Below are positions 1 to 64,000 of a stretch of DNA of 64,000 nucleotides, piece after piece; the stretch's first letter is position 1, and every line of letters starts with the position of its first letter. The notes beneath the pieces are model-generated. The model made no database searches, was not told the DNA's origin, and saw only the letters and a list, made by a program, of their open reading frames with translations. This DNA is from Planotetraspora sp. A-T 1434 (GTDB lineage: Bacteria; Actinomycetota; Actinomycetes; Streptosporangiales; Streptosporangiaceae), in contig NZ_JAOEGB010000013.1 of NCBI RefSeq assembly GCF_025420585.1, positions 124,001 through 188,000 of the forward strand. The letters run 5' to 3'. Position numbers and translations under genes: made by a program.

Positions 1-2
1 CG

Positions 3-350
3 CACATGACTCAGCTGTTCGGCGCCGCCACGCTCGCCGACGACCGGGCCGCCGCCGACTGGTTCGCCGTGCTACGCCGGTTCCCGATGCGGGGGGCCGG
101 GGCTGCGGCGCAGTACGAGGCGACCGTGATCCCCGATCGGACGCCGGCGCTGGCCGGCGTCACGCGGCCCTGCCTCGTCGTCGCCTTCGGCGACGATGTG
201 GTGACCCCTCCCGCGATGTGCCGGGAGGTCGCCAAGGCCATTCCGCACTGCCGGTACGCCGAGATCCCGGAAGCCGGGCACTTCGGGTTCCTGGAGGCGC
301 CGGTCGAGGTGAACGGCGCGCTCCTCGACTTCCTGGCTGAGACGGGATGA
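3..350 (+). CDS. alpha/beta hydrolase, C-terminal part
   Basis: The reading frame enters from the left window edge, so the true start is outside. The visible 115 residues match the C-terminal part of an alpha/beta-hydrolase. They contain a segment leading to a hydrophobic strand (PCLVVAFGDDVVTPP) that carries the acid residue loop, then IPEAGHFGFLEAP with the catalytic His near the end. The nucleophile elbow lies upstream and cannot be seen, so substrate class (esterase, lactonase, haloperoxidase-like) is unknown. The stop codon lies inside the first unit of a 23-bp tandem repeat. Confidence 0.75.
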   Translation, partial: HMTQLFGAATLADDRAAADWFAVLRRFPMRGAGAAAQYEATVIPDRTPALAGVTRPCLVVAFGDDVVTPPAMCREVAKAIPHCRYAEIPEAGHFGFLEAPVEVNGALLDFLAETG

Positions 351-423
351 CGAGTCGTGGCGGGGCGGGATGACGAGTCGTGGCGGGGCGGGATGACGAG
401 TCGTGGCGGGGCGGGTTGACGAG
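344..423. repeat. 23-bp tandem repeat, about 3.4 units
   Basis: Units begin at 344, 367, 390 and 413 with the core GGGATGACGAGTCGTGGCGG. The first unit overlaps the stop codon of the hydrolase gene. Each unit carries an in-frame TGA, so added copies do not extend the protein. No function is evident. Confidence 0.85.
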
Positions 424-443
424 GAGAAACCCGGGGGCCGGTC

Positions 444-746
444 TCAGTGGAACGGCATGTGCTCGGGGGGCTGGGCCGTCCTGGGGGAGACGGGTCCGGC
501 CGCCGCTGCCACCCACCGGCGCCTGACGATCTCCACGCCCGCCTGGAAACGGGTGTCTACCCCCAGATAGTCGAGCAGCTCGGCCACCCGCCTGCTGTAG
601 GTGCGGGCCGACATGTTGAGCCGGCGGCTCGCGGTCGTGTCCGGCACGCCGGAGAGCAACTCCTCCAGGATCGGACGCAGCCGCGGCGGCGGCGACAGGT
701 CGCGGGCCGGGGCGCGACCCAGGTCGTGGGGCGAGGACAGGGCCAC
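444..746 (-). CDS. short LuxR-type helix-turn-helix protein
   Basis: About 100 residues. The central part (RLRPILEELLSGVPDTTASR, followed by MSARTYSRRVAELLDYLGV) is a GerE/LuxR-type four-helix DNA-binding domain in which a recognition helix precedes a dimer helix. No receiver or other sensor domain is present, so this is either a stand-alone HTH regulator or the C-terminal remnant of a larger regulator. GTG at 746 is preferred because a strong purine-rich site (GGAAGGGGGAG) sits just upstream; a GTG at 770 is possible. It is divergent from the SARP gene and shares its 270-bp upstream region. Confidence 0.7.
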   Translation of the reverse strand: MALSSPHDLGRAPARDLSPPPRLRPILEELLSGVPDTTASRRLNMSARTYSRRVAELLDYLGVDTRFQAGVEIVRRRWVAAAAGPVSPRTAQPPEHMPFH

Positions 747-920
747 CGTGCTCCCCCTTCCGCCGGACACGCGACTCCAACCGCTGCGCCTGACGCTAGC
801 CGCGGGCCTCTACACGTCTACGTGGTGATCGCGCATCGGCTGCCGCATAGATTGCGCATAAACCCCCGAGTAAGAAACATGAGCGCCACTCGGACCACTG
901 GAACAATTGCCACTAAAGGG

Positions 921-949
921 TTGACAACGGTAACTCGACCTACTACCAA
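921..949 (+). promoter_or_regulatory. possible -35/-10 promoter for the SARP gene
   Basis: A perfect TTGACA lies at 921-926, with TACCAA at 944-949 (17-bp spacer), about 70 bp before the SARP start in a locally AT-richer stretch. The -10 match is weak. Confidence 0.35.
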
Positions 950-1019
950 CAACATGTCGCATCGGAAAATCTCGCCTCCCCGTTGGTCCGCGCGGCATAT
1001 CGTCAAGGAGGACGCCGAG

Positions 1020-1880
1020 ATGGAGTTCCGTATTCTGGGCAATCTCGAAGCGCAGGTGGGAGACCGCCGCGCCAATCTCGGCGGACTCAGGACCCGAAGT
1101 TTCCTGGCCGCGCTATTGCTCCACGCGGGGCAGCCGGTTACTCTTACCCGCCTCACCGAGTCATTGTGGACCGAGCCGCCCGCCTCGGCGACGGCCAACC
1201 TGCGCACGTACGCCACGCACCTCCGGCGGCGCCTCGACGAGGCGGAGCCCGGGGCAGACGACCGGCTGGAGACCGTGCCGTCCGGCTATCGTCTGATCGT
1301 CGGGCCCGATGAGCTGGATCTCCTCCAGTTCGAGGCGCTCACGGCGGAGGGCGAGCTCCTGTACGCCCAGGGCCGCCTGGCGGAGGCGAGCGCCCGTTAC
1401 GACGAGGCGTTGCGGATGTGGCGAGGACGACCGCTGGAGAACGTATCCGGGGGCGCCCTGCTCGACGCGAGCATCGCCTGGCTGGAAGAACGCCGCCTGA
1501 TGGGCACCGAGCAGGCACTGGACATCCTGCTGGCCGCCGGGCTGCATTCCAAGGCCGTCGCCGAGCTTCGGCGCCTGGTGGGCGAGTTTCCGCTGCATGA
1601 GCGCATGTGGTCCCGGCTGCTCGTCGCCCTGCACGAGTCGGGGCGGCGGGCGGACGCCCTGGCCACCTACGCGAGGGCCCGGGCCTGCCTCGTGGAGCAC
1701 GCCGGGGTGGAGCCGGGGCCCGAGTTGCGCCGTCTCCACCAATTGATCCTGGCGAGCGACGGCCAACGAGCCGCGTCCCCCGCCCCGGCATTCACCCCGA
1801 TGTCCATGGACCCCGGGCCCGGATACCCGGACTTTCGTTCAATGAAAATGAGCGCCATTCCAGGACGAGAATTCTCCTGA
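1020..1880 (+). CDS. SARP-family (AfsR/DnrI-like) transcriptional regulator
   Basis: 286 residues, the usual size of a small SARP. Residues 1-95 form an OmpR-type winged helix (MEFRILGNLEAQVGDRRANL, then RTRSFLAALLLHAGQPVTLT and LRTYATHLRRRL). Residues 100-245 form the all-helical bacterial transcriptional activation domain, ending LVEHAGVEPGPELRRLHQLI. The ATG at 1020 is chosen because of AAGGAGG at about 1004 and because the winged-helix fold begins there; the frame stays open far upstream but without domain support. SARPs activate secondary-metabolite or developmental operons by binding heptameric direct repeats. No biosynthetic cluster is adjacent, so the target is unknown. Confidence 0.9.
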   Translation: MEFRILGNLEAQVGDRRANLGGLRTRSFLAALLLHAGQPVTLTRLTESLWTEPPASATANLRTYATHLRRRLDEAEPGADDRLETVPSGYRLIVGPDELDLLQFEALTAEGELLYAQGRLAEASARYDEALRMWRGRPLENVSGGALLDASIAWLEERRLMGTEQALDILLAAGLHSKAVAELRRLVGEFPLHERMWSRLLVALHESGRRADALATYARARACLVEHAGVEPGPELRRLHQLILASDGQRAASPAPAFTPMSMDPGPGYPDFRSMKMSAIPGREFS

Positions 1881-2079
1881 GAGCCGAATGACGTTCTTGT
1901 CAAATTTCGCCGACACCCGGCGCGTTTCACTGGAGGGACGCCGGCACTATTGACCACGGCTGTTTCCCCGCCGAGAACGACGGGGTCATGCCGCGCCGGC
2001 TTCGATCGGGCACGCGCAGGGCCGCGAGGCGCCATCTGCGCCGCGCGCGGCAGGGCTTGACTTGTCGGGACACGCCCCT

Positions 2080-2697
2080 CTAGCGCTTGCCGCCCTTCTG
2101 GAGAGCCTCGGCGAGTTGCTTCTTCGACATCCCCGAGCGGCCGGGGATGTCCGCCTCCTGGGCGCGCTGGTAGAGCTCTTCCCGGCTCATCTCCGAGACG
2201 TCCTGCCCGCCGCGCCCGGACTTGGCCTTGCCCTTCTTGGGACCGCCGGCGGACATCACGCTGATGACCAGGTCCCGCGCCTTGTGCTCGCTGAAGGCCC
2301 GGCCGAGCTCCGTCAGCCGCTGCCCGGGGACGGCCTTCGCGAATCCCGGCAGGATCTTGTTCTCCTCCTCCTGGACGTGGTGGTTGATCGCCTGTGCACA
2401 CTCCTGAAGGAGCCTGTCGAAGTTCTTGTCGTCCGCCTTGGCGTCGAGCAACTGGAGCAGGATCCGTTCGGCCTGGTGGTGTTCCTCCGCTCCCTCGTGG
2501 ACCTCGTCCTTCTCCTCCGGGACAGTCTTGGCGATCTCGGGATAGACGAGGTCTTCCTCCGCCCGCGAGTGGGCGACGAACTTGGCCGCCAGCTCCGCGA
2601 GGAGCGCGGGGCGGTTCTCCACGTCCTTCTTGAGTCGGTCGAACAGGGCCTCGACCTCACGATGGTCGGTCTTGATCATGCTGATGACGTCTGTCAT
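2080..2697 (-). CDS. hemerythrin HHE-domain protein
   Basis: 205 residues. The N-terminal 145 residues form a hemerythrin-like four-helix bundle with repeated His/Glu ligand positions (DHREVEALF, HSRAEEDLVYPEI, EEHHQAERIL, NHHVQEEENKILPGF), which in this family hold a non-haem di-iron centre. The C-terminal 40 residues (MSREELYQRAQEADIPGRSG, then KKQLAEALQKGG) look like a Rho-N/SAP-type helix-extended-loop module often tacked onto actinobacterial hemerythrins. ATG at 2697 follows AAGGGGGAAAG. Roles proposed for the family include oxygen, NO or redox sensing. It is divergent from the hydrogenase operon, which may be coincidental. Confidence 0.88.
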   Translation of the reverse strand: MTDVISMIKTDHREVEALFDRLKKDVENRPALLAELAAKFVAHSRAEEDLVYPEIAKTVPEEKDEVHEGAEEHHQAERILLQLLDAKADDKNFDRLLQECAQAINHHVQEEENKILPGFAKAVPGQRLTELGRAFSEHKARDLVISVMSAGGPKKGKAKSGRGGQDVSEMSREELYQRAQEADIPGRSGMSKKQLAEALQKGGKR

Positions 2698-2921
2698 GGC
2701 GCTTTCCCCCTTGCCGGCTGGCCGTACCCGGCCAAAGGAGACATACACCTACAAAATGGACCGTTCCCCGCTCGCGTCTCCCTTGCCCAGCACAAGATGA
2801 TCTTTGCGAAATTACGGACATCAGTTGTCCTTTACCGTCTTGCTCGTATGTACGGTCGATAACAGGGGAGTCTCCCCAGAAGGGGAAACAACGGGGGCAT
2901 CACCTGGGGAAGTGGTCCGTG
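2698..2921. promoter_or_regulatory. divergent intergenic region, hydrogenase operon upstream
   Basis: 224 bp between the hemerythrin gene and the first gene of the hydrogenase operon. It is locally AT-richer around 2800-2860 and contains a short perfect palindrome (GGGGAG-T-CTCCCC, 2865-2877) about 45 bp before the first start codon. The operon promoter should be here, but I see no convincing -35/-10 pair. Confidence 0.4.
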
Positions 2922-3536
2922 ATGGACCAGGCAGTCCTGGCTTCTGTTCCGGAGATCTTCGCACGTCGCGTGGGGCCCGCCCGCAGTCTCGCGACCGAGG
3001 CCGAACGGGTGGCCCGAGCCTGTCACGCCATGGCGACGCGGTTCCACCGTGGGGGGCGGCTCATCGTCTTCGGCAACGGGGAGGCGGCCACCGACGCCCA
3101 GCACATCTCGGTGGAGTTCGTCCATCCGGTGATCGTCGGTAAGCGGGCACTGCCCTCGTTCTCGCTGACGAGCGACGTGGCGACCATCACAGGGATCGCC
3201 GCCGAGACCGATTTCGGCGACGTCTTCGCCCACCAGCTCCGCCATCTCGGAGCGCCGGTCGACATCGCACTGGGTGTCTCACCGTACGGCAACTGCGTGA
3301 ACGTGCTCAGAGCCCTGGAGACGGCCAGGGAGCTGGGCCTGCTCACGATCGCGCTCGTGGGCGGGGACGGCGGGGAGATCGCGCGGAGCCCGGCCGTCGA
3401 CCACGTCCTCATCGCCCCCACCGGCGACCCCCGTGTCGCCAAGGAGGTGCACGTCACCACCTACCACATCCTGTGGGAGCTGGTGCACGTGTTCTTCGAG
3501 CAGCCCGGCGTTCTGGATCCCCAGGTGGTCGCATGA
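2922..3536 (+). CDS. SIS-domain (GmhA-like) protein 1, hydrogenase operon
   Basis: 204 residues with the fold of phosphoheptose isomerases (GmhA/LpcA). Compared with E. coli GmhA from memory, the metal/catalytic positions are kept: AQH and the Glu four residues later, and His in TYHILWEL. The sugar-phosphate loops are altered: GNGGS has become GNGEA, and STSGNS has become SPYGNC. It is therefore unlikely to be a normal isomerase on its own. It is the first gene of the operon and overlaps the HypC-like gene by ATGA. Start ATG 2922; a GTG lies one codon earlier. SIS proteins recur near actinobacterial hydrogenase genes, but their role is not established. Confidence 0.85.
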   Translation: MDQAVLASVPEIFARRVGPARSLATEAERVARACHAMATRFHRGGRLIVFGNGEAATDAQHISVEFVHPVIVGKRALPSFSLTSDVATITGIAAETDFGDVFAHQLRHLGAPVDIALGVSPYGNCVNVLRALETARELGLLTIALVGGDGGEIARSPAVDHVLIAPTGDPRVAKEVHVTTYHILWELVHVFFEQPGVLDPQVVA

Positions 3537-3817
3537 CCGCTCATGATCCGGCCCGGACGGGCCCAAGCGTGACATGCCACGCCGAGGTCTGCGTGACCTG
3601 CTCGGACGAGGCGGTGCCGGTGACAGTGGTCAGCCTGCTGGAGGCGGATCTCGCGGTCGTGGACACCGGGCGGGGCCGGGAAGAGGTGAGCGTCGCCCTG
3701 GTGGAGGCCAGGGTCGGGGACACCATTCTCGTGCACGCCAAAGAGGCGATCGCCGTGCTGGGATCGGCCGGGGCGAGCGAGGGTCCGGCCCGCCAGCAGG
3801 TAGGGGTGAGGAGGTGA
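3533..3817 (+). CDS. atypical HypC-like chaperone
   Basis: 94 residues. The body (CVTCSDEAVPVTVVSLLEAD, followed by VGDTILVHAKEAIAVL) matches the small beta-barrel of HypC/HupF hydrogenase chaperones. The defining N-terminal Met-Cys of canonical HypC (Cys2 binds the Fe(CN)2CO intermediate) is missing; Cys residues sit instead at about positions 15, 20 and 23. A canonical hypC lies further along the operon, so this is a second, divergent paralogue. It is sandwiched between two SIS proteins, with an ATGA overlap at its start and a 4-bp gap at its end, which suggests coupled translation and a shared complex. Confidence 0.8.
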   Translation: MTAHDPARTGPSVTCHAEVCVTCSDEAVPVTVVSLLEADLAVVDTGRGREEVSVALVEARVGDTILVHAKEAIAVLGSAGASEGPARQQVGVRR

Positions 3818-3821
3818 CCAC

Positions 3822-4568
3822 GTGAGCAGCGCCGATGACTCGATGGAGTCGCTGTACCCGTTCCTCTACTCGGCCTCCGCCGACCTCGACCGCGTCCTCA
3901 CGGCGGTCCGCCAGTCCACCGTCGACAAGGCCAACGAGATCGTCGCGCTGCGCCAGACCGTGGCCGACCGCGACGGCGCCCGGATGGCCGCCTGCGCCGA
4001 GGCCATGGCCGCGGCCTTCAGCCGGGGCGCGCGGCTGTTCGCGTTCGGCAACGGCGGCAGCTCGACCGACGCGCAGGACGTGGCCGCCCTGTTCCTTCAC
4101 CCGGAAGGCCACCCCGAAGGCCACCCCGAAAGTCACCCGGAAGGTCACCCGGGGAGCACGGCCCGGCCGCTGCCGGCGTTCGCCCTGACCGCGGACATCG
4201 CGGTGGTGACGGCCCTGTCGAACGACATCGGGTTCGAGGTGGTGTTCGCCCGTCAGCTCGCCGCGTCCGGCCGCGCGGGGGACATCGCGTTCGGGCTGTC
4301 GACGAGCGGCAACTCGCGCAACCTCATCGCCGCCTTCGAGGAGGCCGACAGGCGCGGGATGATCACGGTCGGGCTGGCCGGCTACGACGGCGGGCAGATG
4401 GCCGAGCTGGGCACCATCGACCATCTGTTCGTGGTGCCGTCGTCCTCGGTGCACCGCATCCAGGAGGCTCAGACCACCGTCTACCACGCGCTCTGGGAGC
4501 TGACCCAGGACGCCCTCACGCGGCTCGGCCCGGCAGCCGAGGCTCCGGTGCCGCCGCGCGCCAAGTGA
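3822..4568 (+). CDS. SIS-domain (GmhA-like) protein 2, hydrogenase operon
   Basis: 248 residues. The phosphosugar loops are canonical (FGNGGSSTDAQ; GLSTSGNSRN) and RIQE...YH is kept. The GmhA His/Glu pair is lost: AQH...E has become AQD...L. This is the mirror image of the defects in SIS protein 1. Residues 88-107 are an in-frame expansion of a His-Pro-Glu-Gly motif (12-bp DNA repeat), absent from normal GmhA proteins. GTG start at 3822 follows GAGGAGG. The stop overlaps the GTG of an N-terminally extended hhyS frame. Probable partner of SIS 1; the substrate is unknown. Confidence 0.85.
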   Translation: MSSADDSMESLYPFLYSASADLDRVLTAVRQSTVDKANEIVALRQTVADRDGARMAACAEAMAAAFSRGARLFAFGNGGSSTDAQDVAALFLHPEGHPEGHPESHPEGHPGSTARPLPAFALTADIAVVTALSNDIGFEVVFARQLAASGRAGDIAFGLSTSGNSRNLIAAFEEADRRGMITVGLAGYDGGQMAELGTIDHLFVVPSSSVHRIQEAQTTVYHALWELTQDALTRLGPAAEAPVPPRAK

Positions 4569-4609
4569 AACGTGAAACACGTTCGATCCGCCCGAGGGTG
4601 GTGAGGCGC

Positions 4610-5686
4610 ATGACCGCGCCGACCGACACGCAAGAGACCACATCGCAAGCGCAGGAAGAACCGGTGATCCATATTCTGTGGATCAACGCGGGGCTGAGCT
4701 GCGACGGCGACTCGGTGGCGCTCACGGCGGCGACCCAGCCGAGCATCGAGGAGATCGTGCTGGGGGCGCTTCCCGGGCTGCCGAAAATCGCCGTGCACTG
4801 GCCGCTGATCGACTTCGAGTGCGGCCCCATGCAGGGCGCGGACACCTTCATCGAGTGGTGGTACAAGGCCGACCGCGGCGAGCTGGAGCCGTTCGTGCTG
4901 GTCATCGAGGGGTCCATCCCGAACGAGTCGATCAAGCGCGAGGGGTACTGGTGCGGGTTCGGCAACAACCCGGAGACCGGGCAGCCCATGACGACCAGCG
5001 AGTGGCTGGACCGGCTGGCGCCCAAGGCGACCGCGATCCTCGCCGCCGGCACCTGCGCAACCTACGGCGGCATCCACGCCATGGCCGGCAATCCCACCGG
5101 CGCGATGGGCGTCGCCGACTACCTGGGGTGGGACTGGCGGTCCAAGGCGGGGCTGCCGATCGTCAACGTGCCCGGCTGCCCGATCCACCCCGACAACCTG
5201 TCGGAGACGATCCTCTACCTGCTCTACCAGCTCGCGGGCCAGGCGCCGATGATTCCTCTGGACGAGGCGCTGCGCCCGACCTGGCTGTTCGGCATGACCG
5301 TCCACGAGGGTTGCGACCGGGCGGGCTACTACGAGCAGGGCCAGTTCGCCACCGAGTACGGCTCGCCGAAGTGCCTCGTCAAGATCGGCTGCTGGGGACC
5401 GGTCGTGAAGTGCAACGTCCCCAAGCGCGGCTGGATCAACGGCATCGGCGGCTGCCCCAACGTGGGAGGCATCTGCATCGCCTGCACGATGCCGGGCTTC
5501 CCCGACAAGTTCATGCCTTTCATGGACGAGCCGCCGGGCGCCCGCGTCTCGGCGACCGCCAGCGAGGCCTACGGCACGGTTGTCCGCACCCTGCGCAACA
5601 TCACCTTCAAGACGGTGGACAAGGAGCCGAAGTGGCGCAGGCGGGGCCGCGAGCTGCTCACTGGATACAAGGCGCCCTGGAGCTGA
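4610..5686 (+). CDS. hhyS: group 1h [NiFe]-hydrogenase small subunit
   Basis: 358 residues, the Fe-S electron-transfer subunit. Cluster-ligand regions visible in order are LSCDGDSVAL, GTCATYGGIHA, NVPGCPIHPDN, HEGCDRAGYYEQG, KCLVKIGCWGPVVKC and GGCPNVGGICIACTMPGFPD. The first motif reads CDGD where most hydrogenases have CxxC. This gives the three-Cys/one-Asp proximal cluster known for actinobacterial (Ralstonia AH-type) high-affinity hydrogenases. There is no twin-arginine signal, so the enzyme is not exported by this subunit. ATG 4610 (after GGTGAGG) is preferred; a GTG at 4565 overlapping the SIS stop would add 15 residues. It is followed after one base by hhyL. Confidence 0.96.
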   Translation: MTAPTDTQETTSQAQEEPVIHILWINAGLSCDGDSVALTAATQPSIEEIVLGALPGLPKIAVHWPLIDFECGPMQGADTFIEWWYKADRGELEPFVLVIEGSIPNESIKREGYWCGFGNNPETGQPMTTSEWLDRLAPKATAILAAGTCATYGGIHAMAGNPTGAMGVADYLGWDWRSKAGLPIVNVPGCPIHPDNLSETILYLLYQLAGQAPMIPLDEALRPTWLFGMTVHEGCDRAGYYEQGQFATEYGSPKCLVKIGCWGPVVKCNVPKRGWINGIGGCPNVGGICIACTMPGFPDKFMPFMDEPPGARVSATASEAYGTVVRTLRNITFKTVDKEPKWRRRGRELLTGYKAPWS

Positions 5687-5687
5687 C

Positions 5688-7472
5688 ATGACGTACTCAC
5701 CGGAGAAGGAACGTCAACTGGTCGAGATGGCCTGGGATCCCATCACCCGGATCGTCGGCAGTCTCGGCATCTACGCCAAGGTCGACTTCGCCAACAGGGA
5801 GGTCGCGGAGTGCTACAGCACGTCGTCGGTCTTCCGCGGCTACAGCATCTTCATGAAGGGCAAGGACCCCCGCGACGCTCACTTCATCACCAGCCGGATC
5901 TGCGGGATCTGTGGCGACAACCATGCCACGTGCTCGGTCTACACCCAGAACATGGCGTACGGCGTGGCCCCGCCGGCCATCGGGGAGTGGATCATCAACC
6001 TGGGCGAGTCGGCCGAGTACATGTTCGATCACAACATCTTCCAGGAGAACCTCGTCGGGGTGGACTACTGCGAGAAGATGGTCCGCGAGACCAACCCCGG
6101 CGTGCTGGCGCAGGCCGAGCGGACCGAGGCGCCGCACGCGGCCGAGCACGGCTACCGGACGATCGCCGACATCATGCGCTCGCTGAACCCACTGGAAGGC
6201 GAGTTCTACCGCGAGGCGCTCGCGATGAGCCGGACGACCCGCGAGATGTTCTGCCTCATGGAGGGCAGGCACGTGCACCCCTCGACGCTGTACCCGGGCG
6301 GCGTGGGCACGGTCGCCACCGTTCAGGTGTTCACGGACTACCTGACCAGGCTGATGAGGTACGTCGAGTTCCTGAAGCGGGTCGTCCCCATGCACGACGA
6401 CCTGTTCGACTTCTTCTACGAGGCGCTGCCCGGCTACGACCAGGTAGGCCGGCGGCGGGTCCTGCTGGGCTGCTGGGGCAGCCTCAACGACCCGGACTAC
6501 TGCGACTTCACCTACGAGAACATGAGCGACTGGGGCCGGCGGATGTTCGTCACCCCCGGTGTCATCGTGGATGGCAAGCTCGTCACCAACGATTTGGTGG
6601 ACATCAACCTCGGCATCCGGATCCTGCTCGGCAGCTCCTACTACGAGGACTGGGCGGACATGGAGCCGTTCGTCACCCAGGACCCGCTGGGCAACCCGGT
6701 CGACATCCGGCATCCCTGGAACCAGCACACCATCCCGCATCCGCAGAAGCGGGACTTCACCGACAAGTACAGCTGGGTCATGTCGCCGCGCTGGTTCGAC
6801 GGGGAGGGTCTGCTGGCGCTGGACACCGGCGGCGGCCCGCTCGCCCGGCTGTGGTCCACGGCGCTCAACGGGCTCGTCGACATCGGCTACGTCAAGGCCA
6901 CCGGCCACAGCGTGCTGATCAACCTGCCGAAGACGGCCACCAGGCCGGAGACGACGTTCGAGTGGACGATCCCCGAGCGCGACGGCCGGCTGCTGTCCAA
7001 CACGCTCGAACGCAACAGAGCCAGGACCTACTTCCAGGCGTACGCGGCGGCATGCGCGCTGCACTTCGTGGAGCAGGCGCTGAACGAGGTGCGCCAGGGG
7101 CACACCAAGACCTGGACGCCCTTCACGGTGCCCGAGGAGGCGATCAGCTGCGGGTTCACCGAGGCGGTCCGCGGCGTGCTGTCCCACCACATGGTGATCA
7201 GGAACGGAAAGATCGCCAACTACCACCCGTATCCGCCGACGCCCTGGAACGCCAGCGTCCGCGACGTCCACGGGACGCCCGGGCCGTACGAGGACGCCGT
7301 GCAGAACACTCCGATCTTCGAGGAGAACCCGCCGGAGACCTTCAAGGGGATCGACATCATGCGCACGGTCCGCAGCTTCGACCCGTGCCTGCCCTGCGGC
7401 GTGCACATGTACCTGGGCGGCGGCAGGGAGCTGCGCACCGTCCACAGCCCCCATGGGTTCACCGTGACGTAG
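5688..7472 (+). CDS. hhyL: group 1h [NiFe]-hydrogenase large subunit
   Basis: 594 residues, the catalytic subunit binding the Ni-Fe(CN)2CO site. The N-terminal nickel motif is RICGICGDNHATC (Cys72, Cys75). The C-terminal motif is DPCLPCGVH (Cys567, Cys570, His573). Twenty-one residues follow His573 and should be removed by the maturation protease encoded downstream. The divergence from other groups (long insertions, DPCLPCGVH ending) fits group 1h enzymes that oxidise atmospheric H2. ATG 5688 is one base after the hhyS stop, indicating translational coupling. Confidence 0.96.
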   Translation: MTYSPEKERQLVEMAWDPITRIVGSLGIYAKVDFANREVAECYSTSSVFRGYSIFMKGKDPRDAHFITSRICGICGDNHATCSVYTQNMAYGVAPPAIGEWIINLGESAEYMFDHNIFQENLVGVDYCEKMVRETNPGVLAQAERTEAPHAAEHGYRTIADIMRSLNPLEGEFYREALAMSRTTREMFCLMEGRHVHPSTLYPGGVGTVATVQVFTDYLTRLMRYVEFLKRVVPMHDDLFDFFYEALPGYDQVGRRRVLLGCWGSLNDPDYCDFTYENMSDWGRRMFVTPGVIVDGKLVTNDLVDINLGIRILLGSSYYEDWADMEPFVTQDPLGNPVDIRHPWNQHTIPHPQKRDFTDKYSWVMSPRWFDGEGLLALDTGGGPLARLWSTALNGLVDIGYVKATGHSVLINLPKTATRPETTFEWTIPERDGRLLSNTLERNRARTYFQAYAAACALHFVEQALNEVRQGHTKTWTPFTVPEEAISCGFTEAVRGVLSHHMVIRNGKIANYHPYPPTPWNASVRDVHGTPGPYEDAVQNTPIFEENPPETFKGIDIMRTVRSFDPCLPCGVHMYLGGGRELRTVHSPHGFTVT

Positions 7473-7505
7473 ACGAAGGAACATAGACGGAGGGAGACGC
7501 GAACG

Positions 7506-8141
7506 ATGCCGGGAGCTCGCGACGTACAGGCGGCCGGCGACCGCGTGGACGCGCTGATCGCCGAGCTGGGCACGCTGGCCGACGCGCGGGCCCGCGCCAA
7601 GGCGGAGGAGCTCGTGCGGGCCCTCATCGAGCTGTACGGCGCGGCGCTGGAGCGCGTCGTCGAGATCGTCACCGAGGCCGGCGCGGCCGAGGTGCTGCGC
7701 GGGCTGACCCGTGACGACCTCGTCTCCGGCCTGCTCGTGGTGCACGACCTCCACCCGCTGACGACGGCGGAGCGGGTCCGCGCGGCGCTCGACGAGGTGC
7801 GCCCCTACCTGGGCCTGCATGAAGGCGGGGTGGAGCTCCTGGACGTCGACCCCGCCGGGGTGGTGCGGCTGCGGCTGGAGGGCACCTGCAACGGCTGCCC
7901 GTCCTCCCAGATCACCGTCACGCACGCGATCGAACGGGCCATCGCGCGGGCCGCGCCGGAGGTGTCGGAGGTCGAGGTCGAAGGGGTGGCCGTCGAAGGG
8001 GCGGCCGTCGGGGGCGTGACCGGCCCGGCGAGCCCGCTGCTGCAGATCCAGCCGCGGCCTCCCGGACCGTGCCCCGTACCGGATGAGCAGGTGCCGGATG
8101 ATCAGGTGCCGGATGAGCAGGTGCCGGAGGAGGTCTCATGA
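7506..8141 (+). CDS. NifU C-terminal domain Fe-S scaffold-like protein
   Basis: 211 residues. The N-terminal 90 residues are helical and family-specific. Residues 92-165 form a NifU C-terminal (thioredoxin-like) domain with the Fe-S binding pair CNGCPSS (Cys128, Cys131). The tail after residue 170 is low-complexity, with a repeated PDEQV unit (15-bp DNA repeat) that ends in the next gene's start. It probably supplies or carries an Fe-S cluster for the small subunit or its electron acceptor. ATG 7506, with a GGAGG-type site in the short gap after hhyL. Confidence 0.88.
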   Translation: MPGARDVQAAGDRVDALIAELGTLADARARAKAEELVRALIELYGAALERVVEIVTEAGAAEVLRGLTRDDLVSGLLVVHDLHPLTTAERVRAALDEVRPYLGLHEGGVELLDVDPAGVVRLRLEGTCNGCPSSQITVTHAIERAIARAAPEVSEVEVEGVAVEGAAVGGVTGPASPLLQIQPRPPGPCPVPDEQVPDDQVPDEQVPEEVS

Positions 8142-8776
8142 CGACCGGGCTGCGCCGGTTCCGCGAGCCTCCGCAGGCAGGCCCTCAGCAGGCCGTGGAG
8201 CGGTGTGAGATGTGCGCCGAGCCGCTCGGAGAGCACCACGGCCACGTGGTGAACCTCGAGAGCCGCGCCTTGATGTGCACCTGCCGCGGGTGCTACCTGC
8301 TGTTCACCCCGAGGGGAGCCGCCGGGGGCCGGTACCGGGCCGTGCCGGAGCGCTACCTCCACGCGCCGTCGTTCCGGATCTCGGCGGCCGACTGGGACGA
8401 GCTGCAGATCCCCGTTCGCACGGCGTTCTTCTTCCGCAACTCCGCACTCGGCCGGACCGTCGCCTTCTATCCCAGTCCCGGCGGGGCGACCGAGTCGCTT
8501 CTCCCGATGGAGACATGGGAAAGAGTCCTGGAGGCCAACCCGGCGCTGGCCGAGGCCGAGCCGGACGTCGAGGCGCTGCTGGTCGACCGCCGTCCGGACG
8601 GTTTCGCGTGCCATCTCGTGCCAATCGACGCCTGCTACCGGCTGGTCGGCCTGGTGCGGCTGCACTGGAAGGGCTTCGACGGTGGGCGGGAGGCGTGGGA
8701 GGCCATCGACGGCTTCTTCGCCGATCTGCGCCGTCGCGGCGAGGTCATACCACGGGGAGGGGACGATGGCGACTGA
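8138..8776 (+). CDS. hydrogenase-associated cysteine-rich protein (DUF5947-like)
   Basis: 212 residues. The N-terminus has two Cys pairs around a His pair (RCEMCAEPLGEHHGHVV, then MCTCRGCYLLF), resembling a rubredoxin-like or zinc-ribbon knuckle. The rest has regular strand/helix alternation (FRISAADWDELQIPVRTAFF; AFYPSPGGATESLLP). From memory this is the family labelled DUF5947, found next to actinobacterial hydrogenase genes; its function is unknown. A metal site or redox link to the small subunit is plausible. The start overlaps the previous stop by ATGA. Confidence 0.8.
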   Translation: MTTGLRRFREPPQAGPQQAVERCEMCAEPLGEHHGHVVNLESRALMCTCRGCYLLFTPRGAAGGRYRAVPERYLHAPSFRISAADWDELQIPVRTAFFFRNSALGRTVAFYPSPGGATESLLPMETWERVLEANPALAEAEPDVEALLVDRRPDGFACHLVPIDACYRLVGLVRLHWKGFDGGREAWEAIDGFFADLRRRGEVIPRGGDDGD

Positions 8777-9503
8777 GCTCCGCTTCGACTGCCTGGACGC
8801 GCGGGCGGAGGCCTACGCGGCCTCTCCGACGTTGATGTTCCGGCTGCGCATCGCCGATCCGTCCGCGGCCGGGGTCCACGCCATCGCGCTGCGGTGCCAG
8901 ATCCGCGTCGAACCGCAGCGCAGGCGGTACGACGAGAGCGAGACCGCGCTTCTCGCGGATCTCTTCGGCCGGCCGTCCCGGTGGGGGGACACGCTGAAGC
9001 CGATGCAGTTCGCCCACGTGACGGCCATGGTGCCGGGCTTCGCGGGGACCACGGAGATCGACCTGCCGGTGCCCTGCAGCTACGACCTGGAAGTGGCCGC
9101 GGGGAAGTACTTCGCGTCGCTGGACGACGGAGAGGTCCCGCTGCTCCTGCTCTTCAGCGGCACCGTCTTCGCCAGGAGCGAGACCGGCTTCTCCGTACGG
9201 CAGGTGCCCTGGGAGTGCGAGACCCGCTACCGGCTGCCGGTGGCCGTGTGGCGGGACCTGATGGACCGCTACTTCCCCGGCTCCGGCTGGCTGCGGCTGG
9301 GCCGCGACACCCTGCGGGACCTGCACCGGTTCAAGACGGAACGGGCGCTGGCCACCTGGGACGAGACTGTGAACGCGCTGCTCCGGCTCCCGCCCGAGGA
9401 GACGCTTCCCTTCAAGGACGCCGGCCGTTTCGAGGACGCCCGCGACATCGAGGACGCACACGACATGAGGGAGGCACGTGACATGAGGCAGGCACGGGGA
9501 TGA
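8766..9503 (+). CDS. hydrogenase-associated protein (DUF6084-like)
   Basis: 245 residues, mostly beta-rich in the first 190 (LMFRLRIADPSAAGVHAIAL; EIDLPVPCSYDLEVAAGKYF; WECETRYRLPVAVWRDLMDR) and helical after that. It matches my memory of DUF6084, a family of unknown function seen beside group 1h hydrogenases. The last 25 residues are an acidic/basic repeat (DAR/DIED/DAHDM/EARDM), probably a tail expansion. ATG 8766 overlaps the upstream gene by 11 bases and its stop overlaps the next ATG (ATGA). Confidence 0.78.
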   Translation: MATELRFDCLDARAEAYAASPTLMFRLRIADPSAAGVHAIALRCQIRVEPQRRRYDESETALLADLFGRPSRWGDTLKPMQFAHVTAMVPGFAGTTEIDLPVPCSYDLEVAAGKYFASLDDGEVPLLLLFSGTVFARSETGFSVRQVPWECETRYRLPVAVWRDLMDRYFPGSGWLRLGRDTLRDLHRFKTERALATWDETVNALLRLPPEETLPFKDAGRFEDARDIEDAHDMREARDMRQARG

Positions 9504-10939
9504 GCGCGCCGATGGAGACGGCCCGCCGCGTCGCCGACGCCGTCCTCTACGAGGGCTACCTCCTCTACCCCTACCGCGCGTCCGCCGCCAAGAACCGGAT
9601 TCGCTGGCAGTTCGGCGTGCTCGTCCCGCCCGGCTTCACCTCGACCGGCGAGCCGTCGTCCAGCGTCACCGAATGCCTCCTCGAACCGGCGGAGGACGCC
9701 CTGCTGGACGTGCGGCTGCGCTTCCTGCACGTCAAGGCCCGGACCGTCGAGCAGGCGGAGGGCAAGGATCACCGGCCCGTCCCCGAGCTGGCCGCCGGCG
9801 AGCGGATCTACATCACCTTCGACGAGGCGACGGAGCGGGAGGCGGGAGCCGTTCTGCCCGTGGCGGAGCTGGTCGGAGCCGAGCGGATCATCGAGGTCCG
9901 CGTTCCGGGCGACCAGTCGGTCGAGCCGATCATCGGGCCGGCCGGCGAACGGCTGGGCCGCGTGGTCGCCGAGCACCGGCCGGTGCGGGCGGCCCTCCGG
10001 GCCCGAGCCGAACGGCTGGCCGGGCCGTACGGTCTGATCAAACTGCGCGTCGGGGTGGAGAACACCACCGCGTGGGAGGGGGACGACGCGTCACGGGAAA
10101 TGGCCCTGCGCGGATCGCTGATCGCCGCCCACCTGCTCATCGGGGTGTCCGGCGGGGCCTTCGTATCGCTGCTCGACCCGCCGGAGTGGGCTAGGGAGGC
10201 CGCTGAGGTCTGCCACAACGAGCACACGTGGCCCGTGCTGGTCGGCGAGCCGGGACACCGCGAGGTCGTGCTGTCGTCGCCGATCATCCTGTACGACTAC
10301 CCGGCCATCGCCCCCGAGAGTCCGGGCGACCTCTTCGACTCGACGGAGATCGACGAGCTGCTCAGCCTGCGCACGATGACGCTCACCGAGGAGGAGAAGC
10401 GGGAGGCGGCGGCCACCGACCCGCGTGTGGCCGAGATCCTGGAGAGGACCGGCGACCTGCCGCCCGAGCTGCTCGAAAGGCTCCACGGCGCGATCCGCTA
10501 CGTGGGCGCCCCCGTGGATGAGGGGCCGGTCGAGGACGGTGAGCTGGCGCACGTCCCGTCACAGGACGATTCACCGCGGGACGATTCGGCGGACGATTCG
10601 GCGGAGGACGGCTCGCCCACCCCGTGGTGGAATCCCGGCGCGGACACCGGCGTGTCACCGGAGACCGACAGCGTCATCGTCGCCGGGACGATGATCGCCA
10701 GAGGCAGCCGGGTCCGGCTGAACCCCGGGAGACGGCGCGCCGACGCCCACGACATGTTCCTGGCCGGCCGTACCGCCCGGGTCGAGGCCGTGCTGCTCGA
10801 CGTCGACGGGGTGCGGCACCTCGCCGTCACCCTCGAAGACGACCCCGCGGCCGACCTGCACCGGGCCCACGGGCGCTTCCTCTACTTCGCGCCGGACGAG
10901 GTCGAGCCGATCGGCGGCGACGGGGAGGAGAAGGCATGA
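9500..10939 (+). CDS. uncharacterised large hydrogenase-operon protein
   Basis: 479 residues with no recognised catalytic motif. The body up to about residue 340 looks like an ordered alpha/beta protein (DAVLYEGYLLYPYRASAAKN; RWQFGVLVPP; LLDVRLRFLHVK; LIKLRVGVENTTAW; HNEHTWPVLVGEPG). Residues 352-375 are an acidic Asp/Ser repeat. The last 90 residues (SRVRLNPGRRRADAHDMFLA, then HLAVTLEDDPA) form a separate small beta-rich module. Its conserved position between structural and maturation genes suggests a structural or assembly factor for the hydrogenase complex. Overlaps by ATGA at both ends. Confidence 0.75.
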   Translation: MSAPMETARRVADAVLYEGYLLYPYRASAAKNRIRWQFGVLVPPGFTSTGEPSSSVTECLLEPAEDALLDVRLRFLHVKARTVEQAEGKDHRPVPELAAGERIYITFDEATEREAGAVLPVAELVGAERIIEVRVPGDQSVEPIIGPAGERLGRVVAEHRPVRAALRARAERLAGPYGLIKLRVGVENTTAWEGDDASREMALRGSLIAAHLLIGVSGGAFVSLLDPPEWAREAAEVCHNEHTWPVLVGEPGHREVVLSSPIILYDYPAIAPESPGDLFDSTEIDELLSLRTMTLTEEEKREAAATDPRVAEILERTGDLPPELLERLHGAIRYVGAPVDEGPVEDGELAHVPSQDDSPRDDSADDSAEDGSPTPWWNPGADTGVSPETDSVIVAGTMIARGSRVRLNPGRRRADAHDMFLAGRTARVEAVLLDVDGVRHLAVTLEDDPAADLHRAHGRFLYFAPDEVEPIGGDGEEKA

Positions 10940-11610
10940 GGACCCTGGTGGCGGGCGTGGGCAACGTCTTCCTCGGCGACGACGGCTTCGGCGTGGCGGT
11001 GGCCCGGAGCCTGGCCGGAGCGGACCTGCCGGAAGGCGTCGAGGTGGCGGACTTCGGGATCCGCGGCATCCACCTCGCCTACGAGCTCACCGCCGGCCGC
11101 TACGACGCCACGATCCTGGTGGACGCCGCGCCGCGCGGCAAGGTGCCCGGCACGCTCTACGTCCTGGAGCCCTCACTGGGTGGACAGGCGGGTGCCCTGC
11201 CTGGGGACGCAGGCGCCTTCGTCGACGGCCACGCGATGACCCCCGAGGCGGTCCTCGCGCTCGCCGGCGCTCTCGCGGGCGACCGGGCCGCCCGGGGTGA
11301 CCGGCCTGACTTGGGTGACCGGGGCTACTGCTTCGACGGCGCCGGGCGCGTGCTGCTCGTCGGATGCGAGCCGTACGACACCTCACCGGGCATGGAGCTG
11401 AGCCGGCCGGTCGCGGACGCCGTCGGCAGAGCGGCCGAGCTGGTCCTCGAACTGATCGCGGAAGGGGCGGCGGCCCCGGCCACCGTCCACGGCGAGAAGC
11501 CCGACGCCAAGAAGCCCAACGTCGAGAAGCCCGACGTCGAGAAGCCCGACGTCGAGAAGCCCAACGTCGAGGAGCACCCGGCAAGGAACAAGGAGGAGGA
11601 ACGATGCTGA
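10936..11610 (+). CDS. hydrogenase maturation endopeptidase (HyaD/HupD family)
   Basis: 224 residues. The first 160 are the nickel-dependent maturation protease fold, starting MRTLVAGVGNVFLGDDGFGV, with the metal-ligand positions of the family: Asp/Glu in the GNVFLGDDGFG loop, Asp in ILVDAAPRG and His in VDGHAMTPE. It should cleave the 21-residue C-terminal extension of HhyL after Ni insertion. The last 40 residues are an in-frame repeat of a Lys-Pro-[DN]-Val-Glu pentapeptide (15-bp DNA repeat), which the family does not need. The end overlaps the next small gene. Confidence 0.92.
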   Translation: MRTLVAGVGNVFLGDDGFGVAVARSLAGADLPEGVEVADFGIRGIHLAYELTAGRYDATILVDAAPRGKVPGTLYVLEPSLGGQAGALPGDAGAFVDGHAMTPEAVLALAGALAGDRAARGDRPDLGDRGYCFDGAGRVLLVGCEPYDTSPGMELSRPVADAVGRAAELVLELIAEGAAAPATVHGEKPDAKKPNVEKPDVEKPDVEKPNVEEHPARNKEEERC

Positions 11611-11777
11611 AACGCCTACTCATCGCGGTGACCACGCTGGGCGTGGTGGCGCTGCTCATCCAGTCGTTCCCCGACATCAAGCGCTACCTGGAGATCAGGA
11701 AGATGGTCCTCCGGGGGTCTCCCGTAGCCCCGGCCGGGCGTGGCGGGCACGCCGCGCCGCCGGGCACAGCGAGGTGA
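11604..11777 (+). CDS. small single-pass membrane protein (DUF6893-like)
   Basis: 57 residues: MLKRLL, one transmembrane helix (IAVTTLGVVALLIQSF), then PDIKRYLEIRKM and a short disordered tail. A very strong ribosome-binding site (AAGGAGGAGG) lies inside the end of the protease gene, and the stop overlaps the next gene. It resembles the small actinobacterial proteins labelled DUF6893. It could anchor the soluble hydrogenase at the membrane, since neither hydrogenase subunit has a membrane segment; that is inference from position only. Confidence 0.8.
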   Translation: MLKRLLIAVTTLGVVALLIQSFPDIKRYLEIRKMVLRGSPVAPAGRGGHAAPPGTAR

Positions 11778-11785
11778 CGAGGGTC

Positions 11786-12178
11786 ATGCACGAGTTCGGG
11801 ATCGCCGAGGCCATCGTGGAGGCCGTCGAGCGCCGCGCGAACGGCAGGCGGGTACGGCGGGCGCGGGTGCGGGCGGGAGTGCTGCTGCGCATCGCCGGGC
11901 CCGCGATGGACCACGCGTTCGCCATGGTCTCCGAGGGAACCGTCGCGGAGGGCGCGGAGCTCGACCTGGTGACCGAGCCCGTCCGCGTCACCTGCCGCAC
12001 CTGCGGGCACGCGACGACGTCCGACGACGCCTTCGCGGTGTGCCCTGAATGCGGCGGCACCGACATCGACACCGAGGGCGGCGACCGTCTCGTCCTCGAA
12101 TCCATCCAGATCGCGGAGGCGTCTCATGTGCCTGGGCATCCCCGGCGAGATCGTGGAGATCCTGCCGGGCCATACTGA
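11786..12178 (+). CDS. hypA: hydrogenase nickel-insertion protein HypA
   Basis: 130 residues. It starts MHEFGIAEAIVEAV with the nickel-binding His2. The zinc site is C-x2-C ... C-x2-C (CRTCGHAT ... CPECGGTD). ATG 11786 is chosen because it yields the canonical MHE start; a GTG at 11774 overlapping the previous stop would add four residues. The C-terminus runs about 20 residues beyond the usual end and overlaps hypC by 53 bases. HypA normally works with the GTPase HypB, which is not encoded in this window. Confidence 0.94.
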   Translation: MHEFGIAEAIVEAVERRANGRRVRRARVRAGVLLRIAGPAMDHAFAMVSEGTVAEGAELDLVTEPVRVTCRTCGHATTSDDAFAVCPECGGTDIDTEGGDRLVLESIQIAEASHVPGHPRRDRGDPAGPY

Positions 12179-12404
12179 CCTCGCCAAGGTCGATGTGAGC
12201 GGAGTCCGGCGGGCCATCAACGTCGGCCTGCTCGAGAACGAGCGGCTCCAGCCGGGCGACTGGATCCTCATCCACGTCGGCTTCGCCCTGTCGAAGATCG
12301 ACGAGGAGGAGGCCAGGGCCGCGCTGGACTTCCTGGAGGGCATCGGCCAGGCCTACGACGACGAACTGGCCGCGCTCCGTGGCTCTTCGATAGACCGGGG
12401 GTGA
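12126..12404 (+). CDS. hypC: hydrogenase assembly chaperone HypC
   Basis: 92 residues with the canonical start MCLGIPGEIVEILPG (Cys2 carries the Fe(CN)2CO precursor with HypD and delivers it to the large subunit) and LQPGDWILIHVGFALSKIDE. It starts inside the hypA frame and is followed by hypD after six bases. This is the orthodox counterpart of the divergent HypC-like protein at the head of the operon. Confidence 0.95.
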   Translation: MCLGIPGEIVEILPGHTDLAKVDVSGVRRAINVGLLENERLQPGDWILIHVGFALSKIDEEEARAALDFLEGIGQAYDDELAALRGSSIDRG

Positions 12405-12410
12405 GCCGCG

Positions 12411-13535
12411 GTGCGCTTCGTCGACGAATACCGCGACGCCGAGAAGGCGAGGGCCCTCTCAGCGAAGATCGCGAGCCTGTGTGAGCCGGGCCGCGCGTAC
12501 AAGTTCATGGAGGTCTGCGGCGGCCACACCCACACGATCTACAAGCACGGGCTGGAGGACTATCTGCCCGAGACCATCACCCTCGTCCACGGCCCCGGCT
12601 GCCCGGTCTGTGTGATCCCGATGGGCCGGGTCGACGACGCCATCCACATCGCCGAGCGACCCGGCGTCGTGATGACCTCGTTCGGGGACATGATGCGCGT
12701 GCCGGGCGGGCGGGGCTCGTTCTTCGACTCCATGGCTCAGGGCGCGGAGATCCGCATGGTTTACTCGCCGCTGGACGCGCTCAAGGTCGCCCGGCAGAAC
12801 CCGGACAAGCACGTGGTGTTCATGGCGATCGGCTTCGAGACCACGGCCCCGTCGACCGCCATGACGGTGCTGCGCGCGGCGGCCGAGGAGATCGGCAACT
12901 TCTCGATCTTCTGCAACCACGTGACGATCATCCCCGCGATCAAGGCGATCCTGGACTCCCCCGACCTGCGCCTGGACGGTTTCATCGGTCCCGGTCACGT
13001 GTCGACGATCATCGGCTGCCGGCCGTACGAGTTCATCGCCCGCGACTACGGCAAACCGCTGGTCGTGGCGGGGTTCGAGCCGCTGGACATCCTGCAGTCG
13101 ATCTACATGCTGCTCGTGCAGTTGGCCGAGGGGCGGTCGCAAATCGAGAACCAGTACGCCCGCGTCGTGCCGTGGGCGGGCAACCTCAAGGCGCTCAAGG
13201 CGATCAACGAGGTCATGGAGCTCCGCCCGTACTTCGAGTGGCGCGGGCTCGGCTTCATCTCCCACTCCGCGCTGAAGGTGCGGGAGCGGTACGCCGCCTT
13301 CGACGCCGAGCGGATCTTCGAGATCCCCGGCAGCCGGGTGGCCGACCCCAAGGCCTGCCAGTGCGGCGAGGTCCTCAAGGGCGTGCTGAAGCCGTGGGAG
13401 TGCAAGGTGTTCGGCACCGCCTGCACGCCGGAGACGCCGATCGGCACCTGCATGGTGTCCTCCGAGGGCGCCTGCGCCGCCTACTACAACTTCGGCCGTT
13501 TCTCCCGGGAGCGGGTGAGGGAGGCGACACGGTGA
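12411..13535 (+). CDS. hypD: hydrogenase formation protein HypD
   Basis: 374 residues, full length. The 4Fe-4S protein on which Fe(CN)2CO is assembled with HypC and HypE. Motifs: MEVCGGHTHTIYKHGL, GPGCPVCVIPMGRVDDAI, FETTAPSTAMTV, GPGHVSTIIGCRPYE and the C-terminal cluster cysteines (DPKACQCGEVLKG; PWECKVFGTACTPETPIGTC). GTG start at 12411 behind a GGGGGTGAG sequence. The stop overlaps the hypE start (GTGA). Confidence 0.95.
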   Translation: MRFVDEYRDAEKARALSAKIASLCEPGRAYKFMEVCGGHTHTIYKHGLEDYLPETITLVHGPGCPVCVIPMGRVDDAIHIAERPGVVMTSFGDMMRVPGGRGSFFDSMAQGAEIRMVYSPLDALKVARQNPDKHVVFMAIGFETTAPSTAMTVLRAAAEEIGNFSIFCNHVTIIPAIKAILDSPDLRLDGFIGPGHVSTIIGCRPYEFIARDYGKPLVVAGFEPLDILQSIYMLLVQLAEGRSQIENQYARVVPWAGNLKALKAINEVMELRPYFEWRGLGFISHSALKVRERYAAFDAERIFEIPGSRVADPKACQCGEVLKGVLKPWECKVFGTACTPETPIGTCMVSSEGACAAYYNFGRFSRERVREATR

Positions 13536-14779
13536 CGGACGTCAAGAGCACGGACATCAAGAGGACGGGCATCGCGGCGGACATCGAGGGGACGGACACC
13601 CAAGACACGGGCACCGCAGGCACGGGCACCGCAGGCATGGGCACCGAGAGGACGGCCGGATGGGCCGAGGCCGCCATCCGGGAACACGCCGCCGACACGC
13701 GCGCGCCGAGCCGTGAGGAGCAGGTCCTCGAACGGATCGACCGGGCGCGCCGCCGCAAGGCCAGGGTGAAGGAGGAGCACATCACCATGGCCCACGGCTC
13801 CGGGGGCAAGGCCACGCAGACCCTGGTCGAGGCGGTCTTCCTCGAAGCGTTCCGCAACCCGCTGCTGGAGCCTCTGGAGGACGGCGCCGTGCTGGGCGTC
13901 GGCTCCGCCCGTCTCGCCTTCACCACCGACTCCTACGTGGTCTCCCCGCTGTTCTTTCCTGGAGGCGACATCGGGGATCTCGCGGTCAACGGGACGGTCA
14001 ACGACCTGTCGGTGTGCGGGGCGCGCCCGCTGTACCTGTCGGCCGGGTTCGTGCTCGAAGAGGGCTTCCCGGTGGCCGACCTCAGGCGCATCACCACGTC
14101 GATGGCCGAGGCCGCCGCCGCGGCGGACGTCCAGATCGTGACCGGTGACACCAAGGTGGTGCAGCGGGGCAAGGCCGACGGCTGCTACGTCAACACGTCG
14201 GGCGTCGGGCTGCTGGACCGGCCGATCAGCCTCAGTGTGGCCGGGGCACGGCCGGGCGACGCGGTCATCGTGTCCGGGCCGATCGGCGAGCACGGCGTCA
14301 CGATCATGCTGGCCCGGGGCGAGCTGGACATCGAGGCCGACCTGACGTCGGACACCGCCCCGCTGAGCGGCCTCACCACGGCGCTGCTCGACGCCTGCCC
14401 CGATGGGGTCCGCTGCCTCCGCGACGCCACCCGCGGCGGGGTCGCGACGATCCTCAACGAGGTCGCCCGCGCCTCGGACGTCGCCGTGGTCATCGAGGAG
14501 GACGCCATTCCGGTACGGCCCGGCGTGCGGGGGGCGTGCGAGCTGCTCGGCATCGACCCGCTCTACGTCGCCTGCGAGGGACGCATGATCGCGGTGGTGG
14601 ACGGCCCGGCGGCGGACGCGGCCCTCGCGGCCCTGCGCGCGGATCCCCTCGGCGAGGGCGCGGCGCTCATCGGCCACGTCAAGGACGACCCTCCGGGGCT
14701 CGTGCTGCTGAAGACGTCCTTCGGCGGCACCCGCATCGTCGACGTTCTCGTCGGCGATCCGCTGCCCCGGATCTGCTGA
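13532..14779 (+). CDS. hypE: hydrogenase expression/formation protein HypE
   Basis: 415 residues. The catalytic body starts near residue 80 with HITMAHGSGGKATQTLV and runs to the invariant C-terminal PRIC, whose Cys is carbamoylated by HypF and dehydrated to thiocyanate (the CN source). ATP-binding features of the PurM/ThiL-like fold are present (FTTDSYVVSPLFFPGGDIGD; VNGTVNDLSVCGA; DATRGGVATILNEVA). The N-terminal 80 residues are an unusual extension, starting with Thr/Gly/Asp-rich repeats (including TGTAG units) and then a charged helix. GTG 13532 overlaps the hypD stop. Confidence 0.94.
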   Translation: MTDVKSTDIKRTGIAADIEGTDTQDTGTAGTGTAGMGTERTAGWAEAAIREHAADTRAPSREEQVLERIDRARRRKARVKEEHITMAHGSGGKATQTLVEAVFLEAFRNPLLEPLEDGAVLGVGSARLAFTTDSYVVSPLFFPGGDIGDLAVNGTVNDLSVCGARPLYLSAGFVLEEGFPVADLRRITTSMAEAAAAADVQIVTGDTKVVQRGKADGCYVNTSGVGLLDRPISLSVAGARPGDAVIVSGPIGEHGVTIMLARGELDIEADLTSDTAPLSGLTTALLDACPDGVRCLRDATRGGVATILNEVARASDVAVVIEEDAIPVRPGVRGACELLGIDPLYVACEGRMIAVVDGPAADAALAALRADPLGEGAALIGHVKDDPPGLVLLKTSFGGTRIVDVLVGDPLPRIC

Positions 14780-14803
14780 GCCTTCTGAAAGGAGGTGCTG
14801 ACC

Positions 14804-15223
14804 ATGAAGGAGACAGGCCCCCCGACCAAGCCGGGCCGGTTCGAGGGAGAGGACCAGCACGGGTACTCCCCCGATGTGGAACGCGGCAGCGAGGAGGCCG
14901 TCCAGGCGGGCGACCGGGCCTTCTCACCCGAGGCGGCCGGCGCGCCGGACCGCGGACGTGAGGAGTCCGAGGAGGAGCGGTCCGGCGTCTCCGCGACCGA
15001 CACGGAGGCGAGGTCCCCGCAGGACGTGGGCAAGAGCGCGTCCAGGCAGGGAGAGGAGATCGCCGGCCAGGAGCAGGAGCCCGGGCGGGAGCCCGCCGGC
15101 GCCACCGGAAAGGCGCGACGCCCGACCGGCACGTCGACCACGGAGGACTCCACCGGAGTCGGGAAGCAGGAGCCCATCGACGAGGAGAGCCCGACCCTGC
15201 CCGCAGGCGACCAAGGCGGCTAA
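14804..15223 (+). CDS. acidic disordered protein ending the hydrogenase operon
   Basis: 139 residues, very rich in Glu, Gly, Pro, Ser and Asp with almost no hydrophobic core, so probably disordered. A clear site (AAAGGAGG) precedes ATG 14804, which is 24 bases after hypE, so it appears translated with the operon. No family is recognised. Weak composition similarity to small stress or spacer proteins gives no function. Confidence 0.6.
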   Translation: MKETGPPTKPGRFEGEDQHGYSPDVERGSEEAVQAGDRAFSPEAAGAPDRGREESEEERSGVSATDTEARSPQDVGKSASRQGEEIAGQEQEPGREPAGATGKARRPTGTSTTEDSTGVGKQEPIDEESPTLPAGDQGG

Positions 15224-15231
15224 CCCTCGCG

Positions 15232-15400
15232 CGTGATCATGCACCGGTTCCTCGCCACGAGCGGTGACCTGCCCCTTCGCAGGCCGTGATCATGCACCGG
15301 TTCCTCGCCACGAGCGGTGACCTGCCCCTTCGCAGGCCGTGATCATGCACGGGCTCCTGGCGACGGGCAATGACCTGCCTGTCCGGGGACGTGATCATGC
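15232..15400. repeat. 53-bp tandem repeat, three units plus a degenerate fourth
   Basis: Units start at 15232, 15285 and 15338 (core CGTGATCATGCACCGGTTCC), with a diverged copy from 15390. The array lies between the convergent hydrogenase operon and hypF. Each unit contains a TGATCA palindrome. The rest of the interval to 15518 shows no gene. Confidence 0.85.
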
Positions 15401-15518
15401 GACGATTCGGCGATCGGTGGTGCGCCGCAGGACGAGGCGCCTTCGCCCATACGACGACCGGCCGCTTGCGGTGACCACAAGCGGTGACTACGAACGGCCG
15501 GCCGCTCGGCGGCGGGCG

Positions 15519-17975
15519 TCAGCGTCGCCTGTCGCGGGCTGCGGCCACGGCCGCCTGTCCGAGGCTGATGCCTCCGTCGTTCGGTGGCACGCGCCTGTGC
15601 AGCAGCACCTGGAAACCGCGATCCTCCAGCAGGGCCGTGGCCCGCTCCAGCAGCAGATGGTTCTGGAACACGCCTCCCGACATCGCCACCGTCGAAAGGC
15701 CGCTGACGTCCCGGAGGAGGGCGCAGCCGTCGGCGATGACGCGGGCGACCGAATTGTGGAACCGGGCGGCGATCACCGCCGCGTCCGCGCCCGCCCGCAG
15801 GTCGTCGGCGACCGCCCGGACCAGCTCCGCACCGGGCACGACGAAGGGCGTTGAGGCCGGCCCGACGCTGGGCACCACGTCCGGCATGGCGACAGGCGCG
15901 GAGCCGAGCACGCCAGGAGGCACAGAACCGGACACTGGGCCAGACACAGAACCGGACACTGGGCCGGAGACGGGGCCTGGGACCTTGCCGGGCATCGAGT
16001 TGGATGCTGTGGACGGCGTCTTCCACGCGAGGTGGCAGCCGTACGCGCCGGTCTCGGACGAGTCCGCGAGTTGCTCCAGCTCGATCGCGGCCTGGCCCTC
16101 GTAGTTGATGGTGTCGCGGGGGGCGATCATCGTCGCGACGGCGTCGAAGAGGCGTCCCATGCTTGACGTCAGCGGAGCACTGACCTGGCGGCGGGCGAGC
16201 GCCACCACGGCCTCCCACCGCGCGGCGTTGCGCCGTACGACGGCCAGATCCCCGGGGATGTCCCCGCCGTAGACGACGTCGAGATAGGCGGCGGCCATCC
16301 GCCACGGCTGCTTGATCGCCGCCGCGCCTCCCGGCATCGGGACGGTGGCCAGATGGCCCATGCGCTCGAATCCGGCGAGGTCGGCGATGAGGAACTCGCC
16401 GCCCCACAGCGTCGCGTCCGGACCGTACCCGAGGCCGTCGAAAGCCACGCCGATCACCGGCCCGGCGACGCCGTTGTCGGCCAGGCAGGAGGCGACGTGG
16501 GCGTGATGGTGCTGCACGCCCACGAGGTCGACGCCGTCCTGTGCCAGGGCGTACTTCGTGGACAGATACTCCGGATGCAGGTCGTGGGCGACGACCTGCG
16601 GCGTGACCTGGAAGAGCCGCCGGAAGTGCACGACGCCTTCGGTGAAGGACCGCAGGGTCTCGTAGTTCTCCAGGTCTCCGATGTGGTGGGACACGAACGC
16701 GTGCCTGCCCTTGGCGACGCAGAACGTGTGTTTCAGCTCGGCGCCGCAGGCGAGGACGGGCCGGGGAAAGTCCCAGGCCAGCGGCAGCGGGTGCGGCACG
16801 TAGCCGCGCGACCGCCGGATGGGCAGATCATGACCCCGGAACACCCGGACGACCGAGTCGTCGGTCCGCATGTGAATCGGCCTGTCGTGGGTGAGGAAGG
16901 CGTCGGCGATGCCGCTCAGTCGCGTCACGGCGTCGTCGTCGATGTACGCGATCGGCTCGTCGGAGACGTTTCCGCTGGTCAGTACGGCGGGGCTGCCCAG
17001 CCCGCGGAGCAGGAGGTGGTGCAGCGGCGTGTAGGGCAGCATCAGGCCGAGCCACCGGTTGCCCGGCGCGGCCGAGGGCGCGACGTCCGCCTCGGGACGC
17101 CGCCGCAGCAGCACGATCGGCCGGGCCCGATCGGTGAGCAGGCGCTCCTCCGCCTCGTCCACGTGACACAGCCGTCGCGCCTCGGCCGGATCGGACACCA
17201 TGATCGCGAAAGGCTTGTCCTCCCGGTGCTTGCGGGACCGCAGCGCCGCCACCGCGGGCTCGCACGCGGCGACCGCCGCCAGGTGATATCCGCCGAGCCC
17301 CTTGATCGCCAGCACGCTTCCGCCGCGCAGCATCTCCACGGCGTCCGGCAGGGGGTCTCCCGCCGTTTCCCGGCCGGTCCGGTCGAGCAGCCGGAGCCGC
17401 GGCCCGCAGGCGGGGCAGCACACCGGCTGCGCGTGGAAGCGCCGGTCGGCGGGATCGTGATACTCCCGCGCGCAGTCCGCGCACATGGCGAAGGCCGCCA
17501 TCGTGGTGTTCGGCCGGTCGTACGGCACGTCGCGGACGATCGTGAACCGGGGGCCGCAGTTGGTGCAGTTGGTGAAGCCGTAGCCGTACCGCCGATCCGC
17601 CGGGTCGTCCATCTCGCGCAGGCAGTCGGCGCAGGTCGCCACGTCCGGCGACACGAGCGCGCGCCGGTCGCCGCCCGTCGCGCTCCGCGCGATGACGAAT
17701 CCCGGCTCTCCCGTGGCGGGCATCCGGCCGGCGGTGATCCGCTCGATCACCGCGAGGGGCGGCGGGCTGCCCCTGAGGACCGTCAGGAACTCTTCCACTC
17801 GGGCCGGGGAGCCCTCGACCTCGATGAAGACGCCACTCTCGTCATTGCCGACCAGCCCGTCGAGACCGAGCCGGGTCGCGAGGCCGTACACGAAGGGGCG
17901 GAACCCGACCCCCTGCACGATTCCCTCGACCCGGATCACAGAGCGGACATGCCTGCTCACCTGCACATTGTCCAT
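15519..17975 (-). CDS. hypF: carbamoyltransferase HypF
   Basis: 818 residues. Domains in order: acylphosphatase (VIRVEGIVQGVGFRPFVYGL, residues 10-95); two Cys4-type zinc fingers (CADCLREMDD ... CTNCGPRF and CADCAREYHD ... CCPACGPR, about 105-180); YrdC-like ATP site (GSVLAIKGLGGYHLAAVAAC, about 200-380); Kae1-like C-terminal domain (VQHHHAHVASCLADNG; GVAFDGLGYG). It makes the thiocarbamate on HypE. Around residues 680-735 there is an in-frame low-complexity insert (VSGPVSGSVSGP), making the protein longer than the usual 750-770. ATG 17975 gives the canonical N-terminus. Opposite strand to the operon. Confidence 0.94.
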   Translation of the reverse strand: MDNVQVSRHVRSVIRVEGIVQGVGFRPFVYGLATRLGLDGLVGNDESGVFIEVEGSPARVEEFLTVLRGSPPPLAVIERITAGRMPATGEPGFVIARSATGGDRRALVSPDVATCADCLREMDDPADRRYGYGFTNCTNCGPRFTIVRDVPYDRPNTTMAAFAMCADCAREYHDPADRRFHAQPVCCPACGPRLRLLDRTGRETAGDPLPDAVEMLRGGSVLAIKGLGGYHLAAVAACEPAVAALRSRKHREDKPFAIMVSDPAEARRLCHVDEAEERLLTDRARPIVLLRRRPEADVAPSAAPGNRWLGLMLPYTPLHHLLLRGLGSPAVLTSGNVSDEPIAYIDDDAVTRLSGIADAFLTHDRPIHMRTDDSVVRVFRGHDLPIRRSRGYVPHPLPLAWDFPRPVLACGAELKHTFCVAKGRHAFVSHHIGDLENYETLRSFTEGVVHFRRLFQVTPQVVAHDLHPEYLSTKYALAQDGVDLVGVQHHHAHVASCLADNGVAGPVIGVAFDGLGYGPDATLWGGEFLIADLAGFERMGHLATVPMPGGAAAIKQPWRMAAAYLDVVYGGDIPGDLAVVRRNAARWEAVVALARRQVSAPLTSSMGRLFDAVATMIAPRDTINYEGQAAIELEQLADSSETGAYGCHLAWKTPSTASNSMPGKVPGPVSGPVSGSVSGPVSGSVPPGVLGSAPVAMPDVVPSVGPASTPFVVPGAELVRAVADDLRAGADAAVIAARFHNSVARVIADGCALLRDVSGLSTVAMSGGVFQNHLLLERATALLEDRGFQVLLHRRVPPNDGGISLGQAAVAAARDRRR

Positions 17976-18040
17976 CGAGAGCAGGGAGCGCCGCCAGCTG
18001 GGACGGCGCTGGGGAGGCGCTTCCCTCACTGGCGAGGTGC

Positions 18041-18520
18041 TCAGCCATCCATGTCCGGGCGGTCGGGGGCACGGTCGGTGTCACTGCCGGGGGCGCGGCC
18101 GGGGCCACGGTCGGTGTCACTGTGGGAGCCACCGGGCCCGTAGGCACGCGCGGCTCGGACGACCGTCTCGGCCCCGCTGGTCAGGGCCCGCCGCCACGGA
18201 GGCACGCCCTCGATCTCCACCTGCAGTGAGAAGCTGAGGAACGTCCTGATGAGGACGATCAGGCCGAGCACCCCGACGTTCTGCGGCGTCGGCGACACGG
18301 CGACCGTGCGGATCAGGTCGGCCGCCACGAGAACCTCCAGGCCCAGCAGCAGTACGCCGCCGAACGTCTCGCGAAGCGCCTGATACCCGGCCCTGCCGCC
18401 CATGACCCGCCACGTACGGCCGGCCAGCACGAGCGACCACACCAGGCCCAGGACGAGCACGCCGACGCCGATCGCCTCAAAGGCCCGCGCCACGTGTTCC
18501 ATCACGTCCGTGAACGTCAT
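18041..18520 (-). CDS. DUF1622 family membrane protein
   Basis: About 159 residues with three predicted membrane segments (IGVGVLVLGLVWSLVLAG; GGVLLLGLEVLVAADLI; VGVLGLIVLIRTFLSFSL) and the ending VEIEGVPPWRR typical of DUF1622. The tail is a hydrophilic Asp/Gly/Pro-rich repeat. ATG 18520 is preferred over ATG 18553 because GGGAG is well spaced before it. Function unknown. It lies 65 bp upstream of hypF on the same strand... in genomic terms it precedes hypF in the direction of transcription and could be co-transcribed with it. Confidence 0.8.
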   Translation of the reverse strand: MTFTDVMEHVARAFEAIGVGVLVLGLVWSLVLAGRTWRVMGGRAGYQALRETFGGVLLLGLEVLVAADLIRTVAVSPTPQNVGVLGLIVLIRTFLSFSLQVEIEGVPPWRRALTSGAETVVRAARAYGPGGSHSDTDRGPGRAPGSDTDRAPDRPDMDG

Positions 18521-18709
18521 CCCCGCTCCCGTCGCCCGCACGACCTCGGCCATTCCTCTTCACGAAGCCGGTCGAGGCTACCAGCGCCGTACGGCCGGCA
18601 TGAGGCAGAGGGGCCGGCACAGACGGCCTTCGGCTGGCCGACCCCTCGACGCGCCCAGGCCGGCTCAGCGGCGCCATCCGCCGAGCCGGCTCGCGAGACG
18701 CGACCGCAA

Positions 18710-18751
18710 CCAGAACGCCCTCAAACCACGACGGGGTCGGGTGCGTTCTGG
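18710..18751 (-). terminator. stem-loop after the HNH-like gene
   Basis: Perfect 9-bp arms CCAGAACGC (18710-18718) and GCGTTCTGG (18743-18751) with a 24-base loop, 22 bases downstream of the minus-strand gene end. There is no long T-run, so it is a typical GC-rich actinobacterial hairpin. Confidence 0.5.
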
Positions 18752-18772
18752 GCGGTCCTGTGGCTCTCGGGG

Positions 18773-19570
18773 CTACAGGCCGAGCTTCTTCAGCGCGGTG
18801 CGCCAGTCCTTCGCGATCGCCTTCTGCGCGGGCGCGAGCTGCACGTCACCGGCGCATACGGCCTTCCACAGGGTCAGCTCCACGCGGTTCTTGTCGGACG
18901 CGGTCTTCCCGCCCACCTTGAACACCGGCTCCGGCCACAGGTTCTTGACGCTCCTCGGCGCGCCGCCCAGGGACAGCGGGATGAGGTGGTCCTCCAGGTA
19001 GTGCGACGTCTTCGCGTCCCTGTAGGCGTACTGGGCGATCTGCTTGGCCTTCAGTCCGTCAAGGTAGAACTTCGAGGGCTGAACTATCTTGCTCCAGCCG
19101 GCCTTGCAGATGGTCGTCGCGACCGTGGCCTGGGTGACGGCGGGGTTGCGCGCGCCGGGCTGGCACTTCGGGTCGGGAAGGGGCAGGTAGGCCCGGGAGC
19201 ACTTCGCCTTGGTGGGATTCCCACTCGGTGTGGGACTCGGGGTCGCGCTCGGAGTCGGGCTCGGAGTCGGGCTCGGGGCCGGGCCGGTCGAGGAACCGGC
19301 GGGCTTCCACCGCCAGTACGAGCCGTCCTGAACGCACTGGTAGGTGTCGCCGTCTTCGGAGTAGCCGTACTTGCCGTGGGCCGCGGCCGGGCAGAACGCT
19401 CCAGGGGTCACGCATTCCCAGTGGTCACCGACCTGCCTGTAGCAGCTCGCCGAGGAAGAGGCCGAGGAGGAGTGAGTGGTGAGGGCCGCGTCGGCCGTCT
19501 GGACCGCGAAGGGCGCGGTGAGCAGGCCGGCGGCCACGACTAAGGCGGATAACAAAGAACGGACGCGCAA
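18773..19570 (-). CDS. secreted HNH-like protein
   Basis: 265 residues. Sec signal peptide (RVRSLLSALVVAAGLLTAPF, then AVQTADA), a Cys-containing N-terminal module (SCYRQVGDHWECVTPGAFCP), a Pro/Ser/Thr linker of PSPTPS repeats, and a C-terminal domain with HYLEDHLIPLSLGGAP and NLWPEP. The DHxIPLxLGG/NLWP pattern is the HNH-nuclease-like signature seen in secreted actinobacterial proteins. TTG 19570 is inferred from AGAGGAG just upstream and the immediate signal peptide; there is no ATG or GTG near. Possible extracellular nuclease, unproven. Confidence 0.8.
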   Translation of the reverse strand: MRVRSLLSALVVAAGLLTAPFAVQTADAALTTHSSSASSSASCYRQVGDHWECVTPGAFCPAAAHGKYGYSEDGDTYQCVQDGSYWRWKPAGSSTGPAPSPTPSPTPSATPSPTPSGNPTKAKCSRAYLPLPDPKCQPGARNPAVTQATVATTICKAGWSKIVQPSKFYLDGLKAKQIAQYAYRDAKTSHYLEDHLIPLSLGGAPRSVKNLWPEPVFKVGGKTASDKNRVELTLWKAVCAGDVQLAPAQKAIAKDWRTALKKLGL

Positions 19571-19668
19571 CGGCGCTCCTCTGATCAAGGGGTGAGAAGA
19601 ACAGACAAGAAGACGGCTCACCCCCGGCGGAGGTTGACGATCACGCGCATCTGAGATCGTCGAAACGC

Positions 19669-21273
19669 CTACGTCCGCCGGCTCGACCCTGGCAGTCCGG
19701 GTGCCTGGGGCGGGCCGGCGCTCCCGCCCCCAGCCTCGGCGTCCAGCGGGATCGCCCCCCTTCGGCCTTCCGGCGGTGCCGTTCTGACTGCCGCGCCTGG
19801 CCGTCGCACGAGAACGACCACGATGACCAGCAGGGCCACCGCCATGACGAAGAGTGACGCCACCTGGCCGAGCGCGGTGGCCCCCGCCGCCAGGAGCGGG
19901 CCGGCCCACATGCCGGAGGTGATGGCCATCGTCAGGGTGGCGTTGTAGCGACCCCGCAGCGCCTCGGGGGCAAGTTCGTTGACCGCCGCCGGGAGCGCGC
20001 CCGCCATGAACAACTCCCCGATGCCCACCAGCCCCGCCGCAAGGGGCAGCGTCACGGACACGCCGAACAGGTGGGTCTGGGCCTCGACGGCGCACAGCAG
20101 CCAGGCGGCCGACCATGCGAGGGCGGTGACCGTCAGCAGCCCCGACGGCCGTAGCCGCCTGGTCAGGCTCAACGTGAGCGGCAGGCCCGCGACGATGGTC
20201 ACGCAGTTGGCCACGCCGGCCCAGGACATGGCCGCCGGGTCGCCCGAGACGACCGCCAGCACCGGCAATCCGGCCTCGTAGACACCGTAACCGGCCGCTG
20301 AGGTCAGCGCCGCGGCGAGCAGAACCCGCAGCAGCGCCCGATCCGCGAAGACCCGCCGGTAGCCGCCGACGGCCGCTTCGGGCGACGCATCCGGAGCCGC
20401 CGAAGTAGCGTCGATGCCGGCCGCAGGCGCATCGAAGGTCCCGTGGGAGGCATCGAAGGCAAGCGCCTCCGGGCCGGTACGGGCCACTTCGGGGACGGCC
20501 ACAGGCGCATCGGAGGTGCTCAGGGACGCGGCCAGGAGGTCGTCGGAGGCGAGCGGGGTCAGGGCCGGAGTGGTCGCCTTGGCGTGTGAGATCCGGACGA
20601 AGACGACGGCGGCGACGCACGTCACCCCGGCCACCCACCACAGCAGCGCGAGATCTCCCCCCACCGCGTGACGGGTGACGAGCGCTCCGGCCGCCGCGCC
20701 CGCTCCCATCCCCGCGTTGAACAGGGCGTACTGAACGGTGAACGCACGCGCGTGATCCGCCGGCCGGACCAGCCCGGCGATGAGCGTCGAGTACGCCGGC
20801 AGGGTCACCGACCAGCCGAAGCCGACCGACACCACAGCCACCCCGAGCAAAACCACGCCGTCACCGGCGGCGAGCAGCGCCAGACCGCAGACAGTGACGC
20901 CGAGGCCCGCCGTCATGGCACGGTGCCCGCCCACCCGGTCCGCGACCGTGCCACTGAGCCAGTTGCCCGGGAAGCTGGCCAGTGCGAGGAGTGAGGTCAT
21001 GGCGGTGGCGGCCACCAGCGGCAGGCCCTTCACCGCGTGCAGCAGTATGACGAGGTAGGGCTGGGTCACGCCGATGCCGGCCGCGCTGATCAGGTCGCCG
21101 AGCAGGAGAAACCGCACAGCCGACGGAAATGTCCGCCACAGCTCGGTGGCCGACCGCCTCGCGCCGGCCAACCGCCTGATCATGGCGATGCCGAGGTGGC
21201 CGCGACCGAGTGGGACCACTGGCACTCCCCCGGCGCGGGCTCCGCCCACCGCCGCACTGCCGCTCTCACGCAT
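19669..21273 (-). CDS. MFS transporter
   Basis: About 534 residues with 12 hydrophobic segments. The family loop after TM2 is GTVADRVGGHRAMT. There is a long hydrophilic Ala/Asp-rich central loop between TM6 and TM7 (residues about 235-310) and a Pro/Gly-rich tail. Likely a drug or metabolite exporter. ATG 21273 is used; ATG 21183 (MIRRLAGARRS) would remove a 30-residue leader. It diverges from the small repeat-peptide gene across a 231-bp region, so exporter and peptide may share regulation. Confidence 0.85.
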   Translation of the reverse strand: MRESGSAAVGGARAGGVPVVPLGRGHLGIAMIRRLAGARRSATELWRTFPSAVRFLLLGDLISAAGIGVTQPYLVILLHAVKGLPLVAATAMTSLLALASFPGNWLSGTVADRVGGHRAMTAGLGVTVCGLALLAAGDGVVLLGVAVVSVGFGWSVTLPAYSTLIAGLVRPADHARAFTVQYALFNAGMGAGAAAGALVTRHAVGGDLALLWWVAGVTCVAAVVFVRISHAKATTPALTPLASDDLLAASLSTSDAPVAVPEVARTGPEALAFDASHGTFDAPAAGIDATSAAPDASPEAAVGGYRRVFADRALLRVLLAAALTSAAGYGVYEAGLPVLAVVSGDPAAMSWAGVANCVTIVAGLPLTLSLTRRLRPSGLLTVTALAWSAAWLLCAVEAQTHLFGVSVTLPLAAGLVGIGELFMAGALPAAVNELAPEALRGRYNATLTMAITSGMWAGPLLAAGATALGQVASLFVMAVALLVIVVVLVRRPGAAVRTAPPEGRRGAIPLDAEAGGGSAGPPQAPGLPGSSRRT

Positions 21274-21361
21274 GGTCGTATCCCAGCCGTTTCGTCGTCC
21301 CGTCAGGCACGTACACACGGTGAACGCGACCACTTGGTGGCCGCTAGGAAAGCACTTGTGA

Positions 21362-21378
21362 TCCCACCCAGAGTGGGA
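21362..21378. promoter_or_regulatory. inverted repeat in the MFS/peptide intergenic region
   Basis: TCCCAC-N5-GTGGGA (arms 21362-21367 and 21373-21378), midway between the divergent MFS and repeat-peptide genes. It could be an operator; short arms make this uncertain. Confidence 0.35.
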
Positions 21379-21504
21379 GAACTCACGGGAGTCGGTGCCC
21401 GAGCCGCCGCCAAGCAATGTCCAAGCGTCGCGAGAGACGCTCAAGGAGCCCAGCCGGAGAACGCTCCGATCGGGCCACCGGAACCAGAACAGAGGAGACA
21501 CCGG

Positions 21505-21768
21505 ATGAACGACTCGATCATCGCCCCGCTTATCGTCCGCACCCAGACCCCCGGCCGTGGCCTCACCCAGAACCACAGCGAGGCGATCGCCACTATCCGC
21601 ACCCAGACGGACACCCCGGGCCTCACCCAGAACCACAGCCAGGCCGTCGCCACCATCCGCACCCAGACGGACACCCCGGGCCTCACCCAGAACCACAGCC
21701 AGGCCGTCGCCACCATCCGCACGACAACCGGCGCGCCGGGCCTGGCGACCAACCACAGCCAGGCGTGA
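21505..21768 (+). CDS. small four-repeat peptide (possible multi-core precursor)
   Basis: 87 residues: a 10-residue leader (MNDSIIAPLI) and then four about 20-residue repeats of the form T-I-R-T-Q-T-x-T-P-G-L-T-Q-N-H-S-Q-A-V-A. Repeats 2 and 3 are identical even at the DNA level. The peptide has no Cys, no membrane segment and no signal peptide. ATG 21505 follows AGAGGAGA. It sits between a divergent MFS exporter and a co-directional TPR protein whose GTG is 45 bases downstream. It could be a multi-copy signal or RiPP-like precursor, or a binding partner of the TPR protein. No family is recognised. Confidence 0.75.
   Translation: MNDSIIAPLIVRTQTPGRGLTQNHSEAIATIRTQTDTPGLTQNHSQAVATIRTQTDTPGLTQNHSQAVATIRTTTGAPGLATNHSQA
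21601..21720 (+). repeat. two identical 60-bp direct repeats in the peptide gene
   Basis: 21601-21660 and 21661-21720 are identical base for base. Diverged copies flank them at 21541-21600 and 21721-21768. The period is a multiple of three, so copy number can change without breaking the frame. Confidence 0.95.
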
Positions 21769-21813
21769 CCCGGCTGGGCTGATCCACGGCACGGGTGGCG
21801 GCGAGGAGGAACA

Positions 21814-22887
21814 GTGATCACGGCATCGGACCCTCTTGACGACGCGGTCGCCCTGCACGGTCAGGCTTTGGCCGCGTTGGACGACCGGCGCTACCCGGAC
21901 ACCGTGCGCCTGTGCCGGCGGGCCCTCGAACTCTTCGAGGAGCACGCCGGCCCCGGCCACCCCGACGTCGCGAACGTGCTGACCCTGCTGGGCGGCGCCG
22001 AGGACGAACTCGGCGACCACCAGGCGGCCGAGGCCTGCCATCGGCGGGCGGTAGCGGTGATGCGAGCGCTGCCCGCCGAGAGCGGGATTCTGCTGCGGCT
22101 GCGCATCCAGGCCGACCTGGGGCTGGCGGGAAGTCTGCGACGACAGGGCCGGTATGAGGAGGCCGAACAGCTCCATCTGGCGGCACTGGCCGAGGCCACG
22201 CCCCAGTACGACGCCGTAGAGTTGGCGCCTCTCCACAACGACCTGGGCGTCCTCTACAAGTTCGCGGGCCGCCTCGACGAGGCTCACGCCTGCTACATGC
22301 GTGCCCTTGCCGTACTGGAAGTGGCGCACGGCCCCGGCCACCCCGCGCTCGCCGCTCTGTGGCACAACCTCGCCGGCCTGGCCCACAGCCGGGGCGACCT
22401 GGAGGAGGGCGAAGAGTACGCGCGCCGCTCGCTCGCGCTGCACCGCGAGGCGTTCCCACCTGACCATCCGGCTGTCGTGGCCGACGAAGCCCACCTCGGC
22501 GTCCTGTTGCAGGCGCGTGGCGCGCTGGCCGACGCCGAGCCGCTGCTGAGGAGAGCCATCGGCTTCTTCAGCGAGCGGTACGGCCCGGAGCACTACGACG
22601 TGCTCGTCAACCTGCACAACCTCGCCGCCGTTCTCGGGGGCCAGGGCTCGTACGGCGAGGCGGAGTCGCTCTACCTGCGCGCACTGGACGGCAAGCGCCG
22701 TACGCTCGGGCCGGACCACCCGGAGGTGGCGCTGACGCTGAACAACCTGGCCATCCTCGCCGCCGAGCGCGGGGAGACCGGGCGCGCGTCGGCGCTGGCG
22801 GCTCAAGCGCACCGGATCCTCGAAGTGCGGGCCGGGCCCGGCCACCCGGCCCTGGCCGGCCTCGCGAGCCTCGCAGCCCTCTACTGA
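21814..22887 (+). CDS. tetratricopeptide-repeat protein
   Basis: 357 residues made almost entirely of TPR units of the kinesin-light-chain type (about 42-residue period): AEACHRRAVAVM, AEQLHLAALAEA, AHACYMRALAVL, GEEYARRSLALH, AEPLLRRAIGFF, AESLYLRALDGK, with recurrent GPGHP(D/A). There is no enzymatic or DNA-binding domain. GTG 21814 follows GAGGAGG. TPR solenoids bind peptides or proteins, so the adjacent repeat peptide is the obvious candidate ligand; that pairing is inference. Confidence 0.9.
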   Translation: MITASDPLDDAVALHGQALAALDDRRYPDTVRLCRRALELFEEHAGPGHPDVANVLTLLGGAEDELGDHQAAEACHRRAVAVMRALPAESGILLRLRIQADLGLAGSLRRQGRYEEAEQLHLAALAEATPQYDAVELAPLHNDLGVLYKFAGRLDEAHACYMRALAVLEVAHGPGHPALAALWHNLAGLAHSRGDLEEGEEYARRSLALHREAFPPDHPAVVADEAHLGVLLQARGALADAEPLLRRAIGFFSERYGPEHYDVLVNLHNLAAVLGGQGSYGEAESLYLRALDGKRRTLGPDHPEVALTLNNLAILAAERGETGRASALAAQAHRILEVRAGPGHPALAGLASLAALY

Positions 22888-22958
22888 TACGGCAGGCCGG
22901 CACCTGGCATGGCCCGCACCGTAACCTGCGCCGGGCTGTCCATGAGATCGGATGTCGG

Positions 22959-23372
22959 CTACGCCGCGAGCGTCAGCTGCCAGGCCACGCCGAAGCGGTC
23001 GGCCACCCAGCCGTACTTGGCGCTGAAGCCGTAGGCACCGAGCGGCATCAGTGCCTGCCCCTTCTCGAGGAGCGCCGCGTAGACACGGTCGATCTCGTCC
23101 TCCGTCTCGCACTCGACATGCAACGAGATCGACGGGGTGAAGCTGAACCCGTGGTTCACACTGCTGTCGATGCACATGAACCGCTGGCCGGCGAGCGAGA
23201 AGGTCGCGTGCCGCACGCTGCCTTCCGTCCCCGCTTCACCGGGGCCGTAGCGCGTGATGGCGACGATCTCGGAATCGGCGAACAGCGACATGTAGAACGT
23301 CATCGCCTCTTCGGCATGGCCTTCGAACATCAGGAAGGTCGTGATCTTCTGTGGTCCGGTGGCGGAGGGCAT
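22959..23372 (-). CDS. VOC-family (PhnB/YjdN-like) protein
   Basis: 137 residues, one vicinal-oxygen-chelate module. Starts ITTFLMFEGHAEEAMTFYMS, then RHATFSLAGQRFMCIDSS and ISLHVECETEDEIDRVYAAL, ending YGWVADRFGVAWQLTLA. This is the 3-demethylubiquinone-methyltransferase-like subfamily often annotated PhnB. Metal-dependent activity is uncertain, and most members have no known substrate. Confidence 0.88.
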   Translation of the reverse strand: MPSATGPQKITTFLMFEGHAEEAMTFYMSLFADSEIVAITRYGPGEAGTEGSVRHATFSLAGQRFMCIDSSVNHGFSFTPSISLHVECETEDEIDRVYAALLEKGQALMPLGAYGFSAKYGWVADRFGVAWQLTLAA

Positions 23373-23500
23373 CGTCGGTGCTCCTGTTCGAGATCGCGGT
23401 CAGTAGGCCGCCCCGCAATAAGGCGTCAGCGGCACCAGGGTCTCTTATACAAGGGGGAACCGACAGTTCCCAGGCCGGCGGGGGCGCCACGAAAGGCGGA

Positions 23501-23531
23501 TGGCCTCCCGGGGCGCATGCCCGGGAGGCCA
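23501..23531 (-). terminator. strong hairpin between VOC and decarboxylase-like genes
   Basis: Perfect 12-bp arms 23501-23512 (TGGCCTCCCGGG) and 23520-23531 with a 7-base loop, 53 bases past the end of the minus-strand gene at 23584. Very stable; there is no T-run. Confidence 0.65.
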
Positions 23532-23583
23532 CCTCTCATGCTGCCGGCGGGCAGTCATCGTCGTCGAGGCCGTACGGCCCGCG

Positions 23584-24294
23584 TCAGCCCATCACGGACT
23601 CGCCGCCGGGATAGGCGAAGGACGATCGGGGCGAGTAGAAGCCCCACGTGATCTGCAGCGGATCGGCGGGGCGCAGGGCGTAGACGGAGTGGCTCGGCTC
23701 CAGGAACTCCAGCGACACCACCTCGAACGGATCGACCGGCTCCGCCACGAAGGGGTAGTTCCCGCTGACCTTGTGCCCTCCGACCTCCGTGATGTAGCGA
23801 AGCTGGCCGCGGTTGACCGCCGTGCCCGTGTGACCGACCCGCGCGGTCGTGCGGATCACCGGCACCCCGTCGGACTCGGTGGTCGCGACCAGAGTCTTGC
23901 CCGTGACCTCGATCGTCGTCCGGCCGACGGTGGCGGGAACGCCACGCGCCTTCGCGTACTCCCGCACCACGGCGCTCGAGTTGAAGTAGTGCGTCCACCA
24001 GCGGCCGGGGGTGACGCCATCCGGAGCGTAGGCGTCTTCCAGGTCCGGCCCTATGTAGGTCAGCGAGTACGCGCCGAAGCCGGAGGTCTGCTCGGGCCGG
24101 TCGACGACGTACTGGTTCATGAAGACCTGCCGGTTGGCCATCGGCTGGAGGCCATCGGGCACCAGGGCCGCGACGGCCTCGGGATCGGCCGGCACCCACC
24201 CGAAGTAGATCATCCGACTGTTGACGACGAGCTGGGGAGCCACGAGGTCGGGCAAGTTTTCTCCCTGGCTATCGGCGGTATGTAGCCGAACCAT
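23584..24294 (-). CDS. acetoacetate decarboxylase-like protein
   Basis: 236 residues of the acetoacetate-decarboxylase-like fold (NSRMIYFGWVPADPEAVAAL; NRQVFMNQYVVDRPEQTSGF; SSAVVREYAKARGVPATVG). I cannot confirm the Schiff-base Lys of true acetoacetate decarboxylases, so a divergent member is likely. ATG 24294 is chosen because it avoids overlap with the upstream L,D-transpeptidase; the frame continues further upstream without domain support. Substrate unknown. Confidence 0.75.
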   Translation of the reverse strand: MVRLHTADSQGENLPDLVAPQLVVNSRMIYFGWVPADPEAVAALVPDGLQPMANRQVFMNQYVVDRPEQTSGFGAYSLTYIGPDLEDAYAPDGVTPGRWWTHYFNSSAVVREYAKARGVPATVGRTTIEVTGKTLVATTESDGVPVIRTTARVGHTGTAVNRGQLRYITEVGGHKVSGNYPFVAEPVDPFEVVSLEFLEPSHSVYALRPADPLQITWGFYSPRSSFAYPGGESVMG

Positions 24295-24355
24295 ACGGCA
24301 GGCCCCCGGGCTCGACAATGAGCCGCCCCGACGCGCACAGGCCGCCGCGGCCTCG

Positions 24356-25219
24356 TTACCGCACCAGTACGGTCCGGCCGATGGGCAGCCACGAGGTCTT
24401 CCAGAGCCAGTCCATCGCGGCCAGGCTGACGCGCACACAGCCGTGCGAGGCGGGATAGGGCGGCACCGAGCCGTAGCCGTGGACCGCGATTCCCCCGTTG
24501 AAGTAGACGGGCCGGTAGAGCGCGCCCAGGGGCCCCGAGTCCCACCCGTCGACCTTGCGGTAGGTGCGGTAGCTTCCGGCCGGAGTCACCGCCCGCCGTA
24601 CCGTGCCGCGGCTGGTGTAGAGCTGACCGCTGCCGGTCGAGGTGTTGAAGATCTGCACCACGTCACCGTCGCGGACCAGCAGCAGAAGCTGCCTGGCGAG
24701 GTCGACCTCGACGACCTTCCCGCTGTCCGTGCGGGCCACCGGCCGGACGCCCCGCTCCAGGGCGCGACGGGTCCGCGCCCCGACGACCGCGTCTCTGGGC
24801 AGGCCCGCCGCCTTCTGCAGCGCGTAGACCGCCTGGGTGGTGAGCGGCCCGAAGGTGCCGCTCGGCGTGCTGAGCCAGTACCCCAGCTCGGTGAGCCTGC
24901 GCTGCAGAGCCAGCACGTCCGCGCCCTTGTCACCCGGCCTCAGCGTACGAGCCGGTGCGGCGGCATCGGCGGCGCGCGCGCCGGCCGACCCGAGCTCCGC
25001 GATCCGCCTCGCGGTCGCCACAGACAGCCCGGTCCGCGCCGCGGCGCGCGCGAACCTCGCGGTCCGCACGCTTGCCGCGGTGCGGGGCACGGCGGAGTGC
25101 GCCGTCCCGCTCGCGGTCACCGCATGCCGCACCGCCGCGGGCCCGTCTTCCGGTACGGCGGCGCCGGACGCGGCCAGGCCGAGCACCGCGACCAGCACGA
25201 GCGCCGATCTCGTCGCCAT
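24356..25219 (-). CDS. secreted L,D-transpeptidase with peptidoglycan-binding domain
   Basis: 287 residues: signal peptide (ATRSALVLVAVLGLAASGAA), an Ala-rich spacer, a PG_binding_1 domain (LRPGDKGADVLALQRRLTEL, about 95-155) and a C-terminal YkuD domain with catalytic HGYGSVPPYPASHGCVRVS. It should cross-link peptidoglycan stem peptides (3-3 bonds) outside the cell. ATG 25219 follows GAGGAGA. Confidence 0.94.
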   Translation of the reverse strand: MATRSALVLVAVLGLAASGAAVPEDGPAAVRHAVTASGTAHSAVPRTAASVRTARFARAAARTGLSVATARRIAELGSAGARAADAAAPARTLRPGDKGADVLALQRRLTELGYWLSTPSGTFGPLTTQAVYALQKAAGLPRDAVVGARTRRALERGVRPVARTDSGKVVEVDLARQLLLLVRDGDVVQIFNTSTGSGQLYTSRGTVRRAVTPAGSYRTYRKVDGWDSGPLGALYRPVYFNGGIAVHGYGSVPPYPASHGCVRVSLAAMDWLWKTSWLPIGRTVLVR

Positions 25220-25448
25220 GACGTCTCCTCGGGGGTTCACCGGCCGCGCGACGCGGCCGGACATCAGTTCGGCGTCATACACACAATCGTTCTCCGGCGG
25301 CCCCGGCGCCAGAGACGTTCCTCCCCGTGGCGGCGGGACCTTCGTCGGTCCGCCTCAGAGGGATCGCCTGTAGCCGATTGTCAGGTGGGCGATCGGGCCG
25401 AACGGCTGGACCAGCAGGAGCGGGCGCCGCGGGGAGCCGGGCCGGTTG

Positions 25449-25520
25449 AGGGGATTGATGGGGTTTTGGGGATTGATGGGGTTTTGGGGATTGATGGGGT
25501 TTTGGGGATTGAGGAGAGTT
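25449..25520. repeat. 18-bp tandem repeat, four units
   Basis: Unit GATTGATGGGGTTTTGGG repeated four times immediately downstream of the DoxX stop codon. G/T-rich on the plus strand. It would be transcribed as part of the DoxX 3' end. Confidence 0.9.
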
Positions 25521-25523
25521 GAG

Positions 25524-26087
25524 CTACTTGAGGATCGGGTAGTGCCTGACCAGGTCCGTGTTTCCCCACCACCGGCCGATGCCGGCGGTGTCTCCGGCGT
25601 TGGCGAGAGCCAGGCCGGCCAGCACGATCGCGTAGATCAGGTGCTCGTCCATGAAGGGGTTGTTGGCCAGCGGCAGCTCGGCGGCCCACATGAGCACGAG
25701 CAGCAGCCCACCGGTGACGGCCGCGATGCGGACTCCGGCGCCGAGGATCAGGGCCGCGCCGATGCCCGCGAGTCCGATCATGAACAGCCAGTCGGCCCAG
25801 CCCTGCCCCGCCAGGCCCGAGAAGAATCCGCCGAACGTGTGGTCGGCCGTGCCCTTCAGGAATCCCGTGGTCGGGCTGCCGCCGTTGATCCAGGCGCGCT
25901 TCCCGGGGGTGGCGAAGCCGAGGCCGAATAACTTGTCGGCGAAGGCCCAGAGGAAGACCCACCCGATCGCGATGCGGGCGGCTGCCCAGACGTATTTCAC
26001 GGGCTTCGTGGTGTGGAGTTCGGTGGGAAGTGCGGGAGCCGGGGCCGCGTGCTGGCCCTGCTGGTTGCGTCCCTCGGTGATCGCCAT
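25524..26087 (-). CDS. DoxX-family membrane protein
   Basis: 187 residues with four transmembrane helices (ARIAIGWVFLWAFADKLFGL; LFMIGLAGIGAALILGAG; AVTGGLLLVLMWAAEL; IYAIVLAGLALANAG) and the GLGFATPGKRAWINGGSPT loop typical of actinobacterial DoxX-like proteins. Such proteins are linked to thiol/redox homeostasis in mycobacteria. ATG 26087 follows GAAAGGGGC. Probably monocistronic. Confidence 0.88.
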   Translation of the reverse strand: MAITEGRNQQGQHAAPAPALPTELHTTKPVKYVWAAARIAIGWVFLWAFADKLFGLGFATPGKRAWINGGSPTTGFLKGTADHTFGGFFSGLAGQGWADWLFMIGLAGIGAALILGAGVRIAAVTGGLLLVLMWAAELPLANNPFMDEHLIYAIVLAGLALANAGDTAGIGRWWGNTDLVRHYPILK

Positions 26088-26209
26088 GTCAGGCCCCTTT
26101 CGCTGTCGCTTCGCTTGGCTTAAGCAAACTCCTTTCCATGACGCCGGAGCAGTGCCGTACGGCTCGCCTCAGGGGAACCGAAGTCCCCGCGCGACGGGAC
26201 CTTCGACTC

Positions 26210-26356
26210 TCACGGACGGACCGCGCCGGCCTCGATCACGGGCCCCTGGAAGACCCTCCGGTATGCCTGTGGGCTGGTGCCGACGACGCTCTTGAAGCGG
26301 TCACGGAACGCGGTGGGTGAGCCGAAGCCGACCTGGATGGCGATGCGCTCCGCCAT
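26210..26356 (-). pseudogene. C-terminal remnant of an AraC-family regulator
   Basis: 48 codons beginning MAERIAIQVGFGSPTAFRDR, then FKSVVGTSPQAYRRVF. This is the second helix-turn-helix half and signature tail of an AraC/XylS DNA-binding domain. The first HTH half and sensor domain are missing, and the sequence directly upstream is the end of the kinase gene. A recombination scar is likely, not a working gene. Confidence 0.75.
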
Positions 26357-26357
26357 G

Positions 26358-27911
26358 TCAGCGGTCACCGTCCAAGCCGTCCAGGATCCCCCGGACCTTG
26401 ATCACGCCTGGGTGGCGGGGCCCATATCGACGCTCCAGATCGGGTAAGAGGTCCATCAGTGTCTTCCTGGCCTGGACGAGGTGCCCGGCGCCAAGCTCCA
26501 GGAGACCGATCTGGCGTCGCAGCTCCAGCAGCCGATCCTCGTCCACGCCGAACCGCTTCTCGTCCTCCAGCAGCCTGCCGAGCTGATCGAGTGCCAAGGT
26601 CGTCTCCCCCGCCGCCGCGTGGCAGTTCGCTTCCATCAGCCGGAAGCGCAGCACGAGATGGTTGTCCGGCCGATCCCGCTCGGCCAGGTCAGCCGCGAGC
26701 GTGGCGAACTCGACAGCCGCACGCCGATAGTCGCCGCCCAGGAACAGCACGTCAGCCAGCTCGATGCGCAACTCGACCACGTCCGCGTTCGTCGGCCCGA
26801 ACGTGCGCGTGGCGGGCTCTACCAGCTGTGCCAGCACCTCGGCCGCCTGACTGAAGCGAGACTCGGCTTTGAGGGCGTCCGCGTCCTTACGGGCCAGCGC
26901 GATGTCGCTGTGCCTCACCGCGACGGCCTCGGGGACCGGAGACCGCACCGGCTCGTTGCCGTCCGGAACGGGGACCCGTACACCGTTCGCTGTGATCCGT
27001 CCGACGACCGCCGCGTACATTCGCAGGGGATGGGAATCAGACGTATCCACGAAGCCGGCGAAAGGCGGCAGCTCACGGCAGAAGTGCAGCAACCGTTCGT
27101 AGACCACTTCGGCTGAGGGCGGCCGCTTGTCCGGTGGCTTGGCGAGCAACCACAGGACGAGCCGTTCCAGCCCCTCCGGAACGTCTCGCCTGGTCATGCG
27201 CAGGGGACGCGGGACGAGCTCCATGTGGTTGCGCCACGAAGCCGCGACGGTGGAGCCGGCGAACTGGTTTCTTCGGGTGAGCATCTCGTCGAGCACCACG
27301 CCAAGGGAGTAGAGGTCGCTCTGCGGGCTGGTCGCGCCGGTCATGGCCTGTTCGGGCGCCATGTATTCCGGCGTGCCGACAACGACTCCGGTTCTGGTCA
27401 GCCTGGTCGCCGTCGGCGAGAGCGCGGCGGCGATGCCGAAGTCCAGCACCTTCACCGTCCCGTCACGGCACAGCATCAGGTTGCCGGGCTTCAGGTCGCG
27501 GTGGACCAGCGACCGGGCGTGTGCCGCGGCCAGGACCGAGCACGCCTGAGCGGCGATCGCCGCGGCCCATGCGACCGGCACCTCGTCCACTTCAGCGAGC
27601 AGATCGGACACGGAGCAGCCGTCGATGAGCTGCATCACCAGGTAGAGGTCATGCCCTTGGGTGCCACAGTCGTAGACGGCTGGAACTCCAGGGTGTTCCA
27701 GCCGCGCGGTGATCCGGGACTCGCGCACGAAGCGCTGTGTCAGCTCCGGATCGGGCTTGCCGTCGGGCAGCTTGTCGATCCGGATGAACTTGATCGCGAT
27801 CTTCCTGTCGAGGCGCTTGTCGTGGCCGAACCAGACCTCGCCCATTCCTCCCCGGCGGCGGGAGTTCGGGTCCAGCTCGTAGCGACCATCGATGATCGTC
27901 CGCCTGCTCAC
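26358..27911 (-). CDS. Ser/Thr protein kinase with C-terminal helical repeats
   Basis: 517 residues. Kinase domain about 10-275: glycine loop GGMGEVWFG, Lys in KIAIKFIRI, catalytic HRDLKPGNLML, DFGIAAAL, and APEQ (substrate/P+1 region). Residues 330-517 are TPR-like helices (ALKAESRFSQAAEVLAQLV; LADVLFLGGDYRRAAVEF; LLELRRQIGLLELGAGHL), so the predicted protein is soluble and could recruit a partner through the repeats. There is no membrane segment or PASTA domain. Divergent from a second kinase gene 118 bp away. Confidence 0.92.
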   Translation of the reverse strand: MSRRTIIDGRYELDPNSRRRGGMGEVWFGHDKRLDRKIAIKFIRIDKLPDGKPDPELTQRFVRESRITARLEHPGVPAVYDCGTQGHDLYLVMQLIDGCSVSDLLAEVDEVPVAWAAAIAAQACSVLAAAHARSLVHRDLKPGNLMLCRDGTVKVLDFGIAAALSPTATRLTRTGVVVGTPEYMAPEQAMTGATSPQSDLYSLGVVLDEMLTRRNQFAGSTVAASWRNHMELVPRPLRMTRRDVPEGLERLVLWLLAKPPDKRPPSAEVVYERLLHFCRELPPFAGFVDTSDSHPLRMYAAVVGRITANGVRVPVPDGNEPVRSPVPEAVAVRHSDIALARKDADALKAESRFSQAAEVLAQLVEPATRTFGPTNADVVELRIELADVLFLGGDYRRAAVEFATLAADLAERDRPDNHLVLRFRLMEANCHAAAGETTLALDQLGRLLEDEKRFGVDEDRLLELRRQIGLLELGAGHLVQARKTLMDLLPDLERRYGPRHPGVIKVRGILDGLDGDR

Positions 27912-28029
27912 TCCGAGCCGCCTTCCACGAAAGGCCCTGTCTTACGGGAGAAATTACACGACTGCCGCAGCTGCGGAAGGACTCGTGGCGGGGTGAGATC
28001 AATGCTATCGGTTGGATTTTCTCCGTATC

Positions 28030-29304
28030 ATGCGCACCGTGCCCCTCACCCGCGAACCTGTCGTCCCGCTATCGCCGCTCAGACGCAAGCTCAGCGTCAT
28101 CTGGGCGCTGGTTCCGCTTTTCACGTTCGGTGTCGGGACAGTTTTCATCATCGGTTCCGCCGCAGTTCGGGTGCGGCGTCGAGGCGTGCGACTTGCGGCT
28201 GTGGGTTACGGCGTTCTGTTCCTCGCCATCGTGATTTTCACCCCGGGCCGGGACGAACTTCCGAGAGAGGCGCTGCGGGATTCACTCGCCATGTGGACCT
28301 GGTTCGGCAGCCAGTGGGTCGCCGGCACGATATATGCGTTTCGTATCCGATTAGAGGCCTTTCAGCCCATAGGGCCTGCTGTCTCCGCTTTTCACCCTCA
28401 GGTTCCTCACCTCCCGACACGCCAGCCACCGCCTCCGCGATCGGACCGATCCCACCTCACTCAGGGTTCCCACGCCCGGTCGGTGTGGGATCCCTGGGGA
28501 GCCGGACCGGCATCCGCCTCACATGTCTCGGGGCCGGGCCGGGTTGGCGCCTATGCCTTGCTCCGCAAGCTCGGCGAAGGCGGGCAAGGGGCCGTTTATC
28601 TCGGGCAGGCGCCGGACGGGCGGCAAGTCGCCGTCAAGGTGCTTCATGAACCCGTCTCGGGCGGACCGGCCGGGCGCGACGGCTTCATGGGCGAGGTGGT
28701 CATCGCCCAGCGCGTGCCGCCATTCGCCACCGCGCCGATACTCGACGTCGGCTTCGCCGGCGACATCGCCTACATCGTCAGCGAATACGTCTCGGGTCCT
28801 TCGCTGGAACGCCTCGTCCGGGAGGCGGGGCCACTGGACGGCGACAGCCTGACCCGGTTGGCCATTTATACGGCCGCCGCGCTCAAAGGCATCCACGGCA
28901 CGGGCATCGTCCACCGGGACTTCAAGCCCGCGAACATCCTGCTCGGGCCGGACGGCCCCCGAGTGATCGACTTCGGCATCGCGAAGGCGCTGGACCGGGC
29001 CACGACGACGACCGGCGGAATGAAGGGGACTCCGGCGTTCATGTCACCGGAGCAGATCTCCGGTGAACCCGTGGGCGCGGCCTCCGACGTGTTCAGCTGG
29101 GCCTCAGCCATGTACTACGGAGCGATCGGCCGGCTCCCCTTCGAAGGCTCCACGTTGTACGCGGTGTCCCAGAAGATCATGACTTACCAGCCCGATCTCT
29201 TCGGGCTGCCCACAGCGCTACAAGGACCCATGGCCGCATGCCTCAGCAAGGACCCGCTTGACCGGCCGACGGCCGCCCAACTGATGCTCATGATCACTGG
29301 GTAG
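28030..29304 (+). CDS. Ser/Thr protein kinase with N-terminal membrane region
   Basis: About 424 residues. It begins with two or three hydrophobic helices (VIWALVPLFTFGVGTVFIIG; LAAVGYGVLFLAIVIF), then a Pro/Ser linker and a C-terminal kinase domain: LGEGGQGAVYLG, VAVKVL, VHRDFKPANILLG, DFGIAKAL, MSPEQ. A membrane region ahead of the kinase is the reverse of PknB-type order. ATG 28030 is used; TTG 28012 is possible; neither has a clear ribosome site. The 3' end overlaps the convergent methylase gene by 11 bases. Confidence 0.9.
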   Translation: MRTVPLTREPVVPLSPLRRKLSVIWALVPLFTFGVGTVFIIGSAAVRVRRRGVRLAAVGYGVLFLAIVIFTPGRDELPREALRDSLAMWTWFGSQWVAGTIYAFRIRLEAFQPIGPAVSAFHPQVPHLPTRQPPPPRSDRSHLTQGSHARSVWDPWGAGPASASHVSGPGRVGAYALLRKLGEGGQGAVYLGQAPDGRQVAVKVLHEPVSGGPAGRDGFMGEVVIAQRVPPFATAPILDVGFAGDIAYIVSEYVSGPSLERLVREAGPLDGDSLTRLAIYTAAALKGIHGTGIVHRDFKPANILLGPDGPRVIDFGIAKALDRATTTTGGMKGTPAFMSPEQISGEPVGAASDVFSWASAMYYGAIGRLPFEGSTLYAVSQKIMTYQPDLFGLPTALQGPMAACLSKDPLDRPTAAQLMLMITG

Positions 29305-31156
29305 ACGGCTGCAGATCTCCCTCGATCAGTCCCTCGAGAATCTGCCCCGCCACGAGATGACCCGTCTCGGCGGTTCGCCGTACCGCGTCCTCAAAGGCCT
29401 CCAGCCGCCGGAAGACCGCACCGTACCGCCGCTGCTCCAGGATCGGCAGCCGCGGCAGCTGTGCCCGCCGCACATCCAGCCGGTAGGTTCCGGACAGCGT
29501 CGTGGCCGCGCGGAACGCCGATACGCGGAGGAAGCCGGCGACGAAGTGCGCGTCGAGGACCTCCTCATCCACCCGGATCACGAACAGATGCGGGCCGAGC
29601 GTGACCTCTTCCGTCATCACCCTGGCCCGCACGGCGCGGGCCACCGCGGGGATCACGATGTCCCCTGGGCGCGCCACCACCGTGCCGAGATCGGCGTGGC
29701 CACGTCCGGTCGGGCCGCGACCGAGCGTCACGTCCTTCGCTGTCAGCAGCGGGAGATCGCCTGATTCGGTCTCCATCCGCATCGGGGTCTGTTCCAACTG
29801 GACGGCCCCCGCCCGCGCCAGCTCTCCTAGCGCGGTCATCGTGAGACCACGGGATTTCGCGGTGACTTCCGGGATCATCCGGACCAGCTCGGCGGCCAGC
29901 CTCTCCAGGTCTTCCCGGCTCTTCTCGAGATCTCCTGCCCGTAACGCCGCCGCTTTGGGAAGGTAGCGGGACGGTGTGAGATCGACCTCGTCGTCGAGCA
30001 GGTCGATGATCGGCACGGGATGCCCCACGGCCCCCAACCCCTGGAGGCCGGCGCGGAAGGCCTCGAGCGGGCCATCGGCCATCAGCACGTGCGATGGGAC
30101 GGCACCCTTGTCCTCGGGCCTCCGCAGTAGCCACAGATTGGGCGGCAACGACGACTGTGGGGCCGAGCCGGCGGGCAGCCCGATCACCGCCTGCAGAGCC
30201 CCTGCCCGCAGGAGCTGAGATCGGATGCGGCGCCCTGAGCGGCGGTTCGACGCCGCCGGGGGCATCAGCACCACCACCTGCCCACCGGGTCGTACCCGGG
30301 CCAGGCAGTGCTGCACCCAGGCCAGCTCGGATTCGCCCCGCGGCGGCAGGCCGTACTGCCAGCGGGGGTCGTTGGTCAGCTCCTCATAGCCCCATCCGCG
30401 CTCGTTGAAAGGCGGGACGCACAGCACGCCGTCCACCTCGGCCTCTGGGAACGCGTCTCCCTTGAGGGCGTCGCCTGGCCGCACAACGACCTCGGCCCCC
30501 TGGCCACCGAGCCGCGCGGCCGCCAGACGGGCGGTTGCCTGGTCCCGTTCCTGGCCGAGCAGCCTTCCCGCGCGTGGCCGTACGGCCAGCAGCAGCGCGC
30601 CGAATCCGCAGAGCGGGTCGAGAACCGTCTCGCATGAGCCGAGCAGCCCCGCCATCAGTGAGGCGACCTCGGGCGAGACGACCTGAACACGGCGGGAGTG
30701 AGTCTCCACGTATCGGCGGTACAGGAACTCCACCGTCTCCGTGGTTCCCCGCTCCCGGGCGAGTCCGGCGGCGGAGCGGATGAGCCGGACCGGTGGGTCA
30801 CCGACGTCGTCCGGCAGTGCCGCCGCGAGCTTCGCGTCGGATTTCTCGAGCAACTGCTCGCGGTCGGGAAGGACGAGAAACGCGGCCACGGCGCCCACCA
30901 GTGACGCGAGCTGGAGATCATCCGCCGAGTTGCGGATCTGCTGCCACACCCGCTCGTCCTCAGGTAGCTCTTCCAGCTTCCCCTGATCCCGCAGCCATGC
31001 TTCCACGTCGGACAGAGAAAACAGCGGGTTCGACGAGGTTCCGCCAACCGGTTCGGGAAAGTCTGGAAACCTGCGGCGCCAGTTGCTGACAGCCGCCCGA
31101 CCCACTCCGGCCAGGCGGGCGATGTCGCCTGCCGCCACCGTGGCGTCGTCGTGCAT
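29294..31156 (-). CDS. N6-DNA-methylase-like protein with HTH and specificity-like domain
   Basis: 620 residues. N-terminal HTH (DIARLAGVGRAAVSNWRRR), then a class-I SAM methyltransferase of the type I HsdM-like fold with motif I DPLCGFGALLLA. Motif IV, normally NPP(F/Y), reads VPPFNERGWG, so the catalytic Asn is Val. The C-terminal 180 residues resemble a type I specificity domain half (GDLPLLTAKDVTLG; VARPGDIVIPAV; LPRLPILEQRRYGAVF). It may bind DNA or SAM without methylating, or act in regulation. No restriction subunit is nearby; only a PLD-like remnant lies upstream. Confidence 0.85.
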   Translation of the reverse strand: MHDDATVAAGDIARLAGVGRAAVSNWRRRFPDFPEPVGGTSSNPLFSLSDVEAWLRDQGKLEELPEDERVWQQIRNSADDLQLASLVGAVAAFLVLPDREQLLEKSDAKLAAALPDDVGDPPVRLIRSAAGLARERGTTETVEFLYRRYVETHSRRVQVVSPEVASLMAGLLGSCETVLDPLCGFGALLLAVRPRAGRLLGQERDQATARLAAARLGGQGAEVVVRPGDALKGDAFPEAEVDGVLCVPPFNERGWGYEELTNDPRWQYGLPPRGESELAWVQHCLARVRPGGQVVVLMPPAASNRRSGRRIRSQLLRAGALQAVIGLPAGSAPQSSLPPNLWLLRRPEDKGAVPSHVLMADGPLEAFRAGLQGLGAVGHPVPIIDLLDDEVDLTPSRYLPKAAALRAGDLEKSREDLERLAAELVRMIPEVTAKSRGLTMTALGELARAGAVQLEQTPMRMETESGDLPLLTAKDVTLGRGPTGRGHADLGTVVARPGDIVIPAVARAVRARVMTEEVTLGPHLFVIRVDEEVLDAHFVAGFLRVSAFRAATTLSGTYRLDVRRAQLPRLPILEQRRYGAVFRRLEAFEDAVRRTAETGHLVAGQILEGLIEGDLQPSTQ

Positions 31157-31191
31157 TGCGTACCTCTTTCCCGGAACCCCGATTCCGTGAT

Positions 31192-31443
31192 CTAGCGCAG
31201 CCGCTCCAGCAAGCCCTTGCCGCGCAGGTCAGCGATGTGCTCGGCAGCCCGCTGCGGGGCCGTTCCGCCGTGCACGAGCAGCCCCGCCTCGATGCTCCTG
31301 GCCACGCCCGAGTGGGTCAGGTTGGCGCTGGACACCAGCAGCACCCGCCGGTCCGCCACGGCGAGCTTGGCGTGCATCTTCGCACGGCTCCCATCCCGCC
31401 CCGCCGACACCCCGGGTTCGGACCGCTTGCCGGGTGGCCGACG
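31192..31443 (-). pseudogene. PLD-like (DrmC-type) C-terminal remnant
   Basis: About 80 codons containing KMHAKLAVADRRVLLVSSAN with LTHSGVARSIEAGLLVHGG. This is the second HxK/SxN motif of a phospholipase-D-superfamily protein, closest in pattern to the DISARM-associated DrmC family as I remember it. The N-terminal half with the first HxK is gone, with an in-frame stop upstream at about 31444. It lies just upstream of the methylase gene on the same strand, which suggests a decayed defence module. Confidence 0.7.
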
Positions 31444-31593
31444 TCACAACTCGACTCCGCGCACCGACGCGAACGCCGCCGCCGGCTCGGCGCCGCCCAG
31501 GGCGGCCTCGGCGAAGCCGGGCACAAACTCCTGGAACTCGTCGCGCATCTCGTACGACGACGCCTCGGGCTTCGTGTCAGGAGAGGCGATCAT
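31444..31593 (-). other. short open frame of unclear origin
   Basis: 49 codons from ATG 31593 (MIASPDTKPEASSYEMRDEF, then a helical segment QEFVPGFAEAAL) to a stop at 31444, in a different frame from the PLD remnant that follows. It looks like the N-terminal end of a truncated protein joined to the remnant by a deletion. No family is recognised. Confidence 0.35.
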
Positions 31594-31876
31594 CGGTGAC
31601 CTCGGCAGCCGTCTTGGGGGCCGTGGGTAACAGTCTGGCAGGCATGAGGGAACGATCCAGATCAAATAGTCCGGGAAGCGACCCGAGTCCGTGCGCTGGA
31701 ATCTACGGGACTCCACCGAAGCTTGTCCATAGCGAGAAAGCGCTTGTGCGCTCGCTTCACAGTCTGCTCTAATGCTGGACGTCTACACGAAGCGACCATG
31801 CCGGTGTGCCGCTGTTCGCCCCGTCCCGGGACGTACGCACGCTTGCGCCGCCGGCTCATCCCCCTCTGGAGATCTC

Positions 31877-32527
31877 GTGCACAACAACCCGCAGAACCCG
31901 GGCCCACACGGCTACGCGCAGCCGTACCCGCAGACCGTGATCGTGCAGAAGAAGGGCGGCGGCTGCCTGAAGGCCGTGCTCATCGGCACCGCCGTGCTCA
32001 TCGGCCTGATCGTCCTCGGCACGATCATCAGCGGTGGGCACTCCGGCGGCACCGCGACTACGGTGGCATCCGCCCCTGATGAGAAGAGCACGGACGAGAA
32101 GACGAAGTCGGGGGACGAGCCGAAGCGGGCCGGCGTCGGTGACATCGTCAAGGACGGCAAGTTCGCCTTCAAGATCACCAAGGTCCAGAAGGGGCTGTCC
32201 CAGGTCGGCGAGGGCTTCACGGTCTCCAAGGCCCAAGGGCAGTACGTGCTCGTCCATCTCACCGTCAAGAACATCGGCGACGAGGCCCAGATGTTCAGCG
32301 ACTCAGCACAGAAGCTCATCGACGGCAAGGACCGCCAGTTCGAAGCCGACTCCGGCGCCGCCGCCCTCGGATTGAAGGACTCCAACGCCTTCCTCAACAC
32401 CATCAACCCGGGCAACGCGGTCAACGGCATCCTGCTCTTCGATGTCCCGAAGAACTTCCAGCTCAAGGCCGTCGAGCTGCACGACTCGATGTTCTCCGAC
32501 GGTGTGACCGTCTCCCTGGCCGGCTGA
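31877..32527 (+). CDS. DUF4352 membrane-anchored protein
   Basis: 216 residues. A short Pro/Gln-rich cytoplasmic segment, one membrane helix (LKAVLIGTAVLIGLIVLGTI), a Lys/Asp/Thr linker and an extracellular Ig-like domain (KFAFKITKVQKGLSQVG; GQYVLVHLTVKNIGDEAQMF; NPGNAVNGILLFDVPKNF) that matches the DUF4352 (telomeric-repeat-binding-factor-2-like) fold. GTG 31877 is preferred to a far-upstream ATG (31772) because these proteins start shortly before the helix and CTGGAG precedes it. Function unknown, often surface-associated. Confidence 0.85.
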   Translation: MHNNPQNPGPHGYAQPYPQTVIVQKKGGGCLKAVLIGTAVLIGLIVLGTIISGGHSGGTATTVASAPDEKSTDEKTKSGDEPKRAGVGDIVKDGKFAFKITKVQKGLSQVGEGFTVSKAQGQYVLVHLTVKNIGDEAQMFSDSAQKLIDGKDRQFEADSGAAALGLKDSNAFLNTINPGNAVNGILLFDVPKNFQLKAVELHDSMFSDGVTVSLAG

Positions 32528-32583
32528 GACATGAGGCACCACGGCCGCGTTCCGGGCTCCGTGCGCGGCGGTGCCATCGGAGG

Positions 32584-32715
32584 CGCCTGAAGCGATCCGC
32601 GCCCGAGTACCTCGTCAACGAGATCGGCCGCGACCGCGGCAAGGTCATGCTTCCCGTGGGAACCCGCCTGGTGATCGTCCACGCCGACGGCCCCTGGACC
32701 TTCGTCCGCCACTGA
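32584..32715 (+). pseudogene. short coding remnant before the macrodomain gene
   Basis: An open stretch encodes EYLVNEIGRDRGKVMLPVGT, then RLVIVHADGPWTFVRH and a stop at 32713-32715. Codon bias and pattern look coding, but there is no start or upstream domain. It could be the C-terminal end of a lost protein. The remaining bases to 32835 show no gene. Confidence 0.35.
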
Positions 32716-32835
32716 CATGCTCCGTGACGACCGCTGATGCCTGTTCCGGCCCGCTGGATGAGGGACCGCGGGCCCTCACCGAAGTTCCCTGCAACTGAGC
32801 GCCGTCGTGGCACGCGACGGGCTTGAGGAATCCCA

Positions 32836-34629
32836 ATGAAGATCAACTTAGTCCATGGCGACATCACGGAGCAGCCCGTCGACGCGATCGTCAACGCGGC
32901 GAACCCCGAGCTCATCCCCGGGGGCGGAGTCGACGCGGCCATCCACGCCAGAGGCGGCCCCGAGATCGAGGCCGACAGCCACGCCCGGTATCCGCACGGC
33001 ATCAAGGTCGGGCGGGCCGCCGCCACGACCGCGGGCCGGTTGCCGGCCCGGTGGGTGATTCACACGGCAGGGCCTGTCTTTTCGACGCACGAGGACAGGG
33101 CGGCCCTGCTGACCTCCTGCTATCAGGATGCCCTGCGTGTGGCGGACGAGCTCGGTGCGGCCACGGTCGCCTTCCCCGCTGTGTCGACCGGCGTGTACGG
33201 CTGGCCGCTCGCCGATGCCGCCCGCATCACACTGCGTACGCTGCGAGCCACGAAGACGAAGGTCACCGAGGCGCGGATCGTGCTGTTCACCCGGGACGCG
33301 TATGAGGCATTCGAAACCGAGCTCAACAAGCTGAACGTGACGACCACGCTGGACGTCGACGTGGTCCCGCTCGACCGCTATGACGAGGTCACCGTGCTGG
33401 TTCAGATCTCCGCACCCGCTCAGGTGAGCGACAGGCCGCCCGCGACCCTGCAGGTGGTCCTTGACCGCAGCGGATCAATGCGGGGCGGCAAGCTCGCCGG
33501 GGCACAACGGGCTCTGCTGTCCCTGGTGGACCGGCTCGACCCCGTCGACCAGTTCGGCCTGGTCAGCTTTGACGACACGGCCCGGATCGAGGTGCCCAAC
33601 GTACGGCTCAGCGACAAGGACGCCGCCCGGCTCGCGATCGCCGCCCTGCGTCCAGGGAGCGCCACCGATCTGTCCAGCGGACTGTTGCGCGGCATCCAGG
33701 AAGCACGGCGCGCCTCCGCCGACCAGGGCGCCAGCCTGCTGCTCATCTCCGACGGCCACGCCAACCAGGGCATCCTTGAGCACCAGGCCCTCGCGCAGAT
33801 TGCCCGCGACGCCCGGGCCCACAACGTTTCGGTCACCACTCTCGGGTACGGGCTCGGCTACGACGAGGACCTGCTCGGCGCGATCGCCGACGGCGGCGGG
33901 GGCAGCGCCCTGCATGCCGGGGATCCCGATGCCGCCGGGCAGTTCATCGCCGCCGAGGTGACCGGGCTGTTGACCAAGACAGCCCAGGCGGCCTCGCTCG
34001 CCATCCGCCCCCGCGGGCCGGTGTCGTCCGTCAGCGTGTACGGCAGGCTGCCCAGCGCGACGCTGGACGACGCGACCGTGGTCGAGCTCACCGACTTCTA
34101 CGCGGGAGAGACCAGGAAACTCCTGCTGCGCCTCGCCGTGCCCGGTATCGCGACGCTCGGCCTGGCCACCGTCGCCGACCTCGTCTTCACCTACGTCGAG
34201 ACCGCGACGCTCACGACCTACACTGTGACCGTCCCGATCAACGTCAATGTGGTTCCAGGTGACGAGGCCGCGGGCCGCGTCCCTGACACCACGGTCGAGG
34301 CGGAGCGACTGTTTCAGGAGGCCCAGGAGGGCAAACGTACGGCCGTCGACCTCCTCGCGGAGGGTGACATCCATGAGGCCGCCCGCGTTTTGGGGATGTC
34401 CGCCTCTGCCCTCAGGAGAGCCGCGAGACGGCTGCCCGAACGGTCCAAGGAGTTCGATGACGAGGCCGCCGACCTCGACTACTACTCCGGCATGTCCCAA
34501 GTCGACGTCGGCCGGGCCCGCAAGGAGGCGTACCGCAGTTGGTCCAGCCGCACCCGCACCAGCGGGCGGCCCAATCAACCCGCCGCCCCGAGCGTGGACG
34601 ACACCGACGACGGCCTCAACGAGGATTAG
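32836..34629 (+). CDS. macrodomain-VWA fusion protein
   Basis: 597 residues. Residues 1-155 are a macrodomain with ADP-ribose-binding motifs intact (HGDITEQPVDAIVNAANPEL; GGGVDAAIH; VIHTAGPVF; AVSTGVYGWPL). Residues 180-370 are a von Willebrand A domain with a complete MIDAS (LDRSGSMRGG; SATDLSSG; LLISDGHANQG), followed by a beta-sandwich and a helical C-terminal region (about 480-570). The fusion suggests an ADP-ribose or ADP-ribosyl-protein sensor or eraser linked to a metal-dependent protein-interaction module. The nearby kinases fit a conflict-type signalling locus. ATG 32836 follows GAGGAA. Confidence 0.92.
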   Translation: MKINLVHGDITEQPVDAIVNAANPELIPGGGVDAAIHARGGPEIEADSHARYPHGIKVGRAAATTAGRLPARWVIHTAGPVFSTHEDRAALLTSCYQDALRVADELGAATVAFPAVSTGVYGWPLADAARITLRTLRATKTKVTEARIVLFTRDAYEAFETELNKLNVTTTLDVDVVPLDRYDEVTVLVQISAPAQVSDRPPATLQVVLDRSGSMRGGKLAGAQRALLSLVDRLDPVDQFGLVSFDDTARIEVPNVRLSDKDAARLAIAALRPGSATDLSSGLLRGIQEARRASADQGASLLLISDGHANQGILEHQALAQIARDARAHNVSVTTLGYGLGYDEDLLGAIADGGGGSALHAGDPDAAGQFIAAEVTGLLTKTAQAASLAIRPRGPVSSVSVYGRLPSATLDDATVVELTDFYAGETRKLLLRLAVPGIATLGLATVADLVFTYVETATLTTYTVTVPINVNVVPGDEAAGRVPDTTVEAERLFQEAQEGKRTAVDLLAEGDIHEAARVLGMSASALRRAARRLPERSKEFDDEAADLDYYSGMSQVDVGRARKEAYRSWSSRTRTSGRPNQPAAPSVDDTDDGLNED

Positions 34630-34675
34630 GGACTGACCCGCGGATCGCCGGAGGTGGGGCGGGACGCCTCCGGCG

Positions 34676-35962
34676 TCAGGTCGGCGGCGAATCCTCGAGT
34701 TGGTCGATGAGGCAGGCCAGGTAGACGGCCAGGCAGGTCCGGGGGTCGCGGAAGCTCTGCCCCAGTGCGGCCTCGATCTTGGCGAGCCGATACACCAGCG
34801 TATTGCGGTGGATGTGCAGCGCGGCCGACGCCTGGACGAGGTTGAAGCCCGACTCGCACCACGCCGTGATGGTCCGCCGGGTGGTCTCCCAGCCCGGCTG
34901 CTCCCGTAGCGGGCCGACCATGGCGGAGGCGAACCGGGCGCGGGCGCCGTGCGCGACCGTGGCGAGCAGGTCGTGCGTGCGGACGTCCGCGATGTGGGTG
35001 ACGGGGTCGCTTCTCCCCAGGCGGTTGGCCAGGTAGAGGGCGGTCGTGGCGTCCCGGTAGGAGTCGTGGAGCTGGGCGACCGAGACCGCGGCGCCGCCGA
35101 CGCCGATGCGGCACGAGTGGGGACGGACGAGGTCGCGGGCGATCTCCCGGCACCGCCCGAGGAGATCCGTGCTCGCGTCCTCCCCGCGGAGATGGTGCAA
35201 CACGACGAACCGCCCCGAGGCGGCGGTCCCGACGAGGTCTCGCGGATCGGGGAACGCCTGACGGAGCATGCGCAGCATGGCCGACCTGAGCGTCGGGGGT
35301 TCCGACGGCGGCGGTGACTCCGGCGGGCCGACCCCAGACCCGGCCCCCGGCCCGAGCCCCGGCCCCACCCCAGACCCGACCCCCGACCCGGCCCCCGGCC
35401 CCATCCCAGGCCCGGGCCCGACCCCAGACCACGGCGCGCCGGCCTCGACGGCCACGTCGATCACGACGGCGCAGCGGCACAGCCGCAGTTCGTAGCCCAG
35501 CTCGCGAGCCTTGAAGGCGATGAGCTCGGGCTCGGTGATCTCAGGGTCGTAGTGCGCGAGGTCGCGCAGCACGTCCTCCACCGCGCTCTCCCGCAGCATC
35601 CGCGAGCGCAGCAGCAGGGACTCGCGCAGCAGGATCTCCGTCTGGTTGCGGACGACCCGGCCGAAGCGCTCGACCTGTCCGGGATCGCCGGTGATGCCGA
35701 CGGTGCCGACCGAGTCGTTGTTGAGCAGGATCGGCAGCGTGACCCCGGGGAGGACGCCGATGAGGCGGTGCGCCTCCGCGGGGCCGTGGCTGGCCGGGCG
35801 CAGGGTCCGCATGACCTCGATCGACGCCTCGTGGAAGCTGCCCAGCCTCGTGACGTCTCCGCTCCCGATGACGATGCCGTTCTTGTCGGTGATGAGCACG
35901 TTGAAGCCGATGATCGCGCTCGTCTCCCGGGCGATCTCGTGGGCGATCGACGGCGTCAGCAT
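34676..35962 (-). CDS. CdaR/PucR-type transcriptional regulator
   Basis: About 428 residues. N-terminal sugar-diacid-recognition domain (MLTPSIAHEIARETSAIIGF; NGIVIGSGDVTRLGSFH; LLNNDSVGTVGITGDP), a variable middle, a GGDEF-like region and a C-terminal PucR HTH (NLVQASAALHIHRNTLVYRL, then ARIEAALG-like). A Gly/Pro/Val repeat of about 35 residues is inserted near 205-240. ATG 35962 matches the family start and is preceded by GACGAGG; a GTG at 36013 would add 17 residues. It is divergent from the amino-acid transporter operon and is its likely regulator. Confidence 0.9.
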   Translation of the reverse strand: MLTPSIAHEIARETSAIIGFNVLITDKNGIVIGSGDVTRLGSFHEASIEVMRTLRPASHGPAEAHRLIGVLPGVTLPILLNNDSVGTVGITGDPGQVERFGRVVRNQTEILLRESLLLRSRMLRESAVEDVLRDLAHYDPEITEPELIAFKARELGYELRLCRCAVVIDVAVEAGAPWSGVGPGPGMGPGAGSGVGSGVGPGLGPGAGSGVGPPESPPPSEPPTLRSAMLRMLRQAFPDPRDLVGTAASGRFVVLHHLRGEDASTDLLGRCREIARDLVRPHSCRIGVGGAAVSVAQLHDSYRDATTALYLANRLGRSDPVTHIADVRTHDLLATVAHGARARFASAMVGPLREQPGWETTRRTITAWCESGFNLVQASAALHIHRNTLVYRLAKIEAALGQSFRDPRTCLAVYLACLIDQLEDSPPT

Positions 35963-36147
35963 CGATGCCTCGTCATCCCTGGGACTGTACGCCTCATACG
36001 AGCGTTTTTCCACGATAGACCGTGGATTCGTATTACTCGTCTAATGACCTGGCATAGCAGGCCACCTATGGTTCACCCAACAGCCTGGCGACGGCGACCA
36101 GCGACACCGTTGATCTCCAAGTCCCGCTCCCCCGAAGGGTGAATCAT

Positions 36148-37077
36148 ATGTGGACTTCTCGTGCACTCCGTCCGCGCCTGGCGGGCTTGGCGGCAGGGCT
36201 GGCCGTGGCTCTGATGGCCACGGCCTGCTCGTCGTCCTCGACCTCTGACGCGGCCGGCGGCGGCGACGGCCTGGGCACCATCGAGCCCGGTGTCCTGACG
36301 GTCGCCATCCAGCCGGCCGCGCCGTACACCGAGAAGAAGGGCGACGGGATGACCGGTCTCGACGCCGACATCGTCAACGAGATCGCCGCGCGCCTGAAGC
36401 TCAAGGTCAAGGTCGAGGTCACGGACTTCGCGGGCATGCTGGCCGGGGTTCAGTCCGGGCGGTACGACATGACGGTGGGCGGGGTCGCCTGGTCGGCCGA
36501 ACGGCAGAAGTCCGGCCTGTTCACCGACCCGCCCTACTACTCGCCGCCGGCGATGGCGGTGCGGTCCGGGAAGACCTACCAGACCGTCGACGACCTGAAG
36601 GGCCTGAACCTCGGCACGGTCGAGGGATACGTGTGGGTCAAGTCGATCCAGCAGGTCCCCGGCGCCAAGCTGCACGCCTACCCGGACGCCAACGGCGTGC
36701 TCGACGACCTCGGCGCCGGCCGCGTCGACGTCGGGTTCCTCGACCCGCTGGTCATCCTCGCCGCGCAGCAGGCCCGTCCCGAGCTGAAGATCAGCACGCA
36801 GTACCTCACCCCGCCCACCGACCAGCAGGTCTCCGAGCACCCCGCGTACGACTACTTCCGGCCGTACATGGTCAGCTTCTACCTGCCCAAGACCGCCACC
36901 GCACTGGAGAGGGCATTCTCCGCGGAGATCGGCAAGATGTACGGCGACGGCCGGATGACCAAGCTCGCCCAGAAGTACGGCGCGGATCCGTCCCAGTTCC
37001 TCAAGCCATCCCCCGGCATGGCCGAGCTGCGGCGCAACGTCGACCGCCCCGCCGGCTGGACTCCGCCGTCCATCTGA
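36148..37077 (+). CDS. amino-acid ABC transporter substrate-binding lipoprotein
   Basis: 309 residues. Lipoprotein signal with lipobox MATAC (LAAGLAVALMATACSSSS), then a type-3 periplasmic-binding-protein fold (VLTVAIQPAAPYTEKKGDGM; GLDADIVNEIAARLKLKV; YDMTVGGVAWSAERQKS; LNLGTVEGYVWVKSI). A polar amino acid or related compound is the likely ligand. ATG 36148 follows GAAGGGTG. First gene of a three-gene operon. Confidence 0.92.
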   Translation: MWTSRALRPRLAGLAAGLAVALMATACSSSSTSDAAGGGDGLGTIEPGVLTVAIQPAAPYTEKKGDGMTGLDADIVNEIAARLKLKVKVEVTDFAGMLAGVQSGRYDMTVGGVAWSAERQKSGLFTDPPYYSPPAMAVRSGKTYQTVDDLKGLNLGTVEGYVWVKSIQQVPGAKLHAYPDANGVLDDLGAGRVDVGFLDPLVILAAQQARPELKISTQYLTPPTDQQVSEHPAYDYFRPYMVSFYLPKTATALERAFSAEIGKMYGDGRMTKLAQKYGADPSQFLKPSPGMAELRRNVDRPAGWTPPSI

Positions 37078-37096
37078 TTTCACAGGAGGAAACGGG

Positions 37097-38602
37097 ATGT
37101 TCCAGGTCCCCTGGTCGGACTACACCGGCGAGCTGCTGGACGGCTTGCTGAAGACGGTCGAGTACACGGTCGTCGGCTTCGCCGGCGCGGTCGCTCTCGG
37201 GCTCGTCCTGGCGCTGATGCGGCTGAGCGGCCACCGGCTGCTCCGCTGGCCGGCCGCGGCGTACACCGAGGTCTTCAAGAACATACCTCTGCTGGCGATC
37301 GTCTTCGTCACGTACTTCGGGCTCGGCTCGGTCGGCGTGCGGCTGGACGTCTTCAGCGCGGGCGCTCTCAGCCTCGTGGTCTTCTACGCGGCCTATCTCT
37401 CGGAGACCTTCCGGTCGGCGATCGCGGGGGTGCACCACGGGCAGCGGGAGGCCGCCGAAGCGCTCGGGCTCAGCCGGATCAACGGCTTCACCCGGGTGAT
37501 CTTCCCGCAGGCGCTGCGCCTGGCCCTCCCCGGCACCAACACCATGCTGGTCGACCTCCTCAAGTCCACCTCCTTGCTGGTCACGATCTCGGCCGCGGAG
37601 CTGATGTCGGAGGCCCGCCTCATCACGTCGGCGACCTTCCGTGCTCTGGAGGTGTACCTGGTGATCGCCGGCCTGTACTTCCTCCTGTGCTATCCGCTGT
37701 CGCAGGGCCTGCTCTGGTTCGAGCGCCGCATCAAGGCCGGGACGCCGCTGTCCCCGCGCCGTCGGCGACGGCTGCGCTCGGCGACGGCCCTGCTGGCGGA
37801 AGGAGGGGCCGCCGGGTCGATCTCCGAGTCCGTCGCCGACGCCGGGCCGGGCACGGTCCTCAGGATCGAGAGTCTCCGCAAGTCGTTCGACGGGCGCCGG
37901 GTGCTCGACGGGGTGAGCCTGACCGTGGACCGCGGGAAGATCATCAGTGTCATCGGGCAGAGCGGCGGTGGCAAGACCACGCTGCTGCGCTGCGTCAACC
38001 TGCTGGAACGGCCGGATGCCGGGGTCATCGAGGTGAACGGCGGGCAGATCTTCTCCGGCGGCGGCGCGACCCGCGATCTGGCCCAGCTGCGGCGCTCCGT
38101 CGGCATGGTCTTCCAGCGGTTCAACCTGTTCCCGCATCTGACCGCGGTGGAAAACGTCATGCTCGCCCAGACACTCGCCGGGGTGCCCGAGCGGACGGCG
38201 CTGGAGCGGGCGGTCCACCTGCTGTGCCGGGTGGGGCTCGCCCATCGGGGCACGGCATATCCCGAGCAGATGTCCGGCGGCGAGCAGCAGCGGGTCGCCA
38301 TCGCCCGCGCCCTCGCGCTGCGGCCCGCCGTGCTGCTGTTCGACGAGCCGACCTCCTCCCTGGATCCGGAGTCCACGTCGGAGGTGCTCCGGGTGATGCG
38401 CGAACTCGCCGAGGACGGCATGACGATGATCCTCGTCACTCACGAGCTGACGTTCGCCCGGGACGTCGCCGACTGGGTGGTCTTCGTAGACGGCGGCCGG
38501 ATCATCGAGGAGGGCCCGCCCGGGCTTCTGCTGGGCAGCCCCAGGGAGCCGCGGACCAGGGCCTTCCTGGCCAGCCATCTGTCGATCAGCGCGGAGGCCT
38601 GA
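37097..38602 (+). CDS. fused amino-acid ABC permease/ATPase
   Basis: 501 residues. Residues 1-215 are a HisMQ-type permease with its EAA loop (HHGQREAAEALGLSRINGFT). Residues 255-500 are an ATPase with Walker A GQSGGGKTT, Q-loop MVFQRFNLFPHL, signature MSGGEQQRVAIARAL, Walker B VLLFDEPTSSLD and H-loop LVTHELTFA. Permease-ATPase fusions occur in the polar amino-acid family. AGGAGG precedes ATG 37097, 19 bp after the binding-protein gene. Confidence 0.94.
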   Translation: MFQVPWSDYTGELLDGLLKTVEYTVVGFAGAVALGLVLALMRLSGHRLLRWPAAAYTEVFKNIPLLAIVFVTYFGLGSVGVRLDVFSAGALSLVVFYAAYLSETFRSAIAGVHHGQREAAEALGLSRINGFTRVIFPQALRLALPGTNTMLVDLLKSTSLLVTISAAELMSEARLITSATFRALEVYLVIAGLYFLLCYPLSQGLLWFERRIKAGTPLSPRRRRRLRSATALLAEGGAAGSISESVADAGPGTVLRIESLRKSFDGRRVLDGVSLTVDRGKIISVIGQSGGGKTTLLRCVNLLERPDAGVIEVNGGQIFSGGGATRDLAQLRRSVGMVFQRFNLFPHLTAVENVMLAQTLAGVPERTALERAVHLLCRVGLAHRGTAYPEQMSGGEQQRVAIARALALRPAVLLFDEPTSSLDPESTSEVLRVMRELAEDGMTMILVTHELTFARDVADWVVFVDGGRIIEEGPPGLLLGSPREPRTRAFLASHLSISAEA

Positions 38603-38603
38603 G

Positions 38604-39860
38604 ATGCCGATCGGACCAGTCCTGGTCGTCGGGGGCGGCGTCGTGGGCCTCTCTCTCGCCCACTATCTGACCGCGGCGGGGATCGAGGTGGAGGTGGTCG
38701 AGCGATCCGGCCTCGCCTCCGGAGCGTCGTGGGGCAACGCCGGGTGGGTCTGCCTCAGCCACTCGACGCCTGTGCCGGGCCCCGGCGTCGTCCGGTACGG
38801 CCTGCGGTCGCTGGGCCGCCCCGACTCGCCGCTCTACCTGCGGCCGTCGGCGGACCCGCGGTTCCTCGCGTGGCTCTGGCGGTTCTGGCGCAGCAGTGGC
38901 GAGAGCACGTTCCGCCGGGGCTACGCGGCGCTCGCCGACCTCAACCGGCCGACGTTCGACCTGTTCGAGGAGCTCGCGGACGCGGGGGTCGACACCACGC
39001 TCCGGCGCCCGGGGCTCGTCCACGCCTTCCTGTCGGCGGACGAGGCCCGTCACCACCTGCGGATCCAGCAGGTGATGGCCTCCGGGCGCTACGACATGCC
39101 CGAGGACGTCGTCGAAGGCGACGAGGCGCACCGGCTCGACCCCGCGCTTTCACCGGAGGTCCGGGCGGCCTACCTCGTCCGCGGCGAGGGCGTCCTCGAC
39201 CCCCGGCGCCTGGTGGAGTCGCTGGGCGAGGTGGTCCGCGACGCCGGCGGAAAGGTCCACGAGCACGTCGAGGTGACGGGGTTCCGCACGGTGGGCGGCC
39301 GGGTCGCCGGCGCCCGCACCAGCGCCGGTGACATCGACTGCGGCTCGGTCGTCATCGCGGCGGGCATGTGGTCCTCCCGCCTGCTCCGCCACTTCGGCCT
39401 GCGGCTCCCCCTGCAGGCCGGGAAGGGCTACAGCTTCACCGTCGAGCTCGAAACGGCACCCGAGCACTCCCTCTACTTCGGGGACCGCCGGATCGTGGCG
39501 TCCCCGATCGGGGGCACCACCAGGCTCGCCGGGACGATGGAGCTGAGCGGCGACGACCGCCGGCTGAACTGGCAGCGCATCGTGGCGATCGCCCGTGGGA
39601 GCCGCCGCTATCTCGGCCGCTGGTTCGAGGACCAGGACGATCTGCCGACGCTGATCCGCGATCCATGGGTGGGCGGCCGCCCGCTGCTGCCCGATGGCCT
39701 GCCCGTCATCGACCGGCTTCCCGGCCGCGACGACGTGTTCCTCGCCACCGGGCACGGCATGCTGGGCGTGACGCTCGGGCCCGCCACCGGCAGGGCCCTG
39801 GCCGACTACGTCCTGTCGGGCCGGCGCCCGCCGGTGCTTGCCCCCTTCGGGTTCAGATGA
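38604..39860 (+). CDS. FAD-dependent D-amino-acid dehydrogenase-like oxidoreductase
   Basis: 418 residues of the DAO family. N-terminal dinucleotide motif VLVVGGGVVGLSLAHYL, GASWGNAGWV (flavin contact typical of DadA), and C-terminal DDVFLATGHGMLGVTLGPAT. It probably oxidises the amine substrate imported by the transporter encoded one base upstream. Substrate (D-amino acid, hydroxyproline betaine-type, other) is not determined. One-base spacing implies translational coupling. Confidence 0.9.
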   Translation: MPIGPVLVVGGGVVGLSLAHYLTAAGIEVEVVERSGLASGASWGNAGWVCLSHSTPVPGPGVVRYGLRSLGRPDSPLYLRPSADPRFLAWLWRFWRSSGESTFRRGYAALADLNRPTFDLFEELADAGVDTTLRRPGLVHAFLSADEARHHLRIQQVMASGRYDMPEDVVEGDEAHRLDPALSPEVRAAYLVRGEGVLDPRRLVESLGEVVRDAGGKVHEHVEVTGFRTVGGRVAGARTSAGDIDCGSVVIAAGMWSSRLLRHFGLRLPLQAGKGYSFTVELETAPEHSLYFGDRRIVASPIGGTTRLAGTMELSGDDRRLNWQRIVAIARGSRRYLGRWFEDQDDLPTLIRDPWVGGRPLLPDGLPVIDRLPGRDDVFLATGHGMLGVTLGPATGRALADYVLSGRRPPVLAPFGFR

Positions 39861-39950
39861 CGCGACGCCCCGGAAGGCGCGGCGTGAGGCGATCACCGAG
39901 ACAGATAATGAGTGCCCGAACAGGACTATCAGCCTCATATGGCGATGCCT

Positions 39951-39990
39951 GGCCACATCTGGCCACATCTAGCTACATCTAGCCACAGAC
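39951..39990. repeat. 10-bp direct repeats
   Basis: GGCCACATCT occurs at 39951 and 39961, followed by diverged copies at 39971 and 39981, in the gap before the MFS gene. Confidence 0.7.
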
Positions 39991-40000
39991 CATGAACGAC

Positions 40001-40047
40001 TTGACAAACCACACCGCCGTCAACAGTCTTAGACAGAGACGATCTGT
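40001..40047 (+). promoter_or_regulatory. possible promoter/operator of the MFS exporter gene
   Basis: TTGACA at 40001-40006 in an AT-rich stretch, followed by an inverted repeat ACAGA-GACGA-TCTGT (40033-40047). No convincing -10 at 17 bp. An operator overlapping the promoter would suit a repressor-controlled efflux gene, but no adjacent regulator gene is present. Confidence 0.4.
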
Positions 40048-40123
40048 TAATTAGACCATCTGGGGGCATGTTCATGGCGCGCCGGTGCTTTGTATACACC
40101 CATCCGTACGGCCGCCCCGCCAC

Positions 40124-41650
40124 ATGAGCGACTCTCCGGCGCGGGTGCACGCGATGCAGCCGTCAGAACACGTCACCACGATGAGCGCCGACCGGACTCA
40201 GGTCACTCACGGTGCCGTCGACGTCAGCGGAAAGCGCATGACCTCCCCACCTGAACCCGCCACCGGGCGCGGTGGCGCCGCCGTGCTCGTCCTGGCCTTC
40301 TCCGGCATCGTCGTCGCGGTCATGCAGACGTTGCTGGCACCGCTGCTACCGAAGCTGCCGGTCCTGCTGCACGCCCCGGCCTCCGACACCACGTGGGCCA
40401 TCACCGCGACTCTGCTGTCCGGTGCCATCGCCACCCCCGTCATGGGCCGGCTCGGCGACATGTACGGCAAACGCCGGATCTTCTTCGTGAGCCTCGGCCT
40501 GCTCGTGGCGGGTTCGCTGGTCTCGGCGGCCACCGCGTCGCTGCTGCCGATGGTCATCGGCCGGGCGTTGCAGGGCAGTTCCATGGGCGTCATCCCACTG
40601 GGCATCAGCATCATGCGCGACGAGGTTCCCAAGGAACGCCTGGGGTCGGCGATGGCGCTGATGAGCTCCTCCCTGGGCATCGGCGGCGCACTGGGGCTGC
40701 CCGCCTCCGCCGCGATCGCCCAGCACCTCGACTGGCATCTGCTGTTCGTGATCTCGGCCGGGCTGGGGGTTGCCGCGATCGTTCTGACCGCGTTCTTCGT
40801 GCCCGAGTCAAAGGTGCGGTCACCGGGCCGATTCGACGTTCCGGGCGCGCTCGGCCTGTCGGCGGGGCTGATCTGCCTGCTTCTGGCGATCTCCAAGGGC
40901 GGCGACTGGGGCTGGACCAGCACCACGGTCATGAGCCTGTTCGCCGCCGCCGTCGTCATCCTGGCCGTCTGGGCGGTCGTCGAGCTGCGCATCGCCGAGC
41001 CGTTGGTGGATCTGCGCGCCACCGGACGCTCACCGGTCCTCCTCATCAACGTCGCCTCGATCCTGGTCGGGTTCGTGTTGTACGCGCAGTCCCTGGTGCT
41101 TCCGCAGTTGCTGCAGCTGCCCCGGGCGACCGGCTACGGGCTCGGCATGTCGCTGATCTCCGCGGGGCTGTGCATGGCTCCGGCGGGCCTGGTGATGATG
41201 GTCGTCTCTCCCCTGTCCGCGCGCCTGTCCGCGGCACGGGGCCCGAAAATCTCGCTGCTGCTGGGCGCGGCCATCGCGACCACCGGCTACGCGCTGGGCC
41301 TGGAGTTGATGGGGGCGGCCTGGCAGGTGGTCCTGACCTCGACCGTGACGGGCACCGGCATCGCGTTCGCCTACTCGGCGATGCCCGCCCTGATCATGAG
41401 GGCCATCCCGCCGTCGGCGACGGCGGCCGCCAACGGGTTCAACTCGTTGATGCGGGCGATCGGCACCTCGACCTCCAGCGCCGTGGCCGGAATGGTGCTG
41501 GCCGGCACCAGCCAGTCCTTCCGCGGCATCGCCGTGCCTTCGATGGACGGATTTCGCACTGTTTTCCTGATCGGTTTCGCCGTCGGAATTGTTGCCGTGG
41601 TGAGTGCCGCATTGATTCCCGCACGCCGGGCCAGGCACGGCCGCTCCTAA
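40124..41650 (+). CDS. MFS exporter (DHA2-like, drug type)
   Basis: About 508 residues with 13-14 hydrophobic segments; GRLGDMYGKRRIF is the loop motif after TM2. Starts with a hydrophilic leader, so the exact start is uncertain: ATG 40124, 40154, 40181 or 40238 are all in frame and none has a strong ribosome site. It resembles actinobacterial multidrug exporters. No TetR partner is adjacent; the gene ends in a clear terminator. Confidence 0.88.
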   Translation: MSDSPARVHAMQPSEHVTTMSADRTQVTHGAVDVSGKRMTSPPEPATGRGGAAVLVLAFSGIVVAVMQTLLAPLLPKLPVLLHAPASDTTWAITATLLSGAIATPVMGRLGDMYGKRRIFFVSLGLLVAGSLVSAATASLLPMVIGRALQGSSMGVIPLGISIMRDEVPKERLGSAMALMSSSLGIGGALGLPASAAIAQHLDWHLLFVISAGLGVAAIVLTAFFVPESKVRSPGRFDVPGALGLSAGLICLLLAISKGGDWGWTSTTVMSLFAAAVVILAVWAVVELRIAEPLVDLRATGRSPVLLINVASILVGFVLYAQSLVLPQLLQLPRATGYGLGMSLISAGLCMAPAGLVMMVVSPLSARLSAARGPKISLLLGAAIATTGYALGLELMGAAWQVVLTSTVTGTGIAFAYSAMPALIMRAIPPSATAAANGFNSLMRAIGTSTSSAVAGMVLAGTSQSFRGIAVPSMDGFRTVFLIGFAVGIVAVVSAALIPARRARHGRS

Positions 41651-41670
41651 TACATCGCGTAAACCGCGCA

Positions 41671-41727
41671 CCCGCGCAACCGCCATCCCGTGATTTCCGT
41701 GCGGGATCGCGATTGCGCGGGCTTTTG
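41671..41727 (+). terminator. intrinsic terminator after the MFS exporter
   Basis: Outer arms CCCGCGCAA (41671-41679) / TTGCGCGGG (41713-41721), inner arms ATCCCG (41685-41690) / CGGGAT (41702-41707), followed by CTTTTG. It is 20 bp after the stop codon. Confidence 0.8.
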
Positions 41728-41739
41728 CTGTTCGTGGGG

Positions 41740-41965
41740 ACGGTCGGCCGCATATGTGCCGGATGACACATGTGAACTTCACGCGCCAGGTGCCGGACCG
41801 GTAGGCCCGGACATTGGCCCGGAAGCTGCCGCCGGAGTCGGTTGTGATCGTGTCGACGCTCCTCCAGTCACCGGAGCCGCTGGAGTGGAAGTAGACGCTG
41901 ATGCGCTGGCGCCCGACGCGGCACCCGTCGGTCGCGCGGCTGCGCAGCCTGCCGCCGAGAGAAAT
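41740..41965 (-). pseudogene. remnant of a secreted Ig-like domain protein
   Basis: About 70 codons encode RISVYFHSSGSGDWRSVDTI, TTDSGGSFRANVRAYRSGTW and RVKFT, the pattern of a small extracellular beta-sandwich found in actinobacterial secreted proteins. It is joined directly to transposase sequence at about 41965, with no start and no signal peptide, so it is a deletion product. Confidence 0.6.
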
Positions 41966-42304
41966 CCGATGTGCAGGGAGTCGCGGATCGTCCCGGACAC
42001 GACCTTCGCGCCGCGTCCCCATGCCTCGGTCGTTCATCGCGTTCAGCCACGTCATACCGCGTTTGGAGCCAAAGTTCTGGAGACGTGCGACAGCCGCGAC
42101 CGCTCCAGCGCCTCGATGCCCTTCTTCGCGATCGGCCGGTACCCGACGTTCAGTGAGTGCGCCGTGAGGCACGCGGCGATCGAGATCGGCAGGTCCTTCA
42201 ACCGGGACCGGCCGCGGGACACGGCGGTGAACGCCTCGGCGAGCTCCGGCACCCACAACATGACCTCCAGGATCGCCTCGGGCAGCTCCACGCGCGGGAG
42301 CATC
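41966..42304 (-). pseudogene. Tn3 transposase, C-terminal-side fragment
   Basis: Reads MLPRVELPEAILEVMLWVPE, LAEAFTAVSRGRSRLKDLPI, SIAACLTAHSLNVGYRPIAK in one frame, then GSKRGMTWLNAMNDRGMG and VSGTIRDSLHIG in two other frames. Those are Tn3 TnpA segments, with about 60 residues missing between the first two blocks and the catalytic C-terminus absent. Joining this piece to the fragment at 44620-46410, with one copy of the duplicated GCATC removed, restores LRARTTAMLPRVELPE in frame, showing the two were one gene. Confidence 0.85.
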
Positions 42305-42390
42305 GGGGCTTGAGCAGCAACCCTGCGGCCAATGGCGTTAGCGAGCCGATGGGGCAGGGCTTACCGCCACCGACCGGTCCGATGTGGGTG
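42305..42390 (+). repeat. left 86-bp terminal inverted repeat
   Basis: Matches the reverse complement of 44534-44619 at 83 of 86 positions (mismatches at repeat positions 28, 67 and 81). The GGGG tip is at 42305. Confidence 0.92.
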
Positions 42391-42452
42391 GACGCTAACA
42401 CTGGATGCTCGTCGAGCGTGCTCAGCACGTGGGTTGAGCGCCCGTGCCGGCG

Positions 42453-43400
42453 TCAGCTGTATCGCTCGACGAGCGCGTTGCCGATCGAGGCCAGGTGGTC
42501 TCGCACACCCGGGGGGCCGGTCACTTCGAGCCATTCGACCAGCCCGGCGAGTTCGCCGGCGAGGGTGTAGTGGTCGTGGCCGCGGATCACGACGTCGATG
42601 CGTCCGTCGGTCGTGGTGCCTCCGACTTCGAGTCGGTCGCCGAACCCGATCCGGAGAATGCCTATGGCGTGGGGCGCGCAGACGGCCTGGACCTCCAGAG
42701 GTGTTCGTTTGCGGTCGATCTCGTCGGCGATCTCGCGCCAGCTCTCGGCGAGGTCGAAGTCCTCGGGCCGGTGCACGGGATCGCCGGTCGGGTCGGCGGA
42801 TGTCACGCGGTCGATCCGGAAGGTCCGTCGGCCGGTCTCGGTGTGGGAGACGAGATACCACGCCGGGCCTTTGGCGACGATGCCCAGCGGGTGGACGGTC
42901 CTCTCGGTTCCGGCGCCTTTGCTATCGACATAGCCGAGCCGCACCTGGACGCCGCGGATCACCGCGTCCTGGAGGTCGTCGAGGAAGCGAGGTGGTCGGT
43001 GCTCGACCCGGCTCGACCCCCATCGTCGCGGGTCCATGACCAAGGATGATGCTGCTGCTTCGGCTTGGGCGCGGAAGGGTTCGGGCAGGGCTTGGACGAG
43101 TTTGCGCAGGGCTGCTTTCACGGCCGGGGTCGCGGCCGAGGCCGGGCCGGCGACCAGGAACAGGGCGCGGGCCTCACCCGCGGTCAACCCGGACAGGTCG
43201 GTACGGGCGCCGCCCACCAGGCGCCAGCCGCCGCCCCGTCCTTGCGTGGAGTACACGGGCACCCCGGCCATGGCCAGGGCGTCGAGGTCGCGGCGGGCGG
43301 TGCGCTCGGAGACCTCCAGCTCCCGGGCGACCTCTGCCGCTGTCACCTGCTCGCGCCGTTGCAGCATGAGGAGGACGGCCACCAGCCGGTCGGTTCGCAC
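42453..43400 (-). CDS. YafY/WYL-domain transcriptional regulator
   Basis: 315 residues. N-terminal DeoR-like HTH (VRTDRLVAVLLMLQRREQVT; ELEVSERTARRDLDALAMAG; GRGGGWRLV), a WYL domain (GPAWYLVSHTETGRRTFRID) and a WCX-type C-terminal region. GTG 43400 gives the family's usual start and is preceded by GGGAG. It diverges from the epoxide-hydrolase gene with a perfect palindrome in the 62-bp gap, so it is probably a local regulator of that gene. Both are carried on the nested transposon. Confidence 0.9.
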   Translation of the reverse strand: MRTDRLVAVLLMLQRREQVTAAEVARELEVSERTARRDLDALAMAGVPVYSTQGRGGGWRLVGGARTDLSGLTAGEARALFLVAGPASAATPAVKAALRKLVQALPEPFRAQAEAAASSLVMDPRRWGSSRVEHRPPRFLDDLQDAVIRGVQVRLGYVDSKGAGTERTVHPLGIVAKGPAWYLVSHTETGRRTFRIDRVTSADPTGDPVHRPEDFDLAESWREIADEIDRKRTPLEVQAVCAPHAIGILRIGFGDRLEVGGTTTDGRIDVVIRGHDHYTLAGELAGLVEWLEVTGPPGVRDHLASIGNALVERYS

Positions 43401-43419
43401 GCCCACAAAACTCCCACAC

Positions 43420-43444
43420 AAACCGGTCATGAGGTGACCGGTTT
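43420..43444. promoter_or_regulatory. operator palindrome between regulator and epoxide hydrolase
   Basis: AAACCGGTCA-TGAGG-TGACCGGTTT: perfect 10-bp arms (43420-43429, 43435-43444) centred between the two divergent start codons (43400 and 43463). Best read as the binding site of the adjacent WYL regulator. Confidence 0.7.
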
Positions 43445-43462
43445 CGGCGTCAGGATGGCGCC

Positions 43463-44404
43463 ATGACCTCAACCGATTTCCCCGAGCCCACCCTCATTCC
43501 GGTCAACGGTGTGGAACTCGAAGTCTTCGAAGCGGGCCGAGAGAACGCGGGAAGGCCCATCGTGCTCTGCCACGGCTGGCCGGACCACGCCTTCACCTGG
43601 CGCCACCAGATGCCCGCCCTCGCCGCGGCCGGCTACCACGTCATCGCCCCGAACCAGCGCGGCTACGGCAACTCCTCCCGCCCGGCCGAGGTGACGGACT
43701 ACGACATCGAACACCTGTCGGGTGACCTCGTCGCGCTCCTGGACCACTACGGATACCAAGACGCCACGTTCATCGGCCACGACTGGGGCGCGTTCGTCGT
43801 CTGGGGCCTGACCCTGCTGCACCCCACCCGTGTGAACAAGGTGATCAACCTGAGCCTGCCCTACCAGGAGCGCGGGGAAAAGCCGTGGATCGAGTTCATG
43901 GAAGACATGCTCGGCGGCGACTTCTACTTCGTCCACTTCAACCGGCAGCCGGGCGTCGCCGACGCCGTATTCGAAGACAACACCGCCCAGTTCCTCCGCA
44001 ACCTGTACCGGAAGAACCAGCCGCCGCCGGAGCCTCAGCCGGGCATGGCACTGATCAACCTCGCCAGAGCGCAAACACCCCTCGGCGAACCCATCATGAG
44101 CGACAGCGAACTGGACGTCCTCGTCTCCGCCTTCGAAACATCCGGATTCACCGGCGGCATCAACTGGTACAGGAACCTCGACCGCAACTGGCGCCTCCTG
44201 GCGGACGTGGACTCGATCATCCACCAGCCCGTCCTCATGATCTACGGCGACCGGGACCCGGTCGCGAGGTCGGAAAACCTGGCAGAGTTCGTGCCCAACG
44301 TGGAAGTGGTCTGCCTGGACTGCGGCCACTGGATCCAGCAGGAAAAACCCGAAGAAACAAACCAGGCCATTCTCAAATGGCTGGACAAGCGGGATGACGC
44401 CTAA
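43463..44404 (+). CDS. epoxide hydrolase-like alpha/beta hydrolase
   Basis: 313 residues. Oxyanion motif HGWPDHAFTWRHQMPALA, nucleophile elbow GHDWGAFVVWGL (Asp), cap domain with a Tyr-rich segment (GDFYFVHFNRQPGVAD; INWYRNLDRNW), acid in LMIYGDRDPV and His in LDCGHWIQQEKPEE. The pattern is that of soluble epoxide hydrolases; haloalkane-dehalogenase activity cannot be excluded. It is the cargo gene of the nested transposon, facing away from its likely regulator. Confidence 0.9.
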   Translation: MTSTDFPEPTLIPVNGVELEVFEAGRENAGRPIVLCHGWPDHAFTWRHQMPALAAAGYHVIAPNQRGYGNSSRPAEVTDYDIEHLSGDLVALLDHYGYQDATFIGHDWGAFVVWGLTLLHPTRVNKVINLSLPYQERGEKPWIEFMEDMLGGDFYFVHFNRQPGVADAVFEDNTAQFLRNLYRKNQPPPEPQPGMALINLARAQTPLGEPIMSDSELDVLVSAFETSGFTGGINWYRNLDRNWRLLADVDSIIHQPVLMIYGDRDPVARSENLAEFVPNVEVVCLDCGHWIQQEKPEETNQAILKWLDKRDDA

Positions 44405-44533
44405 CGTCTCGTGATCCAAGCCTGCGAAAACGCCTGGCCACTGAGAGTTCTGGGCTCACTACCGCGAGGGCTTCCCGAACCCTGGGGATTGAGCGGCTCG
44501 GTCCATCCCACGCAGGCCCGCATCCGGAACCAG

Positions 44534-44619
44534 CACCCGCATCGGACCGGTCAGTGGCGGTAAGCCCTGCCCCATCGGCTCGCTAACGCCACTGGCCGCA
44601 GGGTTGCTGCTCAAGCCCC
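44534..44619 (-). repeat. right 86-bp terminal inverted repeat
   Basis: Reverse-complement partner of 42305-42390. The GGGG tip is at 44619 (minus strand), followed outward by the duplicated GCATC. Confidence 0.92.
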
Positions 44620-46410
44620 GCATCGCCGTGGTGCGGGCCCGCAGGTCCCACCAGGGACGGCGGTTCCTCGATCGCCTTCACCCCGGTCAGGTGGATCTTC
44701 CCCGCGCCGTCGACCCGGACGTCGGGGTTGGCGATCAGCCGTCCGCCGACCTCCTTGAGGGCGTGCGGGAGTGCTCGGCCAGCAGCGCGTCCGGGTTGTC
44801 GGGAGGCTGAGCGCGGTCAGCGCGTTGGGCCGGATCGCCTCCTCCCACTGCGGTCCTTCCAGCAACTCGGCCTGCGGGTTGCGCCACTTGGTGGAGGCGT
44901 CGGTGTAGATCTCGCGGCGCTTCAAGCCGCGCCAGAACTGCTCCAGCACGCAGAAGGCGTAGGCGTGCCGGTTCACCGAACCGTCGTCGCGGACCGGGTG
45001 CCCGAACACCAGGCGCTTCCACGGCCCGTTCACCACGTCGGCGTCGACCAGGCGGCCGGGGATCAGCGGGGCGGGCAGGCGGCTGCGGTAGCCCAGGATG
45101 TCCGGCAGCGCCTTCATCGCCTCCAGGACGGACGTGCCCTCAGCGTTCGCGCCGAAGGAGATCACCTCGGGCAGCAGCTTCAAGAACCCGGACACGGTGG
45201 TGTAGCGGCCGACCAGCTCGGTCCGCCAGTCGTCGGGGTCGGCGGCGTCCGCCGGCGGCACGTTCTCATTCACTAGGACCAGCGCCGCGCGCAGATCGGC
45301 GCGGGAGATGACCGTCTCGAGCGCCTCCCACACCTCGGCCACCCGTACCTCCTCATCCGGGCCGCCCCACCCGTCGGATTCGAACAGCGCCTCCACCGCG
45401 ACCCCCAGCCGGGCCGCGGACTTCGCCAGCTTCGGGTGCTTGCGGACCTTCTCCTTGTTGGAGGCGTTCTGCGCCTTGTTCACCAGCTCGGCCGCCATCA
45501 ACAGATCCAGCAGATCCAGGGTGTCGTCGACCGACTCGCCCTCCAGGAACCGGACCGTGGCCAGCAGCGTCGCCAACCGGCGGCCGTCCGGATGCCTCTT
45601 GAGCGCGGAAGCGTCTGCCCGCATCCCCGTACTTGGCGAGCTCGCCCAATCGGCGCTGCGGCACCAATGCCTCGGCGCCCAACTTGGCGAGCTCCAGGCC
45701 GTCGATCTCCGACACCTGGTCCAGGGCCTTGATGATGGTCGGGCCAGACGCCCGCGGCGCCACGCCCTTTCGCCACCGCTCCAGATCCGACACCCGCGAG
45801 GCGGGCGGGACCTCCAGCAGCTGGTCCAGAACGTACCGCTGGCCGACCGTCAGCAGCCCCTCCAGCACGCTCCACAGCCGCTTCGTCGTGTCGTCGCGGA
45901 CCTTCGCCACCAGCCGGACCAGCGTCGTCACGCCCGGAAGCAGTACCTTCCGCTCCCGCAGCCACCCCACCCCATCGGTGAAGATCGCTTTCGGCCCGTC
46001 GCCCGACGTCCACGACCGGGCCGCCACCCACGTCACGAACTCCGGCTCGACCGAGGCGAAGTCCTTCCACTGGTAGGCCTGCCGATCTCCTCCTGATGAT
46101 CGAACGGCCTCGGCCGCCGCTCGGTGTACCGCTTCACCTGCGACGGGTCCTCGACACCGAGCTGATCGGCCACGAACTCCAGCACCACCCCCGGCTCATC
46201 CAGAGGATCCTCCAGGAACGTCCCGAGCCAGCGCACCGTCACGAGCTGCAGCGCGAACCCGAGCTTCATGTGCTCGCCGCGCCGCCGGCCGACCAGAGCC
46301 CGGTCCTCGTCATCGAGGAAGAACACCCGCTCCAGATCAGCCTGCGACGGCGGCTCCGCGAACCGCCCGTACGCCGCCGCCTCATCATCGGTCAAGAACT
46401 CCACAGGCAT
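44620..46410 (-). pseudogene. Tn3-family transposase, N-terminal part, frameshifted
   Basis: Starts at ATG 46410 (MPVEFLTDDEAAAYGRFAEP; DDEDRALVGRRRGEHMKLGF), the DUF4158-type N-terminal domain of Tn3 transposases. It then continues in a second frame from about 46070 (MTWVAARSWTSGDGPKAIFT), a third from about 45620 (LATLLATVRFLEGESVDDTL; VLEQFWRGLKRREIYTDAST) and shifts again near 44800. At least three frameshifts plus the insertion at 44619 make it non-functional. The 3' continuation is at 41966-42304. Confidence 0.88.
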
Positions 46411-46502
46411 AGCCCGCAAAGTAGGACCGACCCGCCAGTAACCAACGCAGAGCCACTGAACCGTTGCAAGACCCCCGCCCGGCCTGGCAGCCGTCCGCAT
46501 CG

Positions 46503-46577
46503 GAACGGCCAGTCACGATAAGACGAGCCCGCTGGGCTCTTTAACCTGACTGGCCGTTCGGTTGCTGCTCAAGCCCC
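46503..46577. repeat. outer Tn3 terminal repeat with internal hairpin
   Basis: On the minus strand the tip at 46577 reads GGGGCTTGAGCAGCAACC, shared with the nested element, then diverges. Immediately inside, GAACGGCCAGTCA (46503-46515) and TGACTGGCCGTTC (46547-46559) form perfect 13-bp arms around a second small stem (AGCCC/GGGCT). Confidence 0.75.
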
Positions 46578-46579
46578 TA

Positions 46580-46898
46580 GCCCCGGGGGGATCACCCCGG
46601 GCGGGGCCGGAATGGCGGCCCTGAGGCCGCTCAGGGCCGCCGCAGAGCCCGAAGACGCCTTCCGGCGGGAGATCGAGCGGCGCGGCCTGGTCGAGCCGGA
46701 GCCCTCCCCTGTCTCCCCGGCCAGACAAGCCGGGCCCGCGCCCGGGCCCGCGCCGCCGCCGAGCGCGCCATCCGCGTCGACCACGAGCCCGCCGAGGTCC
46801 CGCGCAGTCGGCAGTATCCCGAGCAGGCCCGGAAGCTGGCCGCGCTGCGCGAGCGCCTGGCGCGTCTGACCTCCCCGGAGGCCGCCACCCAGGCATGA
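46580..46898 (+). pseudogene. C-terminal remnant of an unidentified protein
   Basis: Coding-like sequence on the plus strand in two frames: AAEPEDAFRREIERRGLVEP and, after a frameshift in the Ala/Arg/Pro-rich middle, QYPEQARKLAALRERLARLT ending at TGA 46896-46898. It directly abuts the Tn3 tip, so the transposon probably inserted into or next to the gene. No family is identified. The following 250 bp to 47152 show no gene. Confidence 0.45.
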
Positions 46899-47152
46899 AG
46901 GCGCGGCCTTTGGTTGCCGGCGAGCGCCTCCTGCGCGGCGGCTAGCCGGTTGACCGCAGAGGCGAGCGCGAGGCTGGCGAGTTACCGGTGGCGTCGGCTG
47001 GGGTCGTGGTCGACGAGTGCCGCGGCGACGGCCTCGGGGCTGGGGTTGGTGTAGATGCCAAGGCTGCGCAGGGGCCGGTCAAGGACATTGCAAGCGCGCT
47101 GCAGGGGGTCTGCCCGTCAATGGTGCTCAAGCCCGCCTATGAGGAGATCACG

Positions 47153-47596
47153 ATGAACCGCAGCCTGCGCGCCATGTTCGGCCTGACCGCCGCCGCCGCG
47201 ACCATCGCCCTGGCCGTCCCGGCCATGGGCGGTGCCGCGAGCGCCTCACCGTCGCCTTCCGATATCAACAACTCCAGCCATGCCCACGATGTCGCACAGG
47301 AGCGCTCCTTCCTGTTCTCCTACACCTTCAACGACCACCTCAAGGTCGCCGGCGGCAATTTCACCGTCGATCACCGCGTCTTCCTGGTCGTCAAGTTCAA
47401 CAACGGCGTCACGAAGTTCTCTCGGTGGGTGGTAGCCCGCACTCATCCCGTCACGCCGGGCGGCGCCATCTACGTGGAGACGACCGTCGCCGCTCCCTGT
47501 TACGGGGGCAGCAACGGCTACGCTCAGGCATATGACGAGGCCACCCGCACCTGGTCGCCGACCTTGCCCGTGAGGATCTGCCAGCGCATCGACTGA
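47153..47596 (+). CDS. small secreted protein, unknown function
   Basis: 147 residues. Sec signal peptide (MNRSLRAMFGLTAAAATIAL, then AVPAMGGAASA) and a mature domain of about 115 residues with alternating strands (SFLFSYTFNDHL; DHRVFLVVKFNNGVTKFSRW) and two Cys residues that could form a disulfide. No catalytic motif. ATG 47153 follows GAGGAG. No family is recognised. Confidence 0.75.
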   Translation: MNRSLRAMFGLTAAAATIALAVPAMGGAASASPSPSDINNSSHAHDVAQERSFLFSYTFNDHLKVAGGNFTVDHRVFLVVKFNNGVTKFSRWVVARTHPVTPGGAIYVETTVAAPCYGGSNGYAQAYDEATRTWSPTLPVRICQRID

Positions 47597-47639
47597 CGGC
47601 CGGCCCGGGCCCGATGGCATCTCGTGTCGCCCCGCAGCG

Positions 47640-48170
47640 CGAGCGCGCGAGACCGGCGGGGATTACTTGGAAGCGCAGACGGCGCCGGAGCGCGACGCCG
47701 AGGCGATCGACCTGGTCGGCGCGGCTGACCAGGTCGGGTCCCGTCAACACGTACGGGCCGTGGACTGGTTGGCCGCAGTCCGCGAGCAATACGGCAACAG
47801 CCGCATCAGCGACATCGCGCTCGTCAACGACAGCCGTGCGCGCCATATCCGGACCCGCCACCACGTCGCCCGCTCGTAACTGCGCCGCCCAGCCACGGGG
47901 GTTGGAGGCCGACGTGTCGCTGCGCAGCACCACCGGTCGCAGGCCGGCATCGCGCAGCAGGGCTTCCATGTCCGCGTGCACCTGAACGATTGGATCACTC
48001 TGACGAACGGCCTGGTCGTCTACGGCTGTCGAGGACAGGTAGACGACGCGGGGTGCCGCTGCCGCGAGTTCCGGCAACAGGCCGTGCACGGAGGCGGCGT
48101 CGAGCAGCGGCCAGATGAGAAAGACGGAGTCGACCCCCACGAGGGCGGCACGCGCCGCGCGATCACGCCG
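47640..48170 (-). pseudogene. NmrA-like NAD(P)-binding protein remnant
   Basis: Encodes GVDSVFLIWPLLDAASVHGL, RVVYLSSTAVDDQ, GLRPVVLRSDTSASNPRGWA and DERDVADAAVAVLLADCGQP, the middle of an atypical short-chain reductase (NmrA/SDR_a5 type). The N-terminal GxxGxxG dinucleotide site is missing. After QVIPAGLARSR the frame runs into unrelated sequence, so both ends are lost. Confidence 0.75.
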
Positions 48171-48225
48171 ATCCGGGTGCGGCCTCGACCGGCGTGATCG
48201 CGTACGGCACGGGCGTCGGGACCGG

Positions 48226-49038
48226 TCAGGCGGGGAACAGCTCCTCGATGACCTGGGCGACGCCGTCCTCGTCGTTGGAGGGGATGATGTGACCCACCGC
48301 GTCCAGGACGGTCGGATGCGCGTTGGCGACGGCGTACGAGGTCCCGGCCCAGGCGAGCATGGGCAGGTCGTTGGGCATGTCCCCGAACGCGACGACCTCG
48401 TCGGGCGTGATGCCCAGGTCGGCGGCGAACCGGGTCAGCGCGTGGGCCTTGCTGACATCGGGGGCGATGGCCTCGACCAGGCGCAGGCCGTTCGAGTGGT
48501 AGACGGTGACCAGGTCGCCGATGGCGGGGGCGGCGAGCGCCAGCAGGTCGTCGGCGGAGAGAGTCGGGTGGCGGCCGACGAGCTTGGGGGCCGGGCGGCT
48601 CCACAGCTTGTCCTCGCCGGGCCGCTGGACGGTGATGTCGGCCTCCCAGTCCCATGGCTCGTACAGCTCGTCACCGGCCATCTCATGGGCGTACTCGACG
48701 GCCAGGCCGATGCCGGGGATCGCCTCGCGCAGGCGGCGGGCGGCCTCGGCGAGGGTGGCGGTGCCGATGGCGTACTCGTCGATGACGCTGTGGGTGTGCA
48801 TGTCGTAGACGAAGGCCCCGTTGGAGCAGATCGCGGTGCCGTGCGAGCCGACCGCGTCCGCGACCGAGCCCATCAGACGGGGCGGGCGTCCGGTGACGAA
48901 GACGAACTGGGCGCCGGCCGGTTCGATCCGGGCGAAGGCCGCGGTGGTGCGCGCGGAGATGGTGCCGTCGCTGCGGACGACCGTGCCGTCCAGATCGGTC
49001 GCGATGAGGCGGGGGCGGGGATGCGTTCCAGCGGTCAT
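48226..49038 (-). CDS. HAD-superfamily (Cof-type) phosphatase
   Basis: 270 residues. HAD motif I LIATDLDGTVVRSDG, motif II FVFVTGRP, motif III Lys (SKAHAL) and motif IV VVAFGDMPNDLPML, with a Cof-type C2 cap between. Probably dephosphorylates a sugar phosphate or nucleotide. ATG 49038. It lies 14 bp downstream of glf on the same strand, so it may be co-expressed with the galactofuran genes. Confidence 0.92.
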   Translation of the reverse strand: MTAGTHPRPRLIATDLDGTVVRSDGTISARTTAAFARIEPAGAQFVFVTGRPPRLMGSVADAVGSHGTAICSNGAFVYDMHTHSVIDEYAIGTATLAEAARRLREAIPGIGLAVEYAHEMAGDELYEPWDWEADITVQRPGEDKLWSRPAPKLVGRHPTLSADDLLALAAPAIGDLVTVYHSNGLRLVEAIAPDVSKAHALTRFAADLGITPDEVVAFGDMPNDLPMLAWAGTSYAVANAHPTVLDAVGHIIPSNDEDGVAQVIEELFPA

Positions 49039-49052
49039 ATGCGGCGGTGTCC

Positions 49053-52556
<3,504 letters not shown>

Positions 52557-53957
52557 CTACGGCCCGGAGGTCGCCACGGGCGGCGAAGCGGCGGCGCTTG
52601 CCGGATCGGTGCTCATCGGACTTGTGCTCGCCGGACTTGTACTCGCCGGACTTGTACTCGCCGGACCGGTGCTCGCCGGACCGGTGTTCGCCAGATCGGC
52701 GGTGCCGGTCGGCTGGGCGGTGCTTGCGTGATCGGCCGGGGACGGGCCGTCACCGGCCGCCCGGCCCACCACGGAGGGACCGAGAAGACCGATGGCCAGC
52801 GCGAGGGCGGCGGGCAGCAGTAGAGCCGTGGTGAGCGAGGTCCGATCGGCGAGCAAGCCGACCAGACCGGGCCCGGCGAGCGCCCCGACGTAGGCGAGGG
52901 TGGTGACCCGGGACAGGGCGCGGCCGACCTCGCCGCCCGACCCGGCCGCGCTGAACAGGGTCGGCACGACGGTGGCCAGGCCGACGCCCACCACCGCCCA
53001 TCCGGCGAACTCGACGGCCAGGCCCCCGGTCCGAAGGTGGGACGCGAGCAGCACCAGCACGTAGCCGGCGCTCGCGGTCGCCCCGGCCAGGGCGATGCCC
53101 CGGCGTGAACCCAGCCGGGCGCGGACGCGGTCGCCGACCAGGCGCGAGCAGGTGAGAGCGGCGGCGAAGACGGCGTAGACGAGGGAAGCCGTCGCGGGGC
53201 TCGCGTGCACGTCTCGAGTGGCGTGCAGAACGGCCCAGCTGTAGCCGGCGCCCTCCGTGATGAAGCCCGCCATGGCGAGCAGTCCCAGCATGAGGATGAG
53301 CCCTGACGCGAGCGGGGGCCGGCCCGCGGCTCGGGACGCCGACGGCTCCGCGTGCCCGGTCGCCCCGCTCCCGACTGCCGCGACGCCGCTCCCGCCGGCG
53401 ACGGCCGCTCCGGCGGGGAGGCGGATGAGCAGCAGCGGTCCGGCGAACATCACGGCGCACAGAGCCCCGGCCGCGCCGAGCAGCACTCGAAGGTCGAGAC
53501 CGGCGGCGAGCCCGGCGGCCACCGCCGCCCCGCCCGCGACCGCGCCCAGGCTCCACACTCCGTGGAACCCGGACATCAGCGGCCGGCCCTCCGCCGTCTC
53601 GACGACGACCGCCTGAGCGTTCATGGAAACGTCCAGCGCCCCGAGCCCGGCGCCAACCAGCAGCCCGGCGGCCAGCAGCGCCGGGTAGCCGCCCGCCGTC
53701 GCGGGGGCCAGCAGGCACAGCGCCGCCACCGGGGCGCACACTGTGACTACGGCGCGGCTGGAGAGGCGGTCGCACAGCCGTCCCGCGAGGGGCATCACCA
53801 GGATCGAGCCGAGACCGCCCAGCAGGAGGACCGTGCCCATGCGCCCCGGGCTCAGGTGAAGGTGCCCGATGAGCGTGGGCAACGCGGCGCTCCACAGTGC
53901 GCAGCACACCCCGGACAGCGCGAAGACACCCGTCACGCCCCACCGCGGCCTGGACAC
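52557..53957 (-). CDS. MFS transporter with repetitive C-terminal tail
   Basis: 466 residues, 12 hydrophobic segments. Motif A region AGRLCDRLSSRAVVT, and GALDVSMNAQAVVVE resembling sugar/fucose-permease-like MFS proteins. The last 55 residues are a pentapeptide repeat of Ser/Thr/Pro/Ala (15-bp DNA repeat) ending in the cytoplasm. GTG 53957 start. A perfect palindrome lies 61 bp upstream. It is followed after 100 bp by the galactofuran genes; co-transcription is possible. Confidence 0.88.
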   Translation of the reverse strand: MSRPRWGVTGVFALSGVCCALWSAALPTLIGHLHLSPGRMGTVLLLGGLGSILVMPLAGRLCDRLSSRAVVTVCAPVAALCLLAPATAGGYPALLAAGLLVGAGLGALDVSMNAQAVVVETAEGRPLMSGFHGVWSLGAVAGGAAVAAGLAAGLDLRVLLGAAGALCAVMFAGPLLLIRLPAGAAVAGGSGVAAVGSGATGHAEPSASRAAGRPPLASGLILMLGLLAMAGFITEGAGYSWAVLHATRDVHASPATASLVYAVFAAALTCSRLVGDRVRARLGSRRGIALAGATASAGYVLVLLASHLRTGGLAVEFAGWAVVGVGLATVVPTLFSAAGSGGEVGRALSRVTTLAYVGALAGPGLVGLLADRTSLTTALLLPAALALAIGLLGPSVVGRAAGDGPSPADHASTAQPTGTADLANTGPASTGPASTSPASTSPASTSPMSTDPASAAASPPVATSGP

Positions 53958-54017
53958 CGGCCCACCTCCCCAAGTGCCCTTGCCGGGCGCCGAATCGCTG
54001 TCGCCAGTGCCACCAGG

Positions 54018-54042
54018 CTAGTTAATAAACTTTTCTAACTAG
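54018..54042. promoter_or_regulatory. operator-like palindrome upstream of the MFS gene
   Basis: CTAGTTA-N11-TAACTAG (arms 54018-54024, 54036-54042) in an AT-rich island in otherwise GC-rich DNA, 61 bp before the MFS start. Probably a repressor site overlapping the promoter; the regulator is not in the window. Confidence 0.55.
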
Positions 54043-54142
54043 TGACACGGAAAGGATCTCTTGGTGCTGGGCGACCGTCAAGGGGCTTTCGGATCCGCCG
54101 ATAATGACGGGGTAGGTGGCGGCGTCAACCGGCTTCAGCGGG

Positions 54143-54480
54143 TCACCAGTGGTCCCAGTGCGTCACCGACTCCACCGGTTGCCGGGGCGCCCGGCGGAAG
54201 TCGACGCCGATCGTGTGCGCCACGGGGATCAGCGCCACCTGGGTCGTCTTCTCGTACGGATCGCCGATGATCTCGGCCATCTCCCGCTCGTACGGCAGAT
54301 GCATGGTCGTCCAGGCCGCACCAAGCCCGCGCGCACGGGCGGCGAGCATGAAGCTCCAGGTCGCGGGCAGGATTCCGGCCCAGTAGGCGGCCTGCTCGCC
54401 CGCGGTGCGCTCGCACCGTACCTTCGCAATCGGGATCAACAGGTAGGGGACCCGATGCAGGTCTCCGCCAGGTGTTCGGC
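54143..54480 (-). pseudogene. nitroreductase-family remnant with frameshift
   Basis: The C-terminal part reads GEQAAYWAGILPATWSFMLA, GLGAAWTTMHLPYEREMAEI and VALIPVAHTIGVDFRRAPRQ, typical of FMN nitroreductases. Just upstream, HLAET is followed by a one-base loss that shifts the expected histidine-containing segment out of frame. The N-terminal FMN-binding half is absent. Confidence 0.75.
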
Positions 54481-54570
54481 CGAACCGAAGACCCAGCAGC
54501 GGTTGGTGAAACGTCGGCGACGACGTCTCGATCTACCACTTGGGGGGCTTCTACCGAAAGGGACCGGGCT

Positions 54571-54810
54571 ATGTCCATGCCGACCGTGATCCGAATCGTC
54601 TCGGACGAGGAGTACCGTCCCGAGTGGCATAAGACCAGCTCGGCCCCCCGCCGTGGCAGTTGCAGCTGGCACGGCGAACCGCATGAGATCACTCGATCCA
54701 TGCGGCTCGAGGAACAGCGCGCGAACGGCGTACGGGTAACGCTGTACGGGGTGTGCGACGCGGCCCGCGCCGAGATCACCGAGCAGGTACGGCGGAACTC
54801 CGGCGGCTGA
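54571..54810 (+). CDS. small hypothetical protein
   Basis: 79 residues from ATG 54571 (MSMPTVIRIVSDEEYRPEWH; SCSWHGEPHEITRSMRLEEQ; NGVRVTLYGVCDAARAEITE). AAAGGGA precedes it. It starts close to the divergent nitroreductase remnant. Two Cys/His clusters are present (CSWH; GVCD) but no known motif. It may itself be the end of a longer, decayed gene, because coding-like sequence in another frame precedes it. Confidence 0.45.
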   Translation: MSMPTVIRIVSDEEYRPEWHKTSSAPRRGSCSWHGEPHEITRSMRLEEQRANGVRVTLYGVCDAARAEITEQVRRNSGG

Positions 54811-54918
54811 GCGGACGAGGGGCGATTTCCCACGGACGGAGCGAGCTGCGGATAGGTCCCGCTACGGGCTTCACCGGCAGTGGTACACCTGAAACGACGC
54901 GCGGAACGCCGTGTGGGA

Positions 54919-55536
54919 TCAGCACTCGTCAGCCTTTGCGGTTGGCTGGAGGGGGCGGGCCGTCAGGCCTTCGATGAGGAGTGACAGGAACCGGTCCCCG
55001 GCGTCGGCTGTCCAGGATGCCTGGCGTGTTGCCCAGGCCATGGCGTTGACCGCGGCGAGCAGTTGGTCGGCGTCAAGGTCGGCACGTATGTGGCCGGAGC
55101 GCTGGGCGTGGGCCAGCAGGTCGCTGGCTGCGGCGCGGAGGCCGGCGCAGGAGGCGTGCAGGGTTGATTCCGGATCGTGCAGCGCGGCCATGACCGAGGC
55201 GGGAAGGCCGTCGTAGCGGGCCGATGCCACGGCCAGTTCCCGTATCCAGGCGGCAAGGGCCTGGCCGGGGTCGGGGGAGGCGATGAGGTCGGCCGCCCGG
55301 GCGCGCAGGGTGTCGAACCCGTGCCGCAGCAGCGTCTCGAGCAGCGCCTCCCGGGTGCGGAAATGCCGGTACAGGGTCGCGATGCTGACCCCCGCCCGGC
55401 GCGCTACCTCTCGGAGGGATGCGTCGGTCCCCTGCTCCGCGAAGGTCGCCTGGGCTGCGGCCAGGAGGTGCTCGTGGGTGCGCCGGCCGTCAGCGCGGAC
55501 GGGAAGGCCGGCCGGCCAGGGGTTCACGTCGTTCAT
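54919..55536 (-). CDS. TetR-family transcriptional regulator
   Basis: 205 residues. N-terminal HTH (RRTHEHLLAAAQATFAEQGT; SLREVARRAGVSIATLYRHF; REALLETLLRHGF) and an alpha-helical ligand domain of the TetR_C33-like type. It diverges from an enoyl-CoA-hydratase-like gene; a 15-bp inverted repeat lies between them and is its likely operator, so it probably represses both genes in the absence of ligand. Confidence 0.93.
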   Translation of the reverse strand: MNDVNPWPAGLPVRADGRRTHEHLLAAAQATFAEQGTDASLREVARRAGVSIATLYRHFRTREALLETLLRHGFDTLRARAADLIASPDPGQALAAWIRELAVASARYDGLPASVMAALHDPESTLHASCAGLRAAASDLLAHAQRSGHIRADLDADQLLAAVNAMAWATRQASWTADAGDRFLSLLIEGLTARPLQPTAKADEC

Positions 55537-55565
55537 CTCAGGCTCTTTCCGGTTGCGGTGTTGCT

Positions 55566-55607
55566 AACCGAAGCGGTGCTACGGATAATAGGAGCACTGC
55601 TTCGGTT
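55566..55607. promoter_or_regulatory. TetR operator palindrome
   Basis: AACCGAAGCGGTGCT (55566-55580) and AGCACTGCTTCGGTT (55593-55607) form 15-bp arms with one mismatch around a 12-base AT-rich spacer containing GGATAATAGG, possibly a -10 element (GATAAT). It sits between the divergent TetR and hydratase genes. Confidence 0.75.
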
Positions 55608-55660
55608 ACGGTCGGAGCTTACCTGTGGACACGTCCATGAGCCAGCGAGGAGATGTGCAG

Positions 55661-56506
55661 ATGCCCCAGGAACTCGATGAGTGGCATGCCCGGGCCGGAG
55701 GCTACGTGGCACGGCCGAGGTTTGAGACCTACGCCGAGAAGTATTCGCGCTACTTCGTCATGCGCCGCCGTGACGGGATCATCGAACTGCGCATGCACAC
55801 CGACGGCGGTTCGGCCCACTTCGACTTCGCGGTGCACAACGCCTGGGCCCAGGCCTGGCAGGAGGTCGGCAACGACCCCGAAAACGAAGTGCTGATCCTC
55901 ACGGGCACCGGCGACCTGTGGTTGGGCACCCCCGAGACCATTGCCGCCGATCCAGCAGAGGTGGCGAGCGGGCTGAGGAACAACCCGCGTCCCAAGGACT
56001 TCGCCTACGAGCACGCCTACTACGACGCCACCAAGCTGCTGGAGAACTTCGTCTTCGGCATCGACATCCCCACCATCGCGGCGATCAACGGGCCTAGCCT
56101 GGCGCACACCGAATTCGCGCTGCTGTGCGACATCACCCTGGCCGCCGAGACCGCGACCATCATCGACCCGCACCTGCTGGCCGGCACCGCGCCCGGTGAC
56201 GGGCAGCAGCTCACCCTCCAGGAACTCATAGGCACCAAGCGCGCCGCCTATCACCTCTACACCGGCCAGCCCATCGGCGCACGGCAAGCACTCGAACTCG
56301 GCCTGGTCAACGAGGTGCTGCCCGCGGATCGTCTCCTGCCCCGCGCCTGGGAACTGGCCGAGGCCATCATGAAGGCCCCCCGCACCGCCCGCCGCTTCAC
56401 CCACGCCATCGCCCAGCGGCCCTGGAAACGGCGCCTCGTTCAGGATCTCGGCTTCGGCATCGCCCATGAGATGTACGGCATTCACGCCGACCGACTCCTC
56501 GGCTAG
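55661..56506 (+). CDS. enoyl-CoA hydratase/isomerase-family protein
   Basis: About 281 residues of crotonase fold (GIIELRMHTDGGSAHFDF; NEVLILTGTGDLWLGTPE; IPTIAAINGPSLAHTEFALL, the oxyanion-hole loop; ARQALELGLVNEVLP). The usual GGG of the oxyanion hole reads GPS, and the A66/D69-type first loop is altered, so it may be a hydrolase or a 6-oxocamphor-hydrolase-like lyase instead of a CoA hydratase. ATG 55661 is chosen for GAGGAG upstream; GTG 55625 and ATG 55637 are also in frame. Controlled by the divergent TetR protein. Confidence 0.85.
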   Translation: MPQELDEWHARAGGYVARPRFETYAEKYSRYFVMRRRDGIIELRMHTDGGSAHFDFAVHNAWAQAWQEVGNDPENEVLILTGTGDLWLGTPETIAADPAEVASGLRNNPRPKDFAYEHAYYDATKLLENFVFGIDIPTIAAINGPSLAHTEFALLCDITLAAETATIIDPHLLAGTAPGDGQQLTLQELIGTKRAAYHLYTGQPIGARQALELGLVNEVLPADRLLPRAWELAEAIMKAPRTARRFTHAIAQRPWKRRLVQDLGFGIAHEMYGIHADRLLG

Positions 56507-56776
56507 TGACTGGTGTCCGTGTGACAACACGGTGGGGACGGCGCCAAGGCGTGTTGGACATTTCTCTCGTGCGCCAAGGTGATGCCTGTCCCAGGGTGCT
56601 GCACCGGGAGCGGCGTGATGCCGCCGCCCGCTGCCCCCACAACCGCCCCAACACCAGACATACTGCCTGAGATGATCGGTGTCATGACCGCGCCGCGCCC
56701 CGCGAAGGATCCGTACCGACCTATCGGTGTCGACGAAACGGCTATGACCAGCACGCAGGGTCGGACGGCGCACGGC

Positions 56777-57793
56777 TCATTTGGTGGTAGCGAGGTCTTC
56801 GGGGCGGGGCAGGGTCAAGGTGTCGATCGCGGCACGGCGCTGGCGGCCGGGCCGCCGGTCGTAGCCGGAGGTGGTGACGGGGGACGCGTGGCCCATGAGC
56901 TGCTGGACACGAGCGAGGTCGACGCCGTTGTCGAGCAGGTCCCCTGCGAACGTCCGCCGCAGATCGTGCGGTGACAGCCGGGGCAGCTCGGCCTCCCGGC
57001 GGCGGCGTTCCAGGGCCGCGGCGATGGCGTCCGATGACAGATGCCGTGCCCTGGCGTCGCCCCAGCGGTTCACCGGGGCGATCAGCGGCCCGCGAATGTG
57101 CTCGGTCGCGGCGAGCCACCGGCCCAGGTAGACCGCGGCGACCTCGTGGAGATAGACCTCGCGCGACTTTCCCCCCTTGCCGGTGATCGCCAAAGATCGG
57201 TCGCCGGGGTCGTAGTTCGCCCTGGTCGCCTTCGCCAGCTCGTCCCGGCGCATGCCCGTGGACTGCAGTACGGCGATCACCGCGGCGTCTCGGATGCCGA
57301 TCAGGCCGCCGGCGGCCAGGCATGCCTTCAGCATCGCCGCGACTTCGTATTCGGCGATGTTTCGTCCGGCCTTGGCGCGGGTGCCGCCCTTGACGTTCTT
57401 CACGGCCTTTGCCCGCTGATAGTCCTCCGCGGTCATCTGCCCGAGCATCCAGGCGTGGTAGAGGACTTGGCGCAGCGCGCTCAGGTGCTTGTTCACAGTC
57501 GAGGGCGACCAGGGCGCTGCCTCGCCGTCGGCATCGATGCGGACCTGGTTCATCAGTTCGCTCCGCAGGGCCGTCGTGTGCTGGTAGCGGAGCAGCCCCC
57601 ATGGGACGGCCTCGCCGGTCGGGTAGCCGAGGATCCGTGCGGTGCCGTCGAGACACGCGCCCATGGTCCGGCGCGACTGCTGACCCCCCAGGGATTTCAG
57701 ATACACGAGGTAGGGATTCTGCGCCGGCGGGCGCGGTGCCACGTCGGGAAGGAAGGACGCCGCCGCCGGGATGATCTCTGACACGGCGACCAT
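56777..57793 (-). CDS. tyrosine recombinase/integrase
   Basis: 338 residues. N-terminal SAM-like core-binding domain (residues 25-130) and a catalytic domain with Arg in STGMRRDELAKA, Lys in GKGGKSREV, HDLRRTFAGDLLD, and GHASPVTTSGYDRR (His ... Tyr nucleophile). It probably integrates the surrounding element, which also carries a relaxase remnant. ATG 57793 is preferred; TTG 57805 is possible. No attachment-site duplication or tRNA was recognised nearby. Confidence 0.9.
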   Translation of the reverse strand: MVAVSEIIPAAASFLPDVAPRPPAQNPYLVYLKSLGGQQSRRTMGACLDGTARILGYPTGEAVPWGLLRYQHTTALRSELMNQVRIDADGEAAPWSPSTVNKHLSALRQVLYHAWMLGQMTAEDYQRAKAVKNVKGGTRAKAGRNIAEYEVAAMLKACLAAGGLIGIRDAAVIAVLQSTGMRRDELAKATRANYDPGDRSLAITGKGGKSREVYLHEVAAVYLGRWLAATEHIRGPLIAPVNRWGDARARHLSSDAIAAALERRRREAELPRLSPHDLRRTFAGDLLDNGVDLARVQQLMGHASPVTTSGYDRRPGRQRRAAIDTLTLPRPEDLATTK

Positions 57794-57809
57794 TCTAGTG
57801 ATCAACTAG

Positions 57810-57827
57810 CGAGAATTTCCATTCTCG
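57810..57827. promoter_or_regulatory. inverted repeat upstream of the integrase
   Basis: CGAGAAT-TTCC-ATTCTCG, perfect 7-bp arms, 17 bases before the integrase start. A likely operator or promoter-overlapping control site of the integrative element. Confidence 0.55.
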
Positions 57828-57971
57828 TAGGTTGAAGCTAGCTATCGCAGATCCGCTGGCTCGTGATCTCAGGGATCACAACGCAGTTGTTGTCCGGTGT
57901 CATGACAACTGGCGTGGTCTCACCGGAGTTGGCGCCGCCCTCGAATCCGTCTTCACTCGGTTGACGCGCTG

Positions 57972-58448
57972 TCAGGAGCCCGGCGCTGGATTAATGACGA
58001 TATTCACCTGGGTGGCTTCCCTTGGTGGATCAAGAACTACCTCAATAACATATCGACCTGGGGAAATATTGAACTTCCGCGATTGGTCCCCGGTTGCATC
58101 GCCCACCCGTAGGATGCCGGTAGGGACTTCGATCATCCCGGAGTAGACAGGTTGACCGACGGCGATTTCCTCGCCGCGCCAAACGCGAACAGAGGTTGAG
58201 CCTTCTGCGGCGTGCATGGTGCGAACCACAAGAGCGGTAGCACTTGCCGTCACCAGCTCATCTTCTGAACTCAAATCCGGTATTTCGTCATCAGACCCTT
58301 CGTCAGTTACCAGTAGCAGCCCCCAAGGAAGGCCTGCAATGATTTCACCAAGCAGCATAACTAGAACGTCGCCTTCCCTAAATTTAATTAAGAAATGTAG
58401 CCTTTTCGGATGAGTTGAATTATATAAAGCCCTTGCTTGTTGCTGCAC
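57972..58448 (-). CDS. hypothetical protein of lower GC content
   Basis: 158 residues, beta-rich (LHFLIKFREGDVLVMLLGEI; LPWGLLLVTDEGSDDEIPDL; TSVRVWRGEEIAVGQPVYSG; GRYVIEVVLDPPREATQVNI). Ending in a sandwich-like strand pair. GTG start. Base composition is clearly lower in GC than its neighbours, which marks it as acquired. It lies between an integrase and a relaxase remnant, so it is cargo of that element; an immunity, toxin-partner or defence role is possible but not shown. Confidence 0.6.
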   Translation of the reverse strand: MQQQARALYNSTHPKRLHFLIKFREGDVLVMLLGEIIAGLPWGLLLVTDEGSDDEIPDLSSEDELVTASATALVVRTMHAAEGSTSVRVWRGEEIAVGQPVYSGMIEVPTGILRVGDATGDQSRKFNISPGRYVIEVVLDPPREATQVNIVINPAPGS

Positions 58449-58479
58449 GGTAGACAGTGAGGATAGAGCCGTTGCGATG

Positions 58480-59110
58480 TTCCGTCAGGAACCGTCCGAG
58501 AGACAGGCTGGTGATCGGGAATGTAGTTGCCACTCTTGGTTCCGCGCGCCCATGACAACCACGCCGGCGAGCGTCGTGTCACGGCCCATGACATTCGACA
58601 GCGCCAGCAGCCGGACCACGGAGCAGCCGTATGCCCTCCGGCGACGGCTTCGGGATCCGGCCGTAGGCGTTGCGGGCGGCTCGGTCGTACTCCTCGGCCG
58701 CCCTCGCCAGGACCGGGTTGCCAAGCGCGGCGGCGGCAACGCGCAGGACGTCCGCGGCGGCCCGCGCGGCGTCGGCGGCCGAGGCCGGGTCCTGTCTGAT
58801 CCGGGCTGCCGCGGCCGACGCCGCATGCGCGGCCTCGCCGTACAACGCCTCCCGCTCGGCCCGCGTCCATCCTTCCTCGGCGGTACGCCACAAGCGGCGC
58901 AGCTGGGGCAGGCTGAGCCAGGCGGCGGAAGAACTCCTCCTCGCCGCGCGCGTCACGAGCCGCAGCCGCGACCTTCTCCCGGAGTTCGTCCCGGGGCGTA
59001 CGGCGCCAGCGGGCGTACAGCTTGGGCCAGGTCAGGTCGGCGGCCAGCGCCCCTCCCCTGTACCAGACGAGGGCGCCTCTCCAGAGTCTGCTGAGACTGA
59101 CCACCCCGCT
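58480..59110 (-). pseudogene. relaxase/mobilisation protein C-terminal remnant
   Basis: Two frames together read LWRGALVWYRGGALAADLTW, PKLYARWRRTPRDELREKV, GEEEFFRRLA, then after a frameshift near 58930 LPQLRRLWRTAEEGWTRAER, ASAADAARAAADVLRVAAAA, LARAAEEYDRAARNAYGRIP. This Ala/Arg-rich helical tail matches my memory of C-terminal regions of Streptomyces-type Mob relaxases. The catalytic N-terminus is missing, so the element is no longer mobilisable by itself. Confidence 0.6.
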
Positions 59111-59194
59111 GCGGCGCCGACGGCGCCTACGCCACACCGCCGTCCCCCGCCACTACAGTCCATCACCCCGGGAAGCAGACCCGCAGGAGGTCAT

Positions 59195-59389
59195 GTGAGC
59201 ACGAACGACGGCGGCTCCACAAGCCGGAAGATGACGCCTGAGGCCGCCAGCCGGATCCAGAGCAGCGCCGACAAGCACCCGGTCGGCAAGACTGCGACCA
59301 CCGGGTTCAAGCAGAGGGCGCAGTCGGCCGTCCATAAGTCCAAGAGCCAGTCGAAGCGCGGGCGGCGTTTATTTAGGAAACTTTCTTGA
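59195..59389 (+). CDS. small basic seed-maturation-like protein
   Basis: 64 residues, Lys/Ser/Gln-rich and hydrophilic (SRKMTPEAASRIQSSADKHP; GFKQRAQSAVHKSKSQSKRG). The MTPEAASRIQS...FKQRAQSA pattern is shared by small actinobacterial and plasmid-borne proteins loosely called seed-maturation-like. GTG 59195 follows CAGGAGG. Function unknown. The next 229 bp hold two copies of CGTAGGTCGCGC but no gene. Confidence 0.65.
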   Translation: MSTNDGGSTSRKMTPEAASRIQSSADKHPVGKTATTGFKQRAQSAVHKSKSQSKRGRRLFRKLS

Positions 59390-59618
59390 TCGAAATTTAA
59401 CCGCTGGGACAGTGGAGTCAAGACCCAATCGTCAGGGGCGCCTCGTAGGTCGCGCCCGTCGCGCCCTCGCTTCCGACGACCGGCGTAGGTCGCGCGGCGT
59501 CCGGACGCCTGCGGAAAGGGAACCTACTGTTCCGCCGCCATTAACCTCAGCTCACTGGAAGGTCAGTAATCGCGATCTACCCTGACGGAGCCTCTCAACC
59601 CCCTTACGGAGGACATCC

Positions 59619-60506
59619 ATGGTCGTGTCCGCTGCGAAGTCCCGCATCCGCAGGAAGCTCGTCCCGATCGCGTCCGCCCTCGGCGTCACCGCCGCGCTCG
59701 CCCTGTGGACCGGGACCGGGGCGAGCTCAGCCGCCACTGTGCCGTCGCCGAGCCACGTCGTCGTGGTGATCCTGGAGAACCACGCCTACTCGCAGATCAT
59801 CGGCAGCTCCAGCGCGCCGTACATCAACTCACTGGCCACCGGCGGGGCAAACCTCACCCAGTTCTACGCGGAGACCCACCCCAGCCAGCCGAACTACTAC
59901 GCCTTCTTCTCGGGCAAGACCCAGGGCATCACCGACGACAGCTGCGTCACGATCGGATTCAGCTCCGCCGCCAACCTCGGCTCCGAGCTGATCGCGGCCG
60001 GGAAGACCTGGGGCAGCTACAACGAGGGCCTGCCCAGCCAGGGCTCGACGGTCTGCACCAACAGTGCCGGGAAGTACGCGCAGAAGCACAACCCCTGGTT
60101 CGGCTTCAGCAACGTCCCGACCTCCACGGCCTACACCTTCACGCAGTTCCCGACGGACTTCACCACGCTGCCGAAGGTCTCCTTCGTGGTCCCGAACCTC
60201 TGCAACGACATGCACGACTGCTCGGTCTCGACCGGCGACACGTGGGTGAAGAACAAGCTCGGCGCGTACGCCACCTGGGCCAAGTCCAACAACAGCCTGC
60301 TCATCGTCACCTTCGACGAGGACAACAAGCTCAGCGGCAACCGCATCGCCGCCGTCGTGTACGGCCAGCCGGTCATCCCGGGCAGCTCGTCGTCCACCAC
60401 CTACAACCACTACAACCTGCTCCGGACGCTTGAGGACATGGCCGGGCTGACCACTCACGCGGGCAACGCGGCGACGGCCTCGGACATCACCGGAATCTGG
60501 AGCTGA
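59619..60506 (+). CDS. secreted phosphoesterase/acid-phosphatase-like protein
   Basis: 295 residues. Signal peptide (LVPIASALGVTAALALWTGT, ending ASSAAT) and a phosphoesterase-family domain: HVVVVILENHAYSQIIGSSS (metal Glu-Asn-His), ETHPSQPNYYAFFSGKTQGI (Thr/Ser nucleophile region), VPNLCNDMHDCS and LIVTFDEDNK (metal ligands). Same superfamily as AcpA and phospholipase C. It acts outside the cell, probably releasing phosphate. ATG 59619 follows GGAGGA. Confidence 0.9.
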   Translation: MVVSAAKSRIRRKLVPIASALGVTAALALWTGTGASSAATVPSPSHVVVVILENHAYSQIIGSSSAPYINSLATGGANLTQFYAETHPSQPNYYAFFSGKTQGITDDSCVTIGFSSAANLGSELIAAGKTWGSYNEGLPSQGSTVCTNSAGKYAQKHNPWFGFSNVPTSTAYTFTQFPTDFTTLPKVSFVVPNLCNDMHDCSVSTGDTWVKNKLGAYATWAKSNNSLLIVTFDEDNKLSGNRIAAVVYGQPVIPGSSSSTTYNHYNLLRTLEDMAGLTTHAGNAATASDITGIWS

Positions 60507-60508
60507 GC

Positions 60509-60955
60509 TTGTACCTGGCTGAACGCGGCCCGGCCTCCGGGGCCACGTCCGCGGACGCGCCGCAGGACCGGGCCGGTCAGCCGGGCCGCGCCACGCGATC
60601 GATCCCCGGCACGGTCATCGCGCTGGGGACGGTCAGCCTCATCACGGACGTCTCCTCCGAGATGGTCACCGCGGTGCTGCCGCTCTATGTGGTGGCCGGG
60701 CTGGGGCTCAGGCGGCCCGAGGTCACCGTGCGGTCGGCGATGGCGCTGCTGCGGCGCCCTGACGTCCGGCGGCTGGCCGTCTGCGCGGCGCTGATCGGCA
60801 CCGGACAGGCGCTCGCCCGGTTCTGCTGCTCGCCGGCCTTCGGCGCGGCGTGGACCGCGATCGGCGACCGGGCCGCGCTCATGGTCGCCGCGGGCGCTCT
60901 CGCGATCTGCGCGGCCCGGGCGGCGTACGCTCTGCGCGGCCCGGAGGTCCGATGA
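60509..60955 (+). pseudogene. MFS transporter with large internal deletion
   Basis: 148 codons. The start (GTVIALGTVSLITDVSSEMV, TAVLPLYVVAGLGLR) matches TM1 of a full-length MFS protein. The middle jumps to a segment typical of the second half (RRPDVRRLAVCAALIG), and the end is the last helix (GDRAALMVAAGALAICAA). Only three or four of 12 helices remain, without a frameshift. TTG 60509 is the only start available. It is unlikely to transport anything. Confidence 0.7.
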
Positions 60956-61968
60956 CGCCGCGGGCGCGCGTGGTCACGCTGCTGGTCGCGGTAGCGGTGC
61001 TGGGCTCCGTCGCGTTCGCCTCGGTGCTGCACGCGGCGGACCGGGTGGGTGAGCGGAACCGGCCACAGCCGGGTGGGCCGGGCATCGCGCCCGGCGTCGT
61101 GACGCTCGGCGGCGGAAGGCACATGATCTTCCGCAACATGGCCTGGGGGCCGTACCGGGACGAGCTGGTCTCGGTGGCGGCCTCCGCCCCCGGCGGCGCC
61201 CGGACCGCCGCTCCGGTCCGCTGCCTGCGCTTCCACGCGGCGGCCCGGACCGGCGTCTGCCTGCGCAAGGTGGACGGCCCTACTGGGGAGAGCTACTTCG
61301 CGTCCGTCCTCGACGGCCAGTTGCGGACGCTGCGCGACTACCCGATCGGGGGCGTCCCGTCCCGGGCCAGGGTCGCGCCGTCCGGCCACCTGGTCGCCTG
61401 GACGGTCTTCGTGGGCGGGGACTCCTACGCGGGCGGCGACTTCTCCACGCGGACCTCGATCGTCGACACGCGGACGTGGGCGCTCACCACGAGCCTGGAG
61501 AAGTACGAGATCGTCAAGGACGGGCGGCCATACCGCGCTCCCGACGTGAACTTCTGGGGCGTCACCTTCGCGGACGACGGGCATTTCTACGCCACCCTGG
61601 CGACCAAGGGGCAGACCTACCTCGTCCGCGGCGACATCGCCGCGCGCACGGTGACCACGCTGCGCCCCAACGTCGAATGCCCGTCTCTGTCGCCCGACGG
61701 GACCCGCCTGGTCTTCAAGAAGCGCGTCCCCGGCCTCAGCCCGGACGCGCCGTGGCGGCTGTACGCGCTGGACCTGCGGACCATGCGCGAGACGCCGCTG
61801 GCCGAGACTCGGAGCGTCGACGACCAGGTCGTCTGGGCCGGTGCGCAGACGGTGCTGTACGGCCTGCCGGGCGACTTCGGCGCCGACCTGTGGTCCGTCC
61901 CCGCCGACGGGACCGGGGCCCCCAAGCGGGTCGCCGTCTCCGCGCTCAACCCCGCCTTCACCGGCTGA
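60952..61968 (+). CDS. membrane-anchored beta-propeller (TolB-like) protein
   Basis: 338 residues. An N-terminal signal-anchor (VVTLLVAVAVLGSVAFASVL) is followed by repeated WD/TolB-like blades: ARVAPSGHLVAWTVFVGG; GVTFADDGHFYATLATKG; CPSLSPDGTRLVFKKRV; VVWAGAQTVLYGLPGDFGAD with LWSVPADGTG. Probably an extracytoplasmic binding or scaffold protein. ATG 60952 overlaps the stop of the deleted MFS frame (ATGA), so it once was, or still is, translated with it. Confidence 0.82.
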   Translation: MTPRARVVTLLVAVAVLGSVAFASVLHAADRVGERNRPQPGGPGIAPGVVTLGGGRHMIFRNMAWGPYRDELVSVAASAPGGARTAAPVRCLRFHAAARTGVCLRKVDGPTGESYFASVLDGQLRTLRDYPIGGVPSRARVAPSGHLVAWTVFVGGDSYAGGDFSTRTSIVDTRTWALTTSLEKYEIVKDGRPYRAPDVNFWGVTFADDGHFYATLATKGQTYLVRGDIAARTVTTLRPNVECPSLSPDGTRLVFKKRVPGLSPDAPWRLYALDLRTMRETPLAETRSVDDQVVWAGAQTVLYGLPGDFGADLWSVPADGTGAPKRVAVSALNPAFTG

Positions 61969-62049
61969 GGCCGACCGGCGGCCGCTGCTGTCCCCGCAGG
62001 TCAGGGGCCGTAAGGTGGGCTCTGGGCACCATGAGAAGGGGGAAGGCGC

Positions 62050-62337
62050 ATGGGAGAGTTTTCTGTCTGGCACTGGCTGATCGTGGCGCTGGTGCTGGTG
62101 ATGTTGTTCGGTGCGAAGAGGCTTCCCGACACCGCCAGATCTCTGGGGCAGGCGCTGCGGCTGTTTAAGAAGGAGACGAGCAGGCTCGGGGATGACGACG
62201 CGGAGACCGTGACCGGGGACCGGCCGTCCACCCCCGCTCCCGCCCTCTCGATCGAGGAGCAGGCGCGGCAACTGGAGGAGCAGGCCGCCCGGCTCCGCGC
62301 TCAGGCCGGCTCGCGGCCCGACCAGCAGCCCGGCTGA
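62050..62337 (+). CDS. tatA: Sec-independent translocase protein TatA
   Basis: 95 residues. One N-terminal membrane helix (WHWLIVALVLVMLFGAKRLP), the conserved FG-x-KRLP hinge, an amphipathic helix (DTARSLGQALRLFKKETS) and an acidic tail. It forms the pore of the twin-arginine pathway. tatB/tatC are not nearby, so it is probably an extra TatA copy. ATG 62050 follows AGGGGGAAGG. Confidence 0.94.
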   Translation: MGEFSVWHWLIVALVLVMLFGAKRLPDTARSLGQALRLFKKETSRLGDDDAETVTGDRPSTPAPALSIEEQARQLEEQAARLRAQAGSRPDQQPG

Positions 62338-62447
62338 GCGCCCGCGGTGACGGGCAGCCCATTGGGTATAGGCGATATGTTCGGCTATGGCCGGTTTGGT
62401 CTGGCACACACGCCAGCGACCGTCCCGGCGAGATCCGGGGGGATCTC

Positions 62448-63851
62448 ATGCGGTACTGGTCGATCCGGGCTCGCTTGACCCTCATAGGGGGCGTGCTGGT
62501 GGCCGTGCTGTGCCTGGTGTTCGCCGTGCTCCTCCTCCTCGGCATCCATCGCCTGGCGACCGAATACCTCACCGAGCAGGTGGCCGCCGCGGGAAGCCGG
62601 ACCGCCTACTCCATCGAGAAGGGCGCGCTTCGCGACCCTATCCAGGGCACCCACGACCGGGACGTGCAGGTGGTCGATCACCAGGGGAAGGTGGTCATGG
62701 CCACGAAGAACCTGCGAGGCGCGCCCCCCATGGCGAATTTCGGCGCCAGGAACGTTCTCCAGCCCGCCGTCTCCGTCGTCTGCGACCGGGTCTTCGGCGC
62801 GTCGAACTGCGACATCGTGGCCGCGGTGCCCGTCTACTACCAGGGGCAGAGCTGGACGGTCTACAGCGCCGCACCGGTGATCCCGCTTTATGTCCATCCG
62901 TGGCTGGCCGTGCTCGTGTTCGGTGGTTCGCTACTCCTCGTGGTCGCCATCACCTATATCGGCTACCAGCTCCTCGGCAGGGTCCTCCTGCCGGTGCAGG
63001 CGATCCGTACCGAACTCGACGAGATCGAGGCCGCCGACCTCAGCCGCAGGGTGCCGGTGCCGCTCGGGCGGGACGAGATCCACGACCTGGCCGTCAGCGT
63101 CAACCACACGCTGACGCGACTGGAGGCCGCGATGGAGCAGCACCGCCGGTTCACCTCGGACGCCTCCCATGAGTTGCGAACGCCCATCACGGCCATGCGC
63201 ACCCAGGTGGAGGACGCGCTATGCGCCGCCCATGACACCGACGTGGCCGCGGTCGCCCGCTCCCTGCTCCCCAGTCTCGACCGGCTGCAGGACATCGTGA
63301 CCGATCTGCTCACGCTGTCCCGGCTGGAGGCGGGCGCGTCACTCCGCCGGGAGCCCGTGGATCTCGCCGAGCTCGTCACCTCCGAGCTCGGGCGCCGCCC
63401 TCCGTTGAGGGGCGCCGGGGAGACCAAGGAGATCGTGTGCGAACTCGCGGCCGGGGTAGTGGCGAGGGGCGACAAGCTGGAACTCTCCCGCTTGATGACC
63501 AACCTGGTCGACAACGCCGAACGGCACGCCGAGCGCACGATCGTCATCACCGTAGGACGCCGGCCGGGCGATCCGCGCGATCCCCGCTTCGCGACAGGCG
63601 CCGCCGTACTGGAGGTCGCGGACGACGGGGCCGGAATCCCCCCTGGCCAGCGCGAGCTCGTCTTCCAGCGGTTCGCCCGGCTGGACACCGCCCGGAGCAG
63701 GGACGCCGGCGGCACCGGGCTCGGCCTCCCCATCGCACGGCAGATCGCCGAGAGCCACGGCGGCAGCCTGATGATCGAGAACGGCCGGCCGGGGGCGCGG
63801 TTCGTCCTCAGGCTGCCGCTCGCGGTCCCCACCACAGGTGCGGACGCGTGA
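62448..63851 (+). CDS. sensor histidine kinase
   Basis: 467 residues. TM1 (LTLIGGVLVAVLCLVFAVLL), an extracytoplasmic sensor with two Cys (VCDRVFGASNC), TM2 (WLAVLVFGGSLLLVVAITYI), HAMP (about 180-235), phospho-acceptor H-box SDASHELRTPITAM, N-box NLVDNAERHA, G1 DDGAGIPPGQ, F-box FQRFARLD and G2 GGTGLGLPIARQI. It resembles OmpR-partner kinases. A response regulator is not visible downstream within the window; it may lie upstream in another locus or beyond 64000. Confidence 0.94.
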   Translation: MRYWSIRARLTLIGGVLVAVLCLVFAVLLLLGIHRLATEYLTEQVAAAGSRTAYSIEKGALRDPIQGTHDRDVQVVDHQGKVVMATKNLRGAPPMANFGARNVLQPAVSVVCDRVFGASNCDIVAAVPVYYQGQSWTVYSAAPVIPLYVHPWLAVLVFGGSLLLVVAITYIGYQLLGRVLLPVQAIRTELDEIEAADLSRRVPVPLGRDEIHDLAVSVNHTLTRLEAAMEQHRRFTSDASHELRTPITAMRTQVEDALCAAHDTDVAAVARSLLPSLDRLQDIVTDLLTLSRLEAGASLRREPVDLAELVTSELGRRPPLRGAGETKEIVCELAAGVVARGDKLELSRLMTNLVDNAERHAERTIVITVGRRPGDPRDPRFATGAAVLEVADDGAGIPPGQRELVFQRFARLDTARSRDAGGTGLGLPIARQIAESHGGSLMIENGRPGARFVLRLPLAVPTTGADA

Positions 63852-64000
63852 TCGCCGCCCCTACACGTGGTGAACGCCGGTTCGTCCGGCACGCGCCCGC
63901 TGAACGACAGCGCGTGATCACCAAGCGGCGGCGAACTGGTCAGTCGCACCAGGGCGGAATCCGTGCATGATCGCACCCGAAGCCCCCTTGACGTGGATTG
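63852..64000 (+). other. window end, no confident gene
   Basis: A short frame (VIAAPTRGERRFVRHAPAER) overlaps the kinase stop by GTGA and ends at 63970, but it is only 40 codons with no domain. The rest to the window edge shows no complete gene. Confidence 0.35.

What the first reader, a model, noticed from the sequence alone, without database searches (positions are those of the whole stretch)
21273..22887. Repeat peptide + TPR protein + divergent exporter: candidate new peptide system
A small gene encodes four copies of a 20-residue unit (TIRTQTDTPGLTQNHSQAVA), two identical at DNA level, behind a strong ribosome site. It is followed 45 bp later by a TPR solenoid protein and is divergent from an MFS exporter. 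Multi-copy units are typical of multi-core precursors or signal peptides, and TPR proteins often bind peptides. No modifying enzyme is visible, so it may be an unmodified signal, an intracellular repeat ligand, or an undescribed RiPP-like class.
Basis: partly seen in the sequence, partly recalled or inferred. Interest (0 to 1): 0.8.

Follow-up and report, generated by a model that had tools for sequence, protein, structure and literature searches.

The report
Repeat peptide with TPR partner, exporter
A rare gene pair in actinomycetes encodes a small protein built from repeated short peptide units and, next to it, a protein of a type that holds peptides; an exporter sits beside the pair in most of the copies found, so it looks like an undescribed system for making and releasing small peptides.

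Summary
Window 21505-21768 encodes an 87-aa peptide with four NHS units 20 residues apart, 45 bp before a 357-aa kinesin-light-chain-type TPR gene and divergent from an MFS gene. It is not a chance ORF. Close TPR orthologues (58-65% identity) were found in 4 of 354 Micromonosporaceae genomes and, in the own family, only in the own genome (1 of 338). All five TPR genes found have a related repeat peptide upstream, and the peptide's frame is the best conserved by z-score in 10 of 10 locus pairs. No library names the peptide.

In G704 the order is peptide, TPR, C39-peptidase ABC exporter, second ABC. G932 keeps a decayed version. Dactylosporangium siamense has the window's divergent MFS. So 4 of 5 loci carry or carried an exporter, of two unrelated kinds.

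Best reading: a multi-unit peptide, apparently unmodified, is held by its TPR partner and exported, with cleavage in the C39 form. Binding, export and cleavage are inferred; docking was inconclusive. Four of five RRNPP criteria are met, a Sec signal is not, so it is not filed there.

The parts
21505..21768 (+). 87-aa repeat peptide, four units (V/I)RTQ....GL..NHS(Q/E)A, no Cys, no hydrophobic signal
   Evidence: homologues in four other loci; frame test
21814..22887 (+). TPR-only protein, 357 aa, kinesin-light-chain type
   Evidence: PF13424 4.6e-64; KLC best in PDB by sequence and by fold; orthologues 58-65% identical
19669..21273 (-). divergent MFS transporter (start at 21273 or 21183)
   Evidence: PF07690 4e-27; 58% identical to the MFS in the same place in D. 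siamense
21421..21499 (+). stretch before the peptide that is alike in D. siamense (L033 5919-5995); possible leader or promoter element
   Evidence: local score 37, best of 500 shuffles 31
21492..21497 (+). ribosome site GAGGAG of the peptide gene
   Evidence: read from sequence
21803..21809 (+). ribosome site GAGGAGG of the TPR gene
   Evidence: read from sequence

Best explanation
A peptide production and export cassette. The small gene makes a soluble multi-unit peptide without a Sec signal. The TPR protein from the next gene is its dedicated intracellular partner and holds the repeated (V/I)RT...NHSQA motifs in its groove. The local exporter then releases the peptide: the MFS protein in the window and in D. 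siamense, or a C39-peptidase ABC exporter with a second ABC protein in G704 and, before decay, in G932. In the C39 form the AG or AGG of each unit may be a cut site, so that one precursor gives several short peptides. Shown: gene conservation, linkage, TPR type, exporter neighbours. Inferred: binding, export, cleavage, and the role of the released peptide (signal or peptide natural product).
For: Peptide upstream of all five TPR orthologues found, coding frame conserved. TPR groove of the cargo-peptide-binding KLC type. C39-ABC after 4 nt behind the TPR gene in G704 (PF03412 8.5e-19); C39 domain overlapping the end of the TPR gene in G932 (PF03412 1.6e-21; 66% over 193 aa). Same divergent MFS in D. 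siamense, and only MFS-peptide-TPR, with the short stretch before the peptide, aligns as DNA. BTAD/SARP regulators near the pair in G704 and G776. AG(G) in the units of both C39 loci, absent from both MFS loci (read).
Against: No exporter homologue found around the G776 pair in the stretches read, where the units do carry AGG. No leader or signal recognised. Exporter kind is not constant, and MFS and SARP genes are common in such genomes, so part of the linkage may be chance. G932 is decayed. Docking models place the peptide with pLDDT below 35. Only five loci.
Confidence: 0.5

Rival explanations
1. Intracellular pair: the repeat protein is a multivalent ligand, scaffold or inhibitor of the TPR protein and never leaves the cell; the exporters are neighbours with other tasks.
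For: Peptide-TPR linkage in 5 of 5, exporter in 4 of 5 and of two kinds; no signal sequence; motif kept while spacing varies, as in short linear binding motifs.
Against: The same MFS in two loci and the C39 gene in two loci, in the latter directly behind the TPR gene.
Confidence: 0.25
2. Multi-core precursor of a modified peptide (RiPP) whose modifying enzyme lies elsewhere or was not recognised.
For: Repeats, C39 exporter, BTAD/SARP regulators; TPR proteins occur in some graspetide loci of CPR bacteria with unclear role (PMC8939145, passages and part of one section). A sulfatase-modifying/EgtB-like protein lies roughly 11 kb from the pair in G932.
Against: No modifying enzyme recognised next to the pair in the genes scanned or read by eye; no Cys in any of the five peptides.
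Confidence: 0.13
3. Peptide quorum signal read by the TPR protein (RRNPP-like), in a phylum where that is not described.
For: Four of the five RRNPP criteria listed in PMC10075063 are met (passages).
Against: No Sec signal (hydropathy only); no RRNPP receptor among the 30 PDB sequences found; no importer looked for.
Confidence: 0.1
4. Repeat array without a protein product, or a DNA/RNA element.
For: Other frames are open too; NHSQ codons hardly vary; within the window, codon-position differences are 30/26/38, a weak signal.
Against: Frame +0 best by z in 10 of 10 pairs; ribosome sites; motif kept in five loci with different spacing.
Confidence: 0.02

Closest known systems
RRNPP quorum-sensing pairs of Bacillota (PMC10075063, passages)
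   Same: Adjacent genes for a small peptide and a 250-500 aa TPR protein.
   Different: No Sec signal, repeat units, KLC-type TPR, other phylum, exporter in the cassette.
C39 peptidase ABC exporters with their peptides (NHLM/NHLP system, TIGR03796/TIGR03797)
   Same: C39-ABC plus a second ABC protein next to a small peptide gene in G704.
   Different: Far below the family cut-offs (147.8 of 853.3 and 80.7 of 709.4 bits); no NHLP leader recognised; a TPR gene in between.
FxSxx-COOH peptide system (NF040586)
   Same: Peptide locus with a TPR protein; the window TPR matches the TPR part of the model.
   Different: 132.6 bits against a cut-off of 300; match limited to model positions 401-721 of 830; no radical-SAM enzyme seen beside the pair.
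Multi-core precursors, such as repeat graspetide precursors (PMC8939145, passages and part of section 6)
   Same: Several core repeats in one small protein; TPR genes in some of the loci.
   Different: No ATP-grasp enzyme recognised here; those TPR loci are from CPR bacteria.
Kinesin light chain TPR domains
   Same: Best solved match by sequence and by fold, several with bound cargo peptides.
   Different: Eukaryotic motor adaptor; a fold-level likeness only.

Membership tests
RRNPP quorum sensing | propeptide of 10-100 aa | tested here: met
   87 aa; 59-94 aa in the others
RRNPP quorum sensing | propeptide secreted by Sec (or a known exception) | tested here: not met
   N-terminal 15-residue hydropathy at most 0.53 in the five peptides against 2.2 for one signal-like control; SignalP was not available
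RRNPP quorum sensing | receptor of 250-500 aa | tested here: met
   357 aa
RRNPP quorum sensing | TPR motifs in the receptor | tested here: met
RRNPP quorum sensing | genes directly adjacent | tested here: met
   45 bp; adjacent in 4 of 5 loci, one gene between in G776
RRNPP quorum sensing | peptide re-imported and bound by the receptor | not testable with these tools
   docking models uninformative
NHLM/NHLP export system | ABC proteins pass TIGR03796 and TIGR03797 cut-offs (G704 locus) | tested here: not met
FxSxx-COOH system | TPR protein passes the NF040586 cut-off | tested here: not met
   132.6 bits, cut-off 300
RiPP | modifying enzyme in the locus | tested here: inconclusive
   none recognised; only part of the flanking genes was scanned with family models, the rest read by eye
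C39-exported peptide (G704 form) | C39 peptidase ABC gene in the operon | tested here: met
   decayed in G932; absent from the window locus
C39-exported peptide (G704 form) | double-glycine-type leader before the core | tested here: inconclusive
   AG or AGG occurs inside units, no separate GG leader recognised

The most novel reading that the evidence does not exclude
A self-contained peptide signalling system of Actinomycetota: a polyprotein of near-identical units is held by its TPR partner, cut at each unit and exported by a C39-ABC or whole by an MFS protein, and the released units are later read by the same TPR protein; RRNPP-like logic in a phylum where it is not described, with a new precursor layout.
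Probability: 0.13. Interest if true: 0.85.

Novelty: new variant of a known kind. Interest (0 to 1): 0.6.

Why it matters
Ribosomal peptides with their own exporters are a main source of bacterial signals and antibiotics, while quorum signals described in Actinomycetota are typically small molecules made by enzymes (PMC10075063, passage). A small conserved module with a repeat precursor, a TPR partner and interchangeable exporters would be a new way to make several peptides from one gene, and five short loci, one of them in a named species, make it testable.

Tried and rejected
Peptide against NCBIfam, Pfam, PADLOC and PHROGs: only sub-threshold, unrelated matches. In some searches I gave the peptide one base off frame; repeat it correctly. 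Plasmids: no match for the G704 peptide; three weak matches for the G776 peptide (E 0.8 to 1), two of them fetched and read as chance; five weak matches of a motif consensus (E 0.1 to 9) not followed; no match for the TPR protein at 1e-30. Viral contigs: none. A resemblance that I recalled to 'VKAGG..NHNETL' peptides of other phyla found no support. The single motif hit in G133 has no repeat and no TPR in the 3 kb read. The lax peptide search (E up to 1) lists 295 of 341 own-family genomes, but best E outside the own genome is 0.0018 at 30% identity, so I treat these as noise; the motif scan of loci L001-L033 found it only in own loci and L033.

Stop-codon read-through to a peptide-TPR fusion: both genes are in one frame with a single TGA in the window and D. 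siamense and, read, in G704; but the stretch between is a ribosome site and G932 has a second stop, so rejected. Docking on that read-through chain was uninformative: peptide pLDDT blocks 20-32 and 23-29. Rfam: no match. Sigma-70 promoter and terminator scan: none.

In some searches I set limits of 1e-55 and 1e-50, and only five or six first-look candidates per genome were scored, so more orthologues may exist. Two more families were sampled: 0 of 100 and 0 of 95; that they are Pseudonocardiaceae and Streptomycetaceae is my guess. The family of G430 is Micromonosporaceae because it holds the D. siamense record. The own family is unnamed.

Full report
What is there. The window lies in contig 35 of an unnamed 7.78-Mb genome. 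On the plus strand it holds an 87-codon gene at 21505-21768 and, 45 bp on, a 357-codon TPR gene at 21814-22887, each behind a good ribosome site. An MFS gene runs the other way from 21273 or 21183. The peptide is a short start, MNDSIIAPLI, then four units of the form (V/I)RTQ....GL..NHS(Q/E)A, with the NHS at residues 23, 43, 63 and 83. Units 2 and 3 are identical over 60 bases in one register; units 1 and 4 have diverged.

Relatives of the peptide. One scan of genome contigs found one relative, in Dactylosporangium siamense (49% identity). There the peptide has three units 14 residues apart, the TPR gene follows at once, and an MFS gene 58% identical to that of the window lies divergent. A motif pattern hit 2 of 394 class genomes, the own one and a chance single hit, 0 of 22 and 2 of 354.

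Relatives of the TPR protein. In the own family only the own genome rang, 1 of 338 at 1e-50. Two other families gave 0 of 100 and 0 of 95. Few candidates per genome were scored, so these are lower bounds. The five TPR proteins are about equally distant, 58-65%, so the family looks old and patchy rather than recently passed between these strains.

Linkage. All five TPR genes found have a related repeat peptide upstream. The common unit is about (V/I)RTx(V/I)x(A)G...(N/Q)HS(Q/E)A(V/L), with 2 to 4 NHS copies spaced 14 to 37 residues. In G776 a small membrane protein lies between the two genes. Between window and D. siamense only the MFS-peptide-TPR block aligns as DNA, with about 80 bp before the peptide.

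Is it a gene. Several frames over the repeat are open, so openness proves nothing. By shuffle z-score the annotated frame is best in 10 of 10 locus pairs, once nearly tied; by raw score another frame is higher in 8 of 10. None of 1742 background ORF fragments matches the window peptide as well as the weakest homologue. Codon-position counts are mixed: 30/26/38 differences among the window units, 154/36/151 for the NHSxAV core between loci. Taken together I hold it for a protein-coding gene.

Exporters. In G704 the TPR gene is followed after 4 nt by an 846-aa ABC protein with a C39 peptidase domain (PF03412, 8.5e-19) and then by a second ABC protein. The Cys, His and Asp that I recall as catalytic in C39 can be read in it (DCGPA, THFVV, MDPA). 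G932 shows the same order in decay. Its TPR gene has a stop and a frameshift. The next ORF overlaps the TPR stop, begins with a C39 domain (PF03412, 1.6e-21) 66% identical to that of G704 over 193 aa, and then jumps to ten residues identical to the second ABC protein of G704. Those ten residues lie in a common ABC motif, so the deletion reading is likely, not proven. Window and D. siamense have the MFS instead. Around G776 neither exporter has a homologue in the stretches read. So 4 of 5 loci carry or carried an exporter, of two kinds. A BTAD/SARP regulator lies near the pair in G704 (one small ORF between) and is the nearest gene that I called upstream in G776; an ATPase-type regulator, read by eye, is divergent in G932. 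Such regulators are common, so this is only suggestive.

TPR protein. It is TPR only. Its closest solved relatives by sequence and by fold are kinesin light chain TPR domains, several solved with cargo peptides. AlphaFold2 models of the peptide-TPR chain are confident for the TPR part and not for the peptide, so they neither support nor exclude binding.

Mechanism. Most likely the TPR protein is the dedicated holder of the repeat peptide and the exporter releases it. Units carry AG or AGG in both C39 loci and in G776, and not in the two MFS loci (read); in the C39 form that may be the cut site. It is a correlation in few loci. The task of the released peptide is open. The main rival is an intracellular multivalent ligand.

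Known kinds. Of the five RRNPP criteria in PMC10075063 (passages) four are met; Sec secretion is not, by hydropathy only. NHLM and FxSxx cut-offs are not reached. No modifying enzyme was recognised beside the pair, but not all flanking genes were scanned, and a sulfatase-modifying/EgtB-like protein lies roughly 11 kb from the pair in G932. Eight paper searches listed nothing that I recognised as this pair; passages of four papers and part of one section of one of them were read; the rest are listings, and only open-licence PMC papers are held.

Verdict. A real, rare and, as far as these searches go, undescribed peptide-TPR-exporter cassette whose function is inferred.

Noticed in passing
L050 (G932) 6256-8002: Decayed copy of the operon: TPR gene with stop and frameshift, C39 domain kept, jump to an ABC remnant, while the repeat peptide upstream is intact.
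   Followed up: yes
window 21505-22884: Peptide and TPR genes lie in one reading frame with a single TGA between, as in D. siamense and G704; probably chance.
   Followed up: partly
window 21421-21499: About 80 bp before the peptide gene resemble the same place in D. siamense; function unknown.
   Followed up: partly
window 15232-15400: 53-bp tandem repeat, 3.2 copies, 88% matches.
   Followed up: no
window 25450-25512: Perfect 18-bp tandem repeat, 3.5 copies.
   Followed up: no
window 12126-18029: Genes that look like hydrogenase maturation genes (HypC, D, E, F), recognised by eye from memory, not by any search.
   Followed up: no
L057 (G932) 6556-7224: Sulfatase-modifying/EgtB-like protein (sub-threshold NCBIfam matches) roughly 11 kb from the pair; link unknown.
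   Followed up: no
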